From positions 2,728,001-2,792,000 of the forward strand of contig NZ_JACHND010000001.1 of assembly GCF_014205275.1 (NCBI RefSeq): 64,000 nt of DNA, in the 5' to 3' direction. Position 1 is the first letter of the stretch. The number at the start of each line of letters is the position of its first letter. The notes below the pieces were generated by a model, which saw only the letters and a program-made list of their open reading frames with translations, ran no database searches and had not been told where the DNA came from. A program made the translations under genes and the position numbers. This document shows positions 1 to 64,000 of this stretch, piece by piece. This DNA comes from Sphaerisporangium siamense (GTDB lineage: Bacteria > Actinomycetota > Actinomycetes > Streptosporangiales > Streptosporangiaceae).

Positions 1-5
1 GACGG

Positions 6-29
6 TCTCTAGATAAATCTGACTAGAGA
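6..29. repeat. Inverted repeat near window start
   Basis: TCTCTAG at 6-12 and CTAGAGA at 23-29 form a perfect 7-bp inverted repeat around a 10-bp AT-rich spacer. It could be an operator, or part of the end of a gene lying outside the window. I see no convincing gene between 1 and 298. Confidence 0.4.
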
Positions 30-298
30 GGTCTCGCCAGAACGCCCATTCTCGTGATGCCCTGGAAAGGTACGCGGGCCGGCGGGCGGCCCCACGGGGA
101 GGTGCGTGCTGACGGCGAGGGTTGGCGGCGACGGTTTCCATGATGTCGCGTGGTCATGTGATCACGGAGCATGGCCCGGGTATCGGTACGATCGCACGTG
201 ATCTGTTGGCGACGCGATACATATGCCGGGCTTCAGTGGAACGGTCCGGAATCACCGCCTTCAAACTGGGTTAGGCTGCCGACGAGGAGGTGCTGAGC

Positions 299-3200
299 GT
301 GGCCTCGGGCCCCCACGACCCGCGCTCTTCATGGTGGTCGGCCGGCGACGACGCCGACCACCCCGACCACGCCGACATGTCAGGCCGGTCCGGGTCCCAC
401 CAGACCCACACGCCACCCCCGGCCCTGCACCACTCCCCACCGGATCCTTCGGAGGACCGTCCACGCGGCCTGCCTCTGGACTCCCCGTGGGCGCTGCCGC
501 CGTTCGGGGCGCCGACCGGCGACGAGGCCAGGCTCGGTGACGAGGACGCCCCCCGGCAGCACGGACGCCACCCGTACGCGCGGCCGTACGTCGGCGAGCC
601 CCGCCACAGCGCCGGACGCCCCGACCCCGCCCAGGACGCGGAGATGGGCGCGGAGATGGGCGCGGAGATGGACGGGGAGATGGACGCGGACGATCACGAC
701 GGCCCGTACGCGGGGGAGGCCACGCAGCCGTCCCGGCCGCCCCGGCGGCTGGTGAACCGCCCGGACAAACTGGTCGCCACCGGCCCGCCGCGCACCCCGC
801 GCCGGGCCAAGCCCTCCCAGCCCGAGGATCCGCCCGAGGAGCCCCCCACCGTCCCGGTGCCGCGCATCCCCGGGGCGGAGCATCCCGGCATCCGCGTCGA
901 ACCGCGCATCCCGGCCGACCCCGAGATCACCTCCGAGCCCGAGGACGACTTAGGCGGCCCGGTCGAGGACCGGATCGGCGAGCCTCCGCGCGGGCGGCCC
1001 GCCACCCCGCACCCCGACGTCCTGGTGGCCACCGGCCCGCCGCGCCCCCGCGCGAGCGGCAAGGGCCGCCACCATCGCGACCAGCCCGTCCCGCGCCCCC
1101 GCCGCACCCCCACCCCGCCGCGCCGCTTCGGCGTCCGCCACCGCAGGCTGATGACCCCTCTGATCGTGGCCGTGGCCGTCCTCGCCGCCGCCGGGCTGGG
1201 CCTGGTGATCGTCAACTGGGTGAACTCCCCGGTCAGCTCGGGCCTGCGCCTCGCGGCCGGGGACGGCGGGTCGGGCGACCAGGCGTTCGCGGCCCCGCCG
1301 AGCGCGAGCGGCACCGGGTCCAGCCAGGTGCTCAACGCGGTCACCTCCGTCGGCGACACCGTGGTGGCCGTCGGCAGCGACACCACCAGCCCCGTGCCCC
1401 GGCCCCTGTTCCTGGTCTCCCCGGACGGCGGCAGGTCCTGGCAGCTCGGCCGGGTGACCGGCCCCTCCGGTCACCAGCCTGCCGGGTCCGCGGGCCGGGT
1501 GGCGGGCGGTAACGGCCGCTGGCTGGCCGCGGGCACCGAGGCCCCGGCCGCGACCGGCGCGGGCCGCGGCATCTGGACCAGCGCCGACGGGCGGGCCTGG
1601 ACCGCGGTGGACCCGGCGCGGCTGTCGGTGTTCCTCAGCGGCGACCGGATCACCGACCTGGCCCGCACCACCAGCGGCTTCGTCGCGGTCGGCTCCACGG
1701 CGCTGCCGGACGGCGGCGTCGGCCCGGTGGCGTGGACCTCCCCGGACGGGCAGACCTGGAGCCGGGTGGACACCCGCGAGATCGGCAGCACCGACAAGGT
1801 GCGCGCCATCCGCGCCGTGGTCGCCAAGGGCGACGCCGTGGTGGCGCTGGCCGACCCGGGCACCGGCGACACCACCTCGGTCATCCTGCGCTCCCCGGAC
1901 GGCGGCAGGACCTGGCTGCGCACCGCCGCCGCCCTGCCCGGCGTGCGGCCGGAGCCGGGCGCGCTGGCCGTGGCGGGCAAGGGCTTCCTGTTGGTGCCGA
2001 CCCTGCAGAAGTCCAGGTCGGGCGAGGTGCGGGTCTACTGTTCCGACCTCGGCGACCAGTGGCGCCAGTGCGGGGTGATCAAGGGCCTGGGACGCGAGGC
2101 GACCGGCGTGCGAGGCCTGGCGTCCTCGGCCGCCGGGGTCGCGGCGGTCGCCGAGTCCGGCTGGGAGCGCTACGGCCTCTACACCAGCTCCGACGGCAGG
2201 AACTGGACCGAGAGCACCGACCTCGGGCAGATCCCCGGCACCCTGCGCAGCCTGGCGATCACCGACCAGGGCACGCTCGTCGCCGCGGGCGACCAGCGCG
2301 CCGGGGCGCTGGACAACCTGCCGGTGCTGATGACGGCCGGCAAGGGCAGGTCCGCGGACCCGGTGCCGCTGAGCGAGATCAAGGGCCTGACCCGCTCGGC
2401 CCGCGACACCGCGGCGCTCGTCGCCGCCGGGGAGTCCTTCGTCGCGGTCGGGTCGGTCAAGGGCGACGCCGGCATCTGGACCAGCCCCACGGGCGAGAGC
2501 TGGAAGGCGGTCAACTCCCCGGCGCTCGGCGGCGCGGGCAGGCAGGCGCTCAACGACGTCGCGCACGGCCCGGACGGCTGGCTGGCCGTCGGCAGCACCA
2601 CGGCGGACTCGGCGTTCGTCCGCCCGCTGCTGGCCACCTCCGCCGACGGGCGCACGTGGCGGCCCGTGCCGGACGCGCCCGCCTTCGGGGCGTCCGGGCG
2701 GTACGCCGTGGTGCCGCGGGTGGTCGCCGCCGGGCCCAAGGGGTACGTGGTGGCGGGCGACGACAGCGGCCCGGGCGGCGTGGTCGCCGCGCTGTGGTTC
2801 AGCACGGACCTGCGCCGCTACTCCCGCGCGGCCCCGCAGGGCCTGCCCGCCGGGGGCGCCGACGTCCGCATCGAGGACGTGGTCGCCACCGAGGGCGGCT
2901 ACCTCGCGGTCGGCGGGTCGGGGACGACGGGCCGCACGTCCGGCGTGGTCTGGGTCTCGCGCGACGGGCTGAACTGGACGGCGCGCAAGCGGGTGATCCC
3001 CGAGGGCGCGCGCTCGGCCGCGCTGCGCCGGGTGGTCGTCAGGGACGGCGGCGTGGTGGCCGTGGGCGGCGCGACGACCGACGCGGGCGTGGAGCGGCCG
3101 TTCGCGGCGGTGTCGGACGACCAGGGCGTCACCTGGAGGTACGCCTGGCTGCCCGCCCAGGACGCGGCGGCCGTGCTGGACATGACGTCCTCGGCGTCGG

Positions 3201-3436
3201 GCCTGGTCGCGGTCGGGTCGTACGGGGCGCCCGCGACCGGGGACAGCGCGGTCTGGACGTCCCAGGACGGCCTGGACTGGCGGCGCCACGCCCTGACCGG
3301 CGACGGGATGACCGGCGAGGGCGCCCAGTGGCTCGGCGCGATCGCCGTCGTGGACGACCGCGTGGTGGCCGTGGGCCGGTCGACGACCTACACCACCGAC
3401 CACCTGACCCTGTGGCGGACGAGCTTCAGCCGCTGA
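299..3436 (+). CDS. Membrane-anchored beta-propeller (Asp-box) protein, disordered N-terminus
   Basis: About 1045 residues in three parts. Residues 1 to about 280 are low-complexity, rich in Pro, Arg, Asp and Glu, and contain LVATGPPR twice. One membrane helix follows at about 285-307 ([18 protein letters not shown]). The remaining ~730 residues, presumably extracellular, carry about ten repeats ending in Asp-box-like strings such as [18 protein letters not shown] and TSSDGRNW, typical of sialidase/BNR-type beta-propellers. I see no sialidase catalytic set, so a binding or scaffold role is more likely than an enzyme. The topology resembles a cytoplasmic tail, one helix and an external sensor. 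I chose GTG 299 over GTG 290 because GAGGAGG at 284-290 overlaps the upstream GTG but sits 8 nt before 299. The last 11 bp overlap the convergent Nudix gene. Confidence 0.8.
641..688 (+). repeat. Four tandem 12-bp units inside the propeller gene
   Basis: Four consecutive 12-bp units starting GAGATGG encode [12 protein letters not shown] and EMDA in the disordered N-terminal part. The first two units are identical. This is an in-frame microsatellite, so length variation would preserve the frame. Confidence 0.8.
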
Positions 3437-3866
3437 CCACCGGCGCCCCGGCCGGGGCGCCGGGCGGGACGTCGAACACCCGCCACTCCAGGAGGGTTTC
3501 CAGCAGGCCGGAGGTGAGCGGCAGCCCCGCCAGCTCGTCGCGCCGGAACCAGCCGGCCTCGGCGGCGTCGTCCCCCGCCAGCACCGGGCGGGCGGCGTGG
3601 CGCGGCACGGCGAAGTAGTCGAAGATCTCGTACGTCACCCCGCCGGGCCCGGGCCGCTCGACGGACCCGGCCGGCCCGCCCGTCGCGACCGGCAGCCCGG
3701 TCTCCTCCAGCAGCTCGCGCTCCAGCGCCTCGGCGTCGGACTCGCCCGGCTCGACCCGGCCGCCGGGCAGGGACCACAGCCCTTCGCCGGGCGGGCGCCC
3801 GCGCCGCACCAGCAGGAGGCGGCCCGCGCCGTCGAGCACGATGCCGCCCACACACCTCACGCGCAT
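3426..3866 (-). CDS. Nudix hydrolase
   Basis: 146 residues, the usual size of a single-domain Nudix hydrolase. The Nudix box GX5EX7REUXEEXGU is complete at residues 35-57: GRVEPGE, then RELLEETGL. The metal-binding glutamates are all present. The fold starts at residue 6 ([20 protein letters not shown]) and nothing else is attached. Such enzymes cleave nucleoside diphosphates linked to another group. This one has the MutT/NUDT15-like short form, so nucleotide-pool cleaning is plausible, but substrate cannot be read from sequence. The gene converges on the propeller gene with an 11-bp overlap and diverges from the DUF6758 gene across about 70 bp that must hold both promoters. Confidence 0.85.
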
Positions 3867-3938
3867 ACGCCAAGATTACGCCGGGATAACGGGAATGCCC
3901 TTGACTTTGGCGCGCCGTCGGAAGCACGGTGGGTAATT

Positions 3939-4586
3939 GTGAGAGCCGAGCCCACCTGCCCGAGGTGTTTCGGCACGCTACGCCCACCAAGCGCATGGTC
4001 GAGCGCATGGCGTTGCGGCGTGCACGGCGCCGTCCTGCCCTACCAGCCGAGACGTCCGTCGAACGAGTCGCTCGACGTGGTCAGGAAGGACTCGCGGGTC
4101 CCTTTCTGGCTACCCTGGCCGCTGCCCGCGGGCTGGCTCGTGACCGGCTTCGGCGCCGCGGGGGACGACCGCAGCGGCACCCGTGCCGGGGTGGTGGCCG
4201 TCTCCGGGCCGTCCGTCACCCACGGCCCCGCCGATCTGCTCATCGTCGCCGAGGAACCCGGGCTGGGCCTCGGCGCCGCGTTCGCCGGCCTGGACGGCCC
4301 CGACCCCGGGCCGGGCTTCGATGCGGGGCCGCCCAACGCCAAGGCCGACGCCCTCGGCCATCCCACGGCGCTGTGGTGGGTGCAGGGCCTGTCCGACCGC
4401 GCGGTGTACGTCGGCGAGGCGATGGGCGACTGGCTGTGGGTCATCGGCTGGCCCGCCGAGGCCGGGTGCCTGGTCGCGCTGGCCGACCTCGCGCTGCGCG
4501 ACCTCCGGGAGCACGACCAGGAGCTGGATCTTCCGTTCGGGGCGTTCTCGCCGCGCCTGGGGCCCGTGGGCGGCGAGGAGCCGTGA
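3939..4586 (+). CDS. DUF6758 family zinc-ribbon protein
   Basis: 215 residues. The N-terminus CPRCFGTLRPPSAWSSAWRC followed by GVHG is a zinc-ribbon-like CxxC...C/H cluster, followed by a conserved domain of about 150 residues (LPWPLPAGWLVTGFG, LIVAEEPGLGLGAAFAGL, GDWLWVIGWPAEAGCLVALA). I recognise this as the actinobacterial DUF6758 family; no function is known to me. Start GTG 3939 places the ribbon at the very N-terminus, as in the family. A weak GGTGGG lies 5 nt upstream. The following MBL-fold gene lies 86 bp downstream on the same strand, so the two may be co-transcribed. Confidence 0.8.
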   Translation: MRAEPTCPRCFGTLRPPSAWSSAWRCGVHGAVLPYQPRRPSNESLDVVRKDSRVPFWLPWPLPAGWLVTGFGAAGDDRSGTRAGVVAVSGPSVTHGPADLLIVAEEPGLGLGAAFAGLDGPDPGPGFDAGPPNAKADALGHPTALWWVQGLSDRAVYVGEAMGDWLWVIGWPAEAGCLVALADLALRDLREHDQELDLPFGAFSPRLGPVGGEEP

Positions 4587-4672
4587 CCCCGCGACCGATC
4601 TTCGCGGATCGGTTCGCACCGGGTCCGGTTTACGTCTCCTGACGGGTTCATCTGTTCGGTAAGGTCGTGGCC

Positions 4673-5392
4673 GTGACAGCGCGTATCGAGCGAGTGGTGA
4701 CCGAGGGAGTCGTATCCGTCGACGGCTCCGAGTACAAGGTCGAGAACAACACCTGGATCGTGGGCGACGACGACGAGGTCATCGTCATCGACCCCGCGCG
4801 GGACGCGGAGACGATCCTCGAAACCGTGGGCGAGCGCGAGGTCCTCGCCGTGATCTGCACCCACGGCCTCCCTGACCACGTCGGCGGCGCCATCGAGGTG
4901 GCGGCCCGCGACGAGGCCGTCGTCGCCCTGAACCGCAAGGACCGCCGGCTCTGGCGTGAGACGTGGCAGGAGACCTACCCCGACATCGACATGGAGGACG
5001 AGGGCATCTTCGGCGTCGCCGACGTCGAGCTGGAGGTCATCGCCACCCCCGGGATCACCCAGGGCGGCGTCTCCCTCTACGTCGAGGAGCTCGGGGTCGT
5101 CTTCACCGGCAAGACGCTCCTGGCGGACGGCCCCGGCAAGGTCGCCGGCGAGTACCCGGCGCTGGCCGACCAGCTCACCGCGATCGGCGAGCGCCTGTTC
5201 ACGCTCCCCGGCGACACCCGCGTCCTGCCCGCCCACGGCGAGGAGACCACCGTCGCCGACCAGGAGCAGCACTTCGACGCGTGGCTCGCCGGGTCGCTGA
5301 CCCGCGACGGCTCGGCCGAGGACGAGCAGGACGGTCCTCTCGTCGACGGCACCCGGGTGTCGGGCATCAAGCTCAAGCTCGACGAGGACTGA
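4673..5392 (+). CDS. MBL-fold protein with degenerate metal site
   Basis: 239 residues, similar over its whole length to the glyoxalase II-like MBL hydrolases of actinobacteria. Several metal-binding positions are altered. The family's HxHxDH motif reads H64-G-L-P-D-H69, with Leu for the second His. The TPGHTPG segment reads TPGITQG, with Ile for His. The GDTL segment reads GKTL, with Lys for the bridging Asp. The last histidine (PAHGEE) remains. The normal binuclear Zn/Fe centre therefore seems impossible, suggesting a pseudo-enzyme or altered chemistry. I prefer GTG 4673 over GTG 4667, because GGTAAGG (4658-4664) then stands 8 nt away and homologues begin VTARIE. The gene ends 7 bp before the RecB-like nuclease gene. 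Confidence 0.8.
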   Translation: MTARIERVVTEGVVSVDGSEYKVENNTWIVGDDDEVIVIDPARDAETILETVGEREVLAVICTHGLPDHVGGAIEVAARDEAVVALNRKDRRLWRETWQETYPDIDMEDEGIFGVADVELEVIATPGITQGGVSLYVEELGVVFTGKTLLADGPGKVAGEYPALADQLTAIGERLFTLPGDTRVLPAHGEETTVADQEQHFDAWLAGSLTRDGSAEDEQDGPLVDGTRVSGIKLKLDED

Positions 5393-5399
5393 CCCGCCC

Positions 5400-6266
5400 G
5401 TGGGGCAACTCCCGCTCGAAGGCATGCCCAGGCGGCTCTACACGTGCACGCCGTCCCGGCTGAACACCTGGCTGGACTGCCCGAGGCGCTATCGCTTCAC
5501 GTATCTGGACCGGCCGGCCCCGCGCAAGGGGCCGCCCTGGGCGCACAACAGCGTGGGCGCCTCGGTGCACAACGCGCTGGCCGGGTGGTGGCGCGAGCCG
5601 TACGACCGCAGGACCCCGGCGATGGCGGCGATCCTCCTCACCGCGGGGTGGATCACCGAGGGGTTCCGCGACCAGGAGCAGTCGACGGTCTGGCGCGACC
5701 GGGCGCGGGCGATGGTGATGGGCTACACCAGCACGCTGGACCCGTCGCAGGAGCCGGTCGGGGTCGAGCGCACCGTCGCCACCCGCACCTCGGTCATCGC
5801 GGTCTCCGGGCGCGTGGACCGCATCGACAGGCGCGGCGACGAGCTGGTGATCGTCGACTACAAGACCGGCAGGCGTCCCCTCACCGTGGACGACGCCCGC
5901 TCGTCGCTCGCGCTGGCGATCTACGCGGTGGCGTCCTCGCGGGTCTTGCGGCGCGCCTGCCGCACGGTGGAGCTGCACCACCTGCCGACCGGGTCGATCG
6001 TGCGGTGGGAGCACACCGACGACTCCCTGGCCCGCCATCTGGACCGGGCCGAGGACATCGCCAGGGAGGCCTCCGAGGCCGACGAGCGCTACCGCGACCG
6101 GCGGGACGGTGACACGTCCGCCGCGGTCCCCGCGGAGGTGGACGAGAGCTTCCCTCCGCGGCCGGGGCCGATGTGCTCGTGGTGCGACTTCCGCGCGCAC
6201 TGCCCCGAGGGCCGGGCCACGGGCGCGGCGCGCCGTCCGTGGGACGGTCTGGGCGACCCTGACTGA
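5400..6266 (+). CDS. RecB-like PD-(D/E)XK nuclease family protein
   Basis: 288 residues. The core motif is GRVDRID, then ELVIVDYKTGR (residues about 139-161), the RecB/Cas4 type of PD-(D/E)XK nuclease site. One cysteine near the N-terminus (LDCPRRYRF) and three near the C-terminus (CSWCDFRAHC) match the four-Cys Fe-S cluster of AddB/Cas4-type nucleases. There is no helicase domain. This is a conserved stand-alone actinobacterial protein, probably acting on DNA ends or flaps, though its job is unknown to me. GTG 5400 is used because homologues I recall begin with a similar QLxLEGMPRRLY stretch; ATG 5424 is the alternative. A strong terminator follows the stop codon directly. Confidence 0.82.
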   Translation: MGQLPLEGMPRRLYTCTPSRLNTWLDCPRRYRFTYLDRPAPRKGPPWAHNSVGASVHNALAGWWREPYDRRTPAMAAILLTAGWITEGFRDQEQSTVWRDRARAMVMGYTSTLDPSQEPVGVERTVATRTSVIAVSGRVDRIDRRGDELVIVDYKTGRRPLTVDDARSSLALAIYAVASSRVLRRACRTVELHHLPTGSIVRWEHTDDSLARHLDRAEDIAREASEADERYRDRRDGDTSAAVPAEVDESFPPRPGPMCSWCDFRAHCPEGRATGAARRPWDGLGDPD

Positions 6267-6306
6267 CCCTCCCCCCGCGCCCGTGACGGGGCCGCCGGGG
6301 GAGGGG
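6267..6306 (+). terminator. Rho-independent terminator after the RecB-like nuclease gene
   Basis: CCCTCCCCC (6267-6275) pairs perfectly with GGGGGAGGG (6297-6305). An inner GCCC/GGGC stem (6279-6282/6289-6292) closes a 6-nt loop, and TTTGG follows. It begins at the first base after the stop codon and insulates the pqq promoter. Confidence 0.7.
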
Positions 6307-6330
6307 TTTGGCTGGCCGGAGCCGGGAAAT

Positions 6331-6414
6331 ACATCCGATGTAAAGCGGAACCTATTTCTATAGCATTCGCAAATCCCCCCAAATGATACGTGCAGATCCG
6401 ATGTTTTTCGGATC
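6331..6414. promoter_or_regulatory. Candidate operators upstream of pqqA
   Basis: ACATCCGATGT (6331-6341) is an odd-length palindrome. ATCCGATGT recurs at 6396-6404. There it forms part of a second dyad, GATCCGA-N6-TCGGATC (6395-6414), which ends 6 bp before the -35 box of the pqq promoter. The 63-bp distance is six helical turns, which would suit looping or cooperative binding. This reads as a regulator-binding region in an unusually AT-rich stretch; the regulator is unknown. Confidence 0.45.
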
Positions 6415-6420
6415 AAGTCA

Positions 6421-6450
6421 TTGACACCTGTCTGTTCGAACCTTCATAAC
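6421..6450 (+). promoter_or_regulatory. Housekeeping-type promoter of the pqq operon
   Basis: Perfect -35 TTGACA at 6421-6426, an 18-bp spacer, and CATAAC at 6445-6450 as -10 (4/6). Transcription would start near 6457, giving a leader of about 35 nt before pqqA. It is one of the best sigma70-like promoters in the window. Confidence 0.6.
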
Positions 6451-6491
6451 GTGTGTGTAAACCTTTCCGCACGGAAGGCAGGTGCAGGCTC

Positions 6492-6647
6492 ATGGCGGAG
6501 CCCAAGGACCAGCAGAGCAGGCGACAGCCGCCGAGGACGCATGGCAAGCGGCTGAAGGCCAGGGGCGAGGAAAGGACCTGGCACAAGCCGGACTACCAGA
6601 TCGTCGAGGCGTCGATGGAGATGTCCGCCTACTTCCTGACCAGGTGA
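6492..6647 (+). CDS. pqqA: PqqA, coenzyme PQQ precursor peptide
   Basis: 51 residues. The C-terminal part has the PqqA signature: E43-M-S-A-Y47, the Glu and Tyr three residues apart that PqqE cross-links and that become the PQQ skeleton, in the context VEASMEMSAYFLTR. The typical peptide is about 22-29 residues. Here a basic, Arg/Lys/Gln-rich extension of about 28 residues precedes it (MAEPKDQQSRRQPPRTHGKR). No in-frame ATG, GTG or TTG lies between Met1 and Met42, so the extension seems genuine. ATG 6492 has AGGTG (6480-6484) 7 nt upstream. It is the first gene of the operon, 25 bp before pqqB, and short enough to be missed by automated annotation. Confidence 0.85.
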   Translation: MAEPKDQQSRRQPPRTHGKRLKARGEERTWHKPDYQIVEASMEMSAYFLTR

Positions 6648-6672
6648 CCGCCCGCCGCTTGCGAGGTACGCG

Positions 6673-7554
6673 ATGCGCGTGCAGCTTCTCGGTACCGCCG
6701 CGGGCGGCGGCGTCCCTCAGTGGAACTGCGCGTGTCCCGGATGCACCGGGGCACGCGCCCACCCGGACCGCCGCCGGCGGCACGCGTCCCTGGCCGTCGA
6801 GACCGGCGGGGGCCGTACCTACATCGTCAACGCCACCCCCGACATCGGCGACCAGATCGAGGCGTACGAGGCCCTGCACCCGGGGCCCGAGCGCCGCCAC
6901 ACGCCGGTCGCCGGGCTGATCCTCACCGACGCCGAACTCGACCACACGCTCGGCGTCGCCCGCCTGCGCGAGGCGGGCAAGCTGGAGATCTGGTCCACGC
7001 CCGTGGTCCGCGAGGCCCTGACCGAGCGCCTCATGCTCGGCGAGGTGCTCGCCCCGTACACCGGGCTGAGCTGGCACGACGTCCCCGTCTCCGGCGACGC
7101 CCCGCTCGCCGGCGGCGTGGAGGCCGGCGCCGTGCCGATCTCGCCCAAGCGTCCCCGGTACGCCGCGGGGCCGCCGGACGGGCAGCCGTGGGTGATCGCC
7201 CTGCGGCTCTCCGACCGCGACACCGGCGCGACCCTGATCTACGCGCCCGCGATGGGCGCCTGGGCTCCCGGCCTGGAGGCCGCGATGGCCGCCGCCGACT
7301 GCGTGATCGTCGACGGCACCTTCTGGGACGACGAGGAGCCCCGACGGACCGGAATATCCCGAAAGACGGCCATCGAGATGGGCCACCTGCCGATCGAGGC
7401 GACCGCGGAACGGCTGTCGCGGCTGCCCGGCCGGGTGCTCTACACCCATCTCAACAACACCAATCCCCTCGTCGACCCGGAGGCCCCGCAGCACCGCGTG
7501 CTCGCGGACCTGGGGGTCGGGGTGGCGGCGGAAGGAACGGTGATAGAGCTGTGA
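6673..7554 (+). CDS. pqqB: PqqB, PQQ biosynthesis MBL-fold hydroxylase
   Basis: 293 residues, normal for PqqB. It opens with the family signature LLGTAAGGGVPQWNC and a Cys cluster (NCACPGC) that binds structural zinc in characterised PqqB. LTDAELDHTLG replaces the hydrolase HxHxDH motif, as in other PqqB proteins. PqqB is an iron-dependent enzyme hydroxylating the cross-linked Glu-Tyr intermediate. ATG 6673 has GAGGT 5 nt upstream. Its TGA overlaps the pqqC GTG (GTGA, 4 nt), so the two are translationally coupled. Confidence 0.93.
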   Translation: MRVQLLGTAAGGGVPQWNCACPGCTGARAHPDRRRRHASLAVETGGGRTYIVNATPDIGDQIEAYEALHPGPERRHTPVAGLILTDAELDHTLGVARLREAGKLEIWSTPVVREALTERLMLGEVLAPYTGLSWHDVPVSGDAPLAGGVEAGAVPISPKRPRYAAGPPDGQPWVIALRLSDRDTGATLIYAPAMGAWAPGLEAAMAAADCVIVDGTFWDDEEPRRTGISRKTAIEMGHLPIEATAERLSRLPGRVLYTHLNNTNPLVDPEAPQHRVLADLGVGVAAEGTVIEL

Positions 7555-8243
7555 ACTCCCGGCCCTGGACGGCGGCGGAGTTCGAGGCGCGCCTGCGCGC
7601 GGTCCCCGAACATGCCTACCACGACCGGCATCCGTTCAACGTGCGCATGCACGAGGGCACGCTGACGCCCGAGCAGATCCGCGGCTGGATACTCAACCGG
7701 TTCCACTACCAGCGGCACATCCCGATCAAGGACGCCTACGTGCTGGCCAAGCTGGACACCCCCGAGCTGCGCCGCATGTGGGTGCGCCGCATCCACGACC
7801 ACGACGGCAGGCGCGCCGGCGAGGGCGGCATCGAGCGCTGGCTGCGCCTCGGCGAGGCCGCGGGGCTGGACCGCAAGGAGCTGCTGTCCGGCGAGGGCGT
7901 CCTGCCCGGCGTCCGGCTGGCGGTCGAGGGGTACGTCAACCTGTGCCGTCTCGGCTCGCCGATCGAGGCCGTCGCCGCGTCGCTGACCGAGCTGTCCGCG
8001 CCCGGCCTGATGCGCACCCGCATCGACGCCTTCGAGCGCCACTACACCTGGATCAGCCCCGACGGGCTCCGGTACTTCCAGAACCGGATCTTCCAGGGCG
8101 GCCAGGACTCGGGGGAGGCGCTGGCGCTGGTCCTGCAGTGGGCCCGCGACCGCACCGACCAGGAGAAGGCCGTCGCCGCCCTCGCCTACAAGTGCGACGT
8201 GCTGTGGTCGCTGCTGGACGCGGTGGACCGGGAGTACCGGTGA
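7551..8243 (+). CDS. pqqC: PqqC, pyrroloquinoline-quinone synthase
   Basis: 230 residues, all-alpha haem-oxygenase-like fold. PqqC carries out the last step, ring closure and eight-electron oxidation to PQQ, without metal. Recognisable active-site segments are YHDRHPF, HDHDG (His82, His84), SLTEL (Glu147), an Arg at 157, YFQNR and AYKCDVLW (Lys near 214). One known active-site position differs. The segment that reads FAPEIHQ in characterised enzymes is SAPGLMR here, with Met154 where Klebsiella has His154; local numbering coincides with Klebsiella. GTG 7551 overlaps the pqqB stop. Its own stop overlaps pqqD. Confidence 0.93.
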   Translation: MNSRPWTAAEFEARLRAVPEHAYHDRHPFNVRMHEGTLTPEQIRGWILNRFHYQRHIPIKDAYVLAKLDTPELRRMWVRRIHDHDGRRAGEGGIERWLRLGEAAGLDRKELLSGEGVLPGVRLAVEGYVNLCRLGSPIEAVAASLTELSAPGLMRTRIDAFERHYTWISPDGLRYFQNRIFQGGQDSGEALALVLQWARDRTDQEKAVAALAYKCDVLWSLLDAVDREYR

Positions 8244-8503
8244 GCGGCGACTGGCGTCCGGCGCTCGCCTCATCGATCATGCTCAGGCACGACGCGGTGC
8301 GGGACGCCGACCTGCTGGTGATGCCCGAGCGCATCGTCGTGCTGAACGGCCAGGCCGCCTCGGTGGTCCGGCTGTGCGACGGCACCCGGACGGTCGCCGA
8401 CATCGTCGCCGAGCTGAGCGACGGCCTCCCCCCGGAGGCCCCGGTCGGCAGGGACGTCGGCGAGTTCCTCGACCGGGTGCGCGCCGAGGGCTGGCTGCGG
8501 TGA
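8240..8503 (+). CDS. pqqD: PqqD, PqqA-binding chaperone
   Basis: 87 residues. PqqD is a small winged-helix RRE-type protein that binds PqqA and hands it to PqqE. The sequence shows the expected layout: polar strands (ERIVVLNGQAASVVRLCDG), then TRTVADIVAELS and EFLDRVRAEGWLR. GTG 8240 shares GTGA with the pqqC stop and its TGA shares GTGA with pqqE, so stoichiometric coupled translation is likely. It is a separate protein, not fused to PqqC or PqqE as in some bacteria. Confidence 0.9.
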   Translation: MSGDWRPALASSIMLRHDAVRDADLLVMPERIVVLNGQAASVVRLCDGTRTVADIVAELSDGLPPEAPVGRDVGEFLDRVRAEGWLR

Positions 8504-9591
8504 CGGTCCCGCCGCCGTGGGCGATGCTGGCCGAGCTCACCCACGCCTGCCCGTTGCACTGCCCCTACTGCTCCAACCCCGTGGAGCTGGTCGGCCGCGC
8601 CCGCGAGCTGGACACCGCCGGGTGGACGCGGGTCATGGCCGAGGCCGGGGCGCTCGGGATCGTGCACGCCCACCTGTCGGGCGGCGAGCCGCTGCTGCGC
8701 CGCGACCTGGACCTGATCGTCGCCGCGGCCGAGGCCGCCGGGATCTACACCCAGCTCGTCACCAGCGGCGTCGGGCTCGACCGCGCCCGGCTGGCCGAGC
8801 TGGCCGGGGCGGGCCTGCGCAGCGTCCAGCTCTCGGTGCAGGACGCGACCGCCGAGACCTCCGATCATCTGGCGGGCGCGCGGTCCTTCGCCGCCAAGCG
8901 GCGGGCCGCCGCCCTGGTGCGGGAGGCCGGGCTGCCGTTCGGGTTGAACGTCGTGCTGCACCGGCACAACCTCGACTCCCTCGACGAGATCATCGCGCTC
9001 GCCGTGGAGTGGGGCGCCGACCGGGTCGAGCTGGCCAACACCCAGTTCTACGGCTGGGCGCTGCGCAACCGCGCCGCGCTGCTCCCCACGCGCGACCAGC
9101 TCCGGCGGGCCGAGCGGACGCTGGACGCCTGGCGGGCCCGCCTGCCGGGAACACCCGAGCTGGTCTGGGTGGTGCCCGACTATTTCGAGGGCGTCCCCAA
9201 GCCCTGCATGGGCGGCTGGGGCGCGGTCTCGCTCACGGTCGCCCCGGACGGCTCCGTGCTGCCCTGTCCGGGCGCCTACACCCTTCCCGGGCTGACGTTC
9301 CCCAACGTGCGCGAGCGCGGCCTGCGGTGGATCTGGGAGGAGTCAGGCGCGTTCCACGCCTACCGGGGCACCGCCTGGATGGGCGGCCCCTGCTCCGGAT
9401 GCCCGCGCAGGGAGGACGACTTCGGCGGCTGCCGCTGCCAGGCGTACGCGATCACCGGCGACGCCGCCCGCACCGACCCCGCCTGCGCGCTGTCCCCCGA
9501 CCACCACCTGATCCGCCGCCTCACCGACGACACCCCGCCCGACGACCGGACCCCGCTGGTCTACCGCCGTCCGCGGCGCGGCCGCGCCTGA
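8500..9591 (+). CDS. pqqE: PqqE, radical SAM PqqA cross-linking enzyme
   Basis: 363 residues. Cys17-x3-Cys21-x2-Cys24 (CPLHCPYC) is the radical SAM [4Fe-4S] motif and LSGGEPLLR is the SAM-binding GGE motif. The C-terminal SPASM domain has its cysteines at PKPCMGG, VLPCPGA, CSGCPRREDDFGGCRC and DPACALS. PqqE forms the carbon-carbon bond between the Glu and Tyr of PqqA. This is the last gene of the run. There is no pqqF/pqqG protease and no PQQ-dependent dehydrogenase within the window, so peptide trimming must rely on a protease encoded elsewhere. The convergent hydrolase gene begins 4 bp after its stop. Confidence 0.93.
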   Translation: MTVPPPWAMLAELTHACPLHCPYCSNPVELVGRARELDTAGWTRVMAEAGALGIVHAHLSGGEPLLRRDLDLIVAAAEAAGIYTQLVTSGVGLDRARLAELAGAGLRSVQLSVQDATAETSDHLAGARSFAAKRRAAALVREAGLPFGLNVVLHRHNLDSLDEIIALAVEWGADRVELANTQFYGWALRNRAALLPTRDQLRRAERTLDAWRARLPGTPELVWVVPDYFEGVPKPCMGGWGAVSLTVAPDGSVLPCPGAYTLPGLTFPNVRERGLRWIWEESGAFHAYRGTAWMGGPCSGCPRREDDFGGCRCQAYAITGDAARTDPACALSPDHHLIRRLTDDTPPDDRTPLVYRRPRRGRA

Positions 9592-9595
9592 CGGC

Positions 9596-10474
9596 TCAGC
9601 CGGTGTGCAGGAGCCGGTGCTCGGCGGCGTTCCAGAAGCGCGTGAGGGCGTGGGCGGTGGTCTCGGGGGCCTCGACGGCCGGGGAGTGCATCGAGCCCGG
9701 CACGACCACGCACTCGGCGCACAGCCGCTTGGCCATCTCGGCCTGCAGGGCGGGCGGCCAGCCGTCGTCGTGCTCGCCGTACAGGACGAGCGTGGCGACG
9801 TCCAGCTCGCACAGGTCGTCCAGGCGGTCGTGGGCGGCGAGGACCTCCTCGGCCATGGCGACCAGGCCGGTGAGCGAGTTGGCGAACAGGCGCCGCCGCA
9901 GGAACGCCACGATCTCGTCCGGGACGCCGGACGCGAGGGCCTCAGGCTCCAGGCGGCTCGCCCAGATCTCTTCGAGGCCGACCTCGGGCAGCATGCGCAG
10001 CATGAGCCGGGCCGTCTTCTCGCGGGTGCCGGTGATGCCCGCCGGGCCCGAGCTCATCAGTGTGTGGGAGGCCGGCTTCATCACGCCGCCGATCACGGCC
10101 TCCCGGGTGACCAGACCGCCGAAGGAGTGCCCGAGCAGGTGGACCGGCTCGCCGGCGCCCACGACGTCGGCGACGGCGTCGATGTCCTCGCCGAGCGCCT
10201 CACAGGTGTAGGCGGCGGGGTCGTCGGGGCCCTTGGTCTCGTACTGGCCGCGCATGTCGATCGCGACGACGCGCCGCCCGGCCTGGGCGAGCGTCTCCAG
10301 GATCGCGATGAAATCCTCTTTGCTGCCCGAGTATCCGGGAACCAGGAGGGCCGGCCAGCGTTCGGGAACACCACGGACGGGCAGGGCCTCCAGCGCCGCG
10401 AAAGAGCCCACGGGGGTCTCGACGCGCTGCGGGCTGACCCCCGGCGGGAGGGCCAGGAAACGTGGCGTACTCAC
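9596..10474 (-). CDS. Alpha/beta hydrolase
   Basis: 292 residues, single alpha/beta-hydrolase fold. The nucleophile elbow is GHSFGG (residues about 115-120), the acid probably the Asp in LYGEHDDGWP, and the catalytic His in PGSMHSPAVEAPE. LLVPGYSGSKEDF supplies the oxyanion-hole region. No signal peptide, so cytoplasmic. The substrate cannot be named. GTG start at 10474 has no strong ribosome site. It converges on pqqE and ends 4 bp from it; no terminator is visible between them. Confidence 0.8.
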   Translation of the reverse strand: MSTPRFLALPPGVSPQRVETPVGSFAALEALPVRGVPERWPALLVPGYSGSKEDFIAILETLAQAGRRVVAIDMRGQYETKGPDDPAAYTCEALGEDIDAVADVVGAGEPVHLLGHSFGGLVTREAVIGGVMKPASHTLMSSGPAGITGTREKTARLMLRMLPEVGLEEIWASRLEPEALASGVPDEIVAFLRRRLFANSLTGLVAMAEEVLAAHDRLDDLCELDVATLVLYGEHDDGWPPALQAEMAKRLCAECVVVPGSMHSPAVEAPETTAHALTRFWNAAEHRLLHTG

Positions 10475-10565
10475 GTGGCACCACGATACTGAGGAGCCGG
10501 ACCGGCGACACCGTCGAACGGTGTACGCCGGTCACGTGGATCACTTCGCACTGGCGCCGCCCCGG

Positions 10566-12488
10566 TCAGCCCCTCCGCGAGCGCTGGGGGGACGACCGGC
10601 GGCGCTGGACGCGCTCGGAGGCCGCGGACGGCGCGACGTCATCGTCGGTCGCCAGGTCGGGCGAGCGGAAGACGATGGCGAACGGAGAACTCGGGATGAT
10701 GCGCTCGGGCTCGGGACGGGCGTAGGGCGCCTCGGGGGCGTAGGAAGCCTCGACGTCGTCGAAGTCCTCCGGCCCGCGGACGTCGTCGTCGGCGTCGTCC
10801 TCGAACGGCTCCAGGTCGTGGGTGTACCGCGACTCCAGGGGCTCGCGCGGCGCCTCGGGCTCCTCCACGGCGGCCGGCGCGGTGGCGGGCGCCTCCGACC
10901 GCGACTCGGACAGGGCCTCCGACAGCGCCGCCCGGTTGGCGCCCCTACGGGACCGGCGCGGCGCCGGGACCTCGGCCTGGGGCTCCCGGACGACCTCCGG
11001 CTCCGGGGCCAGGATGTCGCCGGCGGGCACGACCTCGGGCTCGGCCGAGGACAGCGTCTCCTGGCCGCCGCGCGTGCGCCGGCGCTGCCGGTTGCGCGGG
11101 GGCCGTTCGCGGCGCTCCTCGCGGGCGCCACGCTCCTCGCGGCGCGAGCGGTGCCGCCCGGTCTCGCCGAGATCTTCGATGGCCTCGGCGGACAGGCCCG
11201 CCCGGGACCGCTGGGCGCGCGGCAGCACGCCCTTGGTGCCCTCGGGGATGCCGAGGTCGCCGTAGATGTGCGGCGAGGTCGAGTAGGTCTCCACGGGCTC
11301 GGCGAAGTCCAGGCCGAGGGCGTTGTTGATGACCTTCCAGCGGGTGAGCTCCTCCCACTCCACGAAGGTCACGGCCACGCCGGTGCGGCCCGCCCGGCCC
11401 GTGCGGCCGATGCGGTGGACGTAGGTCTTCTCGTCCTGCGGGCAGTCGTAGTTGACGACATGGGTGACGTCGTCGATGTCGATGCCGCGCGCCGCGACGT
11501 CGGTGGCCACCAGCACGTCGATCTTGCCGTTGCGGAACGCCCGCAGCGCCTGCTCGCGCTGGCCCTGCCCGAGGTCGCCGTGCACGGCCGCCGCGGCGAA
11601 GCCGCGCTCCTTGAGCTGCTCGGACACCATGTCGCACGCGCGCTTGGTCTCGCAGAACACCATCGTGAGGCCACGGCCCTCGCACTGGAGCAGGCGGCCG
11701 ACGATCTCGATCTTGTCCATGCGGTGGGTGCGGTACACGAACTGGGTCGTGTTCGACTTGTCGTCCCCGTCGGCGTCCGGGTTCTCGGCGCGCACATGGG
11801 TAGGGCGCGACAGGTAGCGGCGCGACAGGGCGACGATCTCGCCGGGCATCGTGGCGGAGAACAGCATGGTCTGCCGCTCGGCCGGGATGAGCTTGATGAT
11901 GCGCTCGATGTCCGGGAGGAAGCCCAGGTCGAGCATGCGGTCGGCCTCGTCCAGGACCAGCATGGAGATCTGGCCGAGGTCGAGGTGCTTCTGGTTCACC
12001 AGGTCGAGCAGCCGGCCCGGGGTGCCGACGATCACGTCGACGCCCTGCTTGAGCGCCTCGATCTGCGGCTCGTAGGCCCGCCCGCCGTACACCGTCAGGA
12101 TGCGCGAGCCCAGCTTGCCGCCCGCGACGACGAGGTCCTCCGTGACCTGCAGCGCCAGCTCGCGGGTCGGGACGACGACGAGGCCGCGGGGCTTCTTGCG
12201 GTTCTTTCGGGGCTTGCCGACGCGCTGGAGCATCGCCACGCCGAAGGCGTAGGTCTTGCCGGTGCCGGTGCGCGCCTGGCCGATGACGTCCTGCCCGCTG
12301 ATCGCGAGGGGAAGGGCCATCTCTTGAATGGGGAAGGGTGAGATGATGCCCTCGGTTTCGAGGGCATCAGCGATCTCCGCTATGACTCCAAGGTCTCGGA
12401 ACGTGGTCAGCTCGGCCTGCCTAGGTCTCCTGCGAAGGCGGGCCTCCGGGACCGCCGGCCTGGTGCCGGGTCCGCACGGAAAAGCCAA
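10566..12488 (-). CDS. DEAD-box ATP-dependent RNA helicase
   Basis: About 640 residues. All motifs are visible: Q motif FPIQEMALP, Walker A ARTGTGKT, PTREL, TPGR, DEAD in VLDEADRML, SAT in FSATMP, and HRIGRTGRAGRTG. The helicase core ends near residue 410. A long tail follows, basic Arg-rich (about 420-470) then acidic, typical of RhlE/CsdA-like actinobacterial enzymes that act on mRNA or rRNA. The start is uncertain. Homologues begin near TTFRDLGV, which here is preceded by a CTG codon with GGCAGG 5 nt upstream. The only in-frame standard start codon upstream is the TTG at 12488, which has AGGG directly against it. The real protein may begin about 26 residues later. Confidence 0.88.
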   Translation of the reverse strand: MAFPCGPGTRPAVPEARLRRRPRQAELTTFRDLGVIAEIADALETEGIISPFPIQEMALPLAISGQDVIGQARTGTGKTYAFGVAMLQRVGKPRKNRKKPRGLVVVPTRELALQVTEDLVVAGGKLGSRILTVYGGRAYEPQIEALKQGVDVIVGTPGRLLDLVNQKHLDLGQISMLVLDEADRMLDLGFLPDIERIIKLIPAERQTMLFSATMPGEIVALSRRYLSRPTHVRAENPDADGDDKSNTTQFVYRTHRMDKIEIVGRLLQCEGRGLTMVFCETKRACDMVSEQLKERGFAAAAVHGDLGQGQREQALRAFRNGKIDVLVATDVAARGIDIDDVTHVVNYDCPQDEKTYVHRIGRTGRAGRTGVAVTFVEWEELTRWKVINNALGLDFAEPVETYSTSPHIYGDLGIPEGTKGVLPRAQRSRAGLSAEAIEDLGETGRHRSRREERGAREERRERPPRNRQRRRTRGGQETLSSAEPEVVPAGDILAPEPEVVREPQAEVPAPRRSRRGANRAALSEALSESRSEAPATAPAAVEEPEAPREPLESRYTHDLEPFEDDADDDVRGPEDFDDVEASYAPEAPYARPEPERIIPSSPFAIVFRSPDLATDDDVAPSAASERVQRRRSSPQRSRRG

Positions 12489-12575
12489 CCCTCATCCGTC
12501 TCGGCGACCGCCGCGACGTCGTGCGCGTGGGGCTATCAGGCGATTTTCACCCTGAATACATACTGCGGTCGCACT

Positions 12576-12604
12576 CTTACAGGTCAGTGTACTCGATACC
12601 ACAA
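12576..12604 (-). promoter_or_regulatory. Candidate promoter of the DEAD-box helicase gene
   Basis: On the minus strand, TTGTGG (12599-12604) and TGTAAG (12576-12581) are separated by 17 bp. Transcription from here gives a leader of roughly 80 nt or more before the helicase start, long enough to carry regulatory structure. Confidence 0.35.
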
Positions 12605-12742
12605 CTGCGGGCCGATTTCTTGACGTTCGATCCAGAACATCGCCATGGCCGTCCGGGCAGGAATCCGGAGTTCGCGCTCGTCAGGGGCCGTGCGGCCCCG
12701 CCACGGGGACCGCCGGGCCCGCGAAGCTCGTACGCTGCATCC

Positions 12743-13417
12743 ATGAGTGATTCCCCTGCCGGTGTCGTCGACCTGCTCGGCGTGCTCGCCTACGCCGAGC
12801 TGAGCGCGTGCCTGCGGCTGGCCGAGGACGCCGCCGCGCTCGCCCCCACGCTCACCGACCGGGCGGCGCTCGGCGGCATCGCCGCCGTCGAGTACGCCCA
12901 CTTCCGGCTGCTGCGCGACCGGCTGACCTCGCTCGGCGCCGACCCCGAGGCCGCCATGGAGCCGTTCGTGGAGTCCATCGACGACTGGCACGAGAAGACG
13001 CGCCCCGGGGACTGGCTGGAGGCCCTGGTCAAGGCGTACGTCGGCACGGGGATCGCCGGGGACTTCTACCGCGAGGCCGCCCGGCACGTGGACACCGACA
13101 CCCGCGAGCTGGTGGACGAGGTGCTGGCCGAGGAGGTCCGCTCGGAGTTCGCGGTCGACCGGGTGCGCACGGCGCTGGCCGGCAACCCGCAGGTCGCCGG
13201 GCGGCTCGCGCTGTGGGCGCGCCGCATGGTCGGCGAGGCGCTGAGCCAGGGCCACCGGCTGGCGGTCGCCCGCCCCGAGCTGGCGCTGCTGCTGGTGTCC
13301 GAGACCGGCGCGGCCGACGGGGACGCCGACCTGGTGGGCATCGGCCGCCTGTTCGCCCGGCTGACCGAGGAGCACGGCAAGCGGATGGCCGCGCTCGGGC
13401 TGGTCCCCGGGCCCTGA
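12743..13417 (+). CDS. Ferritin-like fold protein
   Basis: 224 residues, almost all alpha-helical. The segment AVEYAHFRLLRDRL (an ExxH pair) and acidic helices such as VDEVLAEEVRSEF fit the four-helix ferritin-like/MiaE-like bundle used for di-iron sites. I recall this family as a conserved neighbour of the DEAD-box helicase and DUF3107 genes in actinobacteria, where it is annotated only as ferritin-like fold-containing. Whether a full di-iron site is present is unclear by eye, so enzyme function is not assigned. Start ATG 12743 is the first Met before the folded part; the upstream in-frame stretch is Pro/Arg-rich and non-conserved in appearance. Confidence 0.7.
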   Translation: MSDSPAGVVDLLGVLAYAELSACLRLAEDAAALAPTLTDRAALGGIAAVEYAHFRLLRDRLTSLGADPEAAMEPFVESIDDWHEKTRPGDWLEALVKAYVGTGIAGDFYREAARHVDTDTRELVDEVLAEEVRSEFAVDRVRTALAGNPQVAGRLALWARRMVGEALSQGHRLAVARPELALLLVSETGAADGDADLVGIGRLFARLTEEHGKRMAALGLVPGP

Positions 13418-13825
13418 GCCCCCGCCCGGTGGGCGTGGTGCCCGGCCTTCCGTGGCGTTCTCGTGCCTTCCCCGACGTTCTGCGGCGTTCTCCGGCGGTA
13501 AGGTTTCGGACTTCTGGCCGATTCGGTCGGTGATCGAGGGGCGCGAAACCCCTCACCGGTTGTACCGTTCGAGCATGAGGGCCTCGCGCCGCTACGGCAG
13601 TTCCTTGATGAGATGTGGACCCAACCGCTGGACCTCACGGCCGGTGTTGAGAAGGGGGAGCGCGGACTGCCCGGCCTTCGGGCACAGGCGGGACGACGTT
13701 CGGAGGTCACGCCGCCCCTGCGGCTGCTCACTTCCCCCACGTGAGGAATGCAGGGGGCGGTTCTAGCCCCGCATCAGCACGTCAGGCCACATGCCGCGCG
13801 GCCGTCGCGCCGCGCGGACCCGGGC
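13418..13825. other. Gap with no convincing gene
   Basis: About 400 bp between the ferritin-like gene and the DUF3107 terminator. Open frames exist on both strands but are Arg/Ser-rich, lack ribosome sites and resemble no family I know. The plus strand has a run of GTTCTC/GTTCTG-like short repeats at 13457-13495. I see no RNA gene. Confidence 0.5.
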
Positions 13826-13854
13826 GCTTCGGGGAGCGCGCGGCCCCCCGAAGC
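13826..13854 (-). terminator. Terminator of the DUF3107 gene
   Basis: GCTTCGGGG (13826-13834) pairs with CCCCGAAGC (13846-13854) around an 11-nt loop. It lies 8 bp beyond the DUF3107 stop on the minus strand. The stem can extend outwards with CCGG pairing after one mismatch. There is no U-run, as is common in high-GC actinobacteria. Confidence 0.5.
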
Positions 13855-13861
13855 ACCGGGC

Positions 13862-14092
13862 TCAGAGCGTGCCGCCGAAGCCGACGGGACGCTGCTCGTC
13901 CTCGCCGATCTCGACGAATCCGAGCGCGGCGACCGGGACGACCACGCGGCGCCCCTTGACGTCGGTGACGGAGAACACGCCGCGGTCCGCGGCCAGGGCG
14001 TTGCGCAGTTCCTGTTCGACCTCGTCGGCGGACAGCTCGGTCTCGACGACTATTTCACGGTGCACGGAGCGTACGCCGATCTTGATTTCCAT
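13862..14092 (-). CDS. DUF3107 family protein
   Basis: 76 residues, full length for this actinobacteria-specific family. It begins MEIKIGVRSVHREIVVET, followed by SADEVEQELRNALA and GVFSVTDVKGRRVVVPVAALGFVEIG. Function is unknown; no catalytic residues or membrane segments stand out. ATG 14092 has AGGGAG 4 nt upstream. It is commonly found beside a TetR regulator and a DEAD-box helicase, as here. Confidence 0.85.
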   Translation of the reverse strand: MEIKIGVRSVHREIVVETELSADEVEQELRNALAADRGVFSVTDVKGRRVVVPVAALGFVEIGEDEQRPVGFGGTL

Positions 14093-14200
14093 CGGGCTCC
14101 CTTTCGACGGCCGGAGGTGCTCGTCCCATGGTGACCCGTGACACGTGGGGTGGCGCCCGCTGATCGCGTCAAGCGAACACCGCGGAGCGCCGGGCGGGCG

Positions 14201-14821
14201 CTAGGAGGTACGCGGGAACCCGCCGATGCCGCGCCAGGCGAGGCGGGCCATGAGCTGGGTGGCGACGTCCTTGGGGATGGAACCGTGGCTGGCCAGCCAG
14301 TAGCGGGCGCTGACCTCGGCCATGCCGACCAGGCCGACGCCGAGCAGGTGGGCCTCGTCGCTGGAGCAGCCCGTGTCCTCCTGGATGACCTGGCTGATCA
14401 TCTCGGCGCTCTCGCGCAGCGAGCGCTCGACGCGCTGGCGGACCTGGGCGACGTTGCGCAGGTCGGACTCGAAGACCAGCCGGAACGCCTCGCCCTGGGT
14501 GGAGACGAAGTCGAAGAACGCCCCGATGGCCGCCTGGACGCGCTGCTTGTTGTCGGTCGTGGAGGCGAGGGCCTCGCGGCAGCGGTTGGCCATGTCGTCG
14601 ACGTGGACGTCCAGCAGCGCCAGGTACAGGTCCAGCTTGCCGGGGAAGTGCTGGTAGAGGACGGGCTTGCTCACGCCCGCCCGCTCGGCGATCTCGTCCA
14701 TCGCGGCCGCGTGGTAGCCGTTCTCCACGAAGACCTCTTGCGCCGCGTCGAGCAACTGTCGGCGGCGGGCCATCCGGGGCAGGCGGGTGCCCCGGGGCTT
14801 GGCGTCCGGGGTAGCGGTCAC
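14201..14821 (-). CDS. TetR/AcrR family transcriptional regulator
   Basis: 206 residues. The N-terminal helix-turn-helix is typical: RRRQLLDAAQEVFVENGYHA, then MDEIAERAGVSKPVLYQHFPGK. An alpha-helical ligand-binding domain follows. GTG 14821 is chosen because AAGGAG (14829-14834) sits 7 nt upstream; the frame remains open further but without a ribosome site. The regulator lies between DUF3107 and a small acidic protein, all on the minus strand, an arrangement I associate with actinobacterial core genomes. Its target is not evident; no clear palindrome was found in the 160-bp upstream gap. Confidence 0.88.
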   Translation of the reverse strand: MTATPDAKPRGTRLPRMARRRQLLDAAQEVFVENGYHAAAMDEIAERAGVSKPVLYQHFPGKLDLYLALLDVHVDDMANRCREALASTTDNKQRVQAAIGAFFDFVSTQGEAFRLVFESDLRNVAQVRQRVERSLRESAEMISQVIQEDTGCSSDEAHLLGVGLVGMAEVSARYWLASHGSIPKDVATQLMARLAWRGIGGFPRTS

Positions 14822-14980
14822 GGGAATTCTCCTTGGGACGGTTCGTCCGGCGCGGTCGCCGACCGCGCTCCGGCTCATGATGACGACTGGCGCCCGGATC
14901 GTCTTCGCTCAGGCCCGGGCCTGCCGCTCACGCCCGGGGATCCGGTCCGGGCTTCACATCCTACGCGCGGGTAATCCGGC

Positions 14981-15214
14981 TCAGCGATATTCGTCGTCGC
15001 CGAACTCGACCGTGCGGTTCTGGTCCGCCGCGTCGGCGGGATCCACGTCGTAGGAGACCTCGATCGGCCACTCGCGGCGCTCGGTGCGGACGTCCAGGTG
15101 CTGCTCGATGGCGTCGGCCTCGGGGACCTCGGTCTGGAGCCCCTCCGCGACGTCGTCGAGCGCGCCGAGTTCGTCCGGCGTGACCTCGTTCCCGTGCACG
15201 TCCATCTCCGACAT
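14981..15214 (-). CDS. Small acidic conserved hypothetical protein
   Basis: 77 residues, strongly acidic (about a quarter Asp/Glu): MSEMDVHGNEVTPDELGALD, then DVDPADAADQNRTVEFGDDE. No domain recognised. The gene call rests on an excellent ribosome site (GGAGGAGA about 6 nt before ATG 15214) and on my recollection of similar small proteins next to DUF3107/TetR genes in actinobacteria. Function unknown. Confidence 0.65.
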   Translation of the reverse strand: MSEMDVHGNEVTPDELGALDDVAEGLQTEVPEADAIEQHLDVRTERREWPIEVSYDVDPADAADQNRTVEFGDDEYR

Positions 15215-15277
15215 GTGCGGTCTCCTCCGTCGACGGCGAGCATGAACTCGCACGCTCCATACCCCGATGCGTCCAGC

Positions 15278-16186
15278 CTAAGGCCCGCCGGTGTCCGGAC
15301 CCCGCTCCGGCGGCGCCATCAGGTCGCCGAACCGCCCGACGCGCTCCAGCACGTCAGGGGCGGTGAACACGAACTCCTCCGGGCGCCGCAGCTCTTCGAC
15401 CTCCTCCCAGGTGAGGGGCGTGGAGACGCTGGGGAGGCGGTTGGCGCGCAGGGAGTACGGCGCGACCGTGGTCTTGGCGGGGTTGTTCTGGCTCCAGTCG
15501 ATGAACACCTTGCCGGGCCGCAGTTTCCTGGCCATCAGGCTGACGATCTCGTCGGGGCGCTCCTTCTCCAGGCGCCGCGCGAGCGCCCTGGCGTAGGCGG
15601 AGGGGTCCTCCTCGCGGTGCGACCAAGGGACGTACACCTGCATGCCCTTGTTCCCGCTGGTCTTCGGGCGGCCGTCGAGCCCGTCCTCGCCCAGGGCCTC
15701 GCGCAGGCGCAGCGCCACGCGGCGGCACTCGACGATCGTCGCGGGGGCGCCGGGGTCGAGGTCGAAGACCATGGTGTCGGGGGGCCGGGGCCGTCCCTCG
15801 TCGTCGACCCGCCACATCGGCGTGTGGAGCTCCAGCGCGGCCAGGCCCGCGAAGTACACGAGCGTGGGCAGGTCGTCCACGATGGCGTACTCGATCGTCT
15901 CGCGGCCCTTGGTGCTGCCGGGGGCGGGCAGGCGGGCGGTGCGCACCCACGAGGGCGTGTGCGCGGGCCGGTTCTTCTCGAAGAAGAATGGACCGTCCAC
16001 GCCCTCGGGGTACCGCTTGACGGTGAGGGCGCGGCCCGAGATGTGGGGCAGCAGGAACGGGGCGACGCGAGTGTAGTAGTCGATCACCTCGGCCTTGGTG
16101 AACCCCGCCTCGGGGTACAGCACCTTGCCGAGGTTGGTCAGCGTCAGCTGCCGGCCGTCCACCCGGACCCGGACCTTCTCCGGCAT
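15278..16186 (-). CDS. ligD: LigD-type polymerase-domain protein (NHEJ)
   Basis: 302 residues, only the archaeo-eukaryotic-primase-like polymerase domain of LigD, with no ligase or phosphoesterase domain. Visible motifs are LTNLGKVLYPEAGFTKAE, the metal-binding FDLDPG, TSGNKGMQVYVPW and FIDWSQNN. In non-homologous end joining this enzyme fills gaps with ribonucleotides at breaks held by Ku. The ligase part must be encoded elsewhere. It diverges from ku across 181 bp, so the two are likely co-regulated. Start ATG 16186 matches family N-termini. The symbol refers to the domain, not to a full LigD. Confidence 0.9.
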   Translation of the reverse strand: MPEKVRVRVDGRQLTLTNLGKVLYPEAGFTKAEVIDYYTRVAPFLLPHISGRALTVKRYPEGVDGPFFFEKNRPAHTPSWVRTARLPAPGSTKGRETIEYAIVDDLPTLVYFAGLAALELHTPMWRVDDEGRPRPPDTMVFDLDPGAPATIVECRRVALRLREALGEDGLDGRPKTSGNKGMQVYVPWSHREEDPSAYARALARRLEKERPDEIVSLMARKLRPGKVFIDWSQNNPAKTTVAPYSLRANRLPSVSTPLTWEEVEELRRPEEFVFTAPDVLERVGRFGDLMAPPERGPDTGGP

Positions 16187-16284
16187 GGCTCACCCCCCGT
16201 CCCCGGATCGCCGCCGCCCGCGGTCTTCCGTCCTGTGGCCCCGTGACCAGGGACGACTTGACCGGATACGGCATTCGACACTGG

Positions 16285-16304
16285 GTATCTGCCCATTTAG
16301 ATAC
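16285..16304. promoter_or_regulatory. Inverted repeat between the LigD-Pol and ku genes
   Basis: GTATCT (16285-16290) and AGATAC (16299-16304) form a perfect 6-bp dyad with an 8-bp AT-rich spacer. It lies near the middle of the divergent promoter region and could be an operator serving both genes. Confidence 0.35.
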
Positions 16305-16326
16305 TGCTTTGCGCCCTTGCCGCTAC

Positions 16327-16340
16327 CGAACACGCGTTCG
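16327..16340. promoter_or_regulatory. LexA (SOS) box upstream of ku
   Basis: CGAAC-ACGC-GTTCG matches the actinobacterial/Gram-positive LexA consensus CGAAC-N4-GTTCG at all ten defined bases. It is centred about 35 bp before the ku ATG. No second such box was noticed elsewhere in the window. Confidence 0.65.
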
Positions 16341-16367
16341 ATAGTGGAGGCGAGGTGAGGAGAGGCC

Positions 16368-17288
16368 ATGCGTAGCATCTGGAAGGGTGCCATCTCGTTC
16401 GGGCTCGTCACGATCCCTGTGAAGCTCTATTCCGCGACCGAGCAGAAGGATGTGACGTTCCACCAGGTGCACCGCGAGGACGCCGGCCGCATCAAGTACC
16501 GGCGGGTGTGCGCGATCGACGGCCAGGAGGTGACCTACTCCGACATCGCCAAGGGCTACGAGCTGCCCGGTGGCGAGATGGTCGTGCTGACCGACGAGGA
16601 CTTCGCCGAGCTGCCGCTCGGCACCTCGCGGCGCATCGACGTGCTGCAGTTCACCCCGGCCGCGCAGATCGACCCGATCCTGTTCAACAAGTCCTACTAC
16701 CTGGAGCCGGAGAACACCGGCGTGAAGCCGTACGTGCTGCTGCGCGACGCGCTGGAGCGCACCGGCCAGGTGGCCATCGTGAAGATCGCCCTGCGGCAGC
16801 GGGAGTCGCTGGCCACGCTGCGCATCAGGGACGGGGTGTTCGTGCTGGAGACGATGCTGTGGCCCGACGAGGTGCGCGAGCCGGGCTTCGAGTTCCAGGA
16901 CGAGGACGTCGAGGTGCGCCCGCAGGAGCTGCGCATGGCCGAGTCGCTCATCGAGACCATGGCCGGCGACTTCGACCCCTCCGAGTACCGCGACGAGTAC
17001 CGCGAGGCGCTCCAGCAGGTGATCGAGGCCAAGGTCGCGGGCAAGGAGCTCGTGCGGCCCGAGGCGGCCGAGGAGGCCGGGCCCGCCGTCGATCTCATGG
17101 CGGCGCTTCGGGCGAGCGTGGACGCGGCCAAGCGGGAGCGTGAGGGCGCCCGGGAGAAGGCGCCCGCGCGCGGCAAGAAGGCGGCCGGCGGCGAGGAGCG
17201 TGCCGAGAAGGCCGGGGAGGCCGGGGAGAAGGCGGAGAAGGACGGCAAGAAGCAGCCCGCCAAGCGCAGGACGCGTAAGACCGCCTGA
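16368..17288 (+). CDS. ku: Ku protein (bacterial NHEJ)
   Basis: 306 residues. MRSIWKGAISFGLVTIPVKL is the hallmark N-terminus of bacterial Ku. The core (to about residue 255) forms the homodimeric ring that threads onto DNA ends and recruits LigD. The last ~50 residues are a Lys/Ala/Glu-rich tail (GKKAAGG, KKQPAKRRTRKT) of the kind shown in mycobacteria and others to add DNA binding and end bridging. ATG 16368 is preceded by GAGGAGAGG-like purines. A LexA box lies just upstream and the LigD-polymerase gene diverges. A bidirectional terminator follows. Confidence 0.95.
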   Translation: MRSIWKGAISFGLVTIPVKLYSATEQKDVTFHQVHREDAGRIKYRRVCAIDGQEVTYSDIAKGYELPGGEMVVLTDEDFAELPLGTSRRIDVLQFTPAAQIDPILFNKSYYLEPENTGVKPYVLLRDALERTGQVAIVKIALRQRESLATLRIRDGVFVLETMLWPDEVREPGFEFQDEDVEVRPQELRMAESLIETMAGDFDPSEYRDEYREALQQVIEAKVAGKELVRPEAAEEAGPAVDLMAALRASVDAAKREREGAREKAPARGKKAAGGEERAEKAGEAGEKAEKDGKKQPAKRRTRKTA

Positions 17289-17372
17289 CCGAATCGGCGT
17301 CTGAACCGTCCGCCTTTATTCCGCCTTATGGGAAAAGGGGGAAATCGGGGGGCCGGTGAATGCGACAGGAAG

Positions 17373-17399
17373 GCCCCGGAGCGATATCCGCTCCGGGGC
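17373..17399. terminator. Bidirectional terminator between ku and the His-rich gene
   Basis: GCCCCGGAGC (17373-17382) pairs perfectly with GCTCCGGGGC (17390-17399) around a 7-nt loop. It lies between two convergent genes, with pyrimidine-rich flanks on both sides. Confidence 0.7.
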
Positions 17400-17477
17400 T
17401 TCCCGTTTCGAGAACTAAGCGGCCGTGTTCTTCTCCGGGCCGTGCGACCGCCCGGGAAAGCCGCCTAGGTCAGCCGA

Positions 17478-17984
17478 TCACTTGTCGTCGTGGTTGTGGT
17501 GCTTCTTGCCGTGGTGGTGATGGTGGTGCTGCGGGTGCCAGCGGCGGTCGTCCCGCCAGAAGTTGTGGTGCCCGCCGTGGTGGTCGTGGTGACCGATGAT
17601 CGCACGGAAGAAGCGGGCCTCGACGACCTTGAAGAAGCAGTTGCGGTGGCCGCCGCCGTGGCTGCGGTGGTGACGGTGGTGCTTCTTGAAGCCCTTGCCG
17701 CCCCAGTCGCCGTCGTGGTCGCCGTCGTGGTCCCAGCCGCCGTGGTGGCCGTGGTGGCCGTGGTGACCGTGGTGGCACTGGCCGCCGCCGAAGCCGCCGC
17801 CGAAGCCACCGAGGCCGCCCCCGAAGCCACCGAAGCCGCCGTCGAGGCCGTCGAAGCCGAAGTTGGTGCCGATGGCGGTGGACGCGTTGGCGCTGGTGGC
17901 GGTGACGGCACCGAGGCCGGCGAGACCGCCGGTCAGCGCCACCGTGACGGCGAGCGTAGCGGCGTATTTCTTGACGTCGGGCAT
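17478..17984 (-). CDS. Secreted Gly/His-rich protein
   Basis: 168 residues. A signal peptide (LAVTVALTGGLAGLGAV, cleavage likely after TSANA near residue 35) is followed by a Gly/Phe-rich stretch (GGFGGFGGGLGGFGGG). A roughly 95-residue region then carries about 30 histidines (HHGHHGHHGHHGG, HHRHHRSHGGGH, QHHHHHHGKKHHNH). A short non-repetitive core, CFFKVVEARFFRAIIGHH, lies inside, with two Cys in the mature protein. The composition suggests binding of Zn, Ni or Cu at the cell surface, or pH-dependent assembly. No homologue is recognised. ATG 17984 has AAGGGGG 7 nt upstream; longer in-frame extensions lack ribosome sites and signal character. The upstream leader contains a stable hairpin and a dyad. 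Confidence 0.8.
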   Translation of the reverse strand: MPDVKKYAATLAVTVALTGGLAGLGAVTATSANASTAIGTNFGFDGLDGGFGGFGGGLGGFGGGFGGGQCHHGHHGHHGHHGGWDHDGDHDGDWGGKGFKKHHRHHRSHGGGHRNCFFKVVEARFFRAIIGHHDHHGGHHNFWRDDRRWHPQHHHHHHGKKHHNHDDK

Positions 17985-18022
17985 TGCGTTTTCCCCCTTG
18001 ACGCATCGGGTTGCCCAGCGGA

Positions 18023-18051
18023 GGCATTTCCCCTTTATCGAGGGAAATGCC
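18023..18051 (-). promoter_or_regulatory. Leader hairpin of the His-rich gene
   Basis: GGCATTTCCC (18023-18032) pairs with GGGAAATGCC (18042-18051), a perfect 10-bp stem with a 9-nt loop. It lies 38 nt upstream of the ATG at 17984 on the transcript side. An mRNA stabiliser, attenuator or binding site are all possible. Confidence 0.45.
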
Positions 18052-18165
18052 GGGGCGACTCGCTGTGAGTCTTCCCAGTTGTGTTGTTTTCCGAGGAGCA
18101 CGTATGACAAACGGTGATCGCCACCTTTTGGCCGCTACTTAACCTCTCCTTATGTCTTTCAGTTT

Positions 18166-18192
18166 GAAATATCCCGATTTGCCCGATATTTC
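18166..18192. promoter_or_regulatory. Dyad in the His-rich/hydrolase intergenic region
   Basis: GAAATATC (18166-18173) and GATATTTC (18185-18192) are perfect inverted copies with an 11-bp spacer that itself contains CCCGATTT and GCCC. The surrounding 17985-18313 gap (329 bp) is AT-rich and must hold promoters for both flanking genes. No gene is visible in it. Confidence 0.45.
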
Positions 18193-18313
18193 CCGTGATG
18201 CTTGGGCGTCTCCGGGCGTAAGGGCGCCCCCAGACCCGGCGTGGAGGGTGCCGCCAGATGGACGACGGCGGGTTATGGTCAGAACGGAGGGTGAACAGAA
18301 GGGGAGATAGACG

Positions 18314-19279
18314 GTGGAGGACCCGATTCCGCACTGGCCGGGGGAGCTGGTCGACCTCGGCGGCATGACCGTCCACGTCCGGTCCGCCGAGCCCCGGCCG
18401 GGCGCCGCGCCCGCCGAGACCGCCGTGTTCGTCCACGGACTCGCCGGATCGGCGACCAACTGGACCGATCTGATGGGCGAGCTGCGCGACGACGTCAGGG
18501 GATACGCCATCGACCTGCCAGGGTCCGGCTACTCCCCGGCGCATCCGGACGGGGACTACTCGCTGGCCGGGTACGCCGCGGCGGTCACGTCCCTCGTCGA
18601 GCGCCTCGGCGGCCCCGTCCACCTGATCGGCAACTCGCTGGGCGGCGCCGTGTCGGTCAAGGTCGCCGCCACCCGGCCCGACCTGGTCCGCACGCTGACG
18701 CTCATCTCGCCCGCCATGCCCGACCTGCTGCCCCGGTACGGCCCCGCCCGCGTCGTGCTGTCGGCGACCCCCGGCCTCGGCCAGTGGGCGATGGCCTGCC
18801 TGCGCGGGCTGCCCGCCGAGCGCCGCATCCGGGCGACCATGGCCATGTGCTACGCCGACACCGGCCGGGTCCACCCCGCCCGCCTGGAGGACGCGGTCGC
18901 CGAGCAGCGCCGGCGCGACACGCTGCCGTGGGCGGGCTCCGCGCTCATCTACTCGGCCCGTGCCCTGGTCAACGAGTACTTCCGCCGCGGCGAGGACAAT
19001 CTGTGGCGGCTGGCGGCCCGCGTGACCGCGCCCACCCTGGTCGTGCACGGGCGGCACGACCGCCTGGTCGACCCGCGCATGGCCGCGCGCGCCGGCCGCA
19101 CCTTCCCCGACGTCCGGCTCGTGCTGATCCCCGACGCCGGGCACGTCGCGCAGATGGAGTACCCCGCGCTCGTCGCGCGCCACGTCCGCCACCTGGTGCG
19201 GACCAGAAAACCGGACGGAAGCGGCAGATCGGTTGAGATCGCCGATTCGGGAATGGGGCGTGACCGGGTTAGGTTGTGA
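18314..19279 (+). CDS. Alpha/beta hydrolase
   Basis: 321 residues. Catalytic elements: HG-type oxyanion turn VFVHGLAGSATNW, nucleophile GNSLGG (about residues 108-113), acid in VVHGRHDRLVDP and His in IPDAGHVAQME. The cap domain lies between about 130 and 230. It resembles cytoplasmic esterase/epoxide-hydrolase-like proteins. It is found directly upstream of moeZ in several actinobacteria as far as I recall. GTG 18314 has AAGGGGAG 7 nt upstream. The gap to moeZ is 73 bp. Confidence 0.83.
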   Translation: MEDPIPHWPGELVDLGGMTVHVRSAEPRPGAAPAETAVFVHGLAGSATNWTDLMGELRDDVRGYAIDLPGSGYSPAHPDGDYSLAGYAAAVTSLVERLGGPVHLIGNSLGGAVSVKVAATRPDLVRTLTLISPAMPDLLPRYGPARVVLSATPGLGQWAMACLRGLPAERRIRATMAMCYADTGRVHPARLEDAVAEQRRRDTLPWAGSALIYSARALVNEYFRRGEDNLWRLAARVTAPTLVVHGRHDRLVDPRMAARAGRTFPDVRLVLIPDAGHVAQMEYPALVARHVRHLVRTRKPDGSGRSVEIADSGMGRDRVRL

Positions 19280-19352
19280 CAGACGGCGGGGCGCGTAGCC
19301 TGAGGGCAAGCCGCCAATATGGGAAGATCCCCCGAAACGGGAGCGTAGAACT

Positions 19353-20531
19353 GTGTCGTTGCCACCGCTGGTAGAGCCGGCCGACGAGCTGACCGTTGAC
19401 GAGGTGCGCCGCTACTCTCGCCACCTGATCATCCCCGACGTGGGGATGGCCGGGCAGAAGCGGCTCAAGAACGCCAAGGTGCTCTGTGTGGGCGCGGGCG
19501 GCCTCGGCTCACCGGCTCTGATGTACCTCGCCGCGGCCGGGGTCGGAACGCTCGGCATCATCGACTTCGACGTCGTCGACGAGTCGAACCTTCAACGGCA
19601 GATCATCCACGGCCAGTCGGACGTGGGGCGCCTGAAGGCGGAGAGCGCCGCCGCGAGCGTGCGCGAGATCAACCCCTACGTCAACGTCGTGATCCACAAC
19701 GTGGCCCTCACGACCGACAACGTGCTGGACATCTTCGCCGGCTACGACCTGATCGTGGACGGCACCGACAACTTCGCCACGCGGTACATGGTGAACGACG
19801 CGGCCGTCCTGCTCGGCAAGCCCTACGTCTGGGGCTCGATCTACCGCTTCGACGGCCAGGCCAGCGTCTTCTGGGCCGAGCACGGCCCGTGCTACCGCTG
19901 CCTGTACCCCGAGCCCCCGCCGCCCGGCATGGTGCCGTCCTGCGCCGAGGGCGGCGTCCTCGGCGTGCTGTGCGCCTCGATCGGATCGATCCAGGTGAAC
20001 GAGGCGATCAAGCTGCTCACCGGCATCGGCGAGCCGCTCGTCGGGCGTCTCATGATCTACGACGCCCTGGAGATGAAGTACCGCGACGTCAAGGTCCGCA
20101 AGGACCCCGAGTGCCCGCTGTGCGGCAAGAACCCCACGATCACCGAGCTGATCGACTACGAGGCGTTCTGCGGCGCCATCTCCGACGAGGCCCAGCAGGC
20201 CGCGTCCGGCTCCACGATCACCGCGCTGGAGCTGAAGGAGATGCAGGACCGCGGGGAGGACTTCTTCCTCGTCGACGTCCGCGAGCAGAACGAGTACGAG
20301 ATCGTCAGCATCCCGGGCGCGGTGCTGATCCCCAAGGGCGAGTTCCTGCGCGGCACGGCCCTGGAGCAGCTCCCCCACGACAAGAAGATCGTGCTCCACT
20401 GCAAGTCCGGCGCCCGCTCGGCCGAGGCCCTGGCCGTGGTCAAGAACGCGGGCTTCGCCGACGCCGTCCACGTCGGCGGCGGCGTGCTGAGCTGGGTCAA
20501 GACCGTCGACCCTTCTCTTCCGACCTACTGA
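19353..20531 (+). CDS. moeZ: MoeZ adenylyltransferase/sulfurtransferase
   Basis: 392 residues, an E1-like MoeB domain plus C-terminal rhodanese. The ATP-binding glycine loop is GAGGLGSP (about residue 48), the Zn site pairs CYRC and CPLC, and the rhodanese active loop is HCKSGARS with its catalytic Cys near 349. MoeZ adenylates and sulfurates the C-terminus of small ubiquitin-like sulfur carriers (MoaD, ThiS, CysO types) for molybdopterin, thiamine, cysteine or thio-metabolite synthesis. GTG start. A strong terminator follows. Confidence 0.94.
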   Translation: MSLPPLVEPADELTVDEVRRYSRHLIIPDVGMAGQKRLKNAKVLCVGAGGLGSPALMYLAAAGVGTLGIIDFDVVDESNLQRQIIHGQSDVGRLKAESAAASVREINPYVNVVIHNVALTTDNVLDIFAGYDLIVDGTDNFATRYMVNDAAVLLGKPYVWGSIYRFDGQASVFWAEHGPCYRCLYPEPPPPGMVPSCAEGGVLGVLCASIGSIQVNEAIKLLTGIGEPLVGRLMIYDALEMKYRDVKVRKDPECPLCGKNPTITELIDYEAFCGAISDEAQQAASGSTITALELKEMQDRGEDFFLVDVREQNEYEIVSIPGAVLIPKGEFLRGTALEQLPHDKKIVLHCKSGARSAEALAVVKNAGFADAVHVGGGVLSWVKTVDPSLPTY

Positions 20532-20547
20532 CCGGCCCGGCCGGTGT

Positions 20548-20587
20548 CCCGCGGCCCGTTCCTCCTTCCGGAGGGGCGGGCCGCGGG
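20548..20587 (+). terminator. Terminator after moeZ
   Basis: CCCGCGGCCCG (20548-20558) pairs with CGGGCCGCGGG (20577-20587), and an inner CCTCC/GGAGG stem closes a TTCC loop. It begins 16 bp after the moeZ stop. Confidence 0.75.
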
Positions 20588-20645
20588 CGTTCTCTGAGCT
20601 GTCCCTTTAGCGCGAGAACCATCACTTTCCAGGGGAACAAGCTGC

Positions 20646-20669
20646 TCTATCCCCATCTATCCGGATAGA
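20646..20669. promoter_or_regulatory. Candidate operator upstream of the protease cassettes
   Basis: TCTATCCGGATAGA (20656-20669) is a perfect 14-bp palindrome. A third TCTATCC half-site lies at 20646-20652, 10 bp (one helical turn) upstream. The sites end 73 bp before the first gene of the duplicated protease cassettes. Confidence 0.45.
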
Positions 20670-20742
20670 ACGTCGCTTGCCGTGCGGTCCGGCACGTTAA
20701 GGTCGGGCAGGTGAGGGGGAGCGAGCGCGGGAGGCCTGCCAC

Positions 20743-21462
20743 GTGAGCGAGTCGCGCGCCTGGCCCCCGTTCGCGATCATCTCGGCGTTGACGCTGATCT
20801 GCGCCGTCGTCGCCGGCGTCACCGGCGGGGCGGCCGGCGCGGAGCTCACCCGGGGCCCGAGCGCGGCCGAGGTCCGCCAGGCGTCCGCGGAGGAGATGGC
20901 CCGCCGCTGGCGCACCTGGCCCGCGGGCAAGGTCTTCCCCGCGCTGCTGCCGTACATCGCCGAGCAGGGCGGCGAGGAGAAGGCCCGCAGGGTCGGCATC
21001 TCCTCCCGCACCGACTGCGCGGCCGCCGTGGACGTCGCCCTGCGGGCCGCGCTCAGGGCGGCGGGCTGCCGGGCCGTCCTCAGGGCGACCTACCTGGACG
21101 CGCTGCAGGGCGTCGTGGTCACGATCGGCGTCGCCGCCTTCCCCGACCAGGCGTCCGCGCTGGCCGCGAGGACGGCGTTCCCCAAGGCGGGCAGGCCCTC
21201 GCCCGGCCTGCGCGCGCTGGCCTTCCCGCAGACCGTGACCGACCGCTTCACCGCCGCCGCCCGCCAGACCTCCTCGCTGGCGCAGGCCGGGCCCTACCTC
21301 GTGCTCACCACCGCGGGCCAGGTGGACGGCAGGCCCGCGCGCTCGGTGGGCCGGCAGCGCTCCACGATCTTCACGTTCGCCTCCGACCTGGAGGAACGCG
21401 TCCTGACCGCGCTCGCCACGCCCGCCAGGCCGGACTGCGCGGGCAAGGACTGGCAGTGCTGA
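20743..21462 (+). CDS. Membrane-anchored partner protein, cassette copy 1
   Basis: 239 residues. One N-terminal membrane helix (about 10-32, FAIISALTLICAVVAGVTGG) with the rest presumably outside. Clearly paralogous to the protein at 22808-23716. Shared strings include RRWRTWPAGKVFPA versus RRWHTWPADRVFPA, VLRATYLD versus MLRATYVD, FPQTVTDRF versus FPGTVTESF, and GPYLVLTTAG versus GPYIVFTTAG. Cysteine positions are conserved: one pair 15 residues apart and a second at the extreme C-terminus (CAGKDWQC), suggesting two disulfides. No known family recognised. GTG 20743 has GGGAGG 8 nt upstream. The stop codon lies inside the next gene's start (GTGCTGA). Probably a chaperone, inhibitor or scaffold for the coupled protease. 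Confidence 0.82.
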   Translation: MSESRAWPPFAIISALTLICAVVAGVTGGAAGAELTRGPSAAEVRQASAEEMARRWRTWPAGKVFPALLPYIAEQGGEEKARRVGISSRTDCAAAVDVALRAALRAAGCRAVLRATYLDALQGVVVTIGVAAFPDQASALAARTAFPKAGRPSPGLRALAFPQTVTDRFTAAARQTSSLAQAGPYLVLTTAGQVDGRPARSVGRQRSTIFTFASDLEERVLTALATPARPDCAGKDWQC

Positions 21463-22733
21463 CCCCGCGTGCCGCCCGTGATCGCCGCGCGGCGCGGGTC
21501 CTGGCCGTGACCGCCCTGGTCGCCTCGCTCGCCGTCCCCGCCGTCCCGGCGCGGGCCGACCAGGTGCGCGGCAGCCAGGCGCAGGTGCTGCGGACCCTCG
21601 GCCTCGACGCCGCCTGGCGGATCACCCGGGGCGCCGGGGCGAAGGTCGCGGTGCTCGACTCCGGCGTGGACCCCCGCCACCACGACCTGGCCGGGTCGGT
21701 GGTCACCGGCCCGGACCTCACCAAGGGCGCCAACCCGCGCGGCGTCGCCCCGAGCCGCCTGCACGGCACCTACATGGCCTCGCTCATCGCCGGCCACGGG
21801 CACGGGCCGGGCGGCGCCGACGGCGTGATCGGCGTCGCGCCCGCGGCCAAGGTGCTGTCGGTGCGGGTCATCCTGGAGGACGACGAGCCGGGGTTCCGCG
21901 ACTTCAACTCCGAGGCCCGGTTCGAGAACGTCGTCGCGCGCGGCATCCGCTACGCCGTCGACCAGGGCGTGGACGTCATCAACCTCTCTATCAGCAAGGA
22001 CCAGCCGACCCGGCAGGAGCGCGCCGCGATCCGGTACGCGGTGTCCAAGGGCGTGGTGCTGGTCGCGGCGGCGGGGAACGACGGGGCGGGCCGCGTGACC
22101 GGGCCGTACTCCTACCCGGCGTCGCTGCCCGGGGTGATCTCGGTGGCCGCCGCCGACCGGGGCCTGCGCAAGGCGTCGTTCTCCAACCGCAACTCGCTGG
22201 TCCTGGTGGCGGCGCCGGGGGTGGACATCTACGGGGCCGGGCCGGGGGACCAGTACTGGGTGGGGCGCGGGACGTCGCAGGCCACGGCGCTCGTCTCCGG
22301 AGTCGCCGCGCTGATAAAGGCGAAATATCCGCGCATGACCCCGGCACTGGTCACCCAGGCGCTCACCACCGGCGTCGTCCGCCACCCGCCCCAGGGGTAC
22401 GACCCGGGAACCGGCTTCGGCGTGGTCAACGCGGCGCGCGCCCTGGCCGAGGCCGCCCGGCTGTCCCGGCACAAGCACACCGCCGCCGGCCCCGGCGTCC
22501 AGAACCCCGACCTGCCGGTGGGCGCGGGCGGACGGGCCGCCGAGCCCGTCCGGGTCGTGCGCAGGGACTCGCACATGATCGCCGTGTACGGGGGAGTGGC
22601 GGCCGCGGCCGGCGCGCTCGCGTGCACGAGCCTCACCGCGCTGGTGATCCTCGTCCGGCGGGGCAGGCGGCGCCGCCGGCGCGAGGAGGCGTCCCACCCG
22701 CCCGCGCCCTCGTGGGAACGGACGCCGACCTGA
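21456..22733 (+). CDS. Mycosin-like S8 serine protease, cassette copy 1
   Basis: 425 residues. Signal peptide (ARVLAVTALVASLAVPAVPA), subtilisin catalytic domain and a C-terminal membrane helix (IAVYGGVAAAAGALACTSLT) followed by a basic RRGRRRRRR tail: the layout of type VII secretion mycosins. Triad: Asp in VAVLDSGVD (about 67), His in LHGTYMAS (about 103), Ser in GRGTSQATAL (about 273). The oxyanion Asn lies in AAAGNDG. The active site would face outside. No other ESX genes (EccB-E, WXG100) are in the window, so a T7SS role is only an analogy. Overlaps the partner gene by 7 nt. Confidence 0.9.
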   Translation: MLTPRAARDRRAARVLAVTALVASLAVPAVPARADQVRGSQAQVLRTLGLDAAWRITRGAGAKVAVLDSGVDPRHHDLAGSVVTGPDLTKGANPRGVAPSRLHGTYMASLIAGHGHGPGGADGVIGVAPAAKVLSVRVILEDDEPGFRDFNSEARFENVVARGIRYAVDQGVDVINLSISKDQPTRQERAAIRYAVSKGVVLVAAAGNDGAGRVTGPYSYPASLPGVISVAAADRGLRKASFSNRNSLVLVAAPGVDIYGAGPGDQYWVGRGTSQATALVSGVAALIKAKYPRMTPALVTQALTTGVVRHPPQGYDPGTGFGVVNAARALAEAARLSRHKHTAAGPGVQNPDLPVGAGGRAAEPVRVVRRDSHMIAVYGGVAAAAGALACTSLTALVILVRRGRRRRRREEASHPPAPSWERTPT

Positions 22734-22807
22734 CGGAGGCGGGAACACGACAGGTGGCGAAGGCCCATGCGAGACGCCGGAAGCGGGCACCGACGTAGCA
22801 TCGGGGT

Positions 22808-23716
22808 ATGTCGCCTGAAGAGCCACGGGCGCGGCCGGCGCCCTGGCCCCCGCGTGGAAGAGGCGCGTCCTTCGGCGGGCGGCTCTCCTCGGGCGGCGGC
22901 CCCTCCCCGTACGGGCCCGCGCGCCCCTGGGTCGGCTCCCGCACGCGGGCCGCGAGCCTTCAGGCGACGCGGGAACGCGTCGAACTCGAACGCGGAGTCC
23001 GCTTCCGCTCCCTCTTCCTGCTGATCATGGGCACGCTGCTCGTGGTCGCGGCGACCGACGTGCTGCTCGGCGCGGTCGGCGTCCTGCACGAGACCCGGTC
23101 CCGCCCGCTCACGCCCGCCGAGCGCGCCCGGTACGCCGAGGCGGACGTCGCGCGGCGCTGGCACACCTGGCCGGCCGACCGGGTGTTCCCCGCCCAGGTC
23201 GCCTACGTCGGCCTGGCCCGGGTGCGGCAGTACGCCAAGCGGGTCGGCATCGCCGCGGAGGCCCCGTGCGCCTCGGTCGTGGACGGCTCCGTCGGCGCGG
23301 TGCTGCGGCAGCGCGGCTGCCGCACGATGTTGCGGGCCACCTACGTGGACCAGACCGCCGCGTTCGTGGTCACCGTGGGGGTCGCCGTGCTCGCGGACGA
23401 GGACACGCGGGTGCGCGCGGCGGGCGAGCTGCCGGTCGACGACCGGGTGGGCGTGCGCCCGGTGGCCTTCCCCGGAACGGTGACCGAGTCGTTCGGCGCC
23501 GCGCAGCGCCAGCGCACGGGCTGGGTGGGCGCCGGGCCGTACATCGTCTTCACCACCGCCGGGTACGCCGACGGCCGCACCCGCGAGGCGATCGCCCGCG
23601 AAGAGATCACCCACAGCGAGCTGTGGCCGACGGCCCAGTCCATCGCCGGCCACATCGGACGCGGCCTGTCCGCGCCCCCGGAGATCCCCCGCTGCACCCA
23701 GGGGAACGTGTGTTGA
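22808..23716 (+). CDS. Membrane-anchored partner protein, cassette copy 2
   Basis: 302 residues. Paralogue of the 20743 protein with an extra cytoplasmic N-terminus of about 60 Pro/Gly/Arg-rich residues before the membrane helix (SLFLLIMGTLLVVAATDVLL, about 68-88). The external domain keeps the same blocks and cysteines: C near EAPCASVV, C in RGCRTMLR, and a C-terminal pair CTQGNVC. It ends exactly at Cys, as copy 1 does. ATG 22808 has only a weak GGGG upstream, so it may depend on readthrough from the first cassette 74 bp before. Its stop overlaps the next start as GTGTTGA. Confidence 0.82.
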   Translation: MSPEEPRARPAPWPPRGRGASFGGRLSSGGGPSPYGPARPWVGSRTRAASLQATRERVELERGVRFRSLFLLIMGTLLVVAATDVLLGAVGVLHETRSRPLTPAERARYAEADVARRWHTWPADRVFPAQVAYVGLARVRQYAKRVGIAAEAPCASVVDGSVGAVLRQRGCRTMLRATYVDQTAAFVVTVGVAVLADEDTRVRAAGELPVDDRVGVRPVAFPGTVTESFGAAQRQRTGWVGAGPYIVFTTAGYADGRTREAIAREEITHSELWPTAQSIAGHIGRGLSAPPEIPRCTQGNVC

Positions 23717-24930
23717 GCCGCGGGCGGCGCCTGCGCGCGGTGGCGGCGGCGGGCGCGTCGCTGCTGCTCACGGGCATGCCGTTCACGCCCGCCGCGGCGG
23801 ACGTCTCGCGCGCGCCCGCCGTCCTGGAGGACGTGCGCGACGCGCAGCGCTGGGTGCTGGACGCGCTGAACGCCGAGAAGGCGTGGCAGGTCACGCGGGG
23901 CGCCGGCGTCACGGTCGCGGTGGTCGACAGCGCCGTGGACGCCGGCGTGCCCGAGCTGCGGGGCAAGGTCGTGACCGGGCCGGACCTGCGCGACGACGCC
24001 TACGACGGCAGGCCGCCGCCGGTCGGCGTGCACGGGACGGCGATGGCCTCGCTGATCGCCGGCTCCGGCCGGGACGGCGGGCTGGCCGGGCTCGCGCCCG
24101 AGGCGGCCGTCCTGTCGATCCCGGTGCTCAACGACCGGCCCGAGTACCGCCTGGTCGAGCCGGACAACGGCATCGGACCGCCCGTCGAGACCCCGCTCTC
24201 GCGCGCCCTGCGCTACGCGACCGACAACGGCGCGCGGGTGATCAGCATGTCGCTCGGCGGGTACGGCCCGCTGCGCGCCGACCGCCAGGCCGTGGCGTAC
24301 GCGCTGGAGCGGGGCGTGGTGCTGGTGGCGGCCGTGGGCAACGACGGCGACTCGCGCGCCGCCGAGCGGTACGGCACCTCGTTCTGGAGCTTCCCCGCGG
24401 GGTTCGCCGGCGTGATCGGCGTGGCCGCGGTGGACCGTCTCGGCAAGCACGCCGCGTTCAGCAGCGACAACCTGTCGGTGCTGGTGGGGGCGCCGGGGGT
24501 GGCGGTTCCCGCGGCGAAGGCCGGCGGCGGGTACATCTCGATCGAGGGCAGCAGCGTGTCGACGGCCCTGGTCGCCGGGGTCGCCGCCCTGATCAAGGCG
24601 AAGTACCCCCAGCTCAGGCCCGAGCTGGTGGCCCGGGCCCTGTCCACGACGACGCGGGGCGCGCCCGCCGGCCGCTACGACGAGAAGATCGGCTTCGGTG
24701 TCGTGGACGCCGCCGCCGCGCTGGCCAGGGCGGGCGAGCTGACGCGCTACCGGTCCGCCGTCCCGGTGCGGGAGGGGCTGCACTTCGGCAAGGGCGTGAC
24801 CGTCTCCGAGCCCGAGCGGCCGGGGCCGGACCCGCTGCGCCTGTGGGTCTACGGGGCCGGGATCGTCCTCGGGCTGGCCGGCTTCGGGGCGGGCGTGGTG
24901 GTGCTGACCCGGCGCGCCGAACGCCGATGA
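23710..24930 (+). CDS. Mycosin-like S8 serine protease, cassette copy 2
   Basis: 406 residues, paralogue of the first protease. Signal peptide (AVAAAGASLLLTGMPFTPAA), catalytic domain and C-terminal membrane helix (YGAGIVLGLAGFGAGVVVL) with a short basic tail. Triad: Asp in VAVVDSAVD (about 74), His in VHGTAMAS (about 107), Ser in EGSSVSTAL (about 281), where the usual GTS is GSS. The shared VAALIKAKYP block follows the catalytic Ser in both copies. GTG 23710 overlaps the partner stop by 7 nt, the same architecture as copy 1, which supports duplication of the pair as a unit. Confidence 0.9.
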   Translation: MLSRGRRLRAVAAAGASLLLTGMPFTPAAADVSRAPAVLEDVRDAQRWVLDALNAEKAWQVTRGAGVTVAVVDSAVDAGVPELRGKVVTGPDLRDDAYDGRPPPVGVHGTAMASLIAGSGRDGGLAGLAPEAAVLSIPVLNDRPEYRLVEPDNGIGPPVETPLSRALRYATDNGARVISMSLGGYGPLRADRQAVAYALERGVVLVAAVGNDGDSRAAERYGTSFWSFPAGFAGVIGVAAVDRLGKHAAFSSDNLSVLVGAPGVAVPAAKAGGGYISIEGSSVSTALVAGVAALIKAKYPQLRPELVARALSTTTRGAPAGRYDEKIGFGVVDAAAALARAGELTRYRSAVPVREGLHFGKGVTVSEPERPGPDPLRLWVYGAGIVLGLAGFGAGVVVLTRRAERR

Positions 24931-25054
24931 TCACGTCATGGCAGCGGTTCGGGCGCGTTTCGGCTGCTGTTCGGCGGCATTTAGGATGCGGTCTTACCAA
25001 GGCCCGACGATCTCGTTCCGATGATCGGTAAAGGTTCGCTAGGGTTCCCGTCTC

Positions 25055-25429
25055 GTGGGATACGAGTTGCGTGTACAGCGTGAATCGCCGCTCGCCTACG
25101 CCGAGCTCGCGGAGCTGACGGCGTCGGCCGACGCCGGCTTGGAACTGCGGGGCGCCGCCGAGGCCGCCGAGATCGTCGCCAGGCACGGCGACGCCGAGCA
25201 CACCGTCGCCACGTGGGAGGGACGGCTGTACGGCGTGCCGACCTCCGACTGGCACGTCGCCCAGCTCGCCAGGCTCGCCGCGCTGGCCGGCGGTGACCTC
25301 ACCGGTGAGGACGGCGAGGCGTACCGCATCCGCGACGGCATCGTCGAGCAGGTCAACGGCGAGGCCTCCTACGAGTTCGGCAAGCTCGAAGAGATCCTCG
25401 CGGACGGCCCCGCGCCGTGGGCGGCCTGA
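25055..25429 (+). CDS. Conserved hypothetical protein
   Basis: 124 residues, soluble, mixed alpha/beta, acidic. Not assigned to a family. Recognisable pieces are LAYAELAELTASADAGLELR and EIVARHGDAEHTVATWEGRLYG. No signal peptide, metal motif or catalytic set stands out. GTG 25055 is the only start that keeps the whole ordered region; TAGGG lies 10 nt upstream. It precedes the alkyltransferase-like gene by 22 bp on the same strand, so they probably share a transcript. Confidence 0.6.
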   Translation: MGYELRVQRESPLAYAELAELTASADAGLELRGAAEAAEIVARHGDAEHTVATWEGRLYGVPTSDWHVAQLARLAALAGGDLTGEDGEAYRIRDGIVEQVNGEASYEFGKLEEILADGPAPWAA

Positions 25430-25451
25430 ACCCCGAGGCGAGGGCGGGCAC

Positions 25452-25754
25452 GTGAGCGATCCGACGCCCTTCGCCGAGCGGGTGCTCGACGTGGTCGAGC
25501 GCATCCCGCCGGGCAAGGTCATGTCCTACGGCGACATCGCCGAATACCTGGAGGAAGGCGGCCCGCGCCAGGTCGGCCGCGTCATGTCCACCTGGGGCGG
25601 GGGCGTCCCGTGGTGGCGGGTCGTCCACGCGGACGGTACCGCGGCGCCGGGCCACGAGGCCGCGTGCCTGGTCCATTGGAAGGAGGAGGGCACGCCGCTG
25701 CGGGGAGAACGGGTCCACATGCGCCAGGCGCGATGGCTCGGTGATCATCAGTGA
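25452..25754 (+). CDS. Alkyltransferase-like (ATL) protein, MGMT family
   Basis: 100 residues, only the C-terminal MGMT DNA-binding domain: FAERVLDVVERIPPGKVMSY GDIAEYL, then QVGRVM. The active-site PCHRV of methyltransferases is PWWRVV here, so the alkyl-accepting Cys is replaced by Trp. Such ATL proteins cannot transfer alkyl groups; characterised ones bind O6-alkylguanine, flip it and route it to nucleotide excision repair. The Arg-finger Arg in GGPRQVGR and the RVVHADG loop remain. GTG 25452 lies 22 bp after the preceding gene. Confidence 0.88.
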   Translation: MSDPTPFAERVLDVVERIPPGKVMSYGDIAEYLEEGGPRQVGRVMSTWGGGVPWWRVVHADGTAAPGHEAACLVHWKEEGTPLRGERVHMRQARWLGDHQ

Positions 25755-25825
25755 GTTCTCAAGAATGCCTATTACGATTCCAGAGACGCCCTTTGCGGTG
25801 AGACTGGAAAGGCGGTGCCTCCCTG

Positions 25826-28786
25826 ATGGCCACCGGTGCCACGCCCGCGCAGGCCGGCGACCTGGTCGCCGATCGGCTGAGGGCCGCCCAGGACCTGTAT
25901 GACAAGGGAGAGCCGCTCGACGCGCTGATCGCGGCCGTCCACTCCGGTGACCTGTCGCGGACGCAGCGCAGGCGCCTGCACGCCGGGGCGCTGAACGGCC
26001 CGCTCGGCCTGCGCCTGGAGATCGCCGCCAAGAGGGACGCCACCCGCCTGCGTCAGGCCATCGACCTGCTGCGCGACTACCTCGCCGATGTCGACGCCCC
26101 GGTCAAGCGCGCGCTGCCGGTGGCGCGCCGCCTCGCCTTCCACCTCGTCGAGAACCGCGACCCCGCCATCTTGGCGGAGAGCGGCGAGCTGGCCGTGCTC
26201 GCGGCCGCGACCTCCGAGCCGTTCAAGCGGGTGCGCAAGGGCCTGACCTGGTACGCCGTCCTGCCCGTCGAGGCGCCGCGCTCGCTGTTCCGGCTGCGCG
26301 GCTCGGACCTCGTGCCGGTCACCGAGGTGTCGGACGTCTCCTGGCACGACGGGAGGCTGCGCGTCACAGGCCACGCCTACCTGGCCGGGCTCTCGGTGCG
26401 CAGCCGCCGGTTCAACCGCGCGACCGTCGTGCTGCGCGGCCCGCGCTGGGTGCCGCCGATCTCCGCGCGCACCCGCCGCGTCCGCTGCCCCGCGGCCACC
26501 CAGGGAGCGGCCGACCCCGGCTGCAACTACGACTGGGCCGGGTTCGTCGCCGAGATCCGGCCGTGGTCGCTGCGCTGGCGGGCCGGCATCCGCGCGACGC
26601 TGCACGCCGTCAAGCGGCTCCTGCGCCGCCGCCCCGCCGTCCCGGAGACCACCACCTGGCGTGCCGACATCCTGATCTGGAGCCGGGCGGCGCGGGCGAC
26701 CGGCGCGGTGCGCGGCCCCGCCATGGGGCGCACCGAGCGCCCGCCCGGGCTGCGGGTGCGTCCCGGCTGGTGGGTGCGCCCGGCCTGGACGTCCGACCGC
26801 GCCCTGCAGATCGTGCTCCAGCCGACCAGGGCCGAGCTGACCGGCGTCGTCCACGACGGCGACCAGATCGAACTGCGGGGTTTCCTGCCCGGCGCGACGG
26901 TGACCAAGGGCAGGGCCCGCCTCGGCGGCCACCGCATCGCCGCCGACTTCACCCCGGCCGAGGGCGGCACCTGCTTCTCGGTGGCGCTCGCCGTCCCGGT
27001 CCTGATGAAGGAGCGCGACGCCCGCAGGCTGTGGATCGAGCCCAAGGGCGACCCCGCCGCCCCGGTCATGATGGACGACGCCGCCGAGACCCGCGTCGGC
27101 CTGGACCGCAGCGAGGTCACCGTCCTGCGCGACCGCCGCGACCGGGTCGTGGTGTCGGCGCACCGCGTCTGGCCGGTGATCACCTCGGCCGTGTGGGGCG
27201 AGGACGGCGCGCTGACCCTCGCCGGCACCTACCCCGACACCGATACCGGGCCGCGCGAGCTGGTGCTGCGCCAGCGCGCCGGCCACACCCACCACCTGCG
27301 CCTCCAGCGGTCGGGGCCGGACTTCACGGTGCGCGTCGCCCCGGGCGCGATGCCGCGGTTCGGCGCGGCCGTGGCGCTGGCGTCGGGCGCCTGGAGCCTG
27401 TCGATCGCGGGTGGCAAGGGCACCACCGCCCCCCTCCGCATGGACCACCGCCTGCTCGACACCCTCGACGAGGACGTCCACATCGTGGACGGCCGTGAGT
27501 ACCGCCTGATGGCGACCCGTTTCGACGTCCCGGTGCTGGTCGCGGGCGAGCACGTCCCCGACGACGAGAAGGGCGCGGTCGGGCTGTGGTCGATGCGCCG
27601 CGTCCACTACCCGGCCGAGCGCCGCCGTGAGCTGCGCGACGCCACCGTGTACGTCTCCTTCGACGGACGGTCGTACTCCGACAACGCGCGGGCGGTGTAC
27701 GAGGAGCGGCTGCGCCGGGGTGACGACCGCGAGCACATCTGGGTCGTCAAGGACGGCGCCTTCGTGCCGCCGGACTCCGCGGCCCTCGGCCTCGCGCCGG
27801 GCATCGTCCCCACGGTGGTCCGCGAGGGCAGCCGCGAGCACTACACCGCGCTGGCCCGCGCGCGGCACGTCATGACCAACACGATGCTGCCGCAGTGGTT
27901 CCGCGCCCGCGAGGACCAGGTCGTCGTGCAGACCTGGCACGGCAGCCCGCTCAAGCGCGTGGGCCTGGACCAGCGTCACATGACCCGCGAGCCGAGGCCG
28001 CCCGCGTGGTACCGCCAGGCGGCCGAGGTCGCGAACTGGGATCTTCTGGTCACCCAGAGCCCGTGGGCGTCGCGGGTGCTGCGGCGGGCGTTCGGGTACG
28101 GCGGCGAGGTCCTGGAGGCGGGCAACCCGCGCAACGACGTGCTCATGGCAGGCGACCGGGCCGAGCTGGCCGCGGCCGTGCGGCGCAGCCTGGGCGTCCC
28201 GCCGGGCAGGCGGGTGGTCCTGTACGCCCCCACCTGGCGCGACCATGATCGCAGGAACGCCTCGGTGCGGCTGGACCTGGGCGAGGCCCGGCGGGTGCTG
28301 GGCCGCGACCACGTGCTGCTGGTGCGCGGGCATCCGATGCAGGCGTCCCCGTCGGCGCCCGGGCTGGTGGTGCCGGGGCCGTCGTCGGTGATGAGGCCCG
28401 GGCCGATGACCCGTGAGTCCACGTTCGCCATCGACGTCACGACTTATCCAGACATGGCGGATCTACTGTTGATCGCCGACGTGCTGATCACCGACTACTC
28501 CTCCGTGATCTTCGACTTCGCCGTCACCCGGCGGCCGATCGTCTTCTTCGGCCACGACCTGGAGCGTTACCGCACCACGCGCGGCCTCTACCTCGACCTG
28601 CGCACCGAGGGGCCCGGCCCCCTGCTCACCGACGCGGCGGACGTCGTCGAGGCGGTGCGGCTGATCGACGCGCTCGCCGGCGACTACACCGACCGTTACG
28701 AAGAGTTCGTGCGCACCTATGCGCCCCGCGATGACGGGAAGGCGACCGCGCGCGTGGTGGACCAGGTCTTCACGCCCGATTCCTGA
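25826..28786 (+). CDS. Large CDP-glycerol glycerophosphotransferase (TagF-like)
   Basis: 986 residues. The C-terminal ~400 residues are the CDP-glycerol:poly(glycerophosphate) transferase domain: VVQTWHGSPLKR (about 700), GNPRNDV, YAPTWRDHD (about 800), RGHP and LITDYSSVIFDFA (about 888), a GT-B type fold using CDP-glycerol. Such enzymes build teichoic-acid-type poly(glycerol-phosphate) chains at the inner membrane face. The N-terminal ~560 residues are unusual, Arg-rich, without glycosyltransferase motifs I can name, and contain RCPAATQGAADPGCNYDWAG. No other teichoic acid genes are adjacent. ATG 25826 has GGAAAGGCGG about 9 nt upstream. Confidence 0.82.
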   Translation: MATGATPAQAGDLVADRLRAAQDLYDKGEPLDALIAAVHSGDLSRTQRRRLHAGALNGPLGLRLEIAAKRDATRLRQAIDLLRDYLADVDAPVKRALPVARRLAFHLVENRDPAILAESGELAVLAAATSEPFKRVRKGLTWYAVLPVEAPRSLFRLRGSDLVPVTEVSDVSWHDGRLRVTGHAYLAGLSVRSRRFNRATVVLRGPRWVPPISARTRRVRCPAATQGAADPGCNYDWAGFVAEIRPWSLRWRAGIRATLHAVKRLLRRRPAVPETTTWRADILIWSRAARATGAVRGPAMGRTERPPGLRVRPGWWVRPAWTSDRALQIVLQPTRAELTGVVHDGDQIELRGFLPGATVTKGRARLGGHRIAADFTPAEGGTCFSVALAVPVLMKERDARRLWIEPKGDPAAPVMMDDAAETRVGLDRSEVTVLRDRRDRVVVSAHRVWPVITSAVWGEDGALTLAGTYPDTDTGPRELVLRQRAGHTHHLRLQRSGPDFTVRVAPGAMPRFGAAVALASGAWSLSIAGGKGTTAPLRMDHRLLDTLDEDVHIVDGREYRLMATRFDVPVLVAGEHVPDDEKGAVGLWSMRRVHYPAERRRELRDATVYVSFDGRSYSDNARAVYEERLRRGDDREHIWVVKDGAFVPPDSAALGLAPGIVPTVVREGSREHYTALARARHVMTNTMLPQWFRAREDQVVVQTWHGSPLKRVGLDQRHMTREPRPPAWYRQAAEVANWDLLVTQSPWASRVLRRAFGYGGEVLEAGNPRNDVLMAGDRAELAAAVRRSLGVPPGRRVVLYAPTWRDHDRRNASVRLDLGEARRVLGRDHVLLVRGHPMQASPSAPGLVVPGPSSVMRPGPMTRESTFAIDVTTYPDMADLLLIADVLITDYSSVIFDFAVTRRPIVFFGHDLERYRTTRGLYLDLRTEGPGPLLTDAADVVEAVRLIDALAGDYTDRYEEFVRTYAPRDDGKATARVVDQVFTPDS

Positions 28787-29246
28787 GGGTTCGCCCGCCG
28801 GGTGACACGGTTGTGACCACGGCGCGGCGATGCCGGGACGCCACTCCGTGTGTGCCGTCCGGACACTCAGAGCATCATATTCAGGCTCCGTAACGCTGTA
28901 TCGGCCCTGCGGAGTGCGAAATTTCGGGCTTCGCGGGGAGTTTCGGCGCGGCGTCGACCGCCGCTCGTCCGTGAGGCCCGCACATCGCTTGACGCGCGGA
29001 TATTTCACCGATGCGACCAGCGCCGCCCGCATATGGGTGTGAAACATCTATATTCGCCGTCCGATCGCCGGTACCGTGTACGGGACCTGAACAGACCGCC
29101 ACACTCCGTGTCCGAATGTCTTACATCTCACCGCCCGACTTGACGGCATCCGCAACAAGGCTGTTATGCGGGAGGGTTGACCTTGGCCGAACGTATGGGG
29201 ATAACTGTCCCGGGGAGTCCCTAAATCCCTACCCTGGGAGCTGTCG
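28787..29246 (+). promoter_or_regulatory. Intergenic region with candidate promoter of the LAL regulator
   Basis: 460 bp without a convincing gene; open frames on both strands are composition artefacts. The best promoter is TTGACG (29140-29145), 16-bp spacer, TGTTAT (29162-29167), giving a leader of about 75 nt. A small dyad ACAC-TCC-GTGT lies about 40 bp upstream of the -35 box (near 29100), and a related CACTCCGTGTG occurs near 28841. Confidence 0.4.
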
Positions 29247-32057
29247 ATGAGCAGCGTGCCTTCGCCCGCACTGGTCGGACGTGCCTCCGAACTACGCACA
29301 GTGATCGATGTGATAACCCGCCCTCCGGCAGTCGTCCTTGTGGAGGGCGAGGCGGGCATCGGGAAGACCCGCCTCGTGCGCGCCGCGCTCGGCCACGTGC
29401 CGCCCGGCGACCGAGCGGTTCTCCTCGGATATTGCCACCAGATACGTGAGCCGTTCCCGTACGGGCCGGTCTTCGAGGCGCTGCGCGACATCGCGGGCCG
29501 GCTCCCCGCGGCCGGCGCGCTGAACCCCGTGATCGGCGCCCTGGGCGACTACTTACCCGAGCTGGCGGGAGCGCTTCCCCCGGCGCCCCCGCCGCTCAAC
29601 GACCCGCGGGCCGAGCGGCACCGGGTGTTCCGGGCGATCCGCGCGTTGCTGGCCGCCGTCGCACCCGCCGTGCTCGTCATCGAGGACCTGCACTGGGCCG
29701 ACGAAGGCACGCGTGACCTGCTGCGATTCCTGATCGACCAGCCACCGGCCGGGTTGTCCCTCGTGGTGACCTACCGCAGGGAGGAGCAGAGCGGGTCCTC
29801 GCTCGGCCGCGCCTACCGCCACCACCCCGACACCACCAGCGTGGTCGTCCCCCTGGTGCCGCTCGACGTCACCGACGTGGGCAGCCTCGCCGGGGCGCTC
29901 CTGAACCGGTCCGACCTCTCCACGGGGTTCGTCGCCCGGCTGCACGAGCGCACCGCGGGCATTCCTTTCGTGGTCGAGGAAGTGGTACGTTCCCTCGCCG
30001 ACGCCGAGGAGCCCGAGGCGCTCGACCGCGCCGGCGTGCCCCTGCTGCTCCGCGAGGCCATGGCCGAGCGCATGGCCGGGCTGACCTCGGCGGCGGTGCG
30101 GACGGTGCAGGTCGCCGCGGTGCTCCGCGTCCCCGCCGGCGAGCAGTTGATCACCGCGGCCGGCGGCGACTCGGCCGGCCTGGGGGAGGCACTTCGGGCC
30201 GGGGTCCTGCACGAGGATCCGGGCGGCCGATACGGCTTCCGCCATGCGCTGGCCCAGCAGGCGGTGTACGATGCGATCCCCGGTCCCGAACGTCGCTCGG
30301 CGCATGAGCGCGTGATGGCCGCGCTGGCCGCCATGGACTCCCCACCACTGGTCCAGCTCGCCTTCCACGCTCGGCAGGCCGGCGACATCGAGGCGTGGCT
30401 GCGGCACGGGACTGCCGCGGCCCACCGCGCCGCCGCGCTCGGCGACAACGCCATGGCCATCGAGATCATCGAGGACATGCTCGACGATCCCGACCTGCCG
30501 CCCGCCGAGCGCGCGCCGCTGGCGCTCAAGCTGAGCCGGTTCGCCAGGACCGGCCTGTCGCACCAGCGGGTCGTGCGCATGCTGCGGCACGTCCTGCGCG
30601 ACGACTTCCTCTCCCCGGAGGCGCGCGCGGAGGCGCGCCTGGACCTCGGGCTCGTGCTGTCCAACCAGGCGGGCGACACCGCCGGCGGCCGTCCCGAGAT
30701 CATGACCGCCGTCGAGGAGCTCACCCACCAGCCGTCCCTGGCGGCGCGGGGCCTGGCCTGCCTCGCCCTGCCGGGATGGGGCACCGAGTCGCTGGCCCAG
30801 CACGAGCAGTGGATGGCCAGGGCCGAGGCGTTGGTCGCGGACGGCGACAACCCCGAGCTGTCCACGGCCGTCCTGGTCAACCGGGCCTCCTTCCAGGCGG
30901 CCATCGGCGCCAAGGACGCCTTCGCCGTCGCCGAGACCCTCCCGGTCGGCGACAGCCGGCTGGCCGTCCGGCGCGAGATCACCCGCGGGTACGCCAACCT
31001 GTACGACTCGCTGATCACGCTCGGGCTGTTCACGGAGGCCGAGCGGGCCGCGCGCGAGGGACGGCGGCTGGCCGTGGAGACCGGCGCCGAGTACTGCGCC
31101 TACCTCATCGACGTGTCCTCGATCCGCATGGAATGGCTGACCGGCAGGTGGCAGGGGCTGCGCGAGCGCGCCATCGCGATGAGCGACCTGGTCGCCGGCA
31201 CCCCGCAGATCGCGGTGGACGTCTGGCTGGTCCTCGGCATGCTGGCGCTGGCGACCGGCGAGTGGGACGAGGCCGCGCGGCACTTCCAGGGCGCCGGCCT
31301 CGACGCGCCCGACAACGGGTACGTGCCCATCGTCGAGACCGCCGCCGCCGGAATGCTGGAGCTGCACCTGGCCAGGGGCGCGCTGGACGACGCCGTCGCC
31401 GAGGTCGAGCGCGCGATCCTCCGGCTGCGCCGCAAGGCCGTGTGGGTCTGGGGCGCGCACCTGATCGCACCGGCCGTCACCGCGCTGGGCTTCGCGGGCC
31501 GGCTGGACGAGGCGGCCGACCTGGTGGAGGAGTACGCCGCCGGCATCGCCGGCCGCATGGCCCCCAACGCGCATGCCGCCCTGGACGCCGCCCACGGCGC
31601 GCTCGCCTGCGCCGGGCAGCGCCACGACGAGGCCGCCGCCCACTACGCCCGCGCCCGCGAGGCGTACGCGGAGATGCCCCAGCCGTACGCGGCGGCGCAC
31701 GCCGGCGAGGGGGAGGCCCGGTCGATGCTCGCCCGCGGCGACTCCGGCGCCGGCGCGGCCTTCGCCGACATCGCCGAGCGGTACGGGGAGCTGGGCGCCA
31801 CGCACGACGCCGCCCGATGTCGCCGCGTGTTGCGGGACATCGGGGTGGAGGTGCAACTGCCGCGCGGGCGCCGGGCCAAGACCAGCGCGCTGTCGCAGCG
31901 GGAGACCGAGGTGGCCCGGCTGGTCGCGCTCGGGCGGACGAACAAGGAGATCGCCGACGTGCTGTTCCTGTCCACCCGCACGGTCGAGAGCCACGTCGCG
32001 ACCGTGCTGCGCAAGCTCGGCGTCCGGTCGCGGACCGAGGTGGCGCCGCCGAGCTGA
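29247..32057 (+). CDS. LuxR-family LAL regulator with AAA ATPase domain
   Basis: 936 residues, the size of large ATP-binding LuxR regulators. Walker A GEAGIGKTRL (about 34-43) and Walker B VLVIEDLHWADE (about 145-156). A long alpha-helical TPR-like middle follows, ending in a LuxR helix-turn-helix (880-936: LSQRETEVARLVALGRTNKE, then STRTVESHVATVLRKLGV). LAL proteins are signal-responsive activators, often in carbon or antibiotic pathways. The gene stands alone, so targets are unknown. ATG 29247 has GGGAG 7 nt upstream. It ends shortly after the DNA-binding domain and faces a bidirectional terminator. Confidence 0.92.
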   Translation: MSSVPSPALVGRASELRTVIDVITRPPAVVLVEGEAGIGKTRLVRAALGHVPPGDRAVLLGYCHQIREPFPYGPVFEALRDIAGRLPAAGALNPVIGALGDYLPELAGALPPAPPPLNDPRAERHRVFRAIRALLAAVAPAVLVIEDLHWADEGTRDLLRFLIDQPPAGLSLVVTYRREEQSGSSLGRAYRHHPDTTSVVVPLVPLDVTDVGSLAGALLNRSDLSTGFVARLHERTAGIPFVVEEVVRSLADAEEPEALDRAGVPLLLREAMAERMAGLTSAAVRTVQVAAVLRVPAGEQLITAAGGDSAGLGEALRAGVLHEDPGGRYGFRHALAQQAVYDAIPGPERRSAHERVMAALAAMDSPPLVQLAFHARQAGDIEAWLRHGTAAAHRAAALGDNAMAIEIIEDMLDDPDLPPAERAPLALKLSRFARTGLSHQRVVRMLRHVLRDDFLSPEARAEARLDLGLVLSNQAGDTAGGRPEIMTAVEELTHQPSLAARGLACLALPGWGTESLAQHEQWMARAEALVADGDNPELSTAVLVNRASFQAAIGAKDAFAVAETLPVGDSRLAVRREITRGYANLYDSLITLGLFTEAERAAREGRRLAVETGAEYCAYLIDVSSIRMEWLTGRWQGLRERAIAMSDLVAGTPQIAVDVWLVLGMLALATGEWDEAARHFQGAGLDAPDNGYVPIVETAAAGMLELHLARGALDDAVAEVERAILRLRRKAVWVWGAHLIAPAVTALGFAGRLDEAADLVEEYAAGIAGRMAPNAHAALDAAHGALACAGQRHDEAAAHYARAREAYAEMPQPYAAAHAGEGEARSMLARGDSGAGAAFADIAERYGELGATHDAARCRRVLRDIGVEVQLPRGRRAKTSALSQRETEVARLVALGRTNKEIADVLFLSTRTVESHVATVLRKLGVRSRTEVAPPS

Positions 32058-32123
32058 GGAACCCGGCGGCGAGAGAAGCACATCACGGGAGACATCGGCG
32101 CGACACCTCCGGGAACGGCGAAA

Positions 32124-32158
32124 CCCCCGGGGACCGGCGGGCTGTCGGTCCCCGGGGG
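32124..32158. terminator. Bidirectional terminator between LAL and M4 protease genes
   Basis: CCCCCGGGGACCG (32124-32136) pairs perfectly with CGGTCCCCGGGGG (32146-32158), a 13-bp stem with a 9-nt loop. On the minus strand it is followed by TTTCGCC. Confidence 0.8.
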
Positions 32159-32195
32159 CGTCCTCGCCGCCCGGGTCAGGCGGTCATGCCTCGGC

Positions 32196-34424
32196 TCAGA
32201 CGGTGATCTTCCAACTGTCCAGGAAACCGGTGTCCTGGGAGTAGTTGTCGGTCACCTGCAGTGTCCATGTTCCGGACGCCTGCTGACTGACTGGAACCGA
32301 GTAGGTGCGGGTGCCGAAGGAGGTGCAGGACCCGGTACCGACGCTCTTGACGGTGTAGTAGGTCCCGCTCGGGCCGCGCAGGCGGATCGAGAGGTCCTCG
32401 GCGCAGGTGTGCGAGATCGTCACGCTCAGCTGGACCGGCGAGACGGCGGTGCCGCTCGCGGTCGAGGTGACCGGACTGTTGATGGTCGAGTAGTCGTTGA
32501 TGGTGAAGTTGGTGTCGTTGGTGAACGTCCGGCCGCCGGTGGTCCCCACGTTCAGCGTGTAGGTCGCCGTGTGGCTGGGGGCGCCGGTGCCGTTGCCGGT
32601 GCCCTTGACGACGATCTGGTAGCTGCCGTTGGGCGTGGACGCCGAGGTGGCGATGGTCAGCGTCGAGGAGCCGCCCGAGGTCACCGAGGTCGGGTTGAAG
32701 GTCGCGGTCGCGCCGGACGGCAGCCCGGTGGCGGTGAGGGCGACGGTCTGCGTGGCGCCGGAGGTCGTCTGCGTGGCGACGGTGGTGGTCGCCGAGCCGC
32801 CCGCGGTGACGTTCCCGGAGGTCGGGTTGAGCGTCAGGGAGAAGTCCTGGCCGGGGTTGCTGGTGCAGGCCGCCTCACCCGTCTGGGCGGGCACCTGGAC
32901 GGCGTTCCAGGCGGCCTTGGTGGCGGCGCACTCGGGGCTGCCGGCGCCGTACAGTTCCACGGCCGCGGCCAGCGAGGCGGTGCGGATGTTGACGTACCGC
33001 CAGCTGGAGGTCTTCCGCTGCAGCGCGCCCATGTAGATCTTGCCGGCCTTCTGGATGCTGATGCCGGTCAGCGAGGACGGGCCGGTGCAGACCGGGCTGT
33101 TCGGCTTGCCGCCGCCGGGGTTGGTGCCCTCGGCGAGCAGGTAGAACCAGTGGTTCAGCGGGCCCGCCGCCGAGTGGACCTCGGTGCTCGGGATCTGCGA
33201 GCTGTAGCAGTTCGGGTCGCCGTTGGTCTGCGGGTTGTACATGTACCGGATCGGGCCGGAGCCGACCAGGTTGACCTCCTCGCCGACCTGGTAGTCCGGC
33301 GGGTCGTTCGGGTTGTTGGCGTACGCCTCGGTCAGCGCGCCGAAGATGTCGCCGGTGCCCTCGTTGATGCCGCCGTTCTCGTTGCCGGAGCCGGCGCCGC
33401 CCGGGGTGGTCTGGAAGATGGCGTGGCCGTACTCGTGCGCCACCACGTCGATCGGCGTGGCCTGGCGCTGGTTGTCCTGGCTGTGGCCGAAGTTGGTGTA
33501 GCTGCCGTTCCAGAACGCGTTGACGTCGGCGAGGCCGACGCGGGCCGGGAAGCCGCCGCCGCTGCCGTTGATGCCGTTGCGGTTCAGCCAGTCGCGGAGC
33601 ATGTCCCACTCGCGCTGCACCGCGTACAGGGCGTCGACGCAGGCGGTCTCCAGGTTCGTGCCGGACCCGGTGCCCCAGGAGTCGGTGCTCTTGGTGTAGG
33701 CGGAGCCGTTCTGGCCGCCGCAGCGGATGCCGCTGCGCGTGGTGTCGGTCATCGAGTACGAGCTGCCGGAGCCGCTCGTCTGGATGGTGACCTGGCCGTT
33801 GTAGTAGCCGTTGCCCGTGCCGGCGCGCACCTCGTCGTAGGAGTCGGCGATCTCGCCGGTGCGGGCGTCCACGAAGACGTGCTGGACGCTGGGCTTGCCG
33901 GAGGCGATGCCCGCGACCGTGGCCTCCCAGGCCAGGCGGTGCTGACCGCCCCAGGCCAGCACGACGAGGCGGGGCGCGCGGCTGTCGTCCACCCGGTCCA
34001 GCCGGGTCTTCGCGGTCTCCAGCGCCTTGTCGGCGCTGACCGTGGCCTTGGTGGCCAGGCCGGTGGTGGCGCCGCTCGCGGAGACGGTGTCCTTGACCCG
34101 GCCGGCCGAGTCGGTGACCACGACCGCGTCTCCGCCGATCACGGGCAGGCCCTTGTAGGTCCGCTCGTAGGTCGCGTAGAACGAGCCGCCCACGCCGGGT
34201 GTCACGGCGGTGCGGCGGAACACCTCGTCGGCGCCTCTGCGGAGGTCGTCCAACTGGCTGGCCACGGCCTTGTCGGCCGCCGAGGTGGCGAGCTGGAGGG
34301 GGTCGGCGGCCAGGGGGGTGGCCGTGAACCCGGGTGGGGGCTTGGCGGCTGCGGGGGTCGCGGGCGCCGCGACGGCCACGACGGCCAGACCTGCGGTGAC
34401 CGCGAACAGAGCTCTGCGCCTCAT
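32196..34424 (-). CDS. Secreted M4 (thermolysin-like) metalloprotease with P-domain
   Basis: 742 residues. Signal peptide (cleavage after about residue 27, ATPAAA), FTP/PepSY-like inhibitory propeptide to about 210, then the M4 catalytic domain. Zinc site VVAHEYGHA (HExxH near 330) and INEGTGD as the third ligand, with the transition-state His in VHSAAGPLNHWFY. After about residue 530 comes a Thr/Ser-rich Ig-like linker (SLTLNPTSGNVTAGGSAT). The C-terminus is a proprotein-convertase-type P-domain (TISHTCAEDLSIRLRGPSGT, then DSWKITV). Such domains help folding or substrate attachment. Extracellular protein degradation is the likely role. The upstream gap holds a cluster of palindromes. Confidence 0.95.
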   Translation of the reverse strand: MRRRALFAVTAGLAVVAVAAPATPAAAKPPPGFTATPLAADPLQLATSAADKAVASQLDDLRRGADEVFRRTAVTPGVGGSFYATYERTYKGLPVIGGDAVVVTDSAGRVKDTVSASGATTGLATKATVSADKALETAKTRLDRVDDSRAPRLVVLAWGGQHRLAWEATVAGIASGKPSVQHVFVDARTGEIADSYDEVRAGTGNGYYNGQVTIQTSGSGSSYSMTDTTRSGIRCGGQNGSAYTKSTDSWGTGSGTNLETACVDALYAVQREWDMLRDWLNRNGINGSGGGFPARVGLADVNAFWNGSYTNFGHSQDNQRQATPIDVVAHEYGHAIFQTTPGGAGSGNENGGINEGTGDIFGALTEAYANNPNDPPDYQVGEEVNLVGSGPIRYMYNPQTNGDPNCYSSQIPSTEVHSAAGPLNHWFYLLAEGTNPGGGKPNSPVCTGPSSLTGISIQKAGKIYMGALQRKTSSWRYVNIRTASLAAAVELYGAGSPECAATKAAWNAVQVPAQTGEAACTSNPGQDFSLTLNPTSGNVTAGGSATTTVATQTTSGATQTVALTATGLPSGATATFNPTSVTSGGSSTLTIATSASTPNGSYQIVVKGTGNGTGAPSHTATYTLNVGTTGGRTFTNDTNFTINDYSTINSPVTSTASGTAVSPVQLSVTISHTCAEDLSIRLRGPSGTYYTVKSVGTGSCTSFGTRTYSVPVSQQASGTWTLQVTDNYSQDTGFLDSWKITV

Positions 34425-34871
34425 GCGCGAATTCCTTTCTGTGCCTCCCGGAGCCCGCGTGTTTCGCCGTGTACGCGGGCAGCGGTCGTCACGACGCCGG
34501 ACGTCGTCGGCCGGCGAGTGAATGGATCTTGGGGGGTGATGAGACAGAGACGATGCGCGTCCGCCGGGTTTGTTTGGGGGGTGAACGGCCGAGGCGGGCC
34601 GTGGCCGGCGGAGTGAATCCGGGTGGAGTGGCTGTCAGGGCGGGGGGTTGGGGGGTGTCTCCACAGCGTTCCTTACTCCGCTCACGCGGCCGGGTGAACT
34701 CGCTTGTGCGAGACGCTAGGGGTCGCCTACGGATCTGAACATCCGTAGAGGCATCCGTACATGTACGGAAAAATGGATTGAACGTAGGTCAACAACGGGG
34801 TGCTAATTGAGTGGATGTATCGCTTGATGTGGTCAAAGATGCGGAGCGGCAGGGTCCGTAGGGCCCGGGCC
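34425..34871. promoter_or_regulatory. Intergenic region with clustered TCCGTA/TACGGA operators
   Basis: 447 bp without a supported gene. Two dyads lie side by side: CTACGGAT-N6-ATCCGTAG (34727-34748) and the perfect 16-bp palindrome TCCGTACATGTACGGA (34754-34769). Together they give four copies of TCCGTA, two per orientation, with the two direct copies 12 bp apart. TTGAAC at 34778-34783 could be a -35 box for the GNAT-MocR operon. MocR-type regulators commonly bind arrays of direct and inverted repeats upstream of their own operon, so self-regulation is plausible. Confidence 0.5.
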
Positions 34872-35756
34872 GTGTCACCGGGGGTGCGTGTGATCGATCC
34901 GAGGGACCGGCCGGACGTCGCGGACATGCCCGTCCGCAGGCTCGGAGTCGACGACCTGCGCGACTGCCTGCTCCTCGCCATCGACAGGAAGTGGCTGCCT
35001 GAGGAGGCCAAGTGGCGGCTGCTGTTCGAGGTCGGCGAGGTCTACGGCATCGACGCCCCCGAGGGCGGCCTCGCGGGCACCGTCGTGCTCGCCCGCTACG
35101 GGCCCCGCCTCGGCGCGGTCAGCATGGTCCTGGTGGCCACCCGGTACGGCCGCATGGGGCTCGGCCACCGGCTCATGCGCCACCTCATCCGCCAGGCCGG
35201 CGGCGCCACGCTGTTCCTGACGGCCACCGAGTACGGCAGAGGGCTGTACGAGAAGCTCGGCTTCACCGCGGCCGGCACGGTCGTCACCCACATCGGGCAC
35301 CTGCGGCCCGAACCGGAGGACTTCAAGCAGGACGGCATCCGCCCCGCCCGCGAGGCCGACCTGGCGGCGATCGGCCGCCTGGACCTGCGCGCCTCCGGCG
35401 CGCCGCGCGCCGAGGTCATCCGCCGCCTGCCGCGCTTCGCCGAGCGGACCCGCGTCGCCGAGCGCGCCGGCGCGGTCACCGGCTTCGGCGCCGCGTGGCG
35501 CAACGTCGACAACGTCGTCGTCGGACCGGTGATCGCCGCGAGCACGGCCATGGCGCGTGCCCTCATCGCCGAGTTGACCGCCGACCTGCACGGCCCGGTG
35601 CGCCTGGACGTCGACACCCGGCACCACGCCCTGGCCGGCTGGATCGCCGCCCGCGGCGCCGCCCCTGCCTTCAGCACCACGCTGATGACCTTCGGCGGGG
35701 ACCTGCCCGGCGACCGCGCCCGCCTGTACACGCCCGTCATGCAGGCCCTCGGCTGA
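34872..35756 (+). CDS. Double GNAT-domain N-acetyltransferase
   Basis: 294 residues with two GNAT folds. The first (about 15-150) has the acetyl-CoA loop in VATRYGRMGLGHRLMRHLI (a Q/RxxGxG/A variant) and LYEKLGFTAAG. The second (about 155-294) is weaker: AVTGFGAAWRNVDNVVVGPV. The acyl acceptor is unknown. GTG 34872 is preferred because AGGG lies 8 nt upstream; further upstream sequence is AT-rich and looks non-coding. GTG 34884, GTG 34890 and ATG 34926 are alternatives. It is separated from the MocR gene by only 5 bp, so it belongs to that operon. Confidence 0.75.
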   Translation: MSPGVRVIDPRDRPDVADMPVRRLGVDDLRDCLLLAIDRKWLPEEAKWRLLFEVGEVYGIDAPEGGLAGTVVLARYGPRLGAVSMVLVATRYGRMGLGHRLMRHLIRQAGGATLFLTATEYGRGLYEKLGFTAAGTVVTHIGHLRPEPEDFKQDGIRPAREADLAAIGRLDLRASGAPRAEVIRRLPRFAERTRVAERAGAVTGFGAAWRNVDNVVVGPVIAASTAMARALIAELTADLHGPVRLDVDTRHHALAGWIAARGAAPAFSTTLMTFGGDLPGDRARLYTPVMQALG

Positions 35757-35761
35757 ACGCC

Positions 35762-37285
35762 ATGGACTCCGCACCACGCCCCCGCCGTCCGGACGCCCCC
35801 GAGCTGCCGGAGGCCGAGGTGATCGCCGCCTTCGGCGACTGGGCCACCGGCACGGGCCCCCTCTACCGGCGCCTGGCCGACGGCGTCCGCCGGGCCATCG
35901 AGGGCGGTGCCCTGCCGCCCGGCCAGCGCGTCCCCGCGGAACGGCAGCTCGCCGCGAGCCTTCACCTCAGCCGCACCACGGTCGTGGCCGCCTACGACGT
36001 CCTGCGCGAGGCCGGGCTGATCGAGAGCCGGACCGGCAGCGGCACGCGCGTCGCCGCGAACGTCCGGACGCGCCGCGACGTCACCGACGGGCGCGTGCCC
36101 GGCGGCAAGGCGTCCTCGATCTATCAGCGGCTCATCGACGGGCCCGCCCAGGTGATCTCGCTGACCCGCTCCGCCGAGGGCGCGGTCCCCGAGCTGGCGC
36201 AGGCTCTGCGCGAGCTGGCCGCGGGCGACCTGTCCGCCGCCTTCGACGAGCCGGGCTACCACCCCTCCGGGCTGCCCGCGCTGCGCGAGGCCGTCGCGGC
36301 CTACCTGACCGGCACCGGCCTGCCCACCACGCCCGGCCAGGTGCTCGTCACGACCGGCTCGCACCAGGCGCTCGTCCTGGTCTCCGAGCTGTACCTGCGG
36401 CAGGGGAGCACCGCGCTGGCCGAGTCCCCGGGCTGGGCCTGCTGCCTGGACGTGTACCGCGCGCGGGGCGCCCACGTCGTGACGGTCCCCATCGACGACG
36501 ACGGGCCGGACGTGACCGCCATGGCGGCGGCGTTCGCCGACCGCAGGCCGGACCTGGTGTACCTGATGCCGACCTTCCACAACCCCACGGGCGTGCTCAC
36601 CTCCGCCTCGCGCAGGCGCGCCATCGCCGAGCTGTCCGCCCGGCACGAGGTGCCGATCCTGGAGGACAACGCCTACATCGCCCACACCGGCCAGGGCGAC
36701 ACGCCGCTGCTGCTCGCCGCCTACGCCCCCGCCGGCGCGGAGGTGCTGTCGGCGGGGTCACTGGCCAAGGTGGTCTGGGCGGGGCTGCGCATCGGCTGGG
36801 TGCGCGGGCCCTTGGAGATCATCGAGCGGCTGGCCCGCAGGAAGGCGCTCGCCGACCTCGGCAGCCCGGTCATCGACCAGATGCTCGCGGCCAGGCTCCT
36901 GCCGCGGCTCGCCGAGATCCAGGCCGCGAGGAACCCGGTGCGCGACGAGCGCCTGGCGTACGCGGAGAAGCTGCTGCGCGAACGCCTGCCGTCCTGGTCC
37001 TGGCGCCGCCCGGCGGGCGGCAGCGGCCTGTGGATCGAACTGCCCGGCGCCGACGCCGCCGAGTTCTCCCACGTGGCCCTGCGCCACGGTGTGGAGGTCG
37101 TGCCCGGCGCGATCACCGACCCCACCGGCCGCCACGACCACTACCTGCGGCTGCCGTTCACCTTCCGTGAGGACGTCCTCGACGGGCTGGTGGAGCGCCT
37201 GGCCGGGGCCTGGGCGGAGTTCACGCGGCGGGGGCCCACGGCGTGGGACGGCGGGGGCGCAGGCCCAGCAGCAGGCCCGCGATGA
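35762..37285 (+). CDS. MocR-type GntR/aminotransferase regulator
   Basis: 507 residues. An N-terminal winged helix (about 30-95: PLYRRLADGVRRAIEGGALP, then RTTVVAAYDVLREAGLIESR) is joined by a linker to an aminotransferase-fold domain. The PLP lysine is probably in AGSLAKVVWAGLRIGW (about residue 338), and the cofactor-Asp/Asn region is TFHNPTG and LEDNAY. MocR proteins sense PLP or amino compounds and regulate vitamin B6, GABA, taurine or transport genes. Being next to a convergent EamA exporter and after a GNAT gene suggests control of amine or amino-acid acetylation or export. It overlaps the convergent EamA gene by 65 bp. Confidence 0.9.
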   Translation: MDSAPRPRRPDAPELPEAEVIAAFGDWATGTGPLYRRLADGVRRAIEGGALPPGQRVPAERQLAASLHLSRTTVVAAYDVLREAGLIESRTGSGTRVAANVRTRRDVTDGRVPGGKASSIYQRLIDGPAQVISLTRSAEGAVPELAQALRELAAGDLSAAFDEPGYHPSGLPALREAVAAYLTGTGLPTTPGQVLVTTGSHQALVLVSELYLRQGSTALAESPGWACCLDVYRARGAHVVTVPIDDDGPDVTAMAAAFADRRPDLVYLMPTFHNPTGVLTSASRRRAIAELSARHEVPILEDNAYIAHTGQGDTPLLLAAYAPAGAEVLSAGSLAKVVWAGLRIGWVRGPLEIIERLARRKALADLGSPVIDQMLAARLLPRLAEIQAARNPVRDERLAYAEKLLRERLPSWSWRRPAGGSGLWIELPGADAAEFSHVALRHGVEVVPGAITDPTGRHDHYLRLPFTFREDVLDGLVERLAGAWAEFTRRGPTAWDGGGAGPAAGPR

Positions 37286-38168
37286 CCAGGGCCGCGCCGA
37301 GCAGGTCGGCGGGCGCGGGATGGCCGGTGCCGAGCACCAGCCCGCAGACGATGGCGCCGATGGGCAGGAAACCGGAGAACAGCCCCGCCCGGTCGGGGCC
37401 GAGCCGGGGCAGGGCGTCGTACCAGCAGAAGAACGCCACCGCCGTCACCACCACGGCCAGGTAGGCCAGCGCCGCGGCCTCGGGCACGGTCGGCACGCGC
37501 AGCGCGTCCCGCCCGTCGGCGACCAGGCCGGTGACCAGCAGCAGCGGCACCGCCGCCAGCGTCGCGTACGCCGACACCCGCATGGCGCCGAGCCGGGGCA
37601 GCAGCGGCACGGCGAGCAGCGAGAACGCGACCTCGCAGGCGAGCGCGCCGAGCGCGAGCAGCAGGCCGAGCGGCGTGCCGCCGCCGAGCCCGGTGGCCAG
37701 GGCCGCGCCGCCCGCCACCACCAGCGCGGCCAGGACGATGGACGGGGTCGGCCGCCGCCGCTCCATCAGCGGCCCGGCCAGGGCCAGCACGATCGGGACC
37801 GTCGCCACGATCGTGCCGACCGTGGCGGGGCCGGCGTACCGGGTGGCCTCGATCACGAAGACGTTGAAGGCGCCGAGCCCGGTGACGGCCAGCAGCGCCA
37901 CGAGCGCCAGCTCGCGCCGGTCCAGCCGCAGGTGCGGCGTCCCGCGCGCCCGCATGACCAGCAGCAGGACCAGCCCGCCCGCCGCGTACCGCAGGGCCTG
38001 GCCGCCGTAGACGGGGTAGTGGTGCAGCGCGGGCGACACCGCGGTCAGCGTGCCGACCAGGAACATCGCGGCCGCCGCTCCGGCCGCCCCGCGCGCCCGG
38101 CCCGGCGACGCCCAGCTCAGCCCGCGCCGGCCCGTCGCCTGCGCCGTCTCGTCCATGGTCATCGACAT
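37221..38168 (-). CDS. EamA (DMT) family transporter
   Basis: 315 residues with about ten membrane helices in two EamA repeats. Segments such as AAAMFLVGTLTAVSPALHHY, VGTIVATVPIVLALAGPL and FLPIGAIVCGLVLGTG are typical. The drug/metabolite transporter superfamily exports amino acids, nucleosides or drugs; the substrate is not readable. ATG 38168 has GGAGG 4 nt upstream, while the second ATG (38162) has ideal spacing. The tail-to-tail 65-bp overlap with the MocR gene is longer than usual and could give antisense effects. Confidence 0.85.
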   Translation of the reverse strand: MSMTMDETAQATGRRGLSWASPGRARGAAGAAAAMFLVGTLTAVSPALHHYPVYGGQALRYAAGGLVLLLVMRARGTPHLRLDRRELALVALLAVTGLGAFNVFVIEATRYAGPATVGTIVATVPIVLALAGPLMERRRPTPSIVLAALVVAGGAALATGLGGGTPLGLLLALGALACEVAFSLLAVPLLPRLGAMRVSAYATLAAVPLLLVTGLVADGRDALRVPTVPEAAALAYLAVVVTAVAFFCWYDALPRLGPDRAGLFSGFLPIGAIVCGLVLGTGHPAPADLLGAALVIAGLLLGLRPRRPTPWAPAA

Positions 38169-38409
38169 GTGTCCTCCCTGTGCGGTACGGACGTCATGCT
38201 CGCAAGGTGATCAAGAAGGGGACAGGGCCAATCCCGCCGTAAACGGACCTGAACCGCGAAGGTATGGGCGTGTCGTTGCCCGGTGTGGCGCCATGAGGCC
38301 GATAACCTGCTCTGTCACCCGGCTCCATCAGCCGAGACGAAGATTCCCGGCCGGGTCTCGCGGCCGAGTCGGCACGATCTACGGGTGTGGTCTGGTGGAA
38401 TAGCGTGTT

Positions 38410-41400
38410 GTGAGTGGTCAGACCTACCGGCTGGTGCGCAGGGGGAGCCCGGGGCGTGCGGTGGCCCCCGTGCTGGACGAACGCCAGCGCGCGGTCGTCA
38501 CCCACCAGGGAGGGCCGCTGCTCGTGCTGGCCGGCCCGGGAACCGGCAAGACCACCACGATCGTCGAGAGCATCGTCGAGCGGGTCGAGCGGCGCGGCGT
38601 CGATCCCGAGCGGGTGCTGGTGCTGACCTTCAGCCGCAAGGCCGCCCAAGAGCTGCGCGAGCGTATCACCGCCCGCCTGCGCCGCACCACGAGAACGCCC
38701 CTCGCGCTCACCTTCCACAGCTACGCCTACGCGCTGCTGCGCCGCGAGGCCGTCCTCGCCGGCGAGACGCCGCCGCGCCTGCTGACCGGCCCGGAGGACC
38801 TGCTGGAGGTCCGCCGCCTGCTGCACGGCGACCTGGAGGACGGCGCCCGCGACTGGCCGTCCAGCCTGCGCGAGGCCCTGAAGACCCGCGGCTTCTCCGA
38901 AGAGCTGCGCGACTTCCTGGCCAGGGCCAACGAGCGCGGCCTCGACGGTCCCGACCTGGTGGTGCTCGGCCGCGAGCATGGCCGGGCCGACTGGGTGGCC
39001 GCGGGCCGCTTCGCCGCCCGGTACAACGACCGCTTCGACCTCGACCCCACCCCCACCCTCGACTACTCCGAGCTGATCCACGCGGGCGCGGGCCTGCTCG
39101 CCGACCCCGAGGTGCGCCGCCGCGAGCGCGCCGCCTACGACGTCGTCTACGTGGACGAGTACCAGGACACCGACCCCGCCCAGGACCACCTGCTCGGCCT
39201 GCTCGCCGGCGACGGCCGCGACCTGATCGCCGTCGGCGACCCCGACCAGTCGATCTACGGCTTCCGCGGCGCCGACGTCCGCAACATCCTCACCTTCCCC
39301 GAGCGCTTCCGCACGACCACCGGCGACGAGGCGTCGGTCGTCGCCCTGCGCGTGTGCCGCCGCAGCGGCGCCGACCTGCTGGCCGCCTCCCGCCGCGTGG
39401 CCGCCCGCCTGCCCGTCCCGCCGAGCCCCGGCCGGGGCTCGCGTCCCCACCCCGAGAGCCACCGCGACCTGCTCGCCGTCGACACCGCCGACCCCGGTGA
39501 GGTGCGCGTCCTGCTCGCCGACAGCGAGAGCCAGGAGGCCGCGGTCGTGGCCGACACCCTGCGCCGCGCCCACCTGCTGGAGGGCGTCCCCTGGTCGCGC
39601 ATGGCCGTGCTCGTCCGCTCGGCCACCCGCCAGGTCCCCATGCTGCGCCGCGCCCTGCTCAGCGCCGGCGTCCCGGTCGTCGTGGCGGGTGACGGGCCCC
39701 CGCTGATCCAGGAGCCCGGCGTGCGGCCGCTGGCGACCCTGCTGCGCGTCGCGCTGCGCCCGGAGACGCTGGACGTCACCACCGCGGAGGAACTGCTCAC
39801 CGGCCCGCTGGGCGCCACGGACGCGATCGGCGTGCGCCGCCTGCGCCGCGCCCTGCGCGTGGCCGAGCTGGCGGCCGCGGCCGTCGAGTCCGGCGAGCCC
39901 GCGCCGCCGCCGCGGTCCTCCGACGAGCTGCTGGTCGCCGCCGTGCAGGACGTCCGCGAGCTGGTCTCGATCGAGCCGCACGTCGCCTCCTGCGCCGAGC
40001 GCGTCGCCGCGCTGATCAAGGTCGCGCGCGAGTCGGCCGCGCGCGGCGACACCGCGGAAGAGGCCCTGTGGGCGGTCTGGCAGGCGTCCGGGCTGCCCGA
40101 GCGCTGGACGGACGCCAGCGTGGCCGGCGGCCCGCGCGGCGGGCAGGCCGACCGCGACCTCGACGCCGTGGTGGCGCTGTTCGACCACGCCGCCCGCTTC
40201 GTCGACCGCCTGCCCCACGCCGGGCTCGGCGTCTTCCTCGACGACCTGGCGTCCCAGGAGATCGCGGGCAACACCCTCGCCGCGCACGCGCCGGACGGCG
40301 ACGTCGTGCAGATCCTCACCGCCCACCGCGCCAAAGGCCTCGAATGGGATGTCGTGGTGGTCGCGGGCGTCCAGGACGGGGTCTGGCCCGACCTTCGCCT
40401 GCGCGGCTCGCTGCTCGGCATCGAGCAGCTCGTCGAGCTGTCGGAGGGCTCGGCCCTGGACGGCGTGGACGCCGCGACCGCCGCGCTGGCCTCCAAGCTC
40501 CTCGCCGAGGAACGCCGCCTGTTCTACGTCGCCGTCACCCGCGCCCGCCGCCGCCTGGTGGTCACCGCCGTCGGCGGCGACGACACCGACGAGCGGCCCT
40601 CGCGCTTCCTGTCCGAGCTGCTGCCCGGCGCGGTCGAGCAGGCCACCGTGGACGAGCGCGCCCGCTGGCTGAGCATGTCCGCGCTGGTCGCCGACCTGCG
40701 CGCCGCCGTGTGCGACCCCTCGCGCCCCGAGTCCATGCGCAGGGCCGCCGCGCGCCACCTCGCCCGCCTGGCCCGCGCCGGCGTCCCCGGCGCCCACCCC
40801 GACGAGTGGTACGCCCTCACGCCCATCTCCGACGACCGTCCCCTCACCTGGCCGGACGGCATCGTCCGCGTCTCGCCGTCCGCGGTCGAGAGCTTCACCA
40901 AGTGCGGCCTGCGCTGGCTGCTCGAAACCGCCGTCGGCGCGTCCGGCACCGACGCCTCGCGCAGCCTCGGCTCGGTCATCCACGCCGTCGCCGTCCTCGC
41001 CGCCGCCGGGCAGGAAGGCGACACGCTCGGCAAACGGCTGGACGAGGTCTGGGAGGAACTGGACTTCGGCGGCCTGTGGTTCAGCCGCAAGCAGCGCACC
41101 GTCGCCGAGCAGATGGTCTCCCGGTTCCTCACCTGGCACGAGCGCAACCCGCGCGAGCTCGTCGCCGTCGAGGAGGCGTTCACGGCCATGCTGTCGGAGA
41201 ACGTCCAGATCAAGGGCCGCGTCGACCGGGTCGAGCGCGACGGCGACGGCCGCGCGGTGATCATCGACCTCAAGACCGGCACCACCAAGCCCTCCGACCA
41301 CGACCTCGCCCGCCACCCGCAGCTCGGCGTCTACCAGCTCGCCGCCCTGCTCGGCGCGTTCCAGCGGCACGGCCTCACCGAGCCGGGCGGCGCGGCCCTG

Positions 41401-41625
41401 GTGCAGCTCGGCAAGGCCGCGGGCACGAACGCCGCGCTCGCCCGCGAGCAGGGGCAGGGGGCGCTCGGCGACGACGCCGAGCCCGGCTGGGCCGGTGAGC
41501 TGGTCGACACCGTGGCCACCGGCATGTCCGCCCGGGTCTTCCGCGCCACGGTCAACGACGGCTGCCGCACCTGCGCGGCCAAGGCGAGCTGCCCGGTCAA
41601 CGACGGCGGGGGCCAGGTTTGCTAG
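38410..41625 (+). CDS. adnB: AdnB-like UvrD helicase/RecB nuclease subunit
   Basis: 1071 residues. UvrD-type motor: Walker A AGPGTGKTTT (about 45), FSRKAAQELRERI, VYVDEYQDTD, DQSIYGFRGAD, TAHRAKGLEWD and AVTRARRRLVV. A C-terminal RecB-like nuclease follows (GRVDRVERDG, then VIIDLKTGT near 951). Four cysteines for an Fe-S cluster: one at TKCGLRW (about 832) and three in GCRTCAAKASC (about 1050-1061). By gene order and domain layout it matches mycobacterial AdnB (Rv3202c), which with AdnA resects double-strand breaks in place of RecBCD/AddAB. GTG 38410, with GGTGGA about 11 nt upstream. Overlaps adnA by 7 nt. Confidence 0.9.
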   Translation: MSGQTYRLVRRGSPGRAVAPVLDERQRAVVTHQGGPLLVLAGPGTGKTTTIVESIVERVERRGVDPERVLVLTFSRKAAQELRERITARLRRTTRTPLALTFHSYAYALLRREAVLAGETPPRLLTGPEDLLEVRRLLHGDLEDGARDWPSSLREALKTRGFSEELRDFLARANERGLDGPDLVVLGREHGRADWVAAGRFAARYNDRFDLDPTPTLDYSELIHAGAGLLADPEVRRRERAAYDVVYVDEYQDTDPAQDHLLGLLAGDGRDLIAVGDPDQSIYGFRGADVRNILTFPERFRTTTGDEASVVALRVCRRSGADLLAASRRVAARLPVPPSPGRGSRPHPESHRDLLAVDTADPGEVRVLLADSESQEAAVVADTLRRAHLLEGVPWSRMAVLVRSATRQVPMLRRALLSAGVPVVVAGDGPPLIQEPGVRPLATLLRVALRPETLDVTTAEELLTGPLGATDAIGVRRLRRALRVAELAAAAVESGEPAPPPRSSDELLVAAVQDVRELVSIEPHVASCAERVAALIKVARESAARGDTAEEALWAVWQASGLPERWTDASVAGGPRGGQADRDLDAVVALFDHAARFVDRLPHAGLGVFLDDLASQEIAGNTLAAHAPDGDVVQILTAHRAKGLEWDVVVVAGVQDGVWPDLRLRGSLLGIEQLVELSEGSALDGVDAATAALASKLLAEERRLFYVAVTRARRRLVVTAVGGDDTDERPSRFLSELLPGAVEQATVDERARWLSMSALVADLRAAVCDPSRPESMRRAAARHLARLARAGVPGAHPDEWYALTPISDDRPLTWPDGIVRVSPSAVESFTKCGLRWLLETAVGASGTDASRSLGSVIHAVAVLAAAGQEGDTLGKRLDEVWEELDFGGLWFSRKQRTVAEQMVSRFLTWHERNPRELVAVEEAFTAMLSENVQIKGRVDRVERDGDGRAVIIDLKTGTTKPSDHDLARHPQLGVYQLAALLGAFQRHGLTEPGGAALVQLGKAAGTNAALAREQGQGALGDDAEPGWAGELVDTVATGMSARVFRATVNDGCRTCAAKASCPVNDGGGQVC

Positions 41626-44600
41626 ACGCTCCACGTCCGGCCCCCGGCGCCGAAGGGGTGCGTCCCGCCCTGATCGGCCCCGCCGAGCTCGCCGACAAGC
41701 TGGGCGTCCCGCCGCCCACCCCCGAGCAGGCCGCCGTCATCGAGGCGCCGCTCGGCCCCATGGTCGTGGTGGCCGGCGCGGGGTCGGGCAAGAGCGAGAC
41801 CATGGCCGGGCGGGTGGTGTGGCTGGTCGCCAACGGCCTGGTCCGCCCCGAGCGCGTGCTCGGCCTCACCTTCACCCGCAAGGCCGCCGCCGAGCTGGCC
41901 GCCCGGGTGCGCAAGCGGCTCACCCGCCTCGCCGAGGTCGGCATGGCCCCGGCCGAGATGCTGGACGACGAGCCCACCGTCTCCACCTACCACGCCTACG
42001 CCGCCCGCCTGGTCACCGACCACGCGCTGCGCGAGGCGCTGGAGCCGACGATGCGGCTCGTCACGCCCGCCATCTCCTGGCAGATGGCCTCGCGCGTGGT
42101 CGGCCAGTACGACGGGCCCATGGACCGCGTGGACCTGGCCCCCTCCTCGGTCACGGCGGCGGTGCTGGAGCTCGCCGGCGAGATGGCCGAACACCTGCGC
42201 GCCCCCGGCGAGGTCCGCGAGATCGGCCGGTGGCTGCGGGAGCGCCTGGCCGTCGTCACCGGGCGCACCACGCTGCCCCAGCGCAGGCCGGTGCGCACCC
42301 AGGAGATCCGCGAGCAGCTCCTGCCGCTCGTCGAGGCCTACGACCGGCTCAAGCGCAGCCGCGAGGTCATCGACTACGGCGACCAGATGGCGCTGGCCGC
42401 GCGCATCGCCGACCGGCACCCCGAGGTCGGCATGGTCGAGCGCGGCCGGTTCTCGGTCGTCCTGCTCGACGAGTACCAGGACACCAGCCACGCCCAGCTC
42501 GTCCTGCTGCGCGCCCTGTTCGGCGGCGGCCACCCGGTGACCGCCGTCGGCGACCCCTGCCAGTCCATCTACGGCTGGCGCGGCGCATCCTCCGGCAACC
42601 TCAAGCGGTTCGTCCGCGACTTCCCCACCTCGGCGGGCGAGCCCGCGGACGTGCGCCGCCTCTCCGTCAGCTTCCGCAACGGCGAGAAGGTGCTGGACGT
42701 CGCGGCGCGCGTGCAGGTGCCCCTGCGCGCCGAGGCCCGCGAGGTCCCCGTGCTCACCCCCGGCGTCAACCGCGTCGGCCGCGGCCGGGTGCTGTGCGCC
42801 TTCCACGAGACCGCCGAGGACGAGGCCGCCTGGGTCGCCGACGGCGTGGCCCACCTGCTCGGCCACGAGGGCGCCCCCGACGGCCTGCCCTGGGGGGACG
42901 GCGAGCGCGACAAGCTGCGCGAGAAGGCCAAGGCGGGCGCCTGGGGCGGGGCGCAGGCCATCCAGCCGCAGGACGTCGCCATCCTCGCCCGCAAGCGCTC
43001 CCAGTTCCCCGCGCTGCGCCGCGCCCTGGAGGCCAGGGACATCCCCGTCGAGGTCGTCGGCCTCGGCGGCCTGCTCACCGTCCCCGAGGTCGCCGACGTC
43101 GTCGCCACCCTGCGCGTGCTGTACGAGCCCGCGGCGGGCGACTCGCTGGTCCGCCTGCTGGCGGGGCCGCGCTGGCGCATCGGCGTCGCCGACCTGAAGG
43201 TCCTCGGCGACCTCGCCCGCGAGCTCACCGTCTCCCAGCGCCAGGGCGCCGGCCCCGAGGACCCGCTGGAGCAGGTCGTCACGGACATGGCGGCCGAGCG
43301 CGGCTCGCTGGTCGACGCCCTGGACGAGCTGCCCGACCGTCCCGACTGGCTGGAGCCGTTCTCGCCGCTGGCCCGCGAGCGGCTGCCCCGCCTCGCGCAG
43401 GAACTGCGCGTCCTGCGCGCCCACGCCGGGCAGCCCCTGCCCGACCTCATCGCCGAGGTCGAGCGCCGCCTCGGCCTGGACGTCGAGGTCGCGTCCCGCG
43501 GCGGCGGCCCGCTCGCCGCCCGCGCCGACCTCGACGCCTTCCTCGACGCCGCCGCGCGGTTCGCCGGCGACGCCGAGGACCCGACGCTCGGCGCGTTCCT
43601 CGCCTACCTGCAGGCCGCCGAGACCGAGGAGTTCGGCCTGGAGGCCGGGCGCGTCGGCGAGACCAACAGCGTCAAGCTGATGACCGTCCACGCGTCCAAG
43701 GGCCTGGAGTGGCCGGTCGTGGTCGTGCCGGGGCTCTCCCAGGTCACCACGCAGGCGGGCGGGCTGGCCAAGGGCAGCGTGTTCCCCGCCACGCCCGCCA
43801 CCAACTCCCGCTGGACCGAGAACGCGCGCAAGCTGCCGTACCCGTTGCGCGGCGACCGCTTCGACCTTCCCGTCCTCGAAGGGCTGGAGAAGGAGGACCT
43901 GGCCGCGTTCGACCAGAGCTGCCGCGAACGCGACCTGCTGGAGGAACGCCGCCTCGCCTACGTCGCGGTCACCCGGGCGCACTACCTGCTGATCGCCTCC
44001 GGCTACCGCTGGGGCTCGGCCGCGCGGCCCCTGGAACCGTCGGACTTCCTGCTGGAGGTCCGTGAGGCGTCCGGCCACGCCGCCGCCTGGGCGTCCGACC
44101 TCGAAGAGGGCGCCGTCAACCCGCTGCTCGCCGAGCCCGCCTCGGAGGAATGGCCGGCCACGCCCGGCGGGGCGCGGTACGAGGCCATCCGCGGCGGCGC
44201 CGACATGGTCATGGACGCGATCAACGGCGACGACTGGCTCGCCCCCGCCGACCCCACGCCGATGAAGGACTGGGAACAGGACCGGGTCCGCTCCTGGGCG
44301 CGCGACACCGAGCTGCTGCTGCGCGAGCGCGACCAGGCGCGGCGGCGCGGCGGCCACCTCGTCGAGCTGCCCGCGCGGCTCACCGTCTCGTCCCTGGTCA
44401 CGCTCGCCACCGATCCCGCCGCGCTGGCCCGGCAGATCCGCCGCCCGCTGCCGCACCGGCCCGCGCCGCTGGCCCGCCGCGGCACCGCCTTCCACCGCTG
44501 GCTGGAGAACCGCTGGGACCAGCAGCGCCTCATCGACGACATGGAGCTGCCCGGCGCCGCCGACGAGCTGTCCCCGGCGGACCTCCAGCTCGCCGAGCTG

Positions 44601-44963
44601 CGGGACCGGTTCGAGCAGAGCCGGTGGGCGTCCATGGAGCCGATCGACCTGGAGATCCCGTTCGAGACGGTCATCGCCGACCGCGTGGTGCGCGGACGCA
44701 TGGACGCGGTCTTCCCCGAGGGCGACGGCTACGTGATCGTGGACTGGAAGACCGGCGAGCCGCCCCGCGGCCGGGGCGCCCGCGCCGCCACCGTCCAGCT
44801 CGCCGCCTACCGCCTCGCCTGGTCCCACCTGTCCGGCGCGCCGTTGTCCAAGGTGAGCGCCGCCTTCCACTACGTCCGCGCCAACGAGACGATCCGCCCG
44901 GCGGACCTCCTCGACGCCAACGGCCTGATGAGGCTCATCGAGTCCGTCCCCGAGGACACGTGA
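41619..44963 (+). CDS. adnA: AdnA-like UvrD helicase/RecB nuclease subunit
   Basis: About 1114 residues. Walker A VAGAGSGKSETM (about 47-58), FTRKAAAELAARV, LLDEYQDTSHAQ, CQSIYGWRGAS, TVHASKGLEWPVVVVPG and AVTRAHYLLI, then a RecB-like nuclease (GRMDAVFPEGDG, VIVDWKTGEPP near 1040). No four-Cys cluster surrounds this nuclease, unlike its partner. It corresponds to mycobacterial AdnA (Rv3201c). TTG 41619 overlaps the adnB stop by 7 nt, implying coupled translation of the heterodimer. A GTG at 41658 is a possible later start. Confidence 0.9.
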   Translation: MLDAPRPAPGAEGVRPALIGPAELADKLGVPPPTPEQAAVIEAPLGPMVVVAGAGSGKSETMAGRVVWLVANGLVRPERVLGLTFTRKAAAELAARVRKRLTRLAEVGMAPAEMLDDEPTVSTYHAYAARLVTDHALREALEPTMRLVTPAISWQMASRVVGQYDGPMDRVDLAPSSVTAAVLELAGEMAEHLRAPGEVREIGRWLRERLAVVTGRTTLPQRRPVRTQEIREQLLPLVEAYDRLKRSREVIDYGDQMALAARIADRHPEVGMVERGRFSVVLLDEYQDTSHAQLVLLRALFGGGHPVTAVGDPCQSIYGWRGASSGNLKRFVRDFPTSAGEPADVRRLSVSFRNGEKVLDVAARVQVPLRAEAREVPVLTPGVNRVGRGRVLCAFHETAEDEAAWVADGVAHLLGHEGAPDGLPWGDGERDKLREKAKAGAWGGAQAIQPQDVAILARKRSQFPALRRALEARDIPVEVVGLGGLLTVPEVADVVATLRVLYEPAAGDSLVRLLAGPRWRIGVADLKVLGDLARELTVSQRQGAGPEDPLEQVVTDMAAERGSLVDALDELPDRPDWLEPFSPLARERLPRLAQELRVLRAHAGQPLPDLIAEVERRLGLDVEVASRGGGPLAARADLDAFLDAAARFAGDAEDPTLGAFLAYLQAAETEEFGLEAGRVGETNSVKLMTVHASKGLEWPVVVVPGLSQVTTQAGGLAKGSVFPATPATNSRWTENARKLPYPLRGDRFDLPVLEGLEKEDLAAFDQSCRERDLLEERRLAYVAVTRAHYLLIASGYRWGSAARPLEPSDFLLEVREASGHAAAWASDLEEGAVNPLLAEPASEEWPATPGGARYEAIRGGADMVMDAINGDDWLAPADPTPMKDWEQDRVRSWARDTELLLRERDQARRRGGHLVELPARLTVSSLVTLATDPAALARQIRRPLPHRPAPLARRGTAFHRWLENRWDQQRLIDDMELPGAADELSPADLQLAELRDRFEQSRWASMEPIDLEIPFETVIADRVVRGRMDAVFPEGDGYVIVDWKTGEPPRGRGARAATVQLAAYRLAWSHLSGAPLSKVSAAFHYVRANETIRPADLLDANGLMRLIESVPEDT

Positions 44964-44978
44964 GCCGCGGCCGGCCCG

Positions 44979-46202
44979 CTACGCGCAGGTCTTGGTCTCC
45001 GGGGCGCAGAACTTGACCTCGGGGTACTCCGAGGACGGCGCGTCCAGCAGGGGCTGGGGGACGCCGCGCAGGTGCCGGTCCAGGAAGGCGCGGACGTACC
45101 TGCGGGTGATCTCCATCGAGCGCGACCCCTTCAGCTCGTAGCCGAGGTCGACGCCGAGCTGCTCGGCCACGATGAGCGGGATGTCCGTGAAGCTCTGGTG
45201 ACCGGCGCCCGCGACGACGAGCCAGCGCTTCCAGCCGTGCAGCAGTGCCCAGTCACGGTCCCACCGGGTGTCCTGTCCCGGACTGTGGTGCTGCTGGGCG
45301 CCGAGGAACAGGAACGGTCGCGTCAGCCCGTTCTCCGGCAGGGTCGCGTACGTCGTGCCGTCCATGTCGATCGCGGCCCGCACCCGGGGCTCCTTGGCGA
45401 GGGCCCCGAGGGCGCCGGCACCCCCGATGGACTGGCCGACCATCGCGATGCGGGACCGGTCGATCAGCGACGCGCCCTTCCACTTCGGATGGCGTCCGGT
45501 GAGCTCGTCGAGCACGAAGGACACGTCGGCGGCCCGGACCTCGACAGTCTTCGGGCCGAAGTCCTCGCGGTCGTCGAACTCGCACGCGGCGCAGGTGGCG
45601 ATCCGCCCGTCGGGGAACGTCGTGGCGTAGTTCTCGTAGGTGTGGTCGATCGCGGCGACGACGTAGCCGTGACTGGCCAGGTCCTCGGCCAGGCCGCTGA
45701 GCGTGGCGCGGGGCTTGGTGAACCCGGGCGAGAGCACCACGAGGGGCAGGCCGTGCCCGCGTCCGGCCGGTTTCACGTCGGTGAAGGAGTTGGTACGCGT
45801 CGTGCTGAGCACGTCGAACGGCAGGGTGGTGATCCGTCCCCCCTTGAGGTGGAGCTCCGACTCTTTCGCGGTCAGGTAGGACGCCCGCTGCCGGCCCTTC
45901 CTCGCCGCCGGGTACCACAGGGTGACCATCAGTTCCCTGGCCTTCTCCGTGGGCACCCACGGGTCGGGGCGCGAGGTGTCCTTCAGGTACAGCGTGGTGG
46001 AGCCGACCGGACGGGGGCCGGTCGGGTCGGGCAGGTACGGCGTCGTGACCGGCGCGACCGTGGCGCGCGCGGTCGCCGGTAAGGGGGCGGCCGCCGCCGG
46101 GGCGAGGGGCAGAGGAGAGACCGCGGCCGTGAGGGCGAGCAGCCCGGCCATGGCGACCCGGCCGCCGCGCGGCACCGGACGCGTCGTGAGGGCATGAGTC
46201 AT
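44979..46202 (-). CDS. Secreted PAF-acetylhydrolase-like lipase
   Basis: 407 residues. Signal peptide (AMAGLLALTAAVSPLPLAPA, cleavage near residue 40). Alpha/beta hydrolase of the platelet-activating-factor acetylhydrolase isoform II / dienelactone hydrolase-like group: MVTLWYPAARKG, LVVLSPGF, nucleophile GQSIGGAGAL (about 250), IDMDGT, and a catalytic His in VVAGAGHQSFTD. Four cysteines (CAAC and C-terminal CAPETKTC) suggest disulfides outside the cell. It probably acts on short-chain phospholipid or ester substrates. It converges on adnA with only 15 bp between and no visible terminator. Confidence 0.85.
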   Translation of the reverse strand: MTHALTTRPVPRGGRVAMAGLLALTAAVSPLPLAPAAAAPLPATARATVAPVTTPYLPDPTGPRPVGSTTLYLKDTSRPDPWVPTEKARELMVTLWYPAARKGRQRASYLTAKESELHLKGGRITTLPFDVLSTTRTNSFTDVKPAGRGHGLPLVVLSPGFTKPRATLSGLAEDLASHGYVVAAIDHTYENYATTFPDGRIATCAACEFDDREDFGPKTVEVRAADVSFVLDELTGRHPKWKGASLIDRSRIAMVGQSIGGAGALGALAKEPRVRAAIDMDGTTYATLPENGLTRPFLFLGAQQHHSPGQDTRWDRDWALLHGWKRWLVVAGAGHQSFTDIPLIVAEQLGVDLGYELKGSRSMEITRRYVRAFLDRHLRGVPQPLLDAPSSEYPEVKFCAPETKTCA

Positions 46203-46244
46203 GGAAACTCCGTCCTTTCGGATATGTCGGATAATTCGGGGAGG

Positions 46245-47258
46245 TCAGGAGACGTGCCGGCGGATCCGCCGGAAGCAGACGCCCGCCAGGCCGAGGGCGA
46301 GGACGGCGTAGATCCCGAACTCGATCCATTGGAACGGCCAGAAGCGGCTGATGGGGTGGTAGGTCAGTTCCAGGCGGTACCCGAGGCGGGTCATCTCGGC
46401 GAAGCACCTGCCCAGTCCGGCGGGGGACGGCGCGCAGGGGCCCGAGGACGCGGCCAGAGGGATCGAATCGACGTGGCGGCCGGACCCGTCGAGGGTCCGG
46501 TTGGACAACACCCACGCGCCCGCCTCGGGTGACTTCCCTTCCACGTCGATGGGACCGTCGCGACGGCCCCGGAACTCGCCGACAGTGGACTCGCTGATCT
46601 GGACGACCTTGCGGACGGGCGTGAGCAGGTGCGGCCGGACCAGCGTGGGCATGACGAGCTGCACGACGGTGAAGAGGGCCAGGGTGAGGGCCATGGCGGC
46701 GACCGTGCGCCGCACGAACATCCCGGCGGTCACGCCCAGCGTGAAGGCGAAGACGGCGTACCCGATCGGGGCGACGCCGCGCTCGCCGAACAGCAGCGGC
46801 GTCATCCGCGTGACGTCCTCGCCGAGGCCGTCGAGAGGGCCGGCCCACCAGGTCGCGGCGAGGCCGGTCACTCCCGCGGTGACCATGGCGGCCAGGCCGA
46901 CGAAGGCGAGCTTGACCGCCAGCCACCGGGTGCGGGTGACGCTCTGGTTCCACACCAGGCGGTGCGTGCCGGCCTCGATCTCCCGGGTGATCAGCGGCGC
47001 TCCCCAGAAGAGCCCGATCAGGGCGGGGACGACCAGCACGACCGCGTTGACGGTGAGGAAGATGCCTTCGTGATCGCCGGCGAAGGCGCGCAGGAAGGCC
47101 GCGCAGCCGCCGGGATCCGGCCCGCAGGTGGCGAGCCCCGAGGTGTACGCGCCGGCGATGCCGGGACCGGTGAGGCCGAGCACGGCGGCGAGCACGGCCA
47201 GGGCGGCGCCCGCCATCATGGCCGCGGCGCGGAACTGACGCCAGGTCAACCAGATCAT
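46245..47258 (-). CDS. ABC transporter permease
   Basis: 337 residues with about six membrane helices (MMAGAALAVLAAVLGLTGPG, ITREIEAGTHRLVWNQSV between helices, CFRRIRRHV end). The sequence TREIEAGTHRLVWNQSVTRT is typical of permeases paired with YtrA-type GntR regulators and a single ATPase in actinobacteria. A large external loop of about 70 residues separates the last helices. The substrate is unknown; in related systems it is often a cell-envelope antibiotic. ATG 47258 overlaps the ATPase stop by 4 nt. Confidence 0.85.
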   Translation of the reverse strand: MIWLTWRQFRAAAMMAGAALAVLAAVLGLTGPGIAGAYTSGLATCGPDPGGCAAFLRAFAGDHEGIFLTVNAVVLVVPALIGLFWGAPLITREIEAGTHRLVWNQSVTRTRWLAVKLAFVGLAAMVTAGVTGLAATWWAGPLDGLGEDVTRMTPLLFGERGVAPIGYAVFAFTLGVTAGMFVRRTVAAMALTLALFTVVQLVMPTLVRPHLLTPVRKVVQISESTVGEFRGRRDGPIDVEGKSPEAGAWVLSNRTLDGSGRHVDSIPLAASSGPCAPSPAGLGRCFAEMTRLGYRLELTYHPISRFWPFQWIEFGIYAVLALGLAGVCFRRIRRHVS

Positions 47259-48148
47259 CGCTGGACCTCCAGGGCCGGGCGTGCGGACCTGTCATGGGCC
47301 CGCGTGCTCATGTAGGCGAGGACGAGGTCCTCAAGGCCGACCTGACTGACGGTCCAGGAGGGGTCGTGGATCGGGGCGTCGGTGCGGATGGTCAGTGTGG
47401 TCTGCCGGTCGGTGTGGCTGGCCGCGACGACGTGCTGGCCGGCCGGAAGCCGGTCGGGGTCGCGGCGGGCGCCGGTGAGCCGGTGGTGGGTGGACAGCAG
47501 CTCCTCGACCTCGCCGGCCACCCGCACGCGGGAGTCGACGAGCACGATCAGGTAGTCGCAGGCCCGTTCCAGGTCGCTGATCAGGTGTGAGGAGAACAGC
47601 ACGCTCAGCTCGTGCTCGGCGGCGGCCTCCATCAGCCCTTGCATGAACTCGCGGCGCGCCAGCGGGTCCAGCGCGGCGACGGGCTCGTCCAGGATCAGCA
47701 GGTCGGGGCGTTTGGCGATGCCGAGGGTGAGGGCGAGCTGGGCGCGCTGCCCGCCCGACATCTTCCCGGCCCGGCGGTCGGGGTCGAGGCCGAGCCGGGC
47801 GAGACGGTCGCGCGCCAGCGCGTCGTCCCAGCGAGGGTTGAGCCGCGCGCCGAGCCGCAGGTGCTCGGCGACGGTCAGCCCGGCGTAGGTCGGGGTGTCC
47901 TGGGCGACGAACCCGACCTTGGCGAGCTGCGCGGGGCCGTCTCCGGGGACGCCGCCGAGCACGCTGATGGCGCCCGCCGTGGGGGACAGGAGGCCGGCGG
48001 CCAGGTGGAGCAGGGTGGTCTTGCCCGCCCCGTTGGGGCCGACGAGGCCCACCACGTGCCCGGCCGGGATGTCGAGGTCGCAGTCCGACAGTGCCCAGCG
48101 GCGCCCGTACTTCTTGCCCAGTCCCTCGGTGTGTAAGACGCTGGTCAC
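47255..48148 (-). CDS. ABC transporter ATP-binding protein
   Basis: 297 residues. Walker A GPNGAGKTTL, Q-loop FVAQDTP, signature MSGGQRAQLAL, Walker B LLILDEPVAALDP and switch His in SSHLISDLERA. The C-terminal ~80 residues are an accessory domain. It energises the adjacent permease. ATGA-type 4-nt overlaps with both the GntR gene upstream (48145-48148) and the permease downstream make a three-gene coupled operon. ATG start. Confidence 0.92.
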   Translation of the reverse strand: MTSVLHTEGLGKKYGRRWALSDCDLDIPAGHVVGLVGPNGAGKTTLLHLAAGLLSPTAGAISVLGGVPGDGPAQLAKVGFVAQDTPTYAGLTVAEHLRLGARLNPRWDDALARDRLARLGLDPDRRAGKMSGGQRAQLALTLGIAKRPDLLILDEPVAALDPLARREFMQGLMEAAAEHELSVLFSSHLISDLERACDYLIVLVDSRVRVAGEVEELLSTHHRLTGARRDPDRLPAGQHVVAASHTDRQTTLTIRTDAPIHDPSWTVSQVGLEDLVLAYMSTRAHDRSARPALEVQR

Positions 48149-48549
48149 GCTATGTCCTCCTGGGCGGCGGTGCGAAAGGTGGACGTGAACAGGGCCTCGA
48201 TGCTCTCGTCGTCCAGACCGGCCCGGCGCGCCTTGGCGAGCCAGCGCCGCAGCTCCAGGCGCAGGGGGCCGTGCGCGGCCAGCGAGGCGTCGGTGAGCGT
48301 CGCGGTCACGAACGTGCCGACGCCCGGCCGCGCGGCCACCAGGCCCTCGTGCTCCAGCTCGCGGTAGGCCTTGAGCACCGTGTTCGGGTTGATCGCGAGC
48401 TGGGCCACGACCTCTTTCACCGTCGGCAGCCGGTCGCCCTCGCGGAGCAGACCGAGCCGCAGCGCCTGCCGGACCTGACGGGCGAGCTGTTGGTACGGCG
48501 ACAGCCCCGACCGGTCGTCCAGATGGAACTCGATCACGACTTTCTCCAT
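48145..48549 (-). CDS. GntR-family (YtrA-type) transcriptional regulator
   Basis: 134 residues, the short YtrA form: winged helix (SPYQQLARQVRQALRLGLLR, LPTVKEVVAQLAINPNTVLK, GLVAARPGVGTFV) plus a short dimerisation tail. Such regulators repress their own ABC operon until a drug or envelope signal arrives. The ATG at 48549 has no ribosome site; the sequence before it is CTAGATAT. Leaderless transcription, common in actinobacteria, is therefore likely. The AT-rich promoter region just upstream contains nested inverted repeats. Confidence 0.88.
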   Translation of the reverse strand: MEKVVIEFHLDDRSGLSPYQQLARQVRQALRLGLLREGDRLPTVKEVVAQLAINPNTVLKAYRELEHEGLVAARPGVGTFVTATLTDASLAAHGPLRLELRRWLAKARRAGLDDESIEALFTSTFRTAAQEDIA

Positions 48550-48589
48550 ATATCTAGGATGCTAGTACAATAGCCCTATAGATAGATGG
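48546..48589. promoter_or_regulatory. Operator/promoter of the GntR-ABC operon
   Basis: A 44-bp AT-rich island in a high-GC background. CCATATATCTAGG (48546-48558) and CCTATAGATAGATGG (48575-48589) form an imperfect inverted repeat. Between them, GCTA-N6-TAGC (48561-48574) is a perfect dyad. It begins at the GntR start codon and runs upstream, the expected position for autorepression. Confidence 0.5.
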
Positions 48590-48675
48590 AGCGTCAATGA
48601 CTCGCGAAGATCCCCGCGGCGGCCCCCGGAGCCGGACGGGACACTGGCGAAGGCGGACACGCGGAAACGCGGAAA

Positions 48676-48712
48676 CGGCGAAGCGCCCGCGGTCGTCGCG
48701 GGCGCTTCGCCG
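48676..48712 (-). terminator. Terminator of the aldehyde dehydrogenase gene
   Basis: CGGCGAAGCGCCCGCG (48676-48691) pairs perfectly with CGCGGGCGCTTCGCCG (48697-48712): a 16-bp stem with a 5-nt loop, 35 bp after the stop and followed on the minus strand by TTTCC. Confidence 0.8.
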
Positions 48713-48747
48713 TCGTTCAGAAGTGCCGGGGAGTGTTCGGGAGAGGG

Positions 48748-50250
48748 TCAGGAACGGGCGAGGTTGATGAAGACGCCCTTGACCTCGGTGTACACGTCGA
48801 GCGCGTAGGCGCCCATCTCGCGGCCGAAGCCGCTGCTCTTGAAGCCGCCCCACGGCGCCGCGGGGTCGGGGGTGTGCAGCATGTTGACGAACACGGCCCC
48901 GGCCTGGACGTCGGCGGCGAGCCGGTGGGCGGTCGTCAGGTCGTCGGTCCAGATGGACGCGGCCAGGCCGTACTCGCTGTCGTTCGCGCGCCCGGCGAGC
49001 TCCTCGGGGTCGTCGTAGGTGAGCACCGACATCACCGGGCCGAAGATCTCCTCGCGGGCGATGCTCATCTCGTCGGTGACGCCGGCGAACACGGTCGGCC
49101 GGTAGAAGTACCCGTTCGCGAGGGGGCCCTCCTCGCGCGCGCCGCCGGTCAGCAGGTCCGCGCCCGCGGCCACGCCTTCGCGCACGTAGCGGTCGACCCG
49201 CTCCAGGTGCTCCGCGCTGACCAGAGGCCCGGTCTCGGTGTCCGGCGCGATGCCCGGCCCCAGCACGACCTTGCCGGCCAGCGCGGCGGCCTTCTCCGTG
49301 AACTCGTCGGCGCGGCGGGCGTCGACGTAGAAGCGGGAGTAGGCGGCGCAGACCTGGCCGCTGTTGAACATCGCGCCCTGGACGCATCCGGCCACGGCGC
49401 GGTCGATGTCGGCGTCGGCGGCCACGATCACCGGGGTCTTGCCGCCGAGTTCGAGCGTGACGCGGGCCAGGTGGTCCGCGGAGGCGCGCAGGATGCTGCG
49501 CCCGACCTCGGTGGAGCCGGTGAACGACACCTTGTCCACGCCGGGGTGGGAGACCAGCGCCGCGCCGACGTCGGGGCCGCCGGTGAGCAGGTTGACCACG
49601 CCGGAGGGGACGCCGGCCTCCTCGCACAGCTCCATCAGCTTCAGCGCGGTGAGCGGCGTCTGCTCGGCCGGCTTGATCACGACCGTGTTGCCGCAGGCCA
49701 GCGCGGGCGCGAGCTTCCAGCTCAGGATCATCAGCGGGAAGTTCCACGGCGTGATCAGCGCGCACACGCCGACCGGCTCGCGCCGCGTGTAGTGCATGAC
49801 GTCCGGCAGCGACACCGGGATCGTCGCGCCCTCGATCTTGGTGGTCCAGCCGGCGAAGTAGCGGAAGTGCTCGGCCGTCCCCGTGACCGAGATGTGCCGG
49901 GCGACGCCGAACGGCTGGCCCTGGTCGTGGGTCTCCAGGTGGGCGAGCTCGTCGGCGTTGGCCTCGATCAGGTCGGCGAGCCGCCACAGCAGGCGTCCGC
50001 GCGCCGACGGGGACATGCCCGACCACGCGGGGTCGTGCAGCGCCTGCCGGGCCGCGGCGATCGCGTCGTCGACGTCGGCCTTGCCCGCGGCGGCGACCAG
50101 GCCGATCTCCTCGCCGGTGGCGGGGTCCACGGTGGCGAACTCCCGGCCGTCCGACGCCGGGCGCCATGCCCCGCCGACGAAGAGCCGGCCTGGCCTGCGC
50201 AGCCGCGGGGTGCGTGCCGTGTCGTCCGGGATGTCGAGCATCATCGTCAT
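48748..50250 (-). CDS. Aldehyde dehydrogenase
   Basis: 500 residues, typical NAD(P)-dependent ALDH. Cofactor region PWNFPLMILSWKLAPALACG, FTGSTEVGR, general-base Glu in LELGGKTP and catalytic Cys in NSGQVCAAYSR. The C-terminal EEIFGPVMSV and PWGGFKSSGFGRE motifs are present. Length and sequence style recall phenylacetaldehyde/betaine-type dehydrogenases such as FeaB. ATG 50250 starts the conserved part; the longer in-frame extension is not ALDH-like. It diverges from an AraC regulator and an SDR-MoaF-GMC set, suggesting it completes an alcohol or amine to aldehyde to acid route. Confidence 0.93.
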   Translation of the reverse strand: MTMMLDIPDDTARTPRLRRPGRLFVGGAWRPASDGREFATVDPATGEEIGLVAAAGKADVDDAIAAARQALHDPAWSGMSPSARGRLLWRLADLIEANADELAHLETHDQGQPFGVARHISVTGTAEHFRYFAGWTTKIEGATIPVSLPDVMHYTRREPVGVCALITPWNFPLMILSWKLAPALACGNTVVIKPAEQTPLTALKLMELCEEAGVPSGVVNLLTGGPDVGAALVSHPGVDKVSFTGSTEVGRSILRASADHLARVTLELGGKTPVIVAADADIDRAVAGCVQGAMFNSGQVCAAYSRFYVDARRADEFTEKAAALAGKVVLGPGIAPDTETGPLVSAEHLERVDRYVREGVAAGADLLTGGAREEGPLANGYFYRPTVFAGVTDEMSIAREEIFGPVMSVLTYDDPEELAGRANDSEYGLAASIWTDDLTTAHRLAADVQAGAVFVNMLHTPDPAAPWGGFKSSGFGREMGAYALDVYTEVKGVFINLARS

Positions 50251-50340
50251 GTGAAGAGGCCTGTTCTCGGGTGTGGGAGGTCGGTCCCAGCGTGGATCGG
50301 GCGTGGCGCGTGTCGCTAGTCCGGCAGCGCACTTTGCTTG

Positions 50341-50415
50341 CCTGAATGTGCTCAGGTCACGGCTGCGCATCAAGGGCTGTCCCAGCGCAGTCGCCTATGA
50401 TTTCATATATGAATC
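50341..50415. promoter_or_regulatory. Divergent ALDH/AraC control region with two dyads
   Basis: CCTGA-N6-TCAGG (50341-50356) is a perfect dyad. TTCATATATGAA (50402-50413) is a perfect 12-bp palindrome inside a near-palindromic 17-bp element (50399-50415), and it overlaps a good -10 like TATGAT (50396-50401) for the AraC gene. These are plausible binding sites for the AraC regulator. Confidence 0.45.
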
Positions 50416-50473
50416 GAAGGGTACGGCAGGTCGGCCGTGCCGGAGAGCACCGTTCGGTACGGAGGTGCGGGCC

Positions 50474-51460
50474 ATGACCGTTCTGGTCCGGACGACCGAT
50501 GTGGCGATGCGGGAACGCGAGGAACTCTGGCGGCACGCGGTCTCCCGATCCTTCGTCCCGCTCGACTTCGAGTTCCGCGGCGCCGACGCCTTCGCCGGCG
50601 AGATCGCCGGCGAGACGCTCGGCACCGTGATGGTCACCGAGGTGACCGCGGCGCCGCACCGCGCCGAGCGCACCGAGAAGCACATCGCCCGCTCCGACGA
50701 GGCCGGGTTCTACAAGCTGAGCCTCCCCACCAGCGGGCGCGTGCGGATCGCCCAGGACGGGCGCGAGGCCCCGCTGCTGCCCGGCGAGATCGCGATCTAC
50801 GACACCAGCCGGCCCTACCAGGTCACCTTCGACGGCACCTGCCGGGTGATCATGGTCATGTTCCCGCACCGCGAGCTGCGCCTGCCCGGCAACGCGATGC
50901 GCGAGGTCACCGCCCGGCGGGTCTCCGGCAGGCGCGGGCTCGGCGGCGTGGTCTCGCCCATGCTGGTGAACCTGGCCGGCCACATCGACGAGGTCGGCGA
51001 CTCCCACCCGATGCGGCTCGCCGACAACGTCGTCGACCTGATCGGCACGCTGTACGCCTCCCTGCTCGGCGAGCGCGCCGACGCCACCGACTCGATGCGC
51101 ATGCTGCTCAACCGCGCCAAGATGTTCATCGCGCGGCACCTCGACGACCCCGCCCTCGGGCCCGAGGCGATCGCCGCGGCCTGCTACGTGTCCACCGGCT
51201 ACCTGCACAAACTGTTCCGCGCCGAGGGCATGTCGGTGGGGCGCTACATCCGCGAGCGGCGCCTGGAGCAGTGCCGCCGCGACCTGCTCGACCCCGGCTC
51301 GCGTGAGATCGCCGTCAGCGCCATCGGCGCCCGCTGGGGCTTCGTCGACGCCGCGCACTTCAGCAGGGTGTTCAAGGCCAGCTACGGCCTCGCGCCGCGC
51401 GAGTACCGGCTCAGCCGGGACCTGGTCCCCTGCGAGCGGATGACCGCCGACGTCCTCTAG
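50474..51460 (+). CDS. AraC-family regulator (FeaR-like)
   Basis: 328 residues. The N-terminal ~200 residues resemble the AraC-binding-like (FeaR-type) sensor domain (WRHAVSRSFVPLDF, FYKLSLPTSGRVRI, DTSRPYQVTF). The C-terminus carries two AraC helix-turn-helices (LGPEAIAAACYVSTGYLHKL and AVSAIGARWGFVDAAHFSRV, then YGLAPREYR). ATG 50474 has GGAGGTG 6 nt upstream. FeaR in E. coli activates aromatic amine catabolism (tynA, feaB). Position between ALDH and SDR-MoaF-GMC genes suggests it controls both. Confidence 0.9.
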   Translation: MTVLVRTTDVAMREREELWRHAVSRSFVPLDFEFRGADAFAGEIAGETLGTVMVTEVTAAPHRAERTEKHIARSDEAGFYKLSLPTSGRVRIAQDGREAPLLPGEIAIYDTSRPYQVTFDGTCRVIMVMFPHRELRLPGNAMREVTARRVSGRRGLGGVVSPMLVNLAGHIDEVGDSHPMRLADNVVDLIGTLYASLLGERADATDSMRMLLNRAKMFIARHLDDPALGPEAIAAACYVSTGYLHKLFRAEGMSVGRYIRERRLEQCRRDLLDPGSREIAVSAIGARWGFVDAAHFSRVFKASYGLAPREYRLSRDLVPCERMTADVL

Positions 51461-51598
51461 CGCCCCGGATCCGGACCTGGCGCCTTGACTCTGACTGTTC
51501 GCAACTTGTCGGCGAGTGCACCGATATGTGCCGAACCGTCGCGCCGCCCGGCACGCCTTCCCTACGGTTCCGGTAGGTCGACGGAGGGGCAGTACGTG

Positions 51599-52420
51599 AT
51601 GGATCTTGGCCGGTTCTCGGGAAAGGTCGCGCTGGTCACCGGCGCGGGCACCGGCATCGGCGCCGCGGTGAGCAGGCGCCTGGTCGCGGAGGGCGCCGCG
51701 GTCGTGCTGTGCGGCAGGCGCGCGGCGCCGCTGCACGAGCTGGCGGGCGAGCTGGGCGACCGGGCGGCCGTCGTGTCCGGCGACGCCGCCGAGACCGCCG
51801 ACGTCCGCGCCGCGGTCGCCGCGGCGGTGGACCGGTTCGGCGGGCTGGACGTGGTGGTCGCCAACGCGGGCGGGCACCGGCCGGGCACGGCGCTGGAGAC
51901 CGGCGACGACGACTGGCACTACACCCTGCGGATCAACCTCGACACCGCGTTCGTCACCGTCCGCGAGGCGTTGCCGCGGCTCATGGAGCGCCGCGGCGCC
52001 GTGGTCGTGGTGTCCTCGATCGCCGGGCTGTTCGCCGGGCCGGGCGTCGCCGGCTACGTCACCACCAAGCACGCGCTCATCGGGCTGACCCGCTCGCTCG
52101 CGCGCGACTACGGCCGCCACGGCGTGCGCGTCAACGCGGTCTGCCCGGGCTGGGTGCGCACGCCGATGGCCGACGAGGAGATGGACGCGCTCGGCGAGAT
52201 GCACGGCATCGACAGGGAGGCCGCGTACGCCCTCGCCACCAAGGACGTCCCGCTGCGGCGCGCGGCCGAGTCCGACGAGATCGCCTCCGTCGTCGCGTTC
52301 CTCGCGAGCCGCGACGCCTCGGCGATGACCGGCTCCGTGGTGGTGGCCGACTGCGGCGCCACCTGCGTCGACCTGCCCACCCTGGCCTTCGAGCCCCTGG
52401 ACCCGGAGATCGCCCCGTGA
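51599..52420 (+). CDS. Short-chain dehydrogenase/reductase
   Basis: 273 residues, classical SDR. Cofactor motif TGAGTGIG (about 14-21), NAG in VVVANAGG, catalytic Ser in VVSSIAG and YVTTK for the Tyr-Lys pair, then NAVCPGWVRTPM. Probably NAD(H)-dependent since no basic residue directly follows the second strand except in CGRR. In Klebsiella the MoaF gene is preceded by moaE, also an SDR, so this pair mirrors that order. ATG 51599 has GGAGGGG 9 nt upstream; GTG 51596 is equally possible. Stop overlaps moaF by 4 nt. Confidence 0.9.
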   Translation: MDLGRFSGKVALVTGAGTGIGAAVSRRLVAEGAAVVLCGRRAAPLHELAGELGDRAAVVSGDAAETADVRAAVAAAVDRFGGLDVVVANAGGHRPGTALETGDDDWHYTLRINLDTAFVTVREALPRLMERRGAVVVVSSIAGLFAGPGVAGYVTTKHALIGLTRSLARDYGRHGVRVNAVCPGWVRTPMADEEMDALGEMHGIDREAAYALATKDVPLRRAAESDEIASVVAFLASRDASAMTGSVVVADCGATCVDLPTLAFEPLDPEIAP

Positions 52421-53202
52421 CGGCGTCCCAGCCTTTCTCCGTGGACGCGGATCCAGGGGACGGGGTCACCGGCGACCTCGCCGGCAACCGCCTGCCGCGC
52501 ACCGACCGGCTCGCCGGCCGCGAGCTGCGGATCGCCGAGGAAGCCTCAGACGACCTCGTGCTGCGGTTCAGGACCGGCGAAACCGTCGAGTGGCGGCGCG
52601 GCGCGCGGAGCGGCGAGGACTGGTACGAGGCCGTCGAGGTCCGGCTCGGCGTGTGGTTCCTCACCCTCCGCCGCGGGGACGAGCCGCGGCACGCCGACGT
52701 GCTCGTCGTGCGCGAGGACACCGGCAGGACGCTGCGCGTCGCCTCCGACGTCGCGCCCGAGCCGACGCCCGGGGAGCCGCGGGTGGGCCAGACCTTCACG
52801 CCGGGAACGCTCGCCGGCGTGGAGGTGTCCGGCGCCGAGCCGGCCCCGACCCGCGACCTCATCGGCTGGCGGGCCCAGTATCATTACGGCCCCGGCCTCC
52901 TGTACGAGCACGTGTACCTGAACAGCGAGCGGTACGCCTGGCAGTGCCTGGCCGGCGCGCAGCGCGGCCAGGGCGACGTGGACCTCGCCGCCACCTGGTC
53001 CCTCGGCGACGGCCTGTACGTCTTCACGTTCCGCGAGTTCCTCATCCCGGTCGCCACCACCTGGCTGTACGACCTCGACGCGATGCGCACCACCGGCACG
53101 TTCCTCGCCCTCGGCCCGGACGACACGGTGGCCTGCGGCGGAGGCGGGGCGTTCATCACCGAGCTCGGCCGGGTCGCCTATCCCGACGAGCAACCGGTGT
53201 GA
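52417..53202 (+). CDS. moaF: MoaF family protein
   Basis: 261 residues, two lipocalin-like halves. The C-terminal half carries the characteristic strings YHYGPGLLYEHVYLNSERYA, WQCLAGAQRGQGD and DGLYVFTFREFLIPV of MoaF. The name comes from the monoamine regulon of Klebsiella aerogenes, not molybdenum cofactor synthesis. The biochemical role is unsettled; binding or isomerising a small hydrophobic intermediate is possible given the beta-barrel fold. GTG 52417 overlaps the SDR stop (GTGA), and its own stop overlaps the next ATG (TGATG). Confidence 0.85.
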   Translation: MTASQPFSVDADPGDGVTGDLAGNRLPRTDRLAGRELRIAEEASDDLVLRFRTGETVEWRRGARSGEDWYEAVEVRLGVWFLTLRRGDEPRHADVLVVREDTGRTLRVASDVAPEPTPGEPRVGQTFTPGTLAGVEVSGAEPAPTRDLIGWRAQYHYGPGLLYEHVYLNSERYAWQCLAGAQRGQGDVDLAATWSLGDGLYVFTFREFLIPVATTWLYDLDAMRTTGTFLALGPDDTVACGGGGAFITELGRVAYPDEQPV

Positions 53203-54713
53203 TGACCATGACAGAGACGCCGCGTGCCGCCGATGTGGTCGTCGTCGGCGCGGGGACCGCGGGCTGCGTCGCCGCCCGGCGGCTGCTCGACGCCGGCGCC
53301 ACGGTCCTGCTGGTCGAGGCCGGGCCGGACGGCACGGACAACCAGGCCATCTCCGACCCCGCGCGCATGCACGAACTGTGGGACTCCGACGTCGACTGGG
53401 GATACCGCACCGTCCCCCAGGCGCACGCGCACAACCGCCGGCTGCACCTGCCCCGCGGGCGGGTGGTGTCGGGGTCGCACGCGCTCAACGCGATGATCTG
53501 GGTGCGCGGCCACCGGGCCGACTACGACACCTGGGCGTATCTCGGCAACCCCCGGTGGTCGTGGGCCGACGTCGAACCGGTGTTCCGGCGCGTCGAGGCC
53601 GAGCACGGCGGCCTGCTGGCCGTGCTGCGCGACTACGAGCCCGACCCGGTGCAGCGCGCGATCGTCGAGGCCGCGGTGCAGGCCGGCGTGCCGTTCGACG
53701 ACGACTACAACGACGGGTCGCCCGACGGCGTGTCGTTCATGCGGTTCACCATCCGCGACGGGCGGCGGCTGACGACGGCCGGCGCCTACCTCGGGCCGGT
53801 GCGCGACCACCCGCGCCTGCGCGTGCTGACCGGAGCGCACGTGCGGCGGCTGCTGTTCGAGGGCACGCGCTGCACCGGCGTCGAGTACGTGCGGGACGGG
53901 GCCGCCGGGCGCGTCCGGGCGGACCAGCACGTCGTGGTCGCCGCCGGCGCGATCGGCTCGCCCGCGCTGCTCCAGCGGTCCGGCGTCGGCGATCCCCTGA
54001 CGCTGCGCCCCCTGGGCATCGACGTGGTGGCGGCGCTGCCGGGCGTGGGCCGCAACCTCCAGGACCACTGGCTCGTGCCGGTCATCTTCGGCACCGCCCG
54101 CCCGCCCGGCGTCCCCCGCGGCCTGCCCACCACGCAGAGCCACCTGTTCGCGCGCAGCCGGCCCGAGCTGCCCGTCCCGGACCTGCAACCCCTCCATTTC
54201 GGGGCGCCGCTGTACGCGGACTGGATGTCCGGTCCCGCCGACGGCGTCTCGCTGATGGCCGGCCTGGTCCGCCCCGCGAGCCGCGGCCGGGTCACCATCG
54301 CCGGCGCCGACCCCGGCCTCGCGCCGCTGATCGACCCGCGGGTGCTGTCGTCGCGCGCCGACCTGGACGCGCTGGCCGCGGCGGTGGAGCTGTGCCGGGA
54401 GATCGGCGCGCGGCCGGCGCTGCGCGCCGAGTGGGGCGCCACCGAGCTGTACCCGGGCACGCTCGGCGCCACCCGCGAGCTGCTGGACGACTACATCCGC
54501 GAGACCGTGGTCACCTACCACCACCAGTCCGGCACGTGCGCGATGGGCGGGCACGAGGAGGCCGTCGTGGACGAGGAGCTGGCCGTGCACGGCGTCGAGG
54601 CGCTGCGCGTCGCCGATGCCTCGGTCATGCCGACCGTGACGACGGGCAACACCAACGCCCCGACCGCGATGATCGCCGAGCGGGCCGCCGAGTTCCTGGT
54701 CAAGCGGCTGTAG
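53202..54713 (+). CDS. GMC-family FAD oxidoreductase
   Basis: 503 residues. N-terminal FAD-binding VVVGAGTAGCVAARRL, GMC signature region LPRGRVVSGSHALNAMIWVR, GAIGSPALLQRSG, and C-terminal active-site His in YHHQSGTCAMG and Asn in TGNTNAPTAMIAERAA. Such enzymes (choline dehydrogenase-like) oxidise alcohols to aldehydes with FAD. The product could feed the divergent aldehyde dehydrogenase. ATG 53202 overlaps the MoaF stop by one base. It converges with the drug exporter gene (14-bp overlap). Confidence 0.92.
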   Translation: MTMTETPRAADVVVVGAGTAGCVAARRLLDAGATVLLVEAGPDGTDNQAISDPARMHELWDSDVDWGYRTVPQAHAHNRRLHLPRGRVVSGSHALNAMIWVRGHRADYDTWAYLGNPRWSWADVEPVFRRVEAEHGGLLAVLRDYEPDPVQRAIVEAAVQAGVPFDDDYNDGSPDGVSFMRFTIRDGRRLTTAGAYLGPVRDHPRLRVLTGAHVRRLLFEGTRCTGVEYVRDGAAGRVRADQHVVVAAGAIGSPALLQRSGVGDPLTLRPLGIDVVAALPGVGRNLQDHWLVPVIFGTARPPGVPRGLPTTQSHLFARSRPELPVPDLQPLHFGAPLYADWMSGPADGVSLMAGLVRPASRGRVTIAGADPGLAPLIDPRVLSSRADLDALAAAVELCREIGARPALRAEWGATELYPGTLGATRELLDDYIRETVVTYHHQSGTCAMGGHEEAVVDEELAVHGVEALRVADASVMPTVTTGNTNAPTAMIAERAAEFLVKRL

Positions 54714-55943
54714 CGTCCCGCGCCGGAGCCTCGGGTCCGGCCTCGCGGCGGCCCGGGATCGCGATGAACCGGTAGGCCGCCCAGGCCATGGACCGGGAGA
54801 TCGCTATCCCGCACGTCATGGCGACCGCGCTCGCGCCGCCGAGCGAGGCGGCCGGCGCGAGCAGGGCTCCCAGCAGGAAGCCGCTGCTGCCGAGCAGCGC
54901 CGCGGCCGTCCCCGCGTTGGCGGAGTGGCGGACGAGCGCGAGCGCCGTCGCGTTCGGCGAGGCCAGCCCGCCGGTCGCGACGGTCAGGAACAGGGCGGGC
55001 AGGAACACCGCCAGCGGCGCGTGCAGCAGCGCGGCGACCAGGCAGAACACCCCCGTGCCCGCGGCGATCAGCGCCCCGCCGACCAGCAGTGGTTCCGGCC
55101 GCAGGCGGCGCAGCAGCAGCGCGTTCGCGTACCCGCTCAGCATCAGGCCGACCGAGTTGACGCCGAAGATGAACGAGAACGCCTGCGGGCTCACGCCGTA
55201 GCCGCCTTCGAGCACGAACGCGCTGACCGAGATGTAGATGAACAGCGCGGCCCCGCCGACGCTCGACCCGAGCGCGCAGCCGACGAAGACCCGGTCGCGG
55301 ACCACCGAGGTGAAGCCCTCGCGGACGCGCCGCAGCCCGCCGACGTGCCGCAGCTCCGGCCGTAGCGTCTCGGGCAGCGCGGTCACCGCGACCAGCAGCA
55401 GCACCGAGATCGCGCCGAGCGTGACGAAGATGCCGCGCCAGTCCGTCACGTACAGCAGTTGCCCGCCCAGCACCGGCGCCACGATGGGCGCGATGCCGCC
55501 GACGAGCATCAGCAGGGACAGGATGCGCGCCATCCGCTGCCCCTCGTACATGTCGCGGACCATCGCGCCGACGATCACCGTGCCGGCCGACCCGGCCAGC
55601 CCTTGCAGCAGGCGCAGGACGTTCAGCGCGGCCATCGAGGGGGCCACGGCGCACAGCAGCGACACGACCGCGTACATCGCCACGCCGACGAACAGCGGAC
55701 GCTTGCGCCCGATCCGGTCGCTGAGCGGGCCGATGAAGAGCTGGCCGGTCGCCAGGCCGATCAGGCACATGGAGATGCTCCACTGCGCCGCGCTGTCGGA
55801 GGCGTGGAGCTGCCGGGCCAGGTCGGGCAGCGCGGGCAGGTACAGGTCGATCGACAGCGGGCCGAACGTCGACAGCGCGCCCATGACGAGGAGCAGGCGG
55901 CGGGTGGGCCGCGCCGGAACGGAACCGGCGGAATGGATCTCGC

Positions 55944-55947
<4 letters not shown>
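54700..55947 (-). CDS. Bcr/CflA-family MFS drug efflux transporter
   Basis: 415 residues, about 12 membrane helices. Typical opening LLLVMGALSTFGPLSIDLYL and the MFS loop GPLSDRIGRKRPL between helices 2 and 3. Motif-C-like GGIAPIVAPVLGG in helix 5 indicates a drug:H+ antiporter (Bcr/CflA). GTG 55947 overlaps the stop of the fused peptide-transport ATPase gene by 4 nt, so it is co-translated with an importer, an odd pairing. It is the last gene of the five-gene operon starting at 61977. Confidence 0.9.
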
Positions 55948-58231
<2,284 letters not shown>

Positions 58232-58235
<4 letters not shown>

Positions 58236-59155
58236 CGGCGCCGCAGCCTTACCTCGACGGCGTCCCGCACGCCGTCCCCGATGAAGTTCACCGCCACGAC
58301 GACGAAGATGATCGCCAGTCCGGGCGGGTAGATCAGCCACCAGTCGTTGGTGTAGATGAAGTTCACGCCGTTGTTGAGCATGCCGCCCCAGTCGGTGGCG
58401 GGCGGTGAGATGCCGAGGCCCAGGAAGCCGAGGTAGGCGACCACGAGGATCGCGTCGGCCACCTGGAAGGTCGCGTTGACGATCACGGTGCCGGCGACGT
58501 TGGGCATGATGTGCCGCAGCACCGCGCGCCAGGACGTGCCGCCCATGACCCGCACGGCCTGGACGTACTCGCGCACCCGCAGCGACAGCGATTCCCCGCG
58601 CACCAGGCGTGAGGTGATCAGCCACGCGGTCAGCCCGAAGACGAAGATCATCATCCCCATGCTGGGCTTGACGATCGTGACCAGCACCAGCAGCAGGAAC
58701 AGCGCCGGGATGGCGAGCAGCGCGTCGACGACGCGCATCATCACCGTGTCGACCAGCCCGCCGAAGAACCCGGCGACCGCGCCCCACAGGGTGCCGATGA
58801 CGGTCGAGATGGCCGCCGCCGCGAACCCGATCGTCAGCGAGACCTGGCCGCCGGCCATCAGCCGTCCGAGCTGGTCGTACCCGGCCTGGTCGGTGCCGAG
58901 CGGGTGCCCCGGCGTGCCGGGCGCCAGGTTGACGGACGCGAGGTCGGTGTTGATCTGGTTGGTCCGGTAGACCAGCGGCCCCAGGAAGCAGAACAGCAGC
59001 GCCGCCACCAGGATCACCAGGCCCGCCACCGCGAGCCGGTTCTCCAGGAACGCCTCCAGGCCGAGACGCCACATGCTCTTGGGCCTGCCGCCGGGCAGCT
59101 CCTCCGCCGCGGTGACGGCGCGCGGCGTCACTTCACTGTCGTCGTGGACGCTCAT
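58232..59155 (-). CDS. Peptide ABC transporter permease (OppC-type)
   Basis: 307 residues, about six membrane helices. N-terminal OppC segment ([20 protein letters not shown]) and [20 protein letters not shown] are diagnostic. The EAA loop is [20 protein letters not shown]. Forms the heterodimeric channel with the OppB-type permease. ATG 59155 overlaps that gene's stop by 4 nt (ATGA), and its own stop overlaps the ATPase start. Confidence 0.92.
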
Positions 59156-60102
59156 CCGGCCAACCGCACCCTCGGGTCGAGTACCGCGTAACAGATGTCG
59201 GCGACGAGGTTGCCGGCGACGGTGGCGACCGCCGTCACCAGGACGACGGCGAGCTCGATCGGATAGTCCGACGCCTGCGCCGCCTGCCAGAACAGCAGCC
59301 CCATGCCGGGGAAGTTGAACAGCGACTCGGCGATCAGCGCGCCGGCGAACAGCGCCGGCAGCGAGAGGCCGAGCAGCGTCACGATCGGGATGATCGCGTT
59401 GCGGAGCACGTGGCGGGTCATCACGCGAAGGCCGGAACAGCCTTTCGCCTGCGCCGTGCGCACGTACTCCTGGCCGATGTTGTCCAGCACCGACGACCTC
59501 ATGTACCGCGCCCCGATGGCGATGCCCGACAGCGACAGCACGATGATCGGCAGGATCATCGAGCGGAAGTCGGCGAACAGCCCGGCGACGCTGTCGGTCT
59601 GCGGGGCCTGCGGCGGGAAGATCTCCAGTTGCTGGGAGAACAGGGAGATGAGCACGATGCCGAGGAAGAACGACGGGGCGGCGTAGAAGACGAACGCCGC
59701 CCACGTCGCCGCGTAGTCGAACGTCCTGCCCCGCCGCACGGCCTGGTAGATGCCGACCGGCACCGAGATCGCCACCGTGAGGGCCAGGGCCAGGAGGTTG
59801 AGCACCAGCGTCTTCGGCAGCCGGTCGGCGATCAGGGCGCCGACCGACTGGTTGAGCTTGTAGGAGAAGCCGAAGTCGCCGGTGGCCCAGTTGCGGAGCA
59901 TGCGGAAGTACTGCACCATCGCCGGGGCGTCGAGCCCGTTGGCCTTGTTGAACTCGCGGATCTGCTCCGCCGTCGCCTTCGCCCCGATGATCGCCCGCGC
60001 GGGCCCGCCGGGCAGTTGGTGGAGCAGGACGAAGACGACGACGGTGACCACCAGGACCACGAAGACCGCCTGGCCGATCCGCCGCACGAGGTAGCCGAGC
60101 AT
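59152..60102 (-). CDS. Peptide ABC transporter permease (OppB-type)
   Basis: 316 residues, six membrane helices. MLGYLVRRIGQAVFVVLVVT and LPGGPARAIIG are typical of OppB/DppB. The EAA loop is QEYVRTAQAKGCSGLRVMTR and the end is [16 protein letters not shown] 60102 has AAGGAAG about 4 nt upstream. It lies 39 bp after the binding-protein gene. Confidence 0.93.
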   Translation of the reverse strand: MLGYLVRRIGQAVFVVLVVTVVVFVLLHQLPGGPARAIIGAKATAEQIREFNKANGLDAPAMVQYFRMLRNWATGDFGFSYKLNQSVGALIADRLPKTLVLNLLALALTVAISVPVGIYQAVRRGRTFDYAATWAAFVFYAAPSFFLGIVLISLFSQQLEIFPPQAPQTDSVAGLFADFRSMILPIIVLSLSGIAIGARYMRSSVLDNIGQEYVRTAQAKGCSGLRVMTRHVLRNAIIPIVTLLGLSLPALFAGALIAESLFNFPGMGLLFWQAAQASDYPIELAVVLVTAVATVAGNLVADICYAVLDPRVRLAG

Positions 60103-60141
60103 TGACTTCCTTCTACTCGTGGGGGCAGGACGCGACGCCGG

Positions 60142-61977
60142 TCACTCGAAGTACCAGTCCTCGGGGCTGAGGAAGCTGTACGGGTTGGACGGCAGGTACC
60201 CCTTCAGGCCCTTGGCGTAGGCGGTCACGCCCGCGCCGAACGGCGTCCAGATGCCGGGCAGCTTCTTGGAGGCGGCGGCCGCGTAGTCGAGCATGGCCTG
60301 GTCGCCGGTCTCCTCGTGGGTGGCCTTGATCAGCTTGTCGAGCTCGGGGTCGCCGAAGCTGCCGAAGTTCGCGCCGGCTCCGCTCCCGAAGATCATCTCG
60401 CCGCCGGGGTAGTACACGTAGTACCAGCCGCCCGCAGACATCGCCCATGTGCACGAGGGTCCCGAGCAGGGCACGACCGTGCCCGAGAGGACGTTGCCGG
60501 GCATGGGGTGCAGCGAGATGTCGATCCCGGCCTTGCCGGCGTTCGACTTCAGCGCCTGGGCGTAGGTGTCCTGCGACACCTGGCCGGCGAAGTACAGGAA
60601 CTCGAAGCTCAGCTTCTGCCCCTGCTTGACGCCCTCACCGCACTCGCCCGCCCCGGTGCCGGGCTTCGCGCAGGTCGAGGCGCCGCCGGGGACCACGGTC
60701 CAGCCGTTGTCGGACAGGTACTTCTTCGCCGCCTCGATGTCGAACGGGTAGGCGTAGTTCTTCTGCGCGTCCGGCACCCACTTGCTGTCCGGGTACAGGG
60801 GCACCGGCCCGGTCGTCTCCACGCCGTAGCCCTTGTAGATGGCCTTCAGCAGCGCCTTCTGGTCGACGGTGGAGGCGAGGGCCTGGCGGAAGTACTGCTG
60901 CTTGAAGACGGGGCCGAGCGTCGGGTTGTTGTAGTTGAGCACCAGGAAGCTGATGCCGTACCCGGGGAAGCCCGGGACCATGTCGTAGGAGTTCTTGATC
61001 GGGTTGGACCCCGGCTGCAGCGGGTCGCCCCCTTCGGGCTTGTCGCCCGGCAGCGCGTTGGCCGGGATGTAGCCCACGTCGAGGGTCTGCCCGGCGCGCA
61101 GCACGTTGTACTCGGCCGAGTCGCTGGTGAACGGCACGTAGACGAACTGCTTGATCTTCGGCTTGTCCGGGCCGGAGTACTTGTCGTTCGGCACCAGCGT
61201 CACGTTGCCCGTGGTGTCGAAGCTCTTCAGCCGCCAGGGCCCGTTCACCACCTGCCACAGCGGGTTGGTGGCGTACGACGGCAGGTCCTTCGCCTGCGCC
61301 AGCAGGTGGTCGTACACCGGCGGGCAGCCGTCCTCGGAGGTCGAGCACGTGCCCTTCTTCCCGGGGCCGGTGACGTTCCACGCCTCGGGGAACGGGAAGA
61401 TCTGGCTGAGCTGGGCGAAGGTGTACCAGTCGGTGTTGTACGCCTTGTCCAGCGTGAGCACGACGGTCTTCTCGTCGGTGGCCTTGGCCGCGGCGATGTT
61501 GTCGGGGATGTAGCCGGGCACGTAGATGCCGAGCTTGCTCTTCTGGGACTTGGCCATGTTGATCCAGAAGAGGACGTTCTGCGCGCTGAGCGGCGTGCCG
61601 TCCGACCAGTTGTACGGCTTGAGCTTGATCGTCACGGTCTTGCGGTCCGCGCTGTACTGCGGCAGCTCGGCGATGCTCTTGTCGGGGTTGATGACCGTCT
61701 TGCCGTCCTTGCCGAACCAGTACAGCGGCCGGAACATCAGTTCCTGGAACGGCAGGTTCACCGGCGTCAGGTGCGCCGGGTCGGGGAACGGCCAGATCCA
61801 GTTCGGCGGGGAGCCGGGCGGCAGGGCGTACTTGACGACTCCCGCCTTTGCGCCGGGCGCCTTCGCGGCACCGCCGCCGCCGCCATTCGAATTAGAGGTG
61901 CTGCACGCGGTCGCGACTATCATCAGGAGTGCGGCCGACGCGATGAGCATTCGTCGATGGAGCTTTATTCGATTCAC
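60142..61977 (-). CDS. Peptide ABC transporter substrate-binding lipoprotein
   Basis: 611 residues. Lipoprotein signal with lipobox VATAC (Cys25), then a Gly/Ser/Asn linker. The remainder is the family 5 (OppA/DppA) solute-binding fold: LPQYSADRKTVTIKLKPYNW SDGTPLSAQN is the classical SBP_bac_5 signature, and VVLTLDKAYNTDWYTF and FRQALASTVDQKALLKAIYK follow. It captures peptides or related solutes outside the membrane. GTG 61977 has AAAGGGG 7 nt upstream. First gene of the opp-MFS operon. Confidence 0.93.
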   Translation of the reverse strand: MNRIKLHRRMLIASAALLMIVATACSTSNSNGGGGGAAKAPGAKAGVVKYALPPGSPPNWIWPFPDPAHLTPVNLPFQELMFRPLYWFGKDGKTVINPDKSIAELPQYSADRKTVTIKLKPYNWSDGTPLSAQNVLFWINMAKSQKSKLGIYVPGYIPDNIAAAKATDEKTVVLTLDKAYNTDWYTFAQLSQIFPFPEAWNVTGPGKKGTCSTSEDGCPPVYDHLLAQAKDLPSYATNPLWQVVNGPWRLKSFDTTGNVTLVPNDKYSGPDKPKIKQFVYVPFTSDSAEYNVLRAGQTLDVGYIPANALPGDKPEGGDPLQPGSNPIKNSYDMVPGFPGYGISFLVLNYNNPTLGPVFKQQYFRQALASTVDQKALLKAIYKGYGVETTGPVPLYPDSKWVPDAQKNYAYPFDIEAAKKYLSDNGWTVVPGGASTCAKPGTGAGECGEGVKQGQKLSFEFLYFAGQVSQDTYAQALKSNAGKAGIDISLHPMPGNVLSGTVVPCSGPSCTWAMSAGGWYYVYYPGGEMIFGSGAGANFGSFGDPELDKLIKATHEETGDQAMLDYAAAASKKLPGIWTPFGAGVTAYAKGLKGYLPSNPYSFLSPEDWYFE

Positions 61978-62344
61978 TGAGAGCCCCTTTCCCTGCTACG
62001 CCGGGGAAGAGGGCGGGACACCGCCCAACCCGTGTCAGCGGCCCCATGTGGGGGGTTCCCAGAAGGTATCGCGGATCGTATACGACATCAATAGACGGTA
62101 TTTCATGTGTCACTCGCGACGGCCGAGATGTCATTAACGGCGGAATATGCTGGATATCGGCCGATGGTCCGTGGAATTACGGGCGCGTGCGTCTTCCGGC
62201 CGGGCTCAGTGACACATTAGGTGACGCCGATGCCTTGACCGGACGGCAAACTGTATATCAAATGGTATACGATTTTTGAGAGCTCTCCGCGTGGCGGCGA
62301 CCCGCTCGCGGGCCGCTCACCGCGATTCCGCCGAGGAGTCCCCG
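61978..62344. promoter_or_regulatory. Divergent control region, opp operon and methyltransferase
   Basis: 367 bp without a supported gene, clearly AT-rich. TCGTATACGA (62076-62085) is a perfect palindrome adjoining a minus-strand TTGATG (62086-62091), a possible -35 for the opp operon. For the plus strand, TTGACC (62235-62240), 17 bp, TCAAAT (62258-62263) is a fair promoter. GTATACGA recurs at 62265-62272, on its expected start site. A shared regulator for both directions is suggested. Confidence 0.45.
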
Positions 62345-63331
62345 ATGTCCCCCACCAGGACGACGCCCGTCCCTGATCCGAGCCCCATCGTCTCCGTCGC
62401 CACCGGCTTCATGGCGGCCAAACAGCTCTTCGCCGCCGGAGAGGTCGGCCTCTTCGCCGCCCTGGCCGACGGCCCGCTGACCGCGGCCGAGCTCGCCGGC
62501 CGCGCCGGGATACCGGAGCGGTCCGCCCGGATCCTCGCCGACGCCATGACCGGCCTCGGCCTGCTCGCCTTCGAGGACGGCCGGTACCGGAACGAGGCCG
62601 CGGCCGACGCCTACCTGGCGGGCGGGAAGGACACCCTGGACCTGCGGGCCTTCCTGGCGTTCTGGGACGCCATCAGCTACCCGCACTGGCGCTCCTACAC
62701 GAACTCCGTGCGCGCCGCGGCCCCCTCGCCGTTCGACCCGGCCCTCTCCGTGAGCCCGGAGCTGTTCCACAACGGGGTGGGCGCCTACAACGCGCTGCAC
62801 GCGCTCATGCTGGCCGAGCACTACGATTTCGGCGCGCACACGCGGATCGCCGACCTCGCCGGGCTGTCGGTGGAGTTCGTGGTCCAGGCGGCGGCCCGCA
62901 ACCCGCGGCTGCGCGCGACGTTCGTGACACCGGAGGCCACGGATCCGGACAGCGTGGACGAGCGCTACCGCGACCGGGTCGAGCTGCGCACCGCCGACCC
63001 GCGCACCGAGCCGGTCGAGGGCACCTACGACCTGGTGCTGCTGGAGCACGTCGCCCACCGCTTCGACGCCGACGGCAACCGCGCCTTCCTGCGCCGCGCC
63101 CGCGAGATCGTCGAGCCCGGCGGCAGGCTCCTGCTCGTCGACTTCTTCCTCGACGCCTCCGACGGCCGCGGCATCGATCCGCTGCTGGCCGGCGAGTACC
63201 TGGTCGTGGACGGAACGGTCGTCTACCCCGAGGACGTGGCGCGCGGCTGGCTGGCCGAGACCGGCTGGCGATGGCTGGAGACGCGCCCGCTCCCGGGCAG
63301 CCCGCGCGTCCTGATCGCGGAAGCGATCTGA
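62345..63331 (+). CDS. Class I SAM-dependent methyltransferase-like protein
   Basis: 328 residues. N-terminal winged-helix dimerisation domain of small-molecule O-methyltransferases (LFAALADGPLTAAELAGRAG, then GLGLLAFEDGRYRNEAAADA). The catalytic domain contains YDLVLLEHVAHRFDADGNRA and PGGRLLLVDFFLD, matching motifs IV-VI. The SAM-binding motif I, normally DVGGGxG, is IADLAGLSVEF here and lacks the glycine-rich loop. It may therefore bind SAM poorly, or use another cofactor or none. ATG 62345 has GAGGAG 6 nt upstream. An aldo/keto reductase gene follows in the same direction. Confidence 0.8.
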   Translation: MSPTRTTPVPDPSPIVSVATGFMAAKQLFAAGEVGLFAALADGPLTAAELAGRAGIPERSARILADAMTGLGLLAFEDGRYRNEAAADAYLAGGKDTLDLRAFLAFWDAISYPHWRSYTNSVRAAAPSPFDPALSVSPELFHNGVGAYNALHALMLAEHYDFGAHTRIADLAGLSVEFVVQAAARNPRLRATFVTPEATDPDSVDERYRDRVELRTADPRTEPVEGTYDLVLLEHVAHRFDADGNRAFLRRAREIVEPGGRLLLVDFFLDASDGRGIDPLLAGEYLVVDGTVVYPEDVARGWLAETGWRWLETRPLPGSPRVLIAEAI

Positions 63332-63455
63332 CCGGCGGGCACGACGCCGGGGCCGGCGCGTCCGCGCAGACGGCCGGCCTCGGCCCCCGACCAGGCCACG
63401 AGGCGGCGATGGACGCCCCGGCCCGAGCAGAGATCTGAGCAGAGAGAGGCTCGAC

Positions 63456-64000
63456 ATGGCATCCGACACGCCCAAGGTGTTCACCCGCCCGCTCGGGGGC
63501 GACGGCTTCCGGGTCCCCGCGCTCACCGTGGGGTCCTGGCACACGTGGGACCGCACGCCGTTCGAGGAGACCGTCGACGTCATCAGGACCGCGGCGGACG
63601 CCGGGGCGGCCTACTTCGACGTCGGCGTCTACCGCGCCGATCTCGGCGACGTCGGCTCGCACACCGACGTCATCTTCGGCAGGGCCGTCCAGGCCGCCGG
63701 GGTCGCGCGGGACGACTACGTCCTGCAGGTGAAGAGCTGGGTGGAGCGCAGCGGCACCGCGGACGACATCGTCGCGCAGTTCGACCGGGCCGTGTTCCGC
63801 GTCGGCACCGACCACGCGGAGATCGTGGTCTTCGGCGACCTGGTGGGCGAGCACGTGCCGTACGAGGTGATCGCCGAGGGTGCGGCGGCGCTCGTGGAGA
63901 GCGGCCGGGTGCGCCACTGGGCCGTGAACAACTGGTCGGTCACCGAGATCAGGGCGGTCGCGGCGGCGGCGGAGCGGACCGGTCTGGTCCCGCCGGCGTT
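63456..64000 (+). CDS. Aldo/keto reductase, truncated by window end
   Basis: At least 181 residues, open to the last base. It opens RPLGGDGFRVPALTVGSWHT, the usual AKR first strand. AAYFDVGVYRADLGDV replaces FDTAxxYG, keeping the Asp and a Tyr. The catalytic Lys is probably in LQVKSW. VRHWAVNNWS corresponds to the GVSNFS segment. Where most AKRs have a catalytic His (LHxP), this protein reads VVFGDL, so the tetrad may be incomplete. ATG 63456 has AGAGAGAGG 6 nt upstream. It lies 124 bp after the methyltransferase gene and may share its transcript. Confidence 0.8.
   Translation, partial: MASDTPKVFTRPLGGDGFRVPALTVGSWHTWDRTPFEETVDVIRTAADAGAAYFDVGVYRADLGDVGSHTDVIFGRAVQAAGVARDDYVLQVKSWVERSGTADDIVAQFDRAVFRVGTDHAEIVVFGDLVGEHVPYEVIAEGAAALVESGRVRHWAVNNWSVTEIRAVAAAAERTGLVPPA

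Follow-up and report, generated by a model that had tools for sequence, protein, structure and literature searches.

Two partner-protease units in tandem

The window, a stretch of 64,000 nucleotides from Sphaerisporangium siamense, carries four genes head to tail on the plus strand, in the order partner 1 (P1), protease 1 (M1), partner 2 (P2) and protease 2 (M2). P1 (20743-21462) encodes a single-pass membrane protein of 239 amino acids with an ectodomain and a cysteine as its last residue. M1 (21456-22733) is a mycosin-like S8 subtilase of 425 amino acids with a signal segment and a C-terminal transmembrane segment. In the second unit, P2 (22808-23716, 302 amino acids) has a Pro/Gly/Arg-rich N-terminal tail, one transmembrane segment, a P1-type ectodomain and a C-terminal cysteine pair, and is followed by another mycosin-like S8 protein, M2 (23710-24930, 406 amino acids). 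The partners share 40% identity over 201 columns (E 6e-41) and the proteases 41% identity over 427 columns (E 3e-71; both E values are for a single comparison). The gene order and these identities bear out the original prediction of a duplicated two-gene unit, and the similarity of the partners is not the weak resemblance that had been named as counting against it. The same 7-nt overlap joins partner end and protease start in both units, as had been described (GTGCTGA at 21456-21462 and GTGTTGA at 23710-23716, plus strand).

A Kyte-Doolittle scan (mean 1.6 or more) finds one hydrophobic segment in each partner (residues 10-28 of P1 and 69-87 of P2), two in M1 (12-30 and 375-393) and one in M2 (382-400). 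The topology proposed earlier therefore holds for both partners, both segments of M1 and the C-terminal anchor of M2, whereas the signal segment of M2 falls below the hydropathy threshold. Both proteases belong to the S8 family (PF00082, E 1.2e-44 for M1 and 2.5e-36 for M2, above the Pfam cut-off) and have the catalytic D/H/N/S residues in place: D68, H103, N208 and S274 are intact in M1, and M2 presents intact DSA, HGT, GND and GSSVS motifs. In this genome, M2 may be no more than another active protease.

An origin in a defence or phage system was considered and rejected. In PADLOC the proteases match a generic subtilase model and, weakly, IetS; in PHROGs they match a protease family. Neither database returns anything for the partners, and the genes around the cassette are conserved. 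Upstream, at 17478-18110 on the minus strand, is an open frame rich in Gly and His whose N-terminal part resembles a signal sequence; it may encode a metal-binding surface protein.

The pair is near-obligate and sits at a conserved locus

An S8 gene lies downstream of 193 of the 195 fetched partner homologues scoring at least 55 bits, a set that comprises the stronger among the matches listed, with 15 repeat loci left out. The profile search proposed originally thus finds the partner preceding an S8 protease almost without exception. The two partners without a following S8 gene are that of L128, which runs into unrelated sequence, and the first partner of L184. The partner is accordingly not widespread without the protease, the condition that had been named as counting against the prediction, with one reservation: a diverged form stands alone in 14 of the 15 matches below 55 bits. 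The exact 7-nt overlap occurs in 167 of the 193 pairs and the same frame offset in 186 (related rows are not independent). This overlap is partly built in, since a partner that ends in Cys followed by TGA offers a start 7 nt before its end (xTG, C/T, TGA).

Within the family, 109 of 120 sampled genomes contain a match to the partner profile at E 1e-10 or better. A sample of the class has 28 matching genomes out of 197 (E 1e-12); 16 lie outside the family, and 15 of these carry a single genus code that we take to be Streptomyces. Only eight of 198 genomes in a sample of the phylum match at E 1e-10, namely the window genome and seven of the presumed Streptomyces code. The full tandem is present in all 12 loci from named genomes.

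The surroundings of the cassette are also shared. Among 48 loci (L067-L114), all 48 have a homologue of a neighbouring protein with ThiF and rhodanese domains (Pfam), presumably MoeZ, and 46 have a homologue of a small neighbour protein that we assume to be alkyltransferase-like. Directly downstream in the window (25055-25429) is a 124-amino-acid gene matching no Pfam family, with a homologue in 45 of the 48 loci. These counts indicate that the cassette sits at a conserved chromosomal locus.

FastTree phylogenies of 196 partners and 192 S8 proteins each separate the first from the second copy by one branch (SH-like support 100 for P1/P2 and 99 for M1/M2). These trees left out partners below 60 bits and S8 rows that scored below 140 bits or were truncated where a sequence stops (L056, L107, the second of L109, L158, L184, L189 and L190). 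The splits and the 40% identity agree with the earlier view that the partners are paralogues, and the parallel pattern indicates that the two-gene unit was duplicated as a whole before the genera of the tandem group diverged. The partner-protease pair is thus near-obligate and old in soil actinobacteria. A single cassette with an active protease also occurs (L178-L180 over 18 kb, and several others), so a second unit is no general requirement. At L056:5726-6923 the cassette has decayed, with the partner split over two frames and a partial S8 match.

An uncatalogued partner family

The partner had been described as belonging to no known family, and neither P1 nor P2 matches a Pfam or NCBIfam model above cut-off. 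Four cysteines of the P1 ectodomain (C92, C109, C232 and C239) are invariant in 26 aligned rows, and the last residue is a cysteine in all 26. The structure model of the ectodomain is mostly confident.

We considered membership in the family of the PknH extracellular domain (PknH_C, PF14032) and did not adopt it. P1 scores 20.3 bits against this model (E 5.6e-4), below the gathering cut-off of 27 bits, and P2 has no PF14032 match in Pfam. In Foldseek, PknH and TiME structures rank first, second, fourth and fifth with weak E values of about 0.09-0.2 (0.086 for the first). An hhalign comparison with 16 PknH_C domains gives a score that is not significant, even with 196 partner rows, and a sequence search of the PDB returns nothing meaningful (best E 0.37). 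Kinship with PknH_C is only a lead.

The listed matches below 55 bits are long Pro-rich proteins that carry a diverged partner outer domain. Fourteen of them, compared as a profile with the partner profile, give a probability of 99.15%. In some genomes of the family this solo form is the only form of the domain (L169, L171-L173). One locus (L051:2859-9753; G000:C1, about 8.452-8.459 Mb) encodes two adjoining Pro-rich proteins of 1009 and 1257 amino acids with the diverged domain at the C-terminus and no cassette S8 gene nearby, and similar neighbouring pairs occur at L060, L062 and L063.

The second protease has often lost its catalytic residues

The four catalytic positions were read off profile alignments and checked via motif windows. 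All four are kept in each of the 56 rows of the M1 clade. The M2 residues, in comparison, are replaced in 24 of the 55 scored tandem loci of relatives, the window genome not being among the 24 (M2 is absent from the scoring at L107, and L109 has no scored M2). Changed M2 copies, here called dead, span 11 genus codes as well as the named genera Microtetraspora, Acrocarpospora and Herbidospora. At two of these loci D and H are kept and Asp replaces both Asn and Ser; three or four of the residues are gone at the remaining 22. A separate clade of 16 further S8 copies is also changed, which brings the total to 40 of the 192 S8 rows in the tree; the S8 proteins of L184 and L190 are changed too and are outside this count.

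In the protease tree the dead M2 copies form one clade of 24. A tree of joined P1 and M1 requires two changes, of which the starred branches force only one. From these phylogenies, catalysis would have been lost once or twice within M2 and separately in the clade of 16, a clade with long branches, of a kind whose joins are often false.

Some loci are more elaborate. At L114:2503-12379 a partner and an active S8 protein are followed by a partner, three changed S8 proteins in a row, which belong to the separate clade of 16, and another partner with an active S8 protein. L119 and L125 carry triple tandem cassettes with the catalytic residues replaced in the third S8 protein. The window genome has 19 S8 matches, and none of them shows a replaced residue where it can be aligned to the cassette profile (four aligned in part, and many scores are low); as a further check, a search by motif recovered those for H and S at 14 of 18 loci. 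At G000:C1:4738738-4749798 there are four S8 matches with open frames of about 1060 amino acids and a spacing of about 3.4 kb.

Possible roles of the partner and of the second protease

One account of the pair is that the partner is only a dedicated folding chaperone or membrane receptor, and that the two cassettes work independently on different substrates. The near-strict pairing and the overlap are what one would expect of such a protein, a dead S8 protein would presumably still need folding and anchoring, and loci with a single active cassette exist. Two features suggest a function beyond chaperoning, however: the partner sits in the membrane with an ectodomain modelled mostly at good confidence, and this domain also turns up in long Pro-rich proteins whose genes have no S8 gene downstream. 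We regard this account as rather unlikely, while giving it real weight.

The proteases could also work in trans, as orphan mycosins, for the cell's ESX (type VII) secretion system. The mycosin model TIGR03921 is the best NCBIfam match of both, structure matches include MycP1, MycP3 and ESX-5 entries, and the genome has one EccB. Both proteases nevertheless fall below the TIGR03921 cut-off of 278.75 bits (263.8 bits for M1 and 219.9 for M2), and the single EccB match (C1:7490561) is 4.7 Mb from the cassette, with another mycosin-like S8 protein, which has no partner, about 30 kb from it. Pfam detects no ESX genes among the six neighbouring open frames of the window, as the original prediction had stated, nor among nine open frames scanned at two Streptomyces-like loci. 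Mycosins are placed in type VII secretion clusters in the available parts of two reports (PMC5994538, PMC1779556). Service to ESX in trans is therefore improbable.

Other accounts turn on how the dead copies are kept. Their dN/dS values range from 0.13 to 0.48 (18 pairs, of which 16 are M2 copies and two come from the other clade; the pairs share genomes and are not independent), compared with 0.13-0.34 for M1 in matching pairs and 0.06-0.45 for the partner 2 proteins beside dead copies. All 38 dead rows, which include two repeats, have a C-terminal hydrophobic segment, compared with 123 of the 134 active rows, and each of the eight dead copies tested scores above the Pfam cut-off for S8. The structure model of one dead copy (pLDDT 78.9) resembles subtilisins (E 1e-19) and MycP1 (4e-19). 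The dead copies thus keep their frame, anchor and partner, and in one copy the subtilase fold is predicted to be kept.

The earlier suggestion that the partner is an inhibitor, or a related role as guard of its protease, would fit the pairing and the overlap but is not supported by these observations: partner 2 is equally conserved, under purifying selection, beside dead M2 copies that leave nothing to inhibit. It is therefore not there merely to restrain proteolysis. We find an inhibitor role very improbable overall, and for the second unit of genera with a dead M2 it is already unlikely. A chaperone for folding or assembly, an adaptor for substrates and a sensor subunit are still candidate roles for the partner. 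That the dead copies are pseudogenes being lost is hardly credible: many different residues replace the catalytic ones and several pairs show faster change in the dead copy, but the open frames, anchor, partner and overlap are all kept, dN/dS is well below 1, and a clade of 22 dead rows covers ten genus codes.

A putative surface complex of active and inactive subtilases

A second protease that is often dead yet kept suggests that the set is probably a surface complex, rather than two plain enzymes. We propose that each partner would be co-translated with its own S8 protein, that the two would assemble on the outer side of the membrane, and that both units may join in one heteromeric, membrane-anchored assembly. 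M1 would be its conserved active subtilase. M2 would be a paralogous subunit with a structural or regulatory role that does not need catalysis, free to become a scaffold or sensor, and might regulate M1. MycP1 and the CspA and CspC proteins, compared below, offer precedents for a subtilase that acts without cutting. The partner ectodomain would be the constant subunit that holds, positions or gates the S8 protein, and it may bind a ligand or substrate. For a co-translated assembly of this composition, with an active M1, a paralogous M2 and a partner for each, we see the chances as evenly balanced.

Evolutionary distances weakly support a complex. Across 54 loci, M1 and M2 distances covary when the partners are controlled for (partial r 0.58), although this may reflect only their shared fold. 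The corresponding values are 0.35 for P1-M1 and 0.13 for P2-M2, compared with 0.14 and 0.19 for the crossed pairs P2-M1 and P1-M2. Because P2-M2 is no larger than the crossed pairs, the distances show no cognate pairing within unit 2, and we rejected distance covariation as proof of such pairing.

More broadly, the cassette may represent an extracytoplasmic machine that has so far gone undescribed in filamentous actinobacteria. An active mycosin-like protease and a paralogous pseudoprotease, each translationally coupled to its own member of an uncatalogued family of single-pass ectodomain proteins, would together serve as a surface sensor or scaffold, and the further subunit would have abandoned catalysis in at least two separate lineages of copies. 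We hold this reading tentatively, with a probability of roughly 0.45. The analysis provides a near-obligate partner family for a group of mycosin-like proteases encoded, where examined, away from ESX loci, and at a single fixed locus these proteases grade naturally from active to dead.

Comparison with known systems

Like the partner, the PknH extracellular domain (PF14032) and TiME combine one transmembrane segment with a cysteine-containing outer domain. Their cysteine layout differs, however, and the cassette has no kinase.

The ESX mycosin MycP (TIGR03921) shares with M1 and M2 the S8 fold, the signal segment and the C-terminal transmembrane anchor. In contrast, M1 and M2 score below its cut-off, ESX genes were not found near them, and they have an upstream partner. 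The accessible part of one report describes mycosins as tail-anchored extracellular proteins in which twin arginines are rare (PMC10924467), a description that fits the anchor of the cassette proteases. In the part available of another, MycP is essential for ESX secretion while the protease activity of MycP1 is dispensable (PMC5082899). With the cassette, a non-cutting role of mycosin-like proteins becomes testable in soil bacteria.

Our literature search, which partly covered titles and the beginnings of abstracts, returned nothing on mycosin pseudoproteases or on pseudoproteases in Streptosporangiales, and for subtilisin-like pseudoproteases in actinobacteria only work on spore formation surfaced in the portions available. 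Pairs of active and pseudo-subtilases are already known; the literature searched did not yield this membrane form, which has a partner family of its own. The Csp proteins act in the spore, and we know of no such membrane partner for them. Against the CspBA and CspC models of NCBIfam, whose cut-offs are 675 bits or higher, M1 and M2 score no more than 17.4 bits. The likeness lies in the arrangement: the Csp germination subtilases of Clostridioides and its kin place active beside dead subtilisin-like proteins, and the available part of one report describes CspB as predicted to be active, with the adjoining CspA and CspC lacking a full triad and being regulatory (PMC6199464). A comparable arrangement, an active copy beside a dead, conserved one, is found in 24 of the 55 scored tandem loci of relatives, the window genome retaining the catalytic residues of both proteases.
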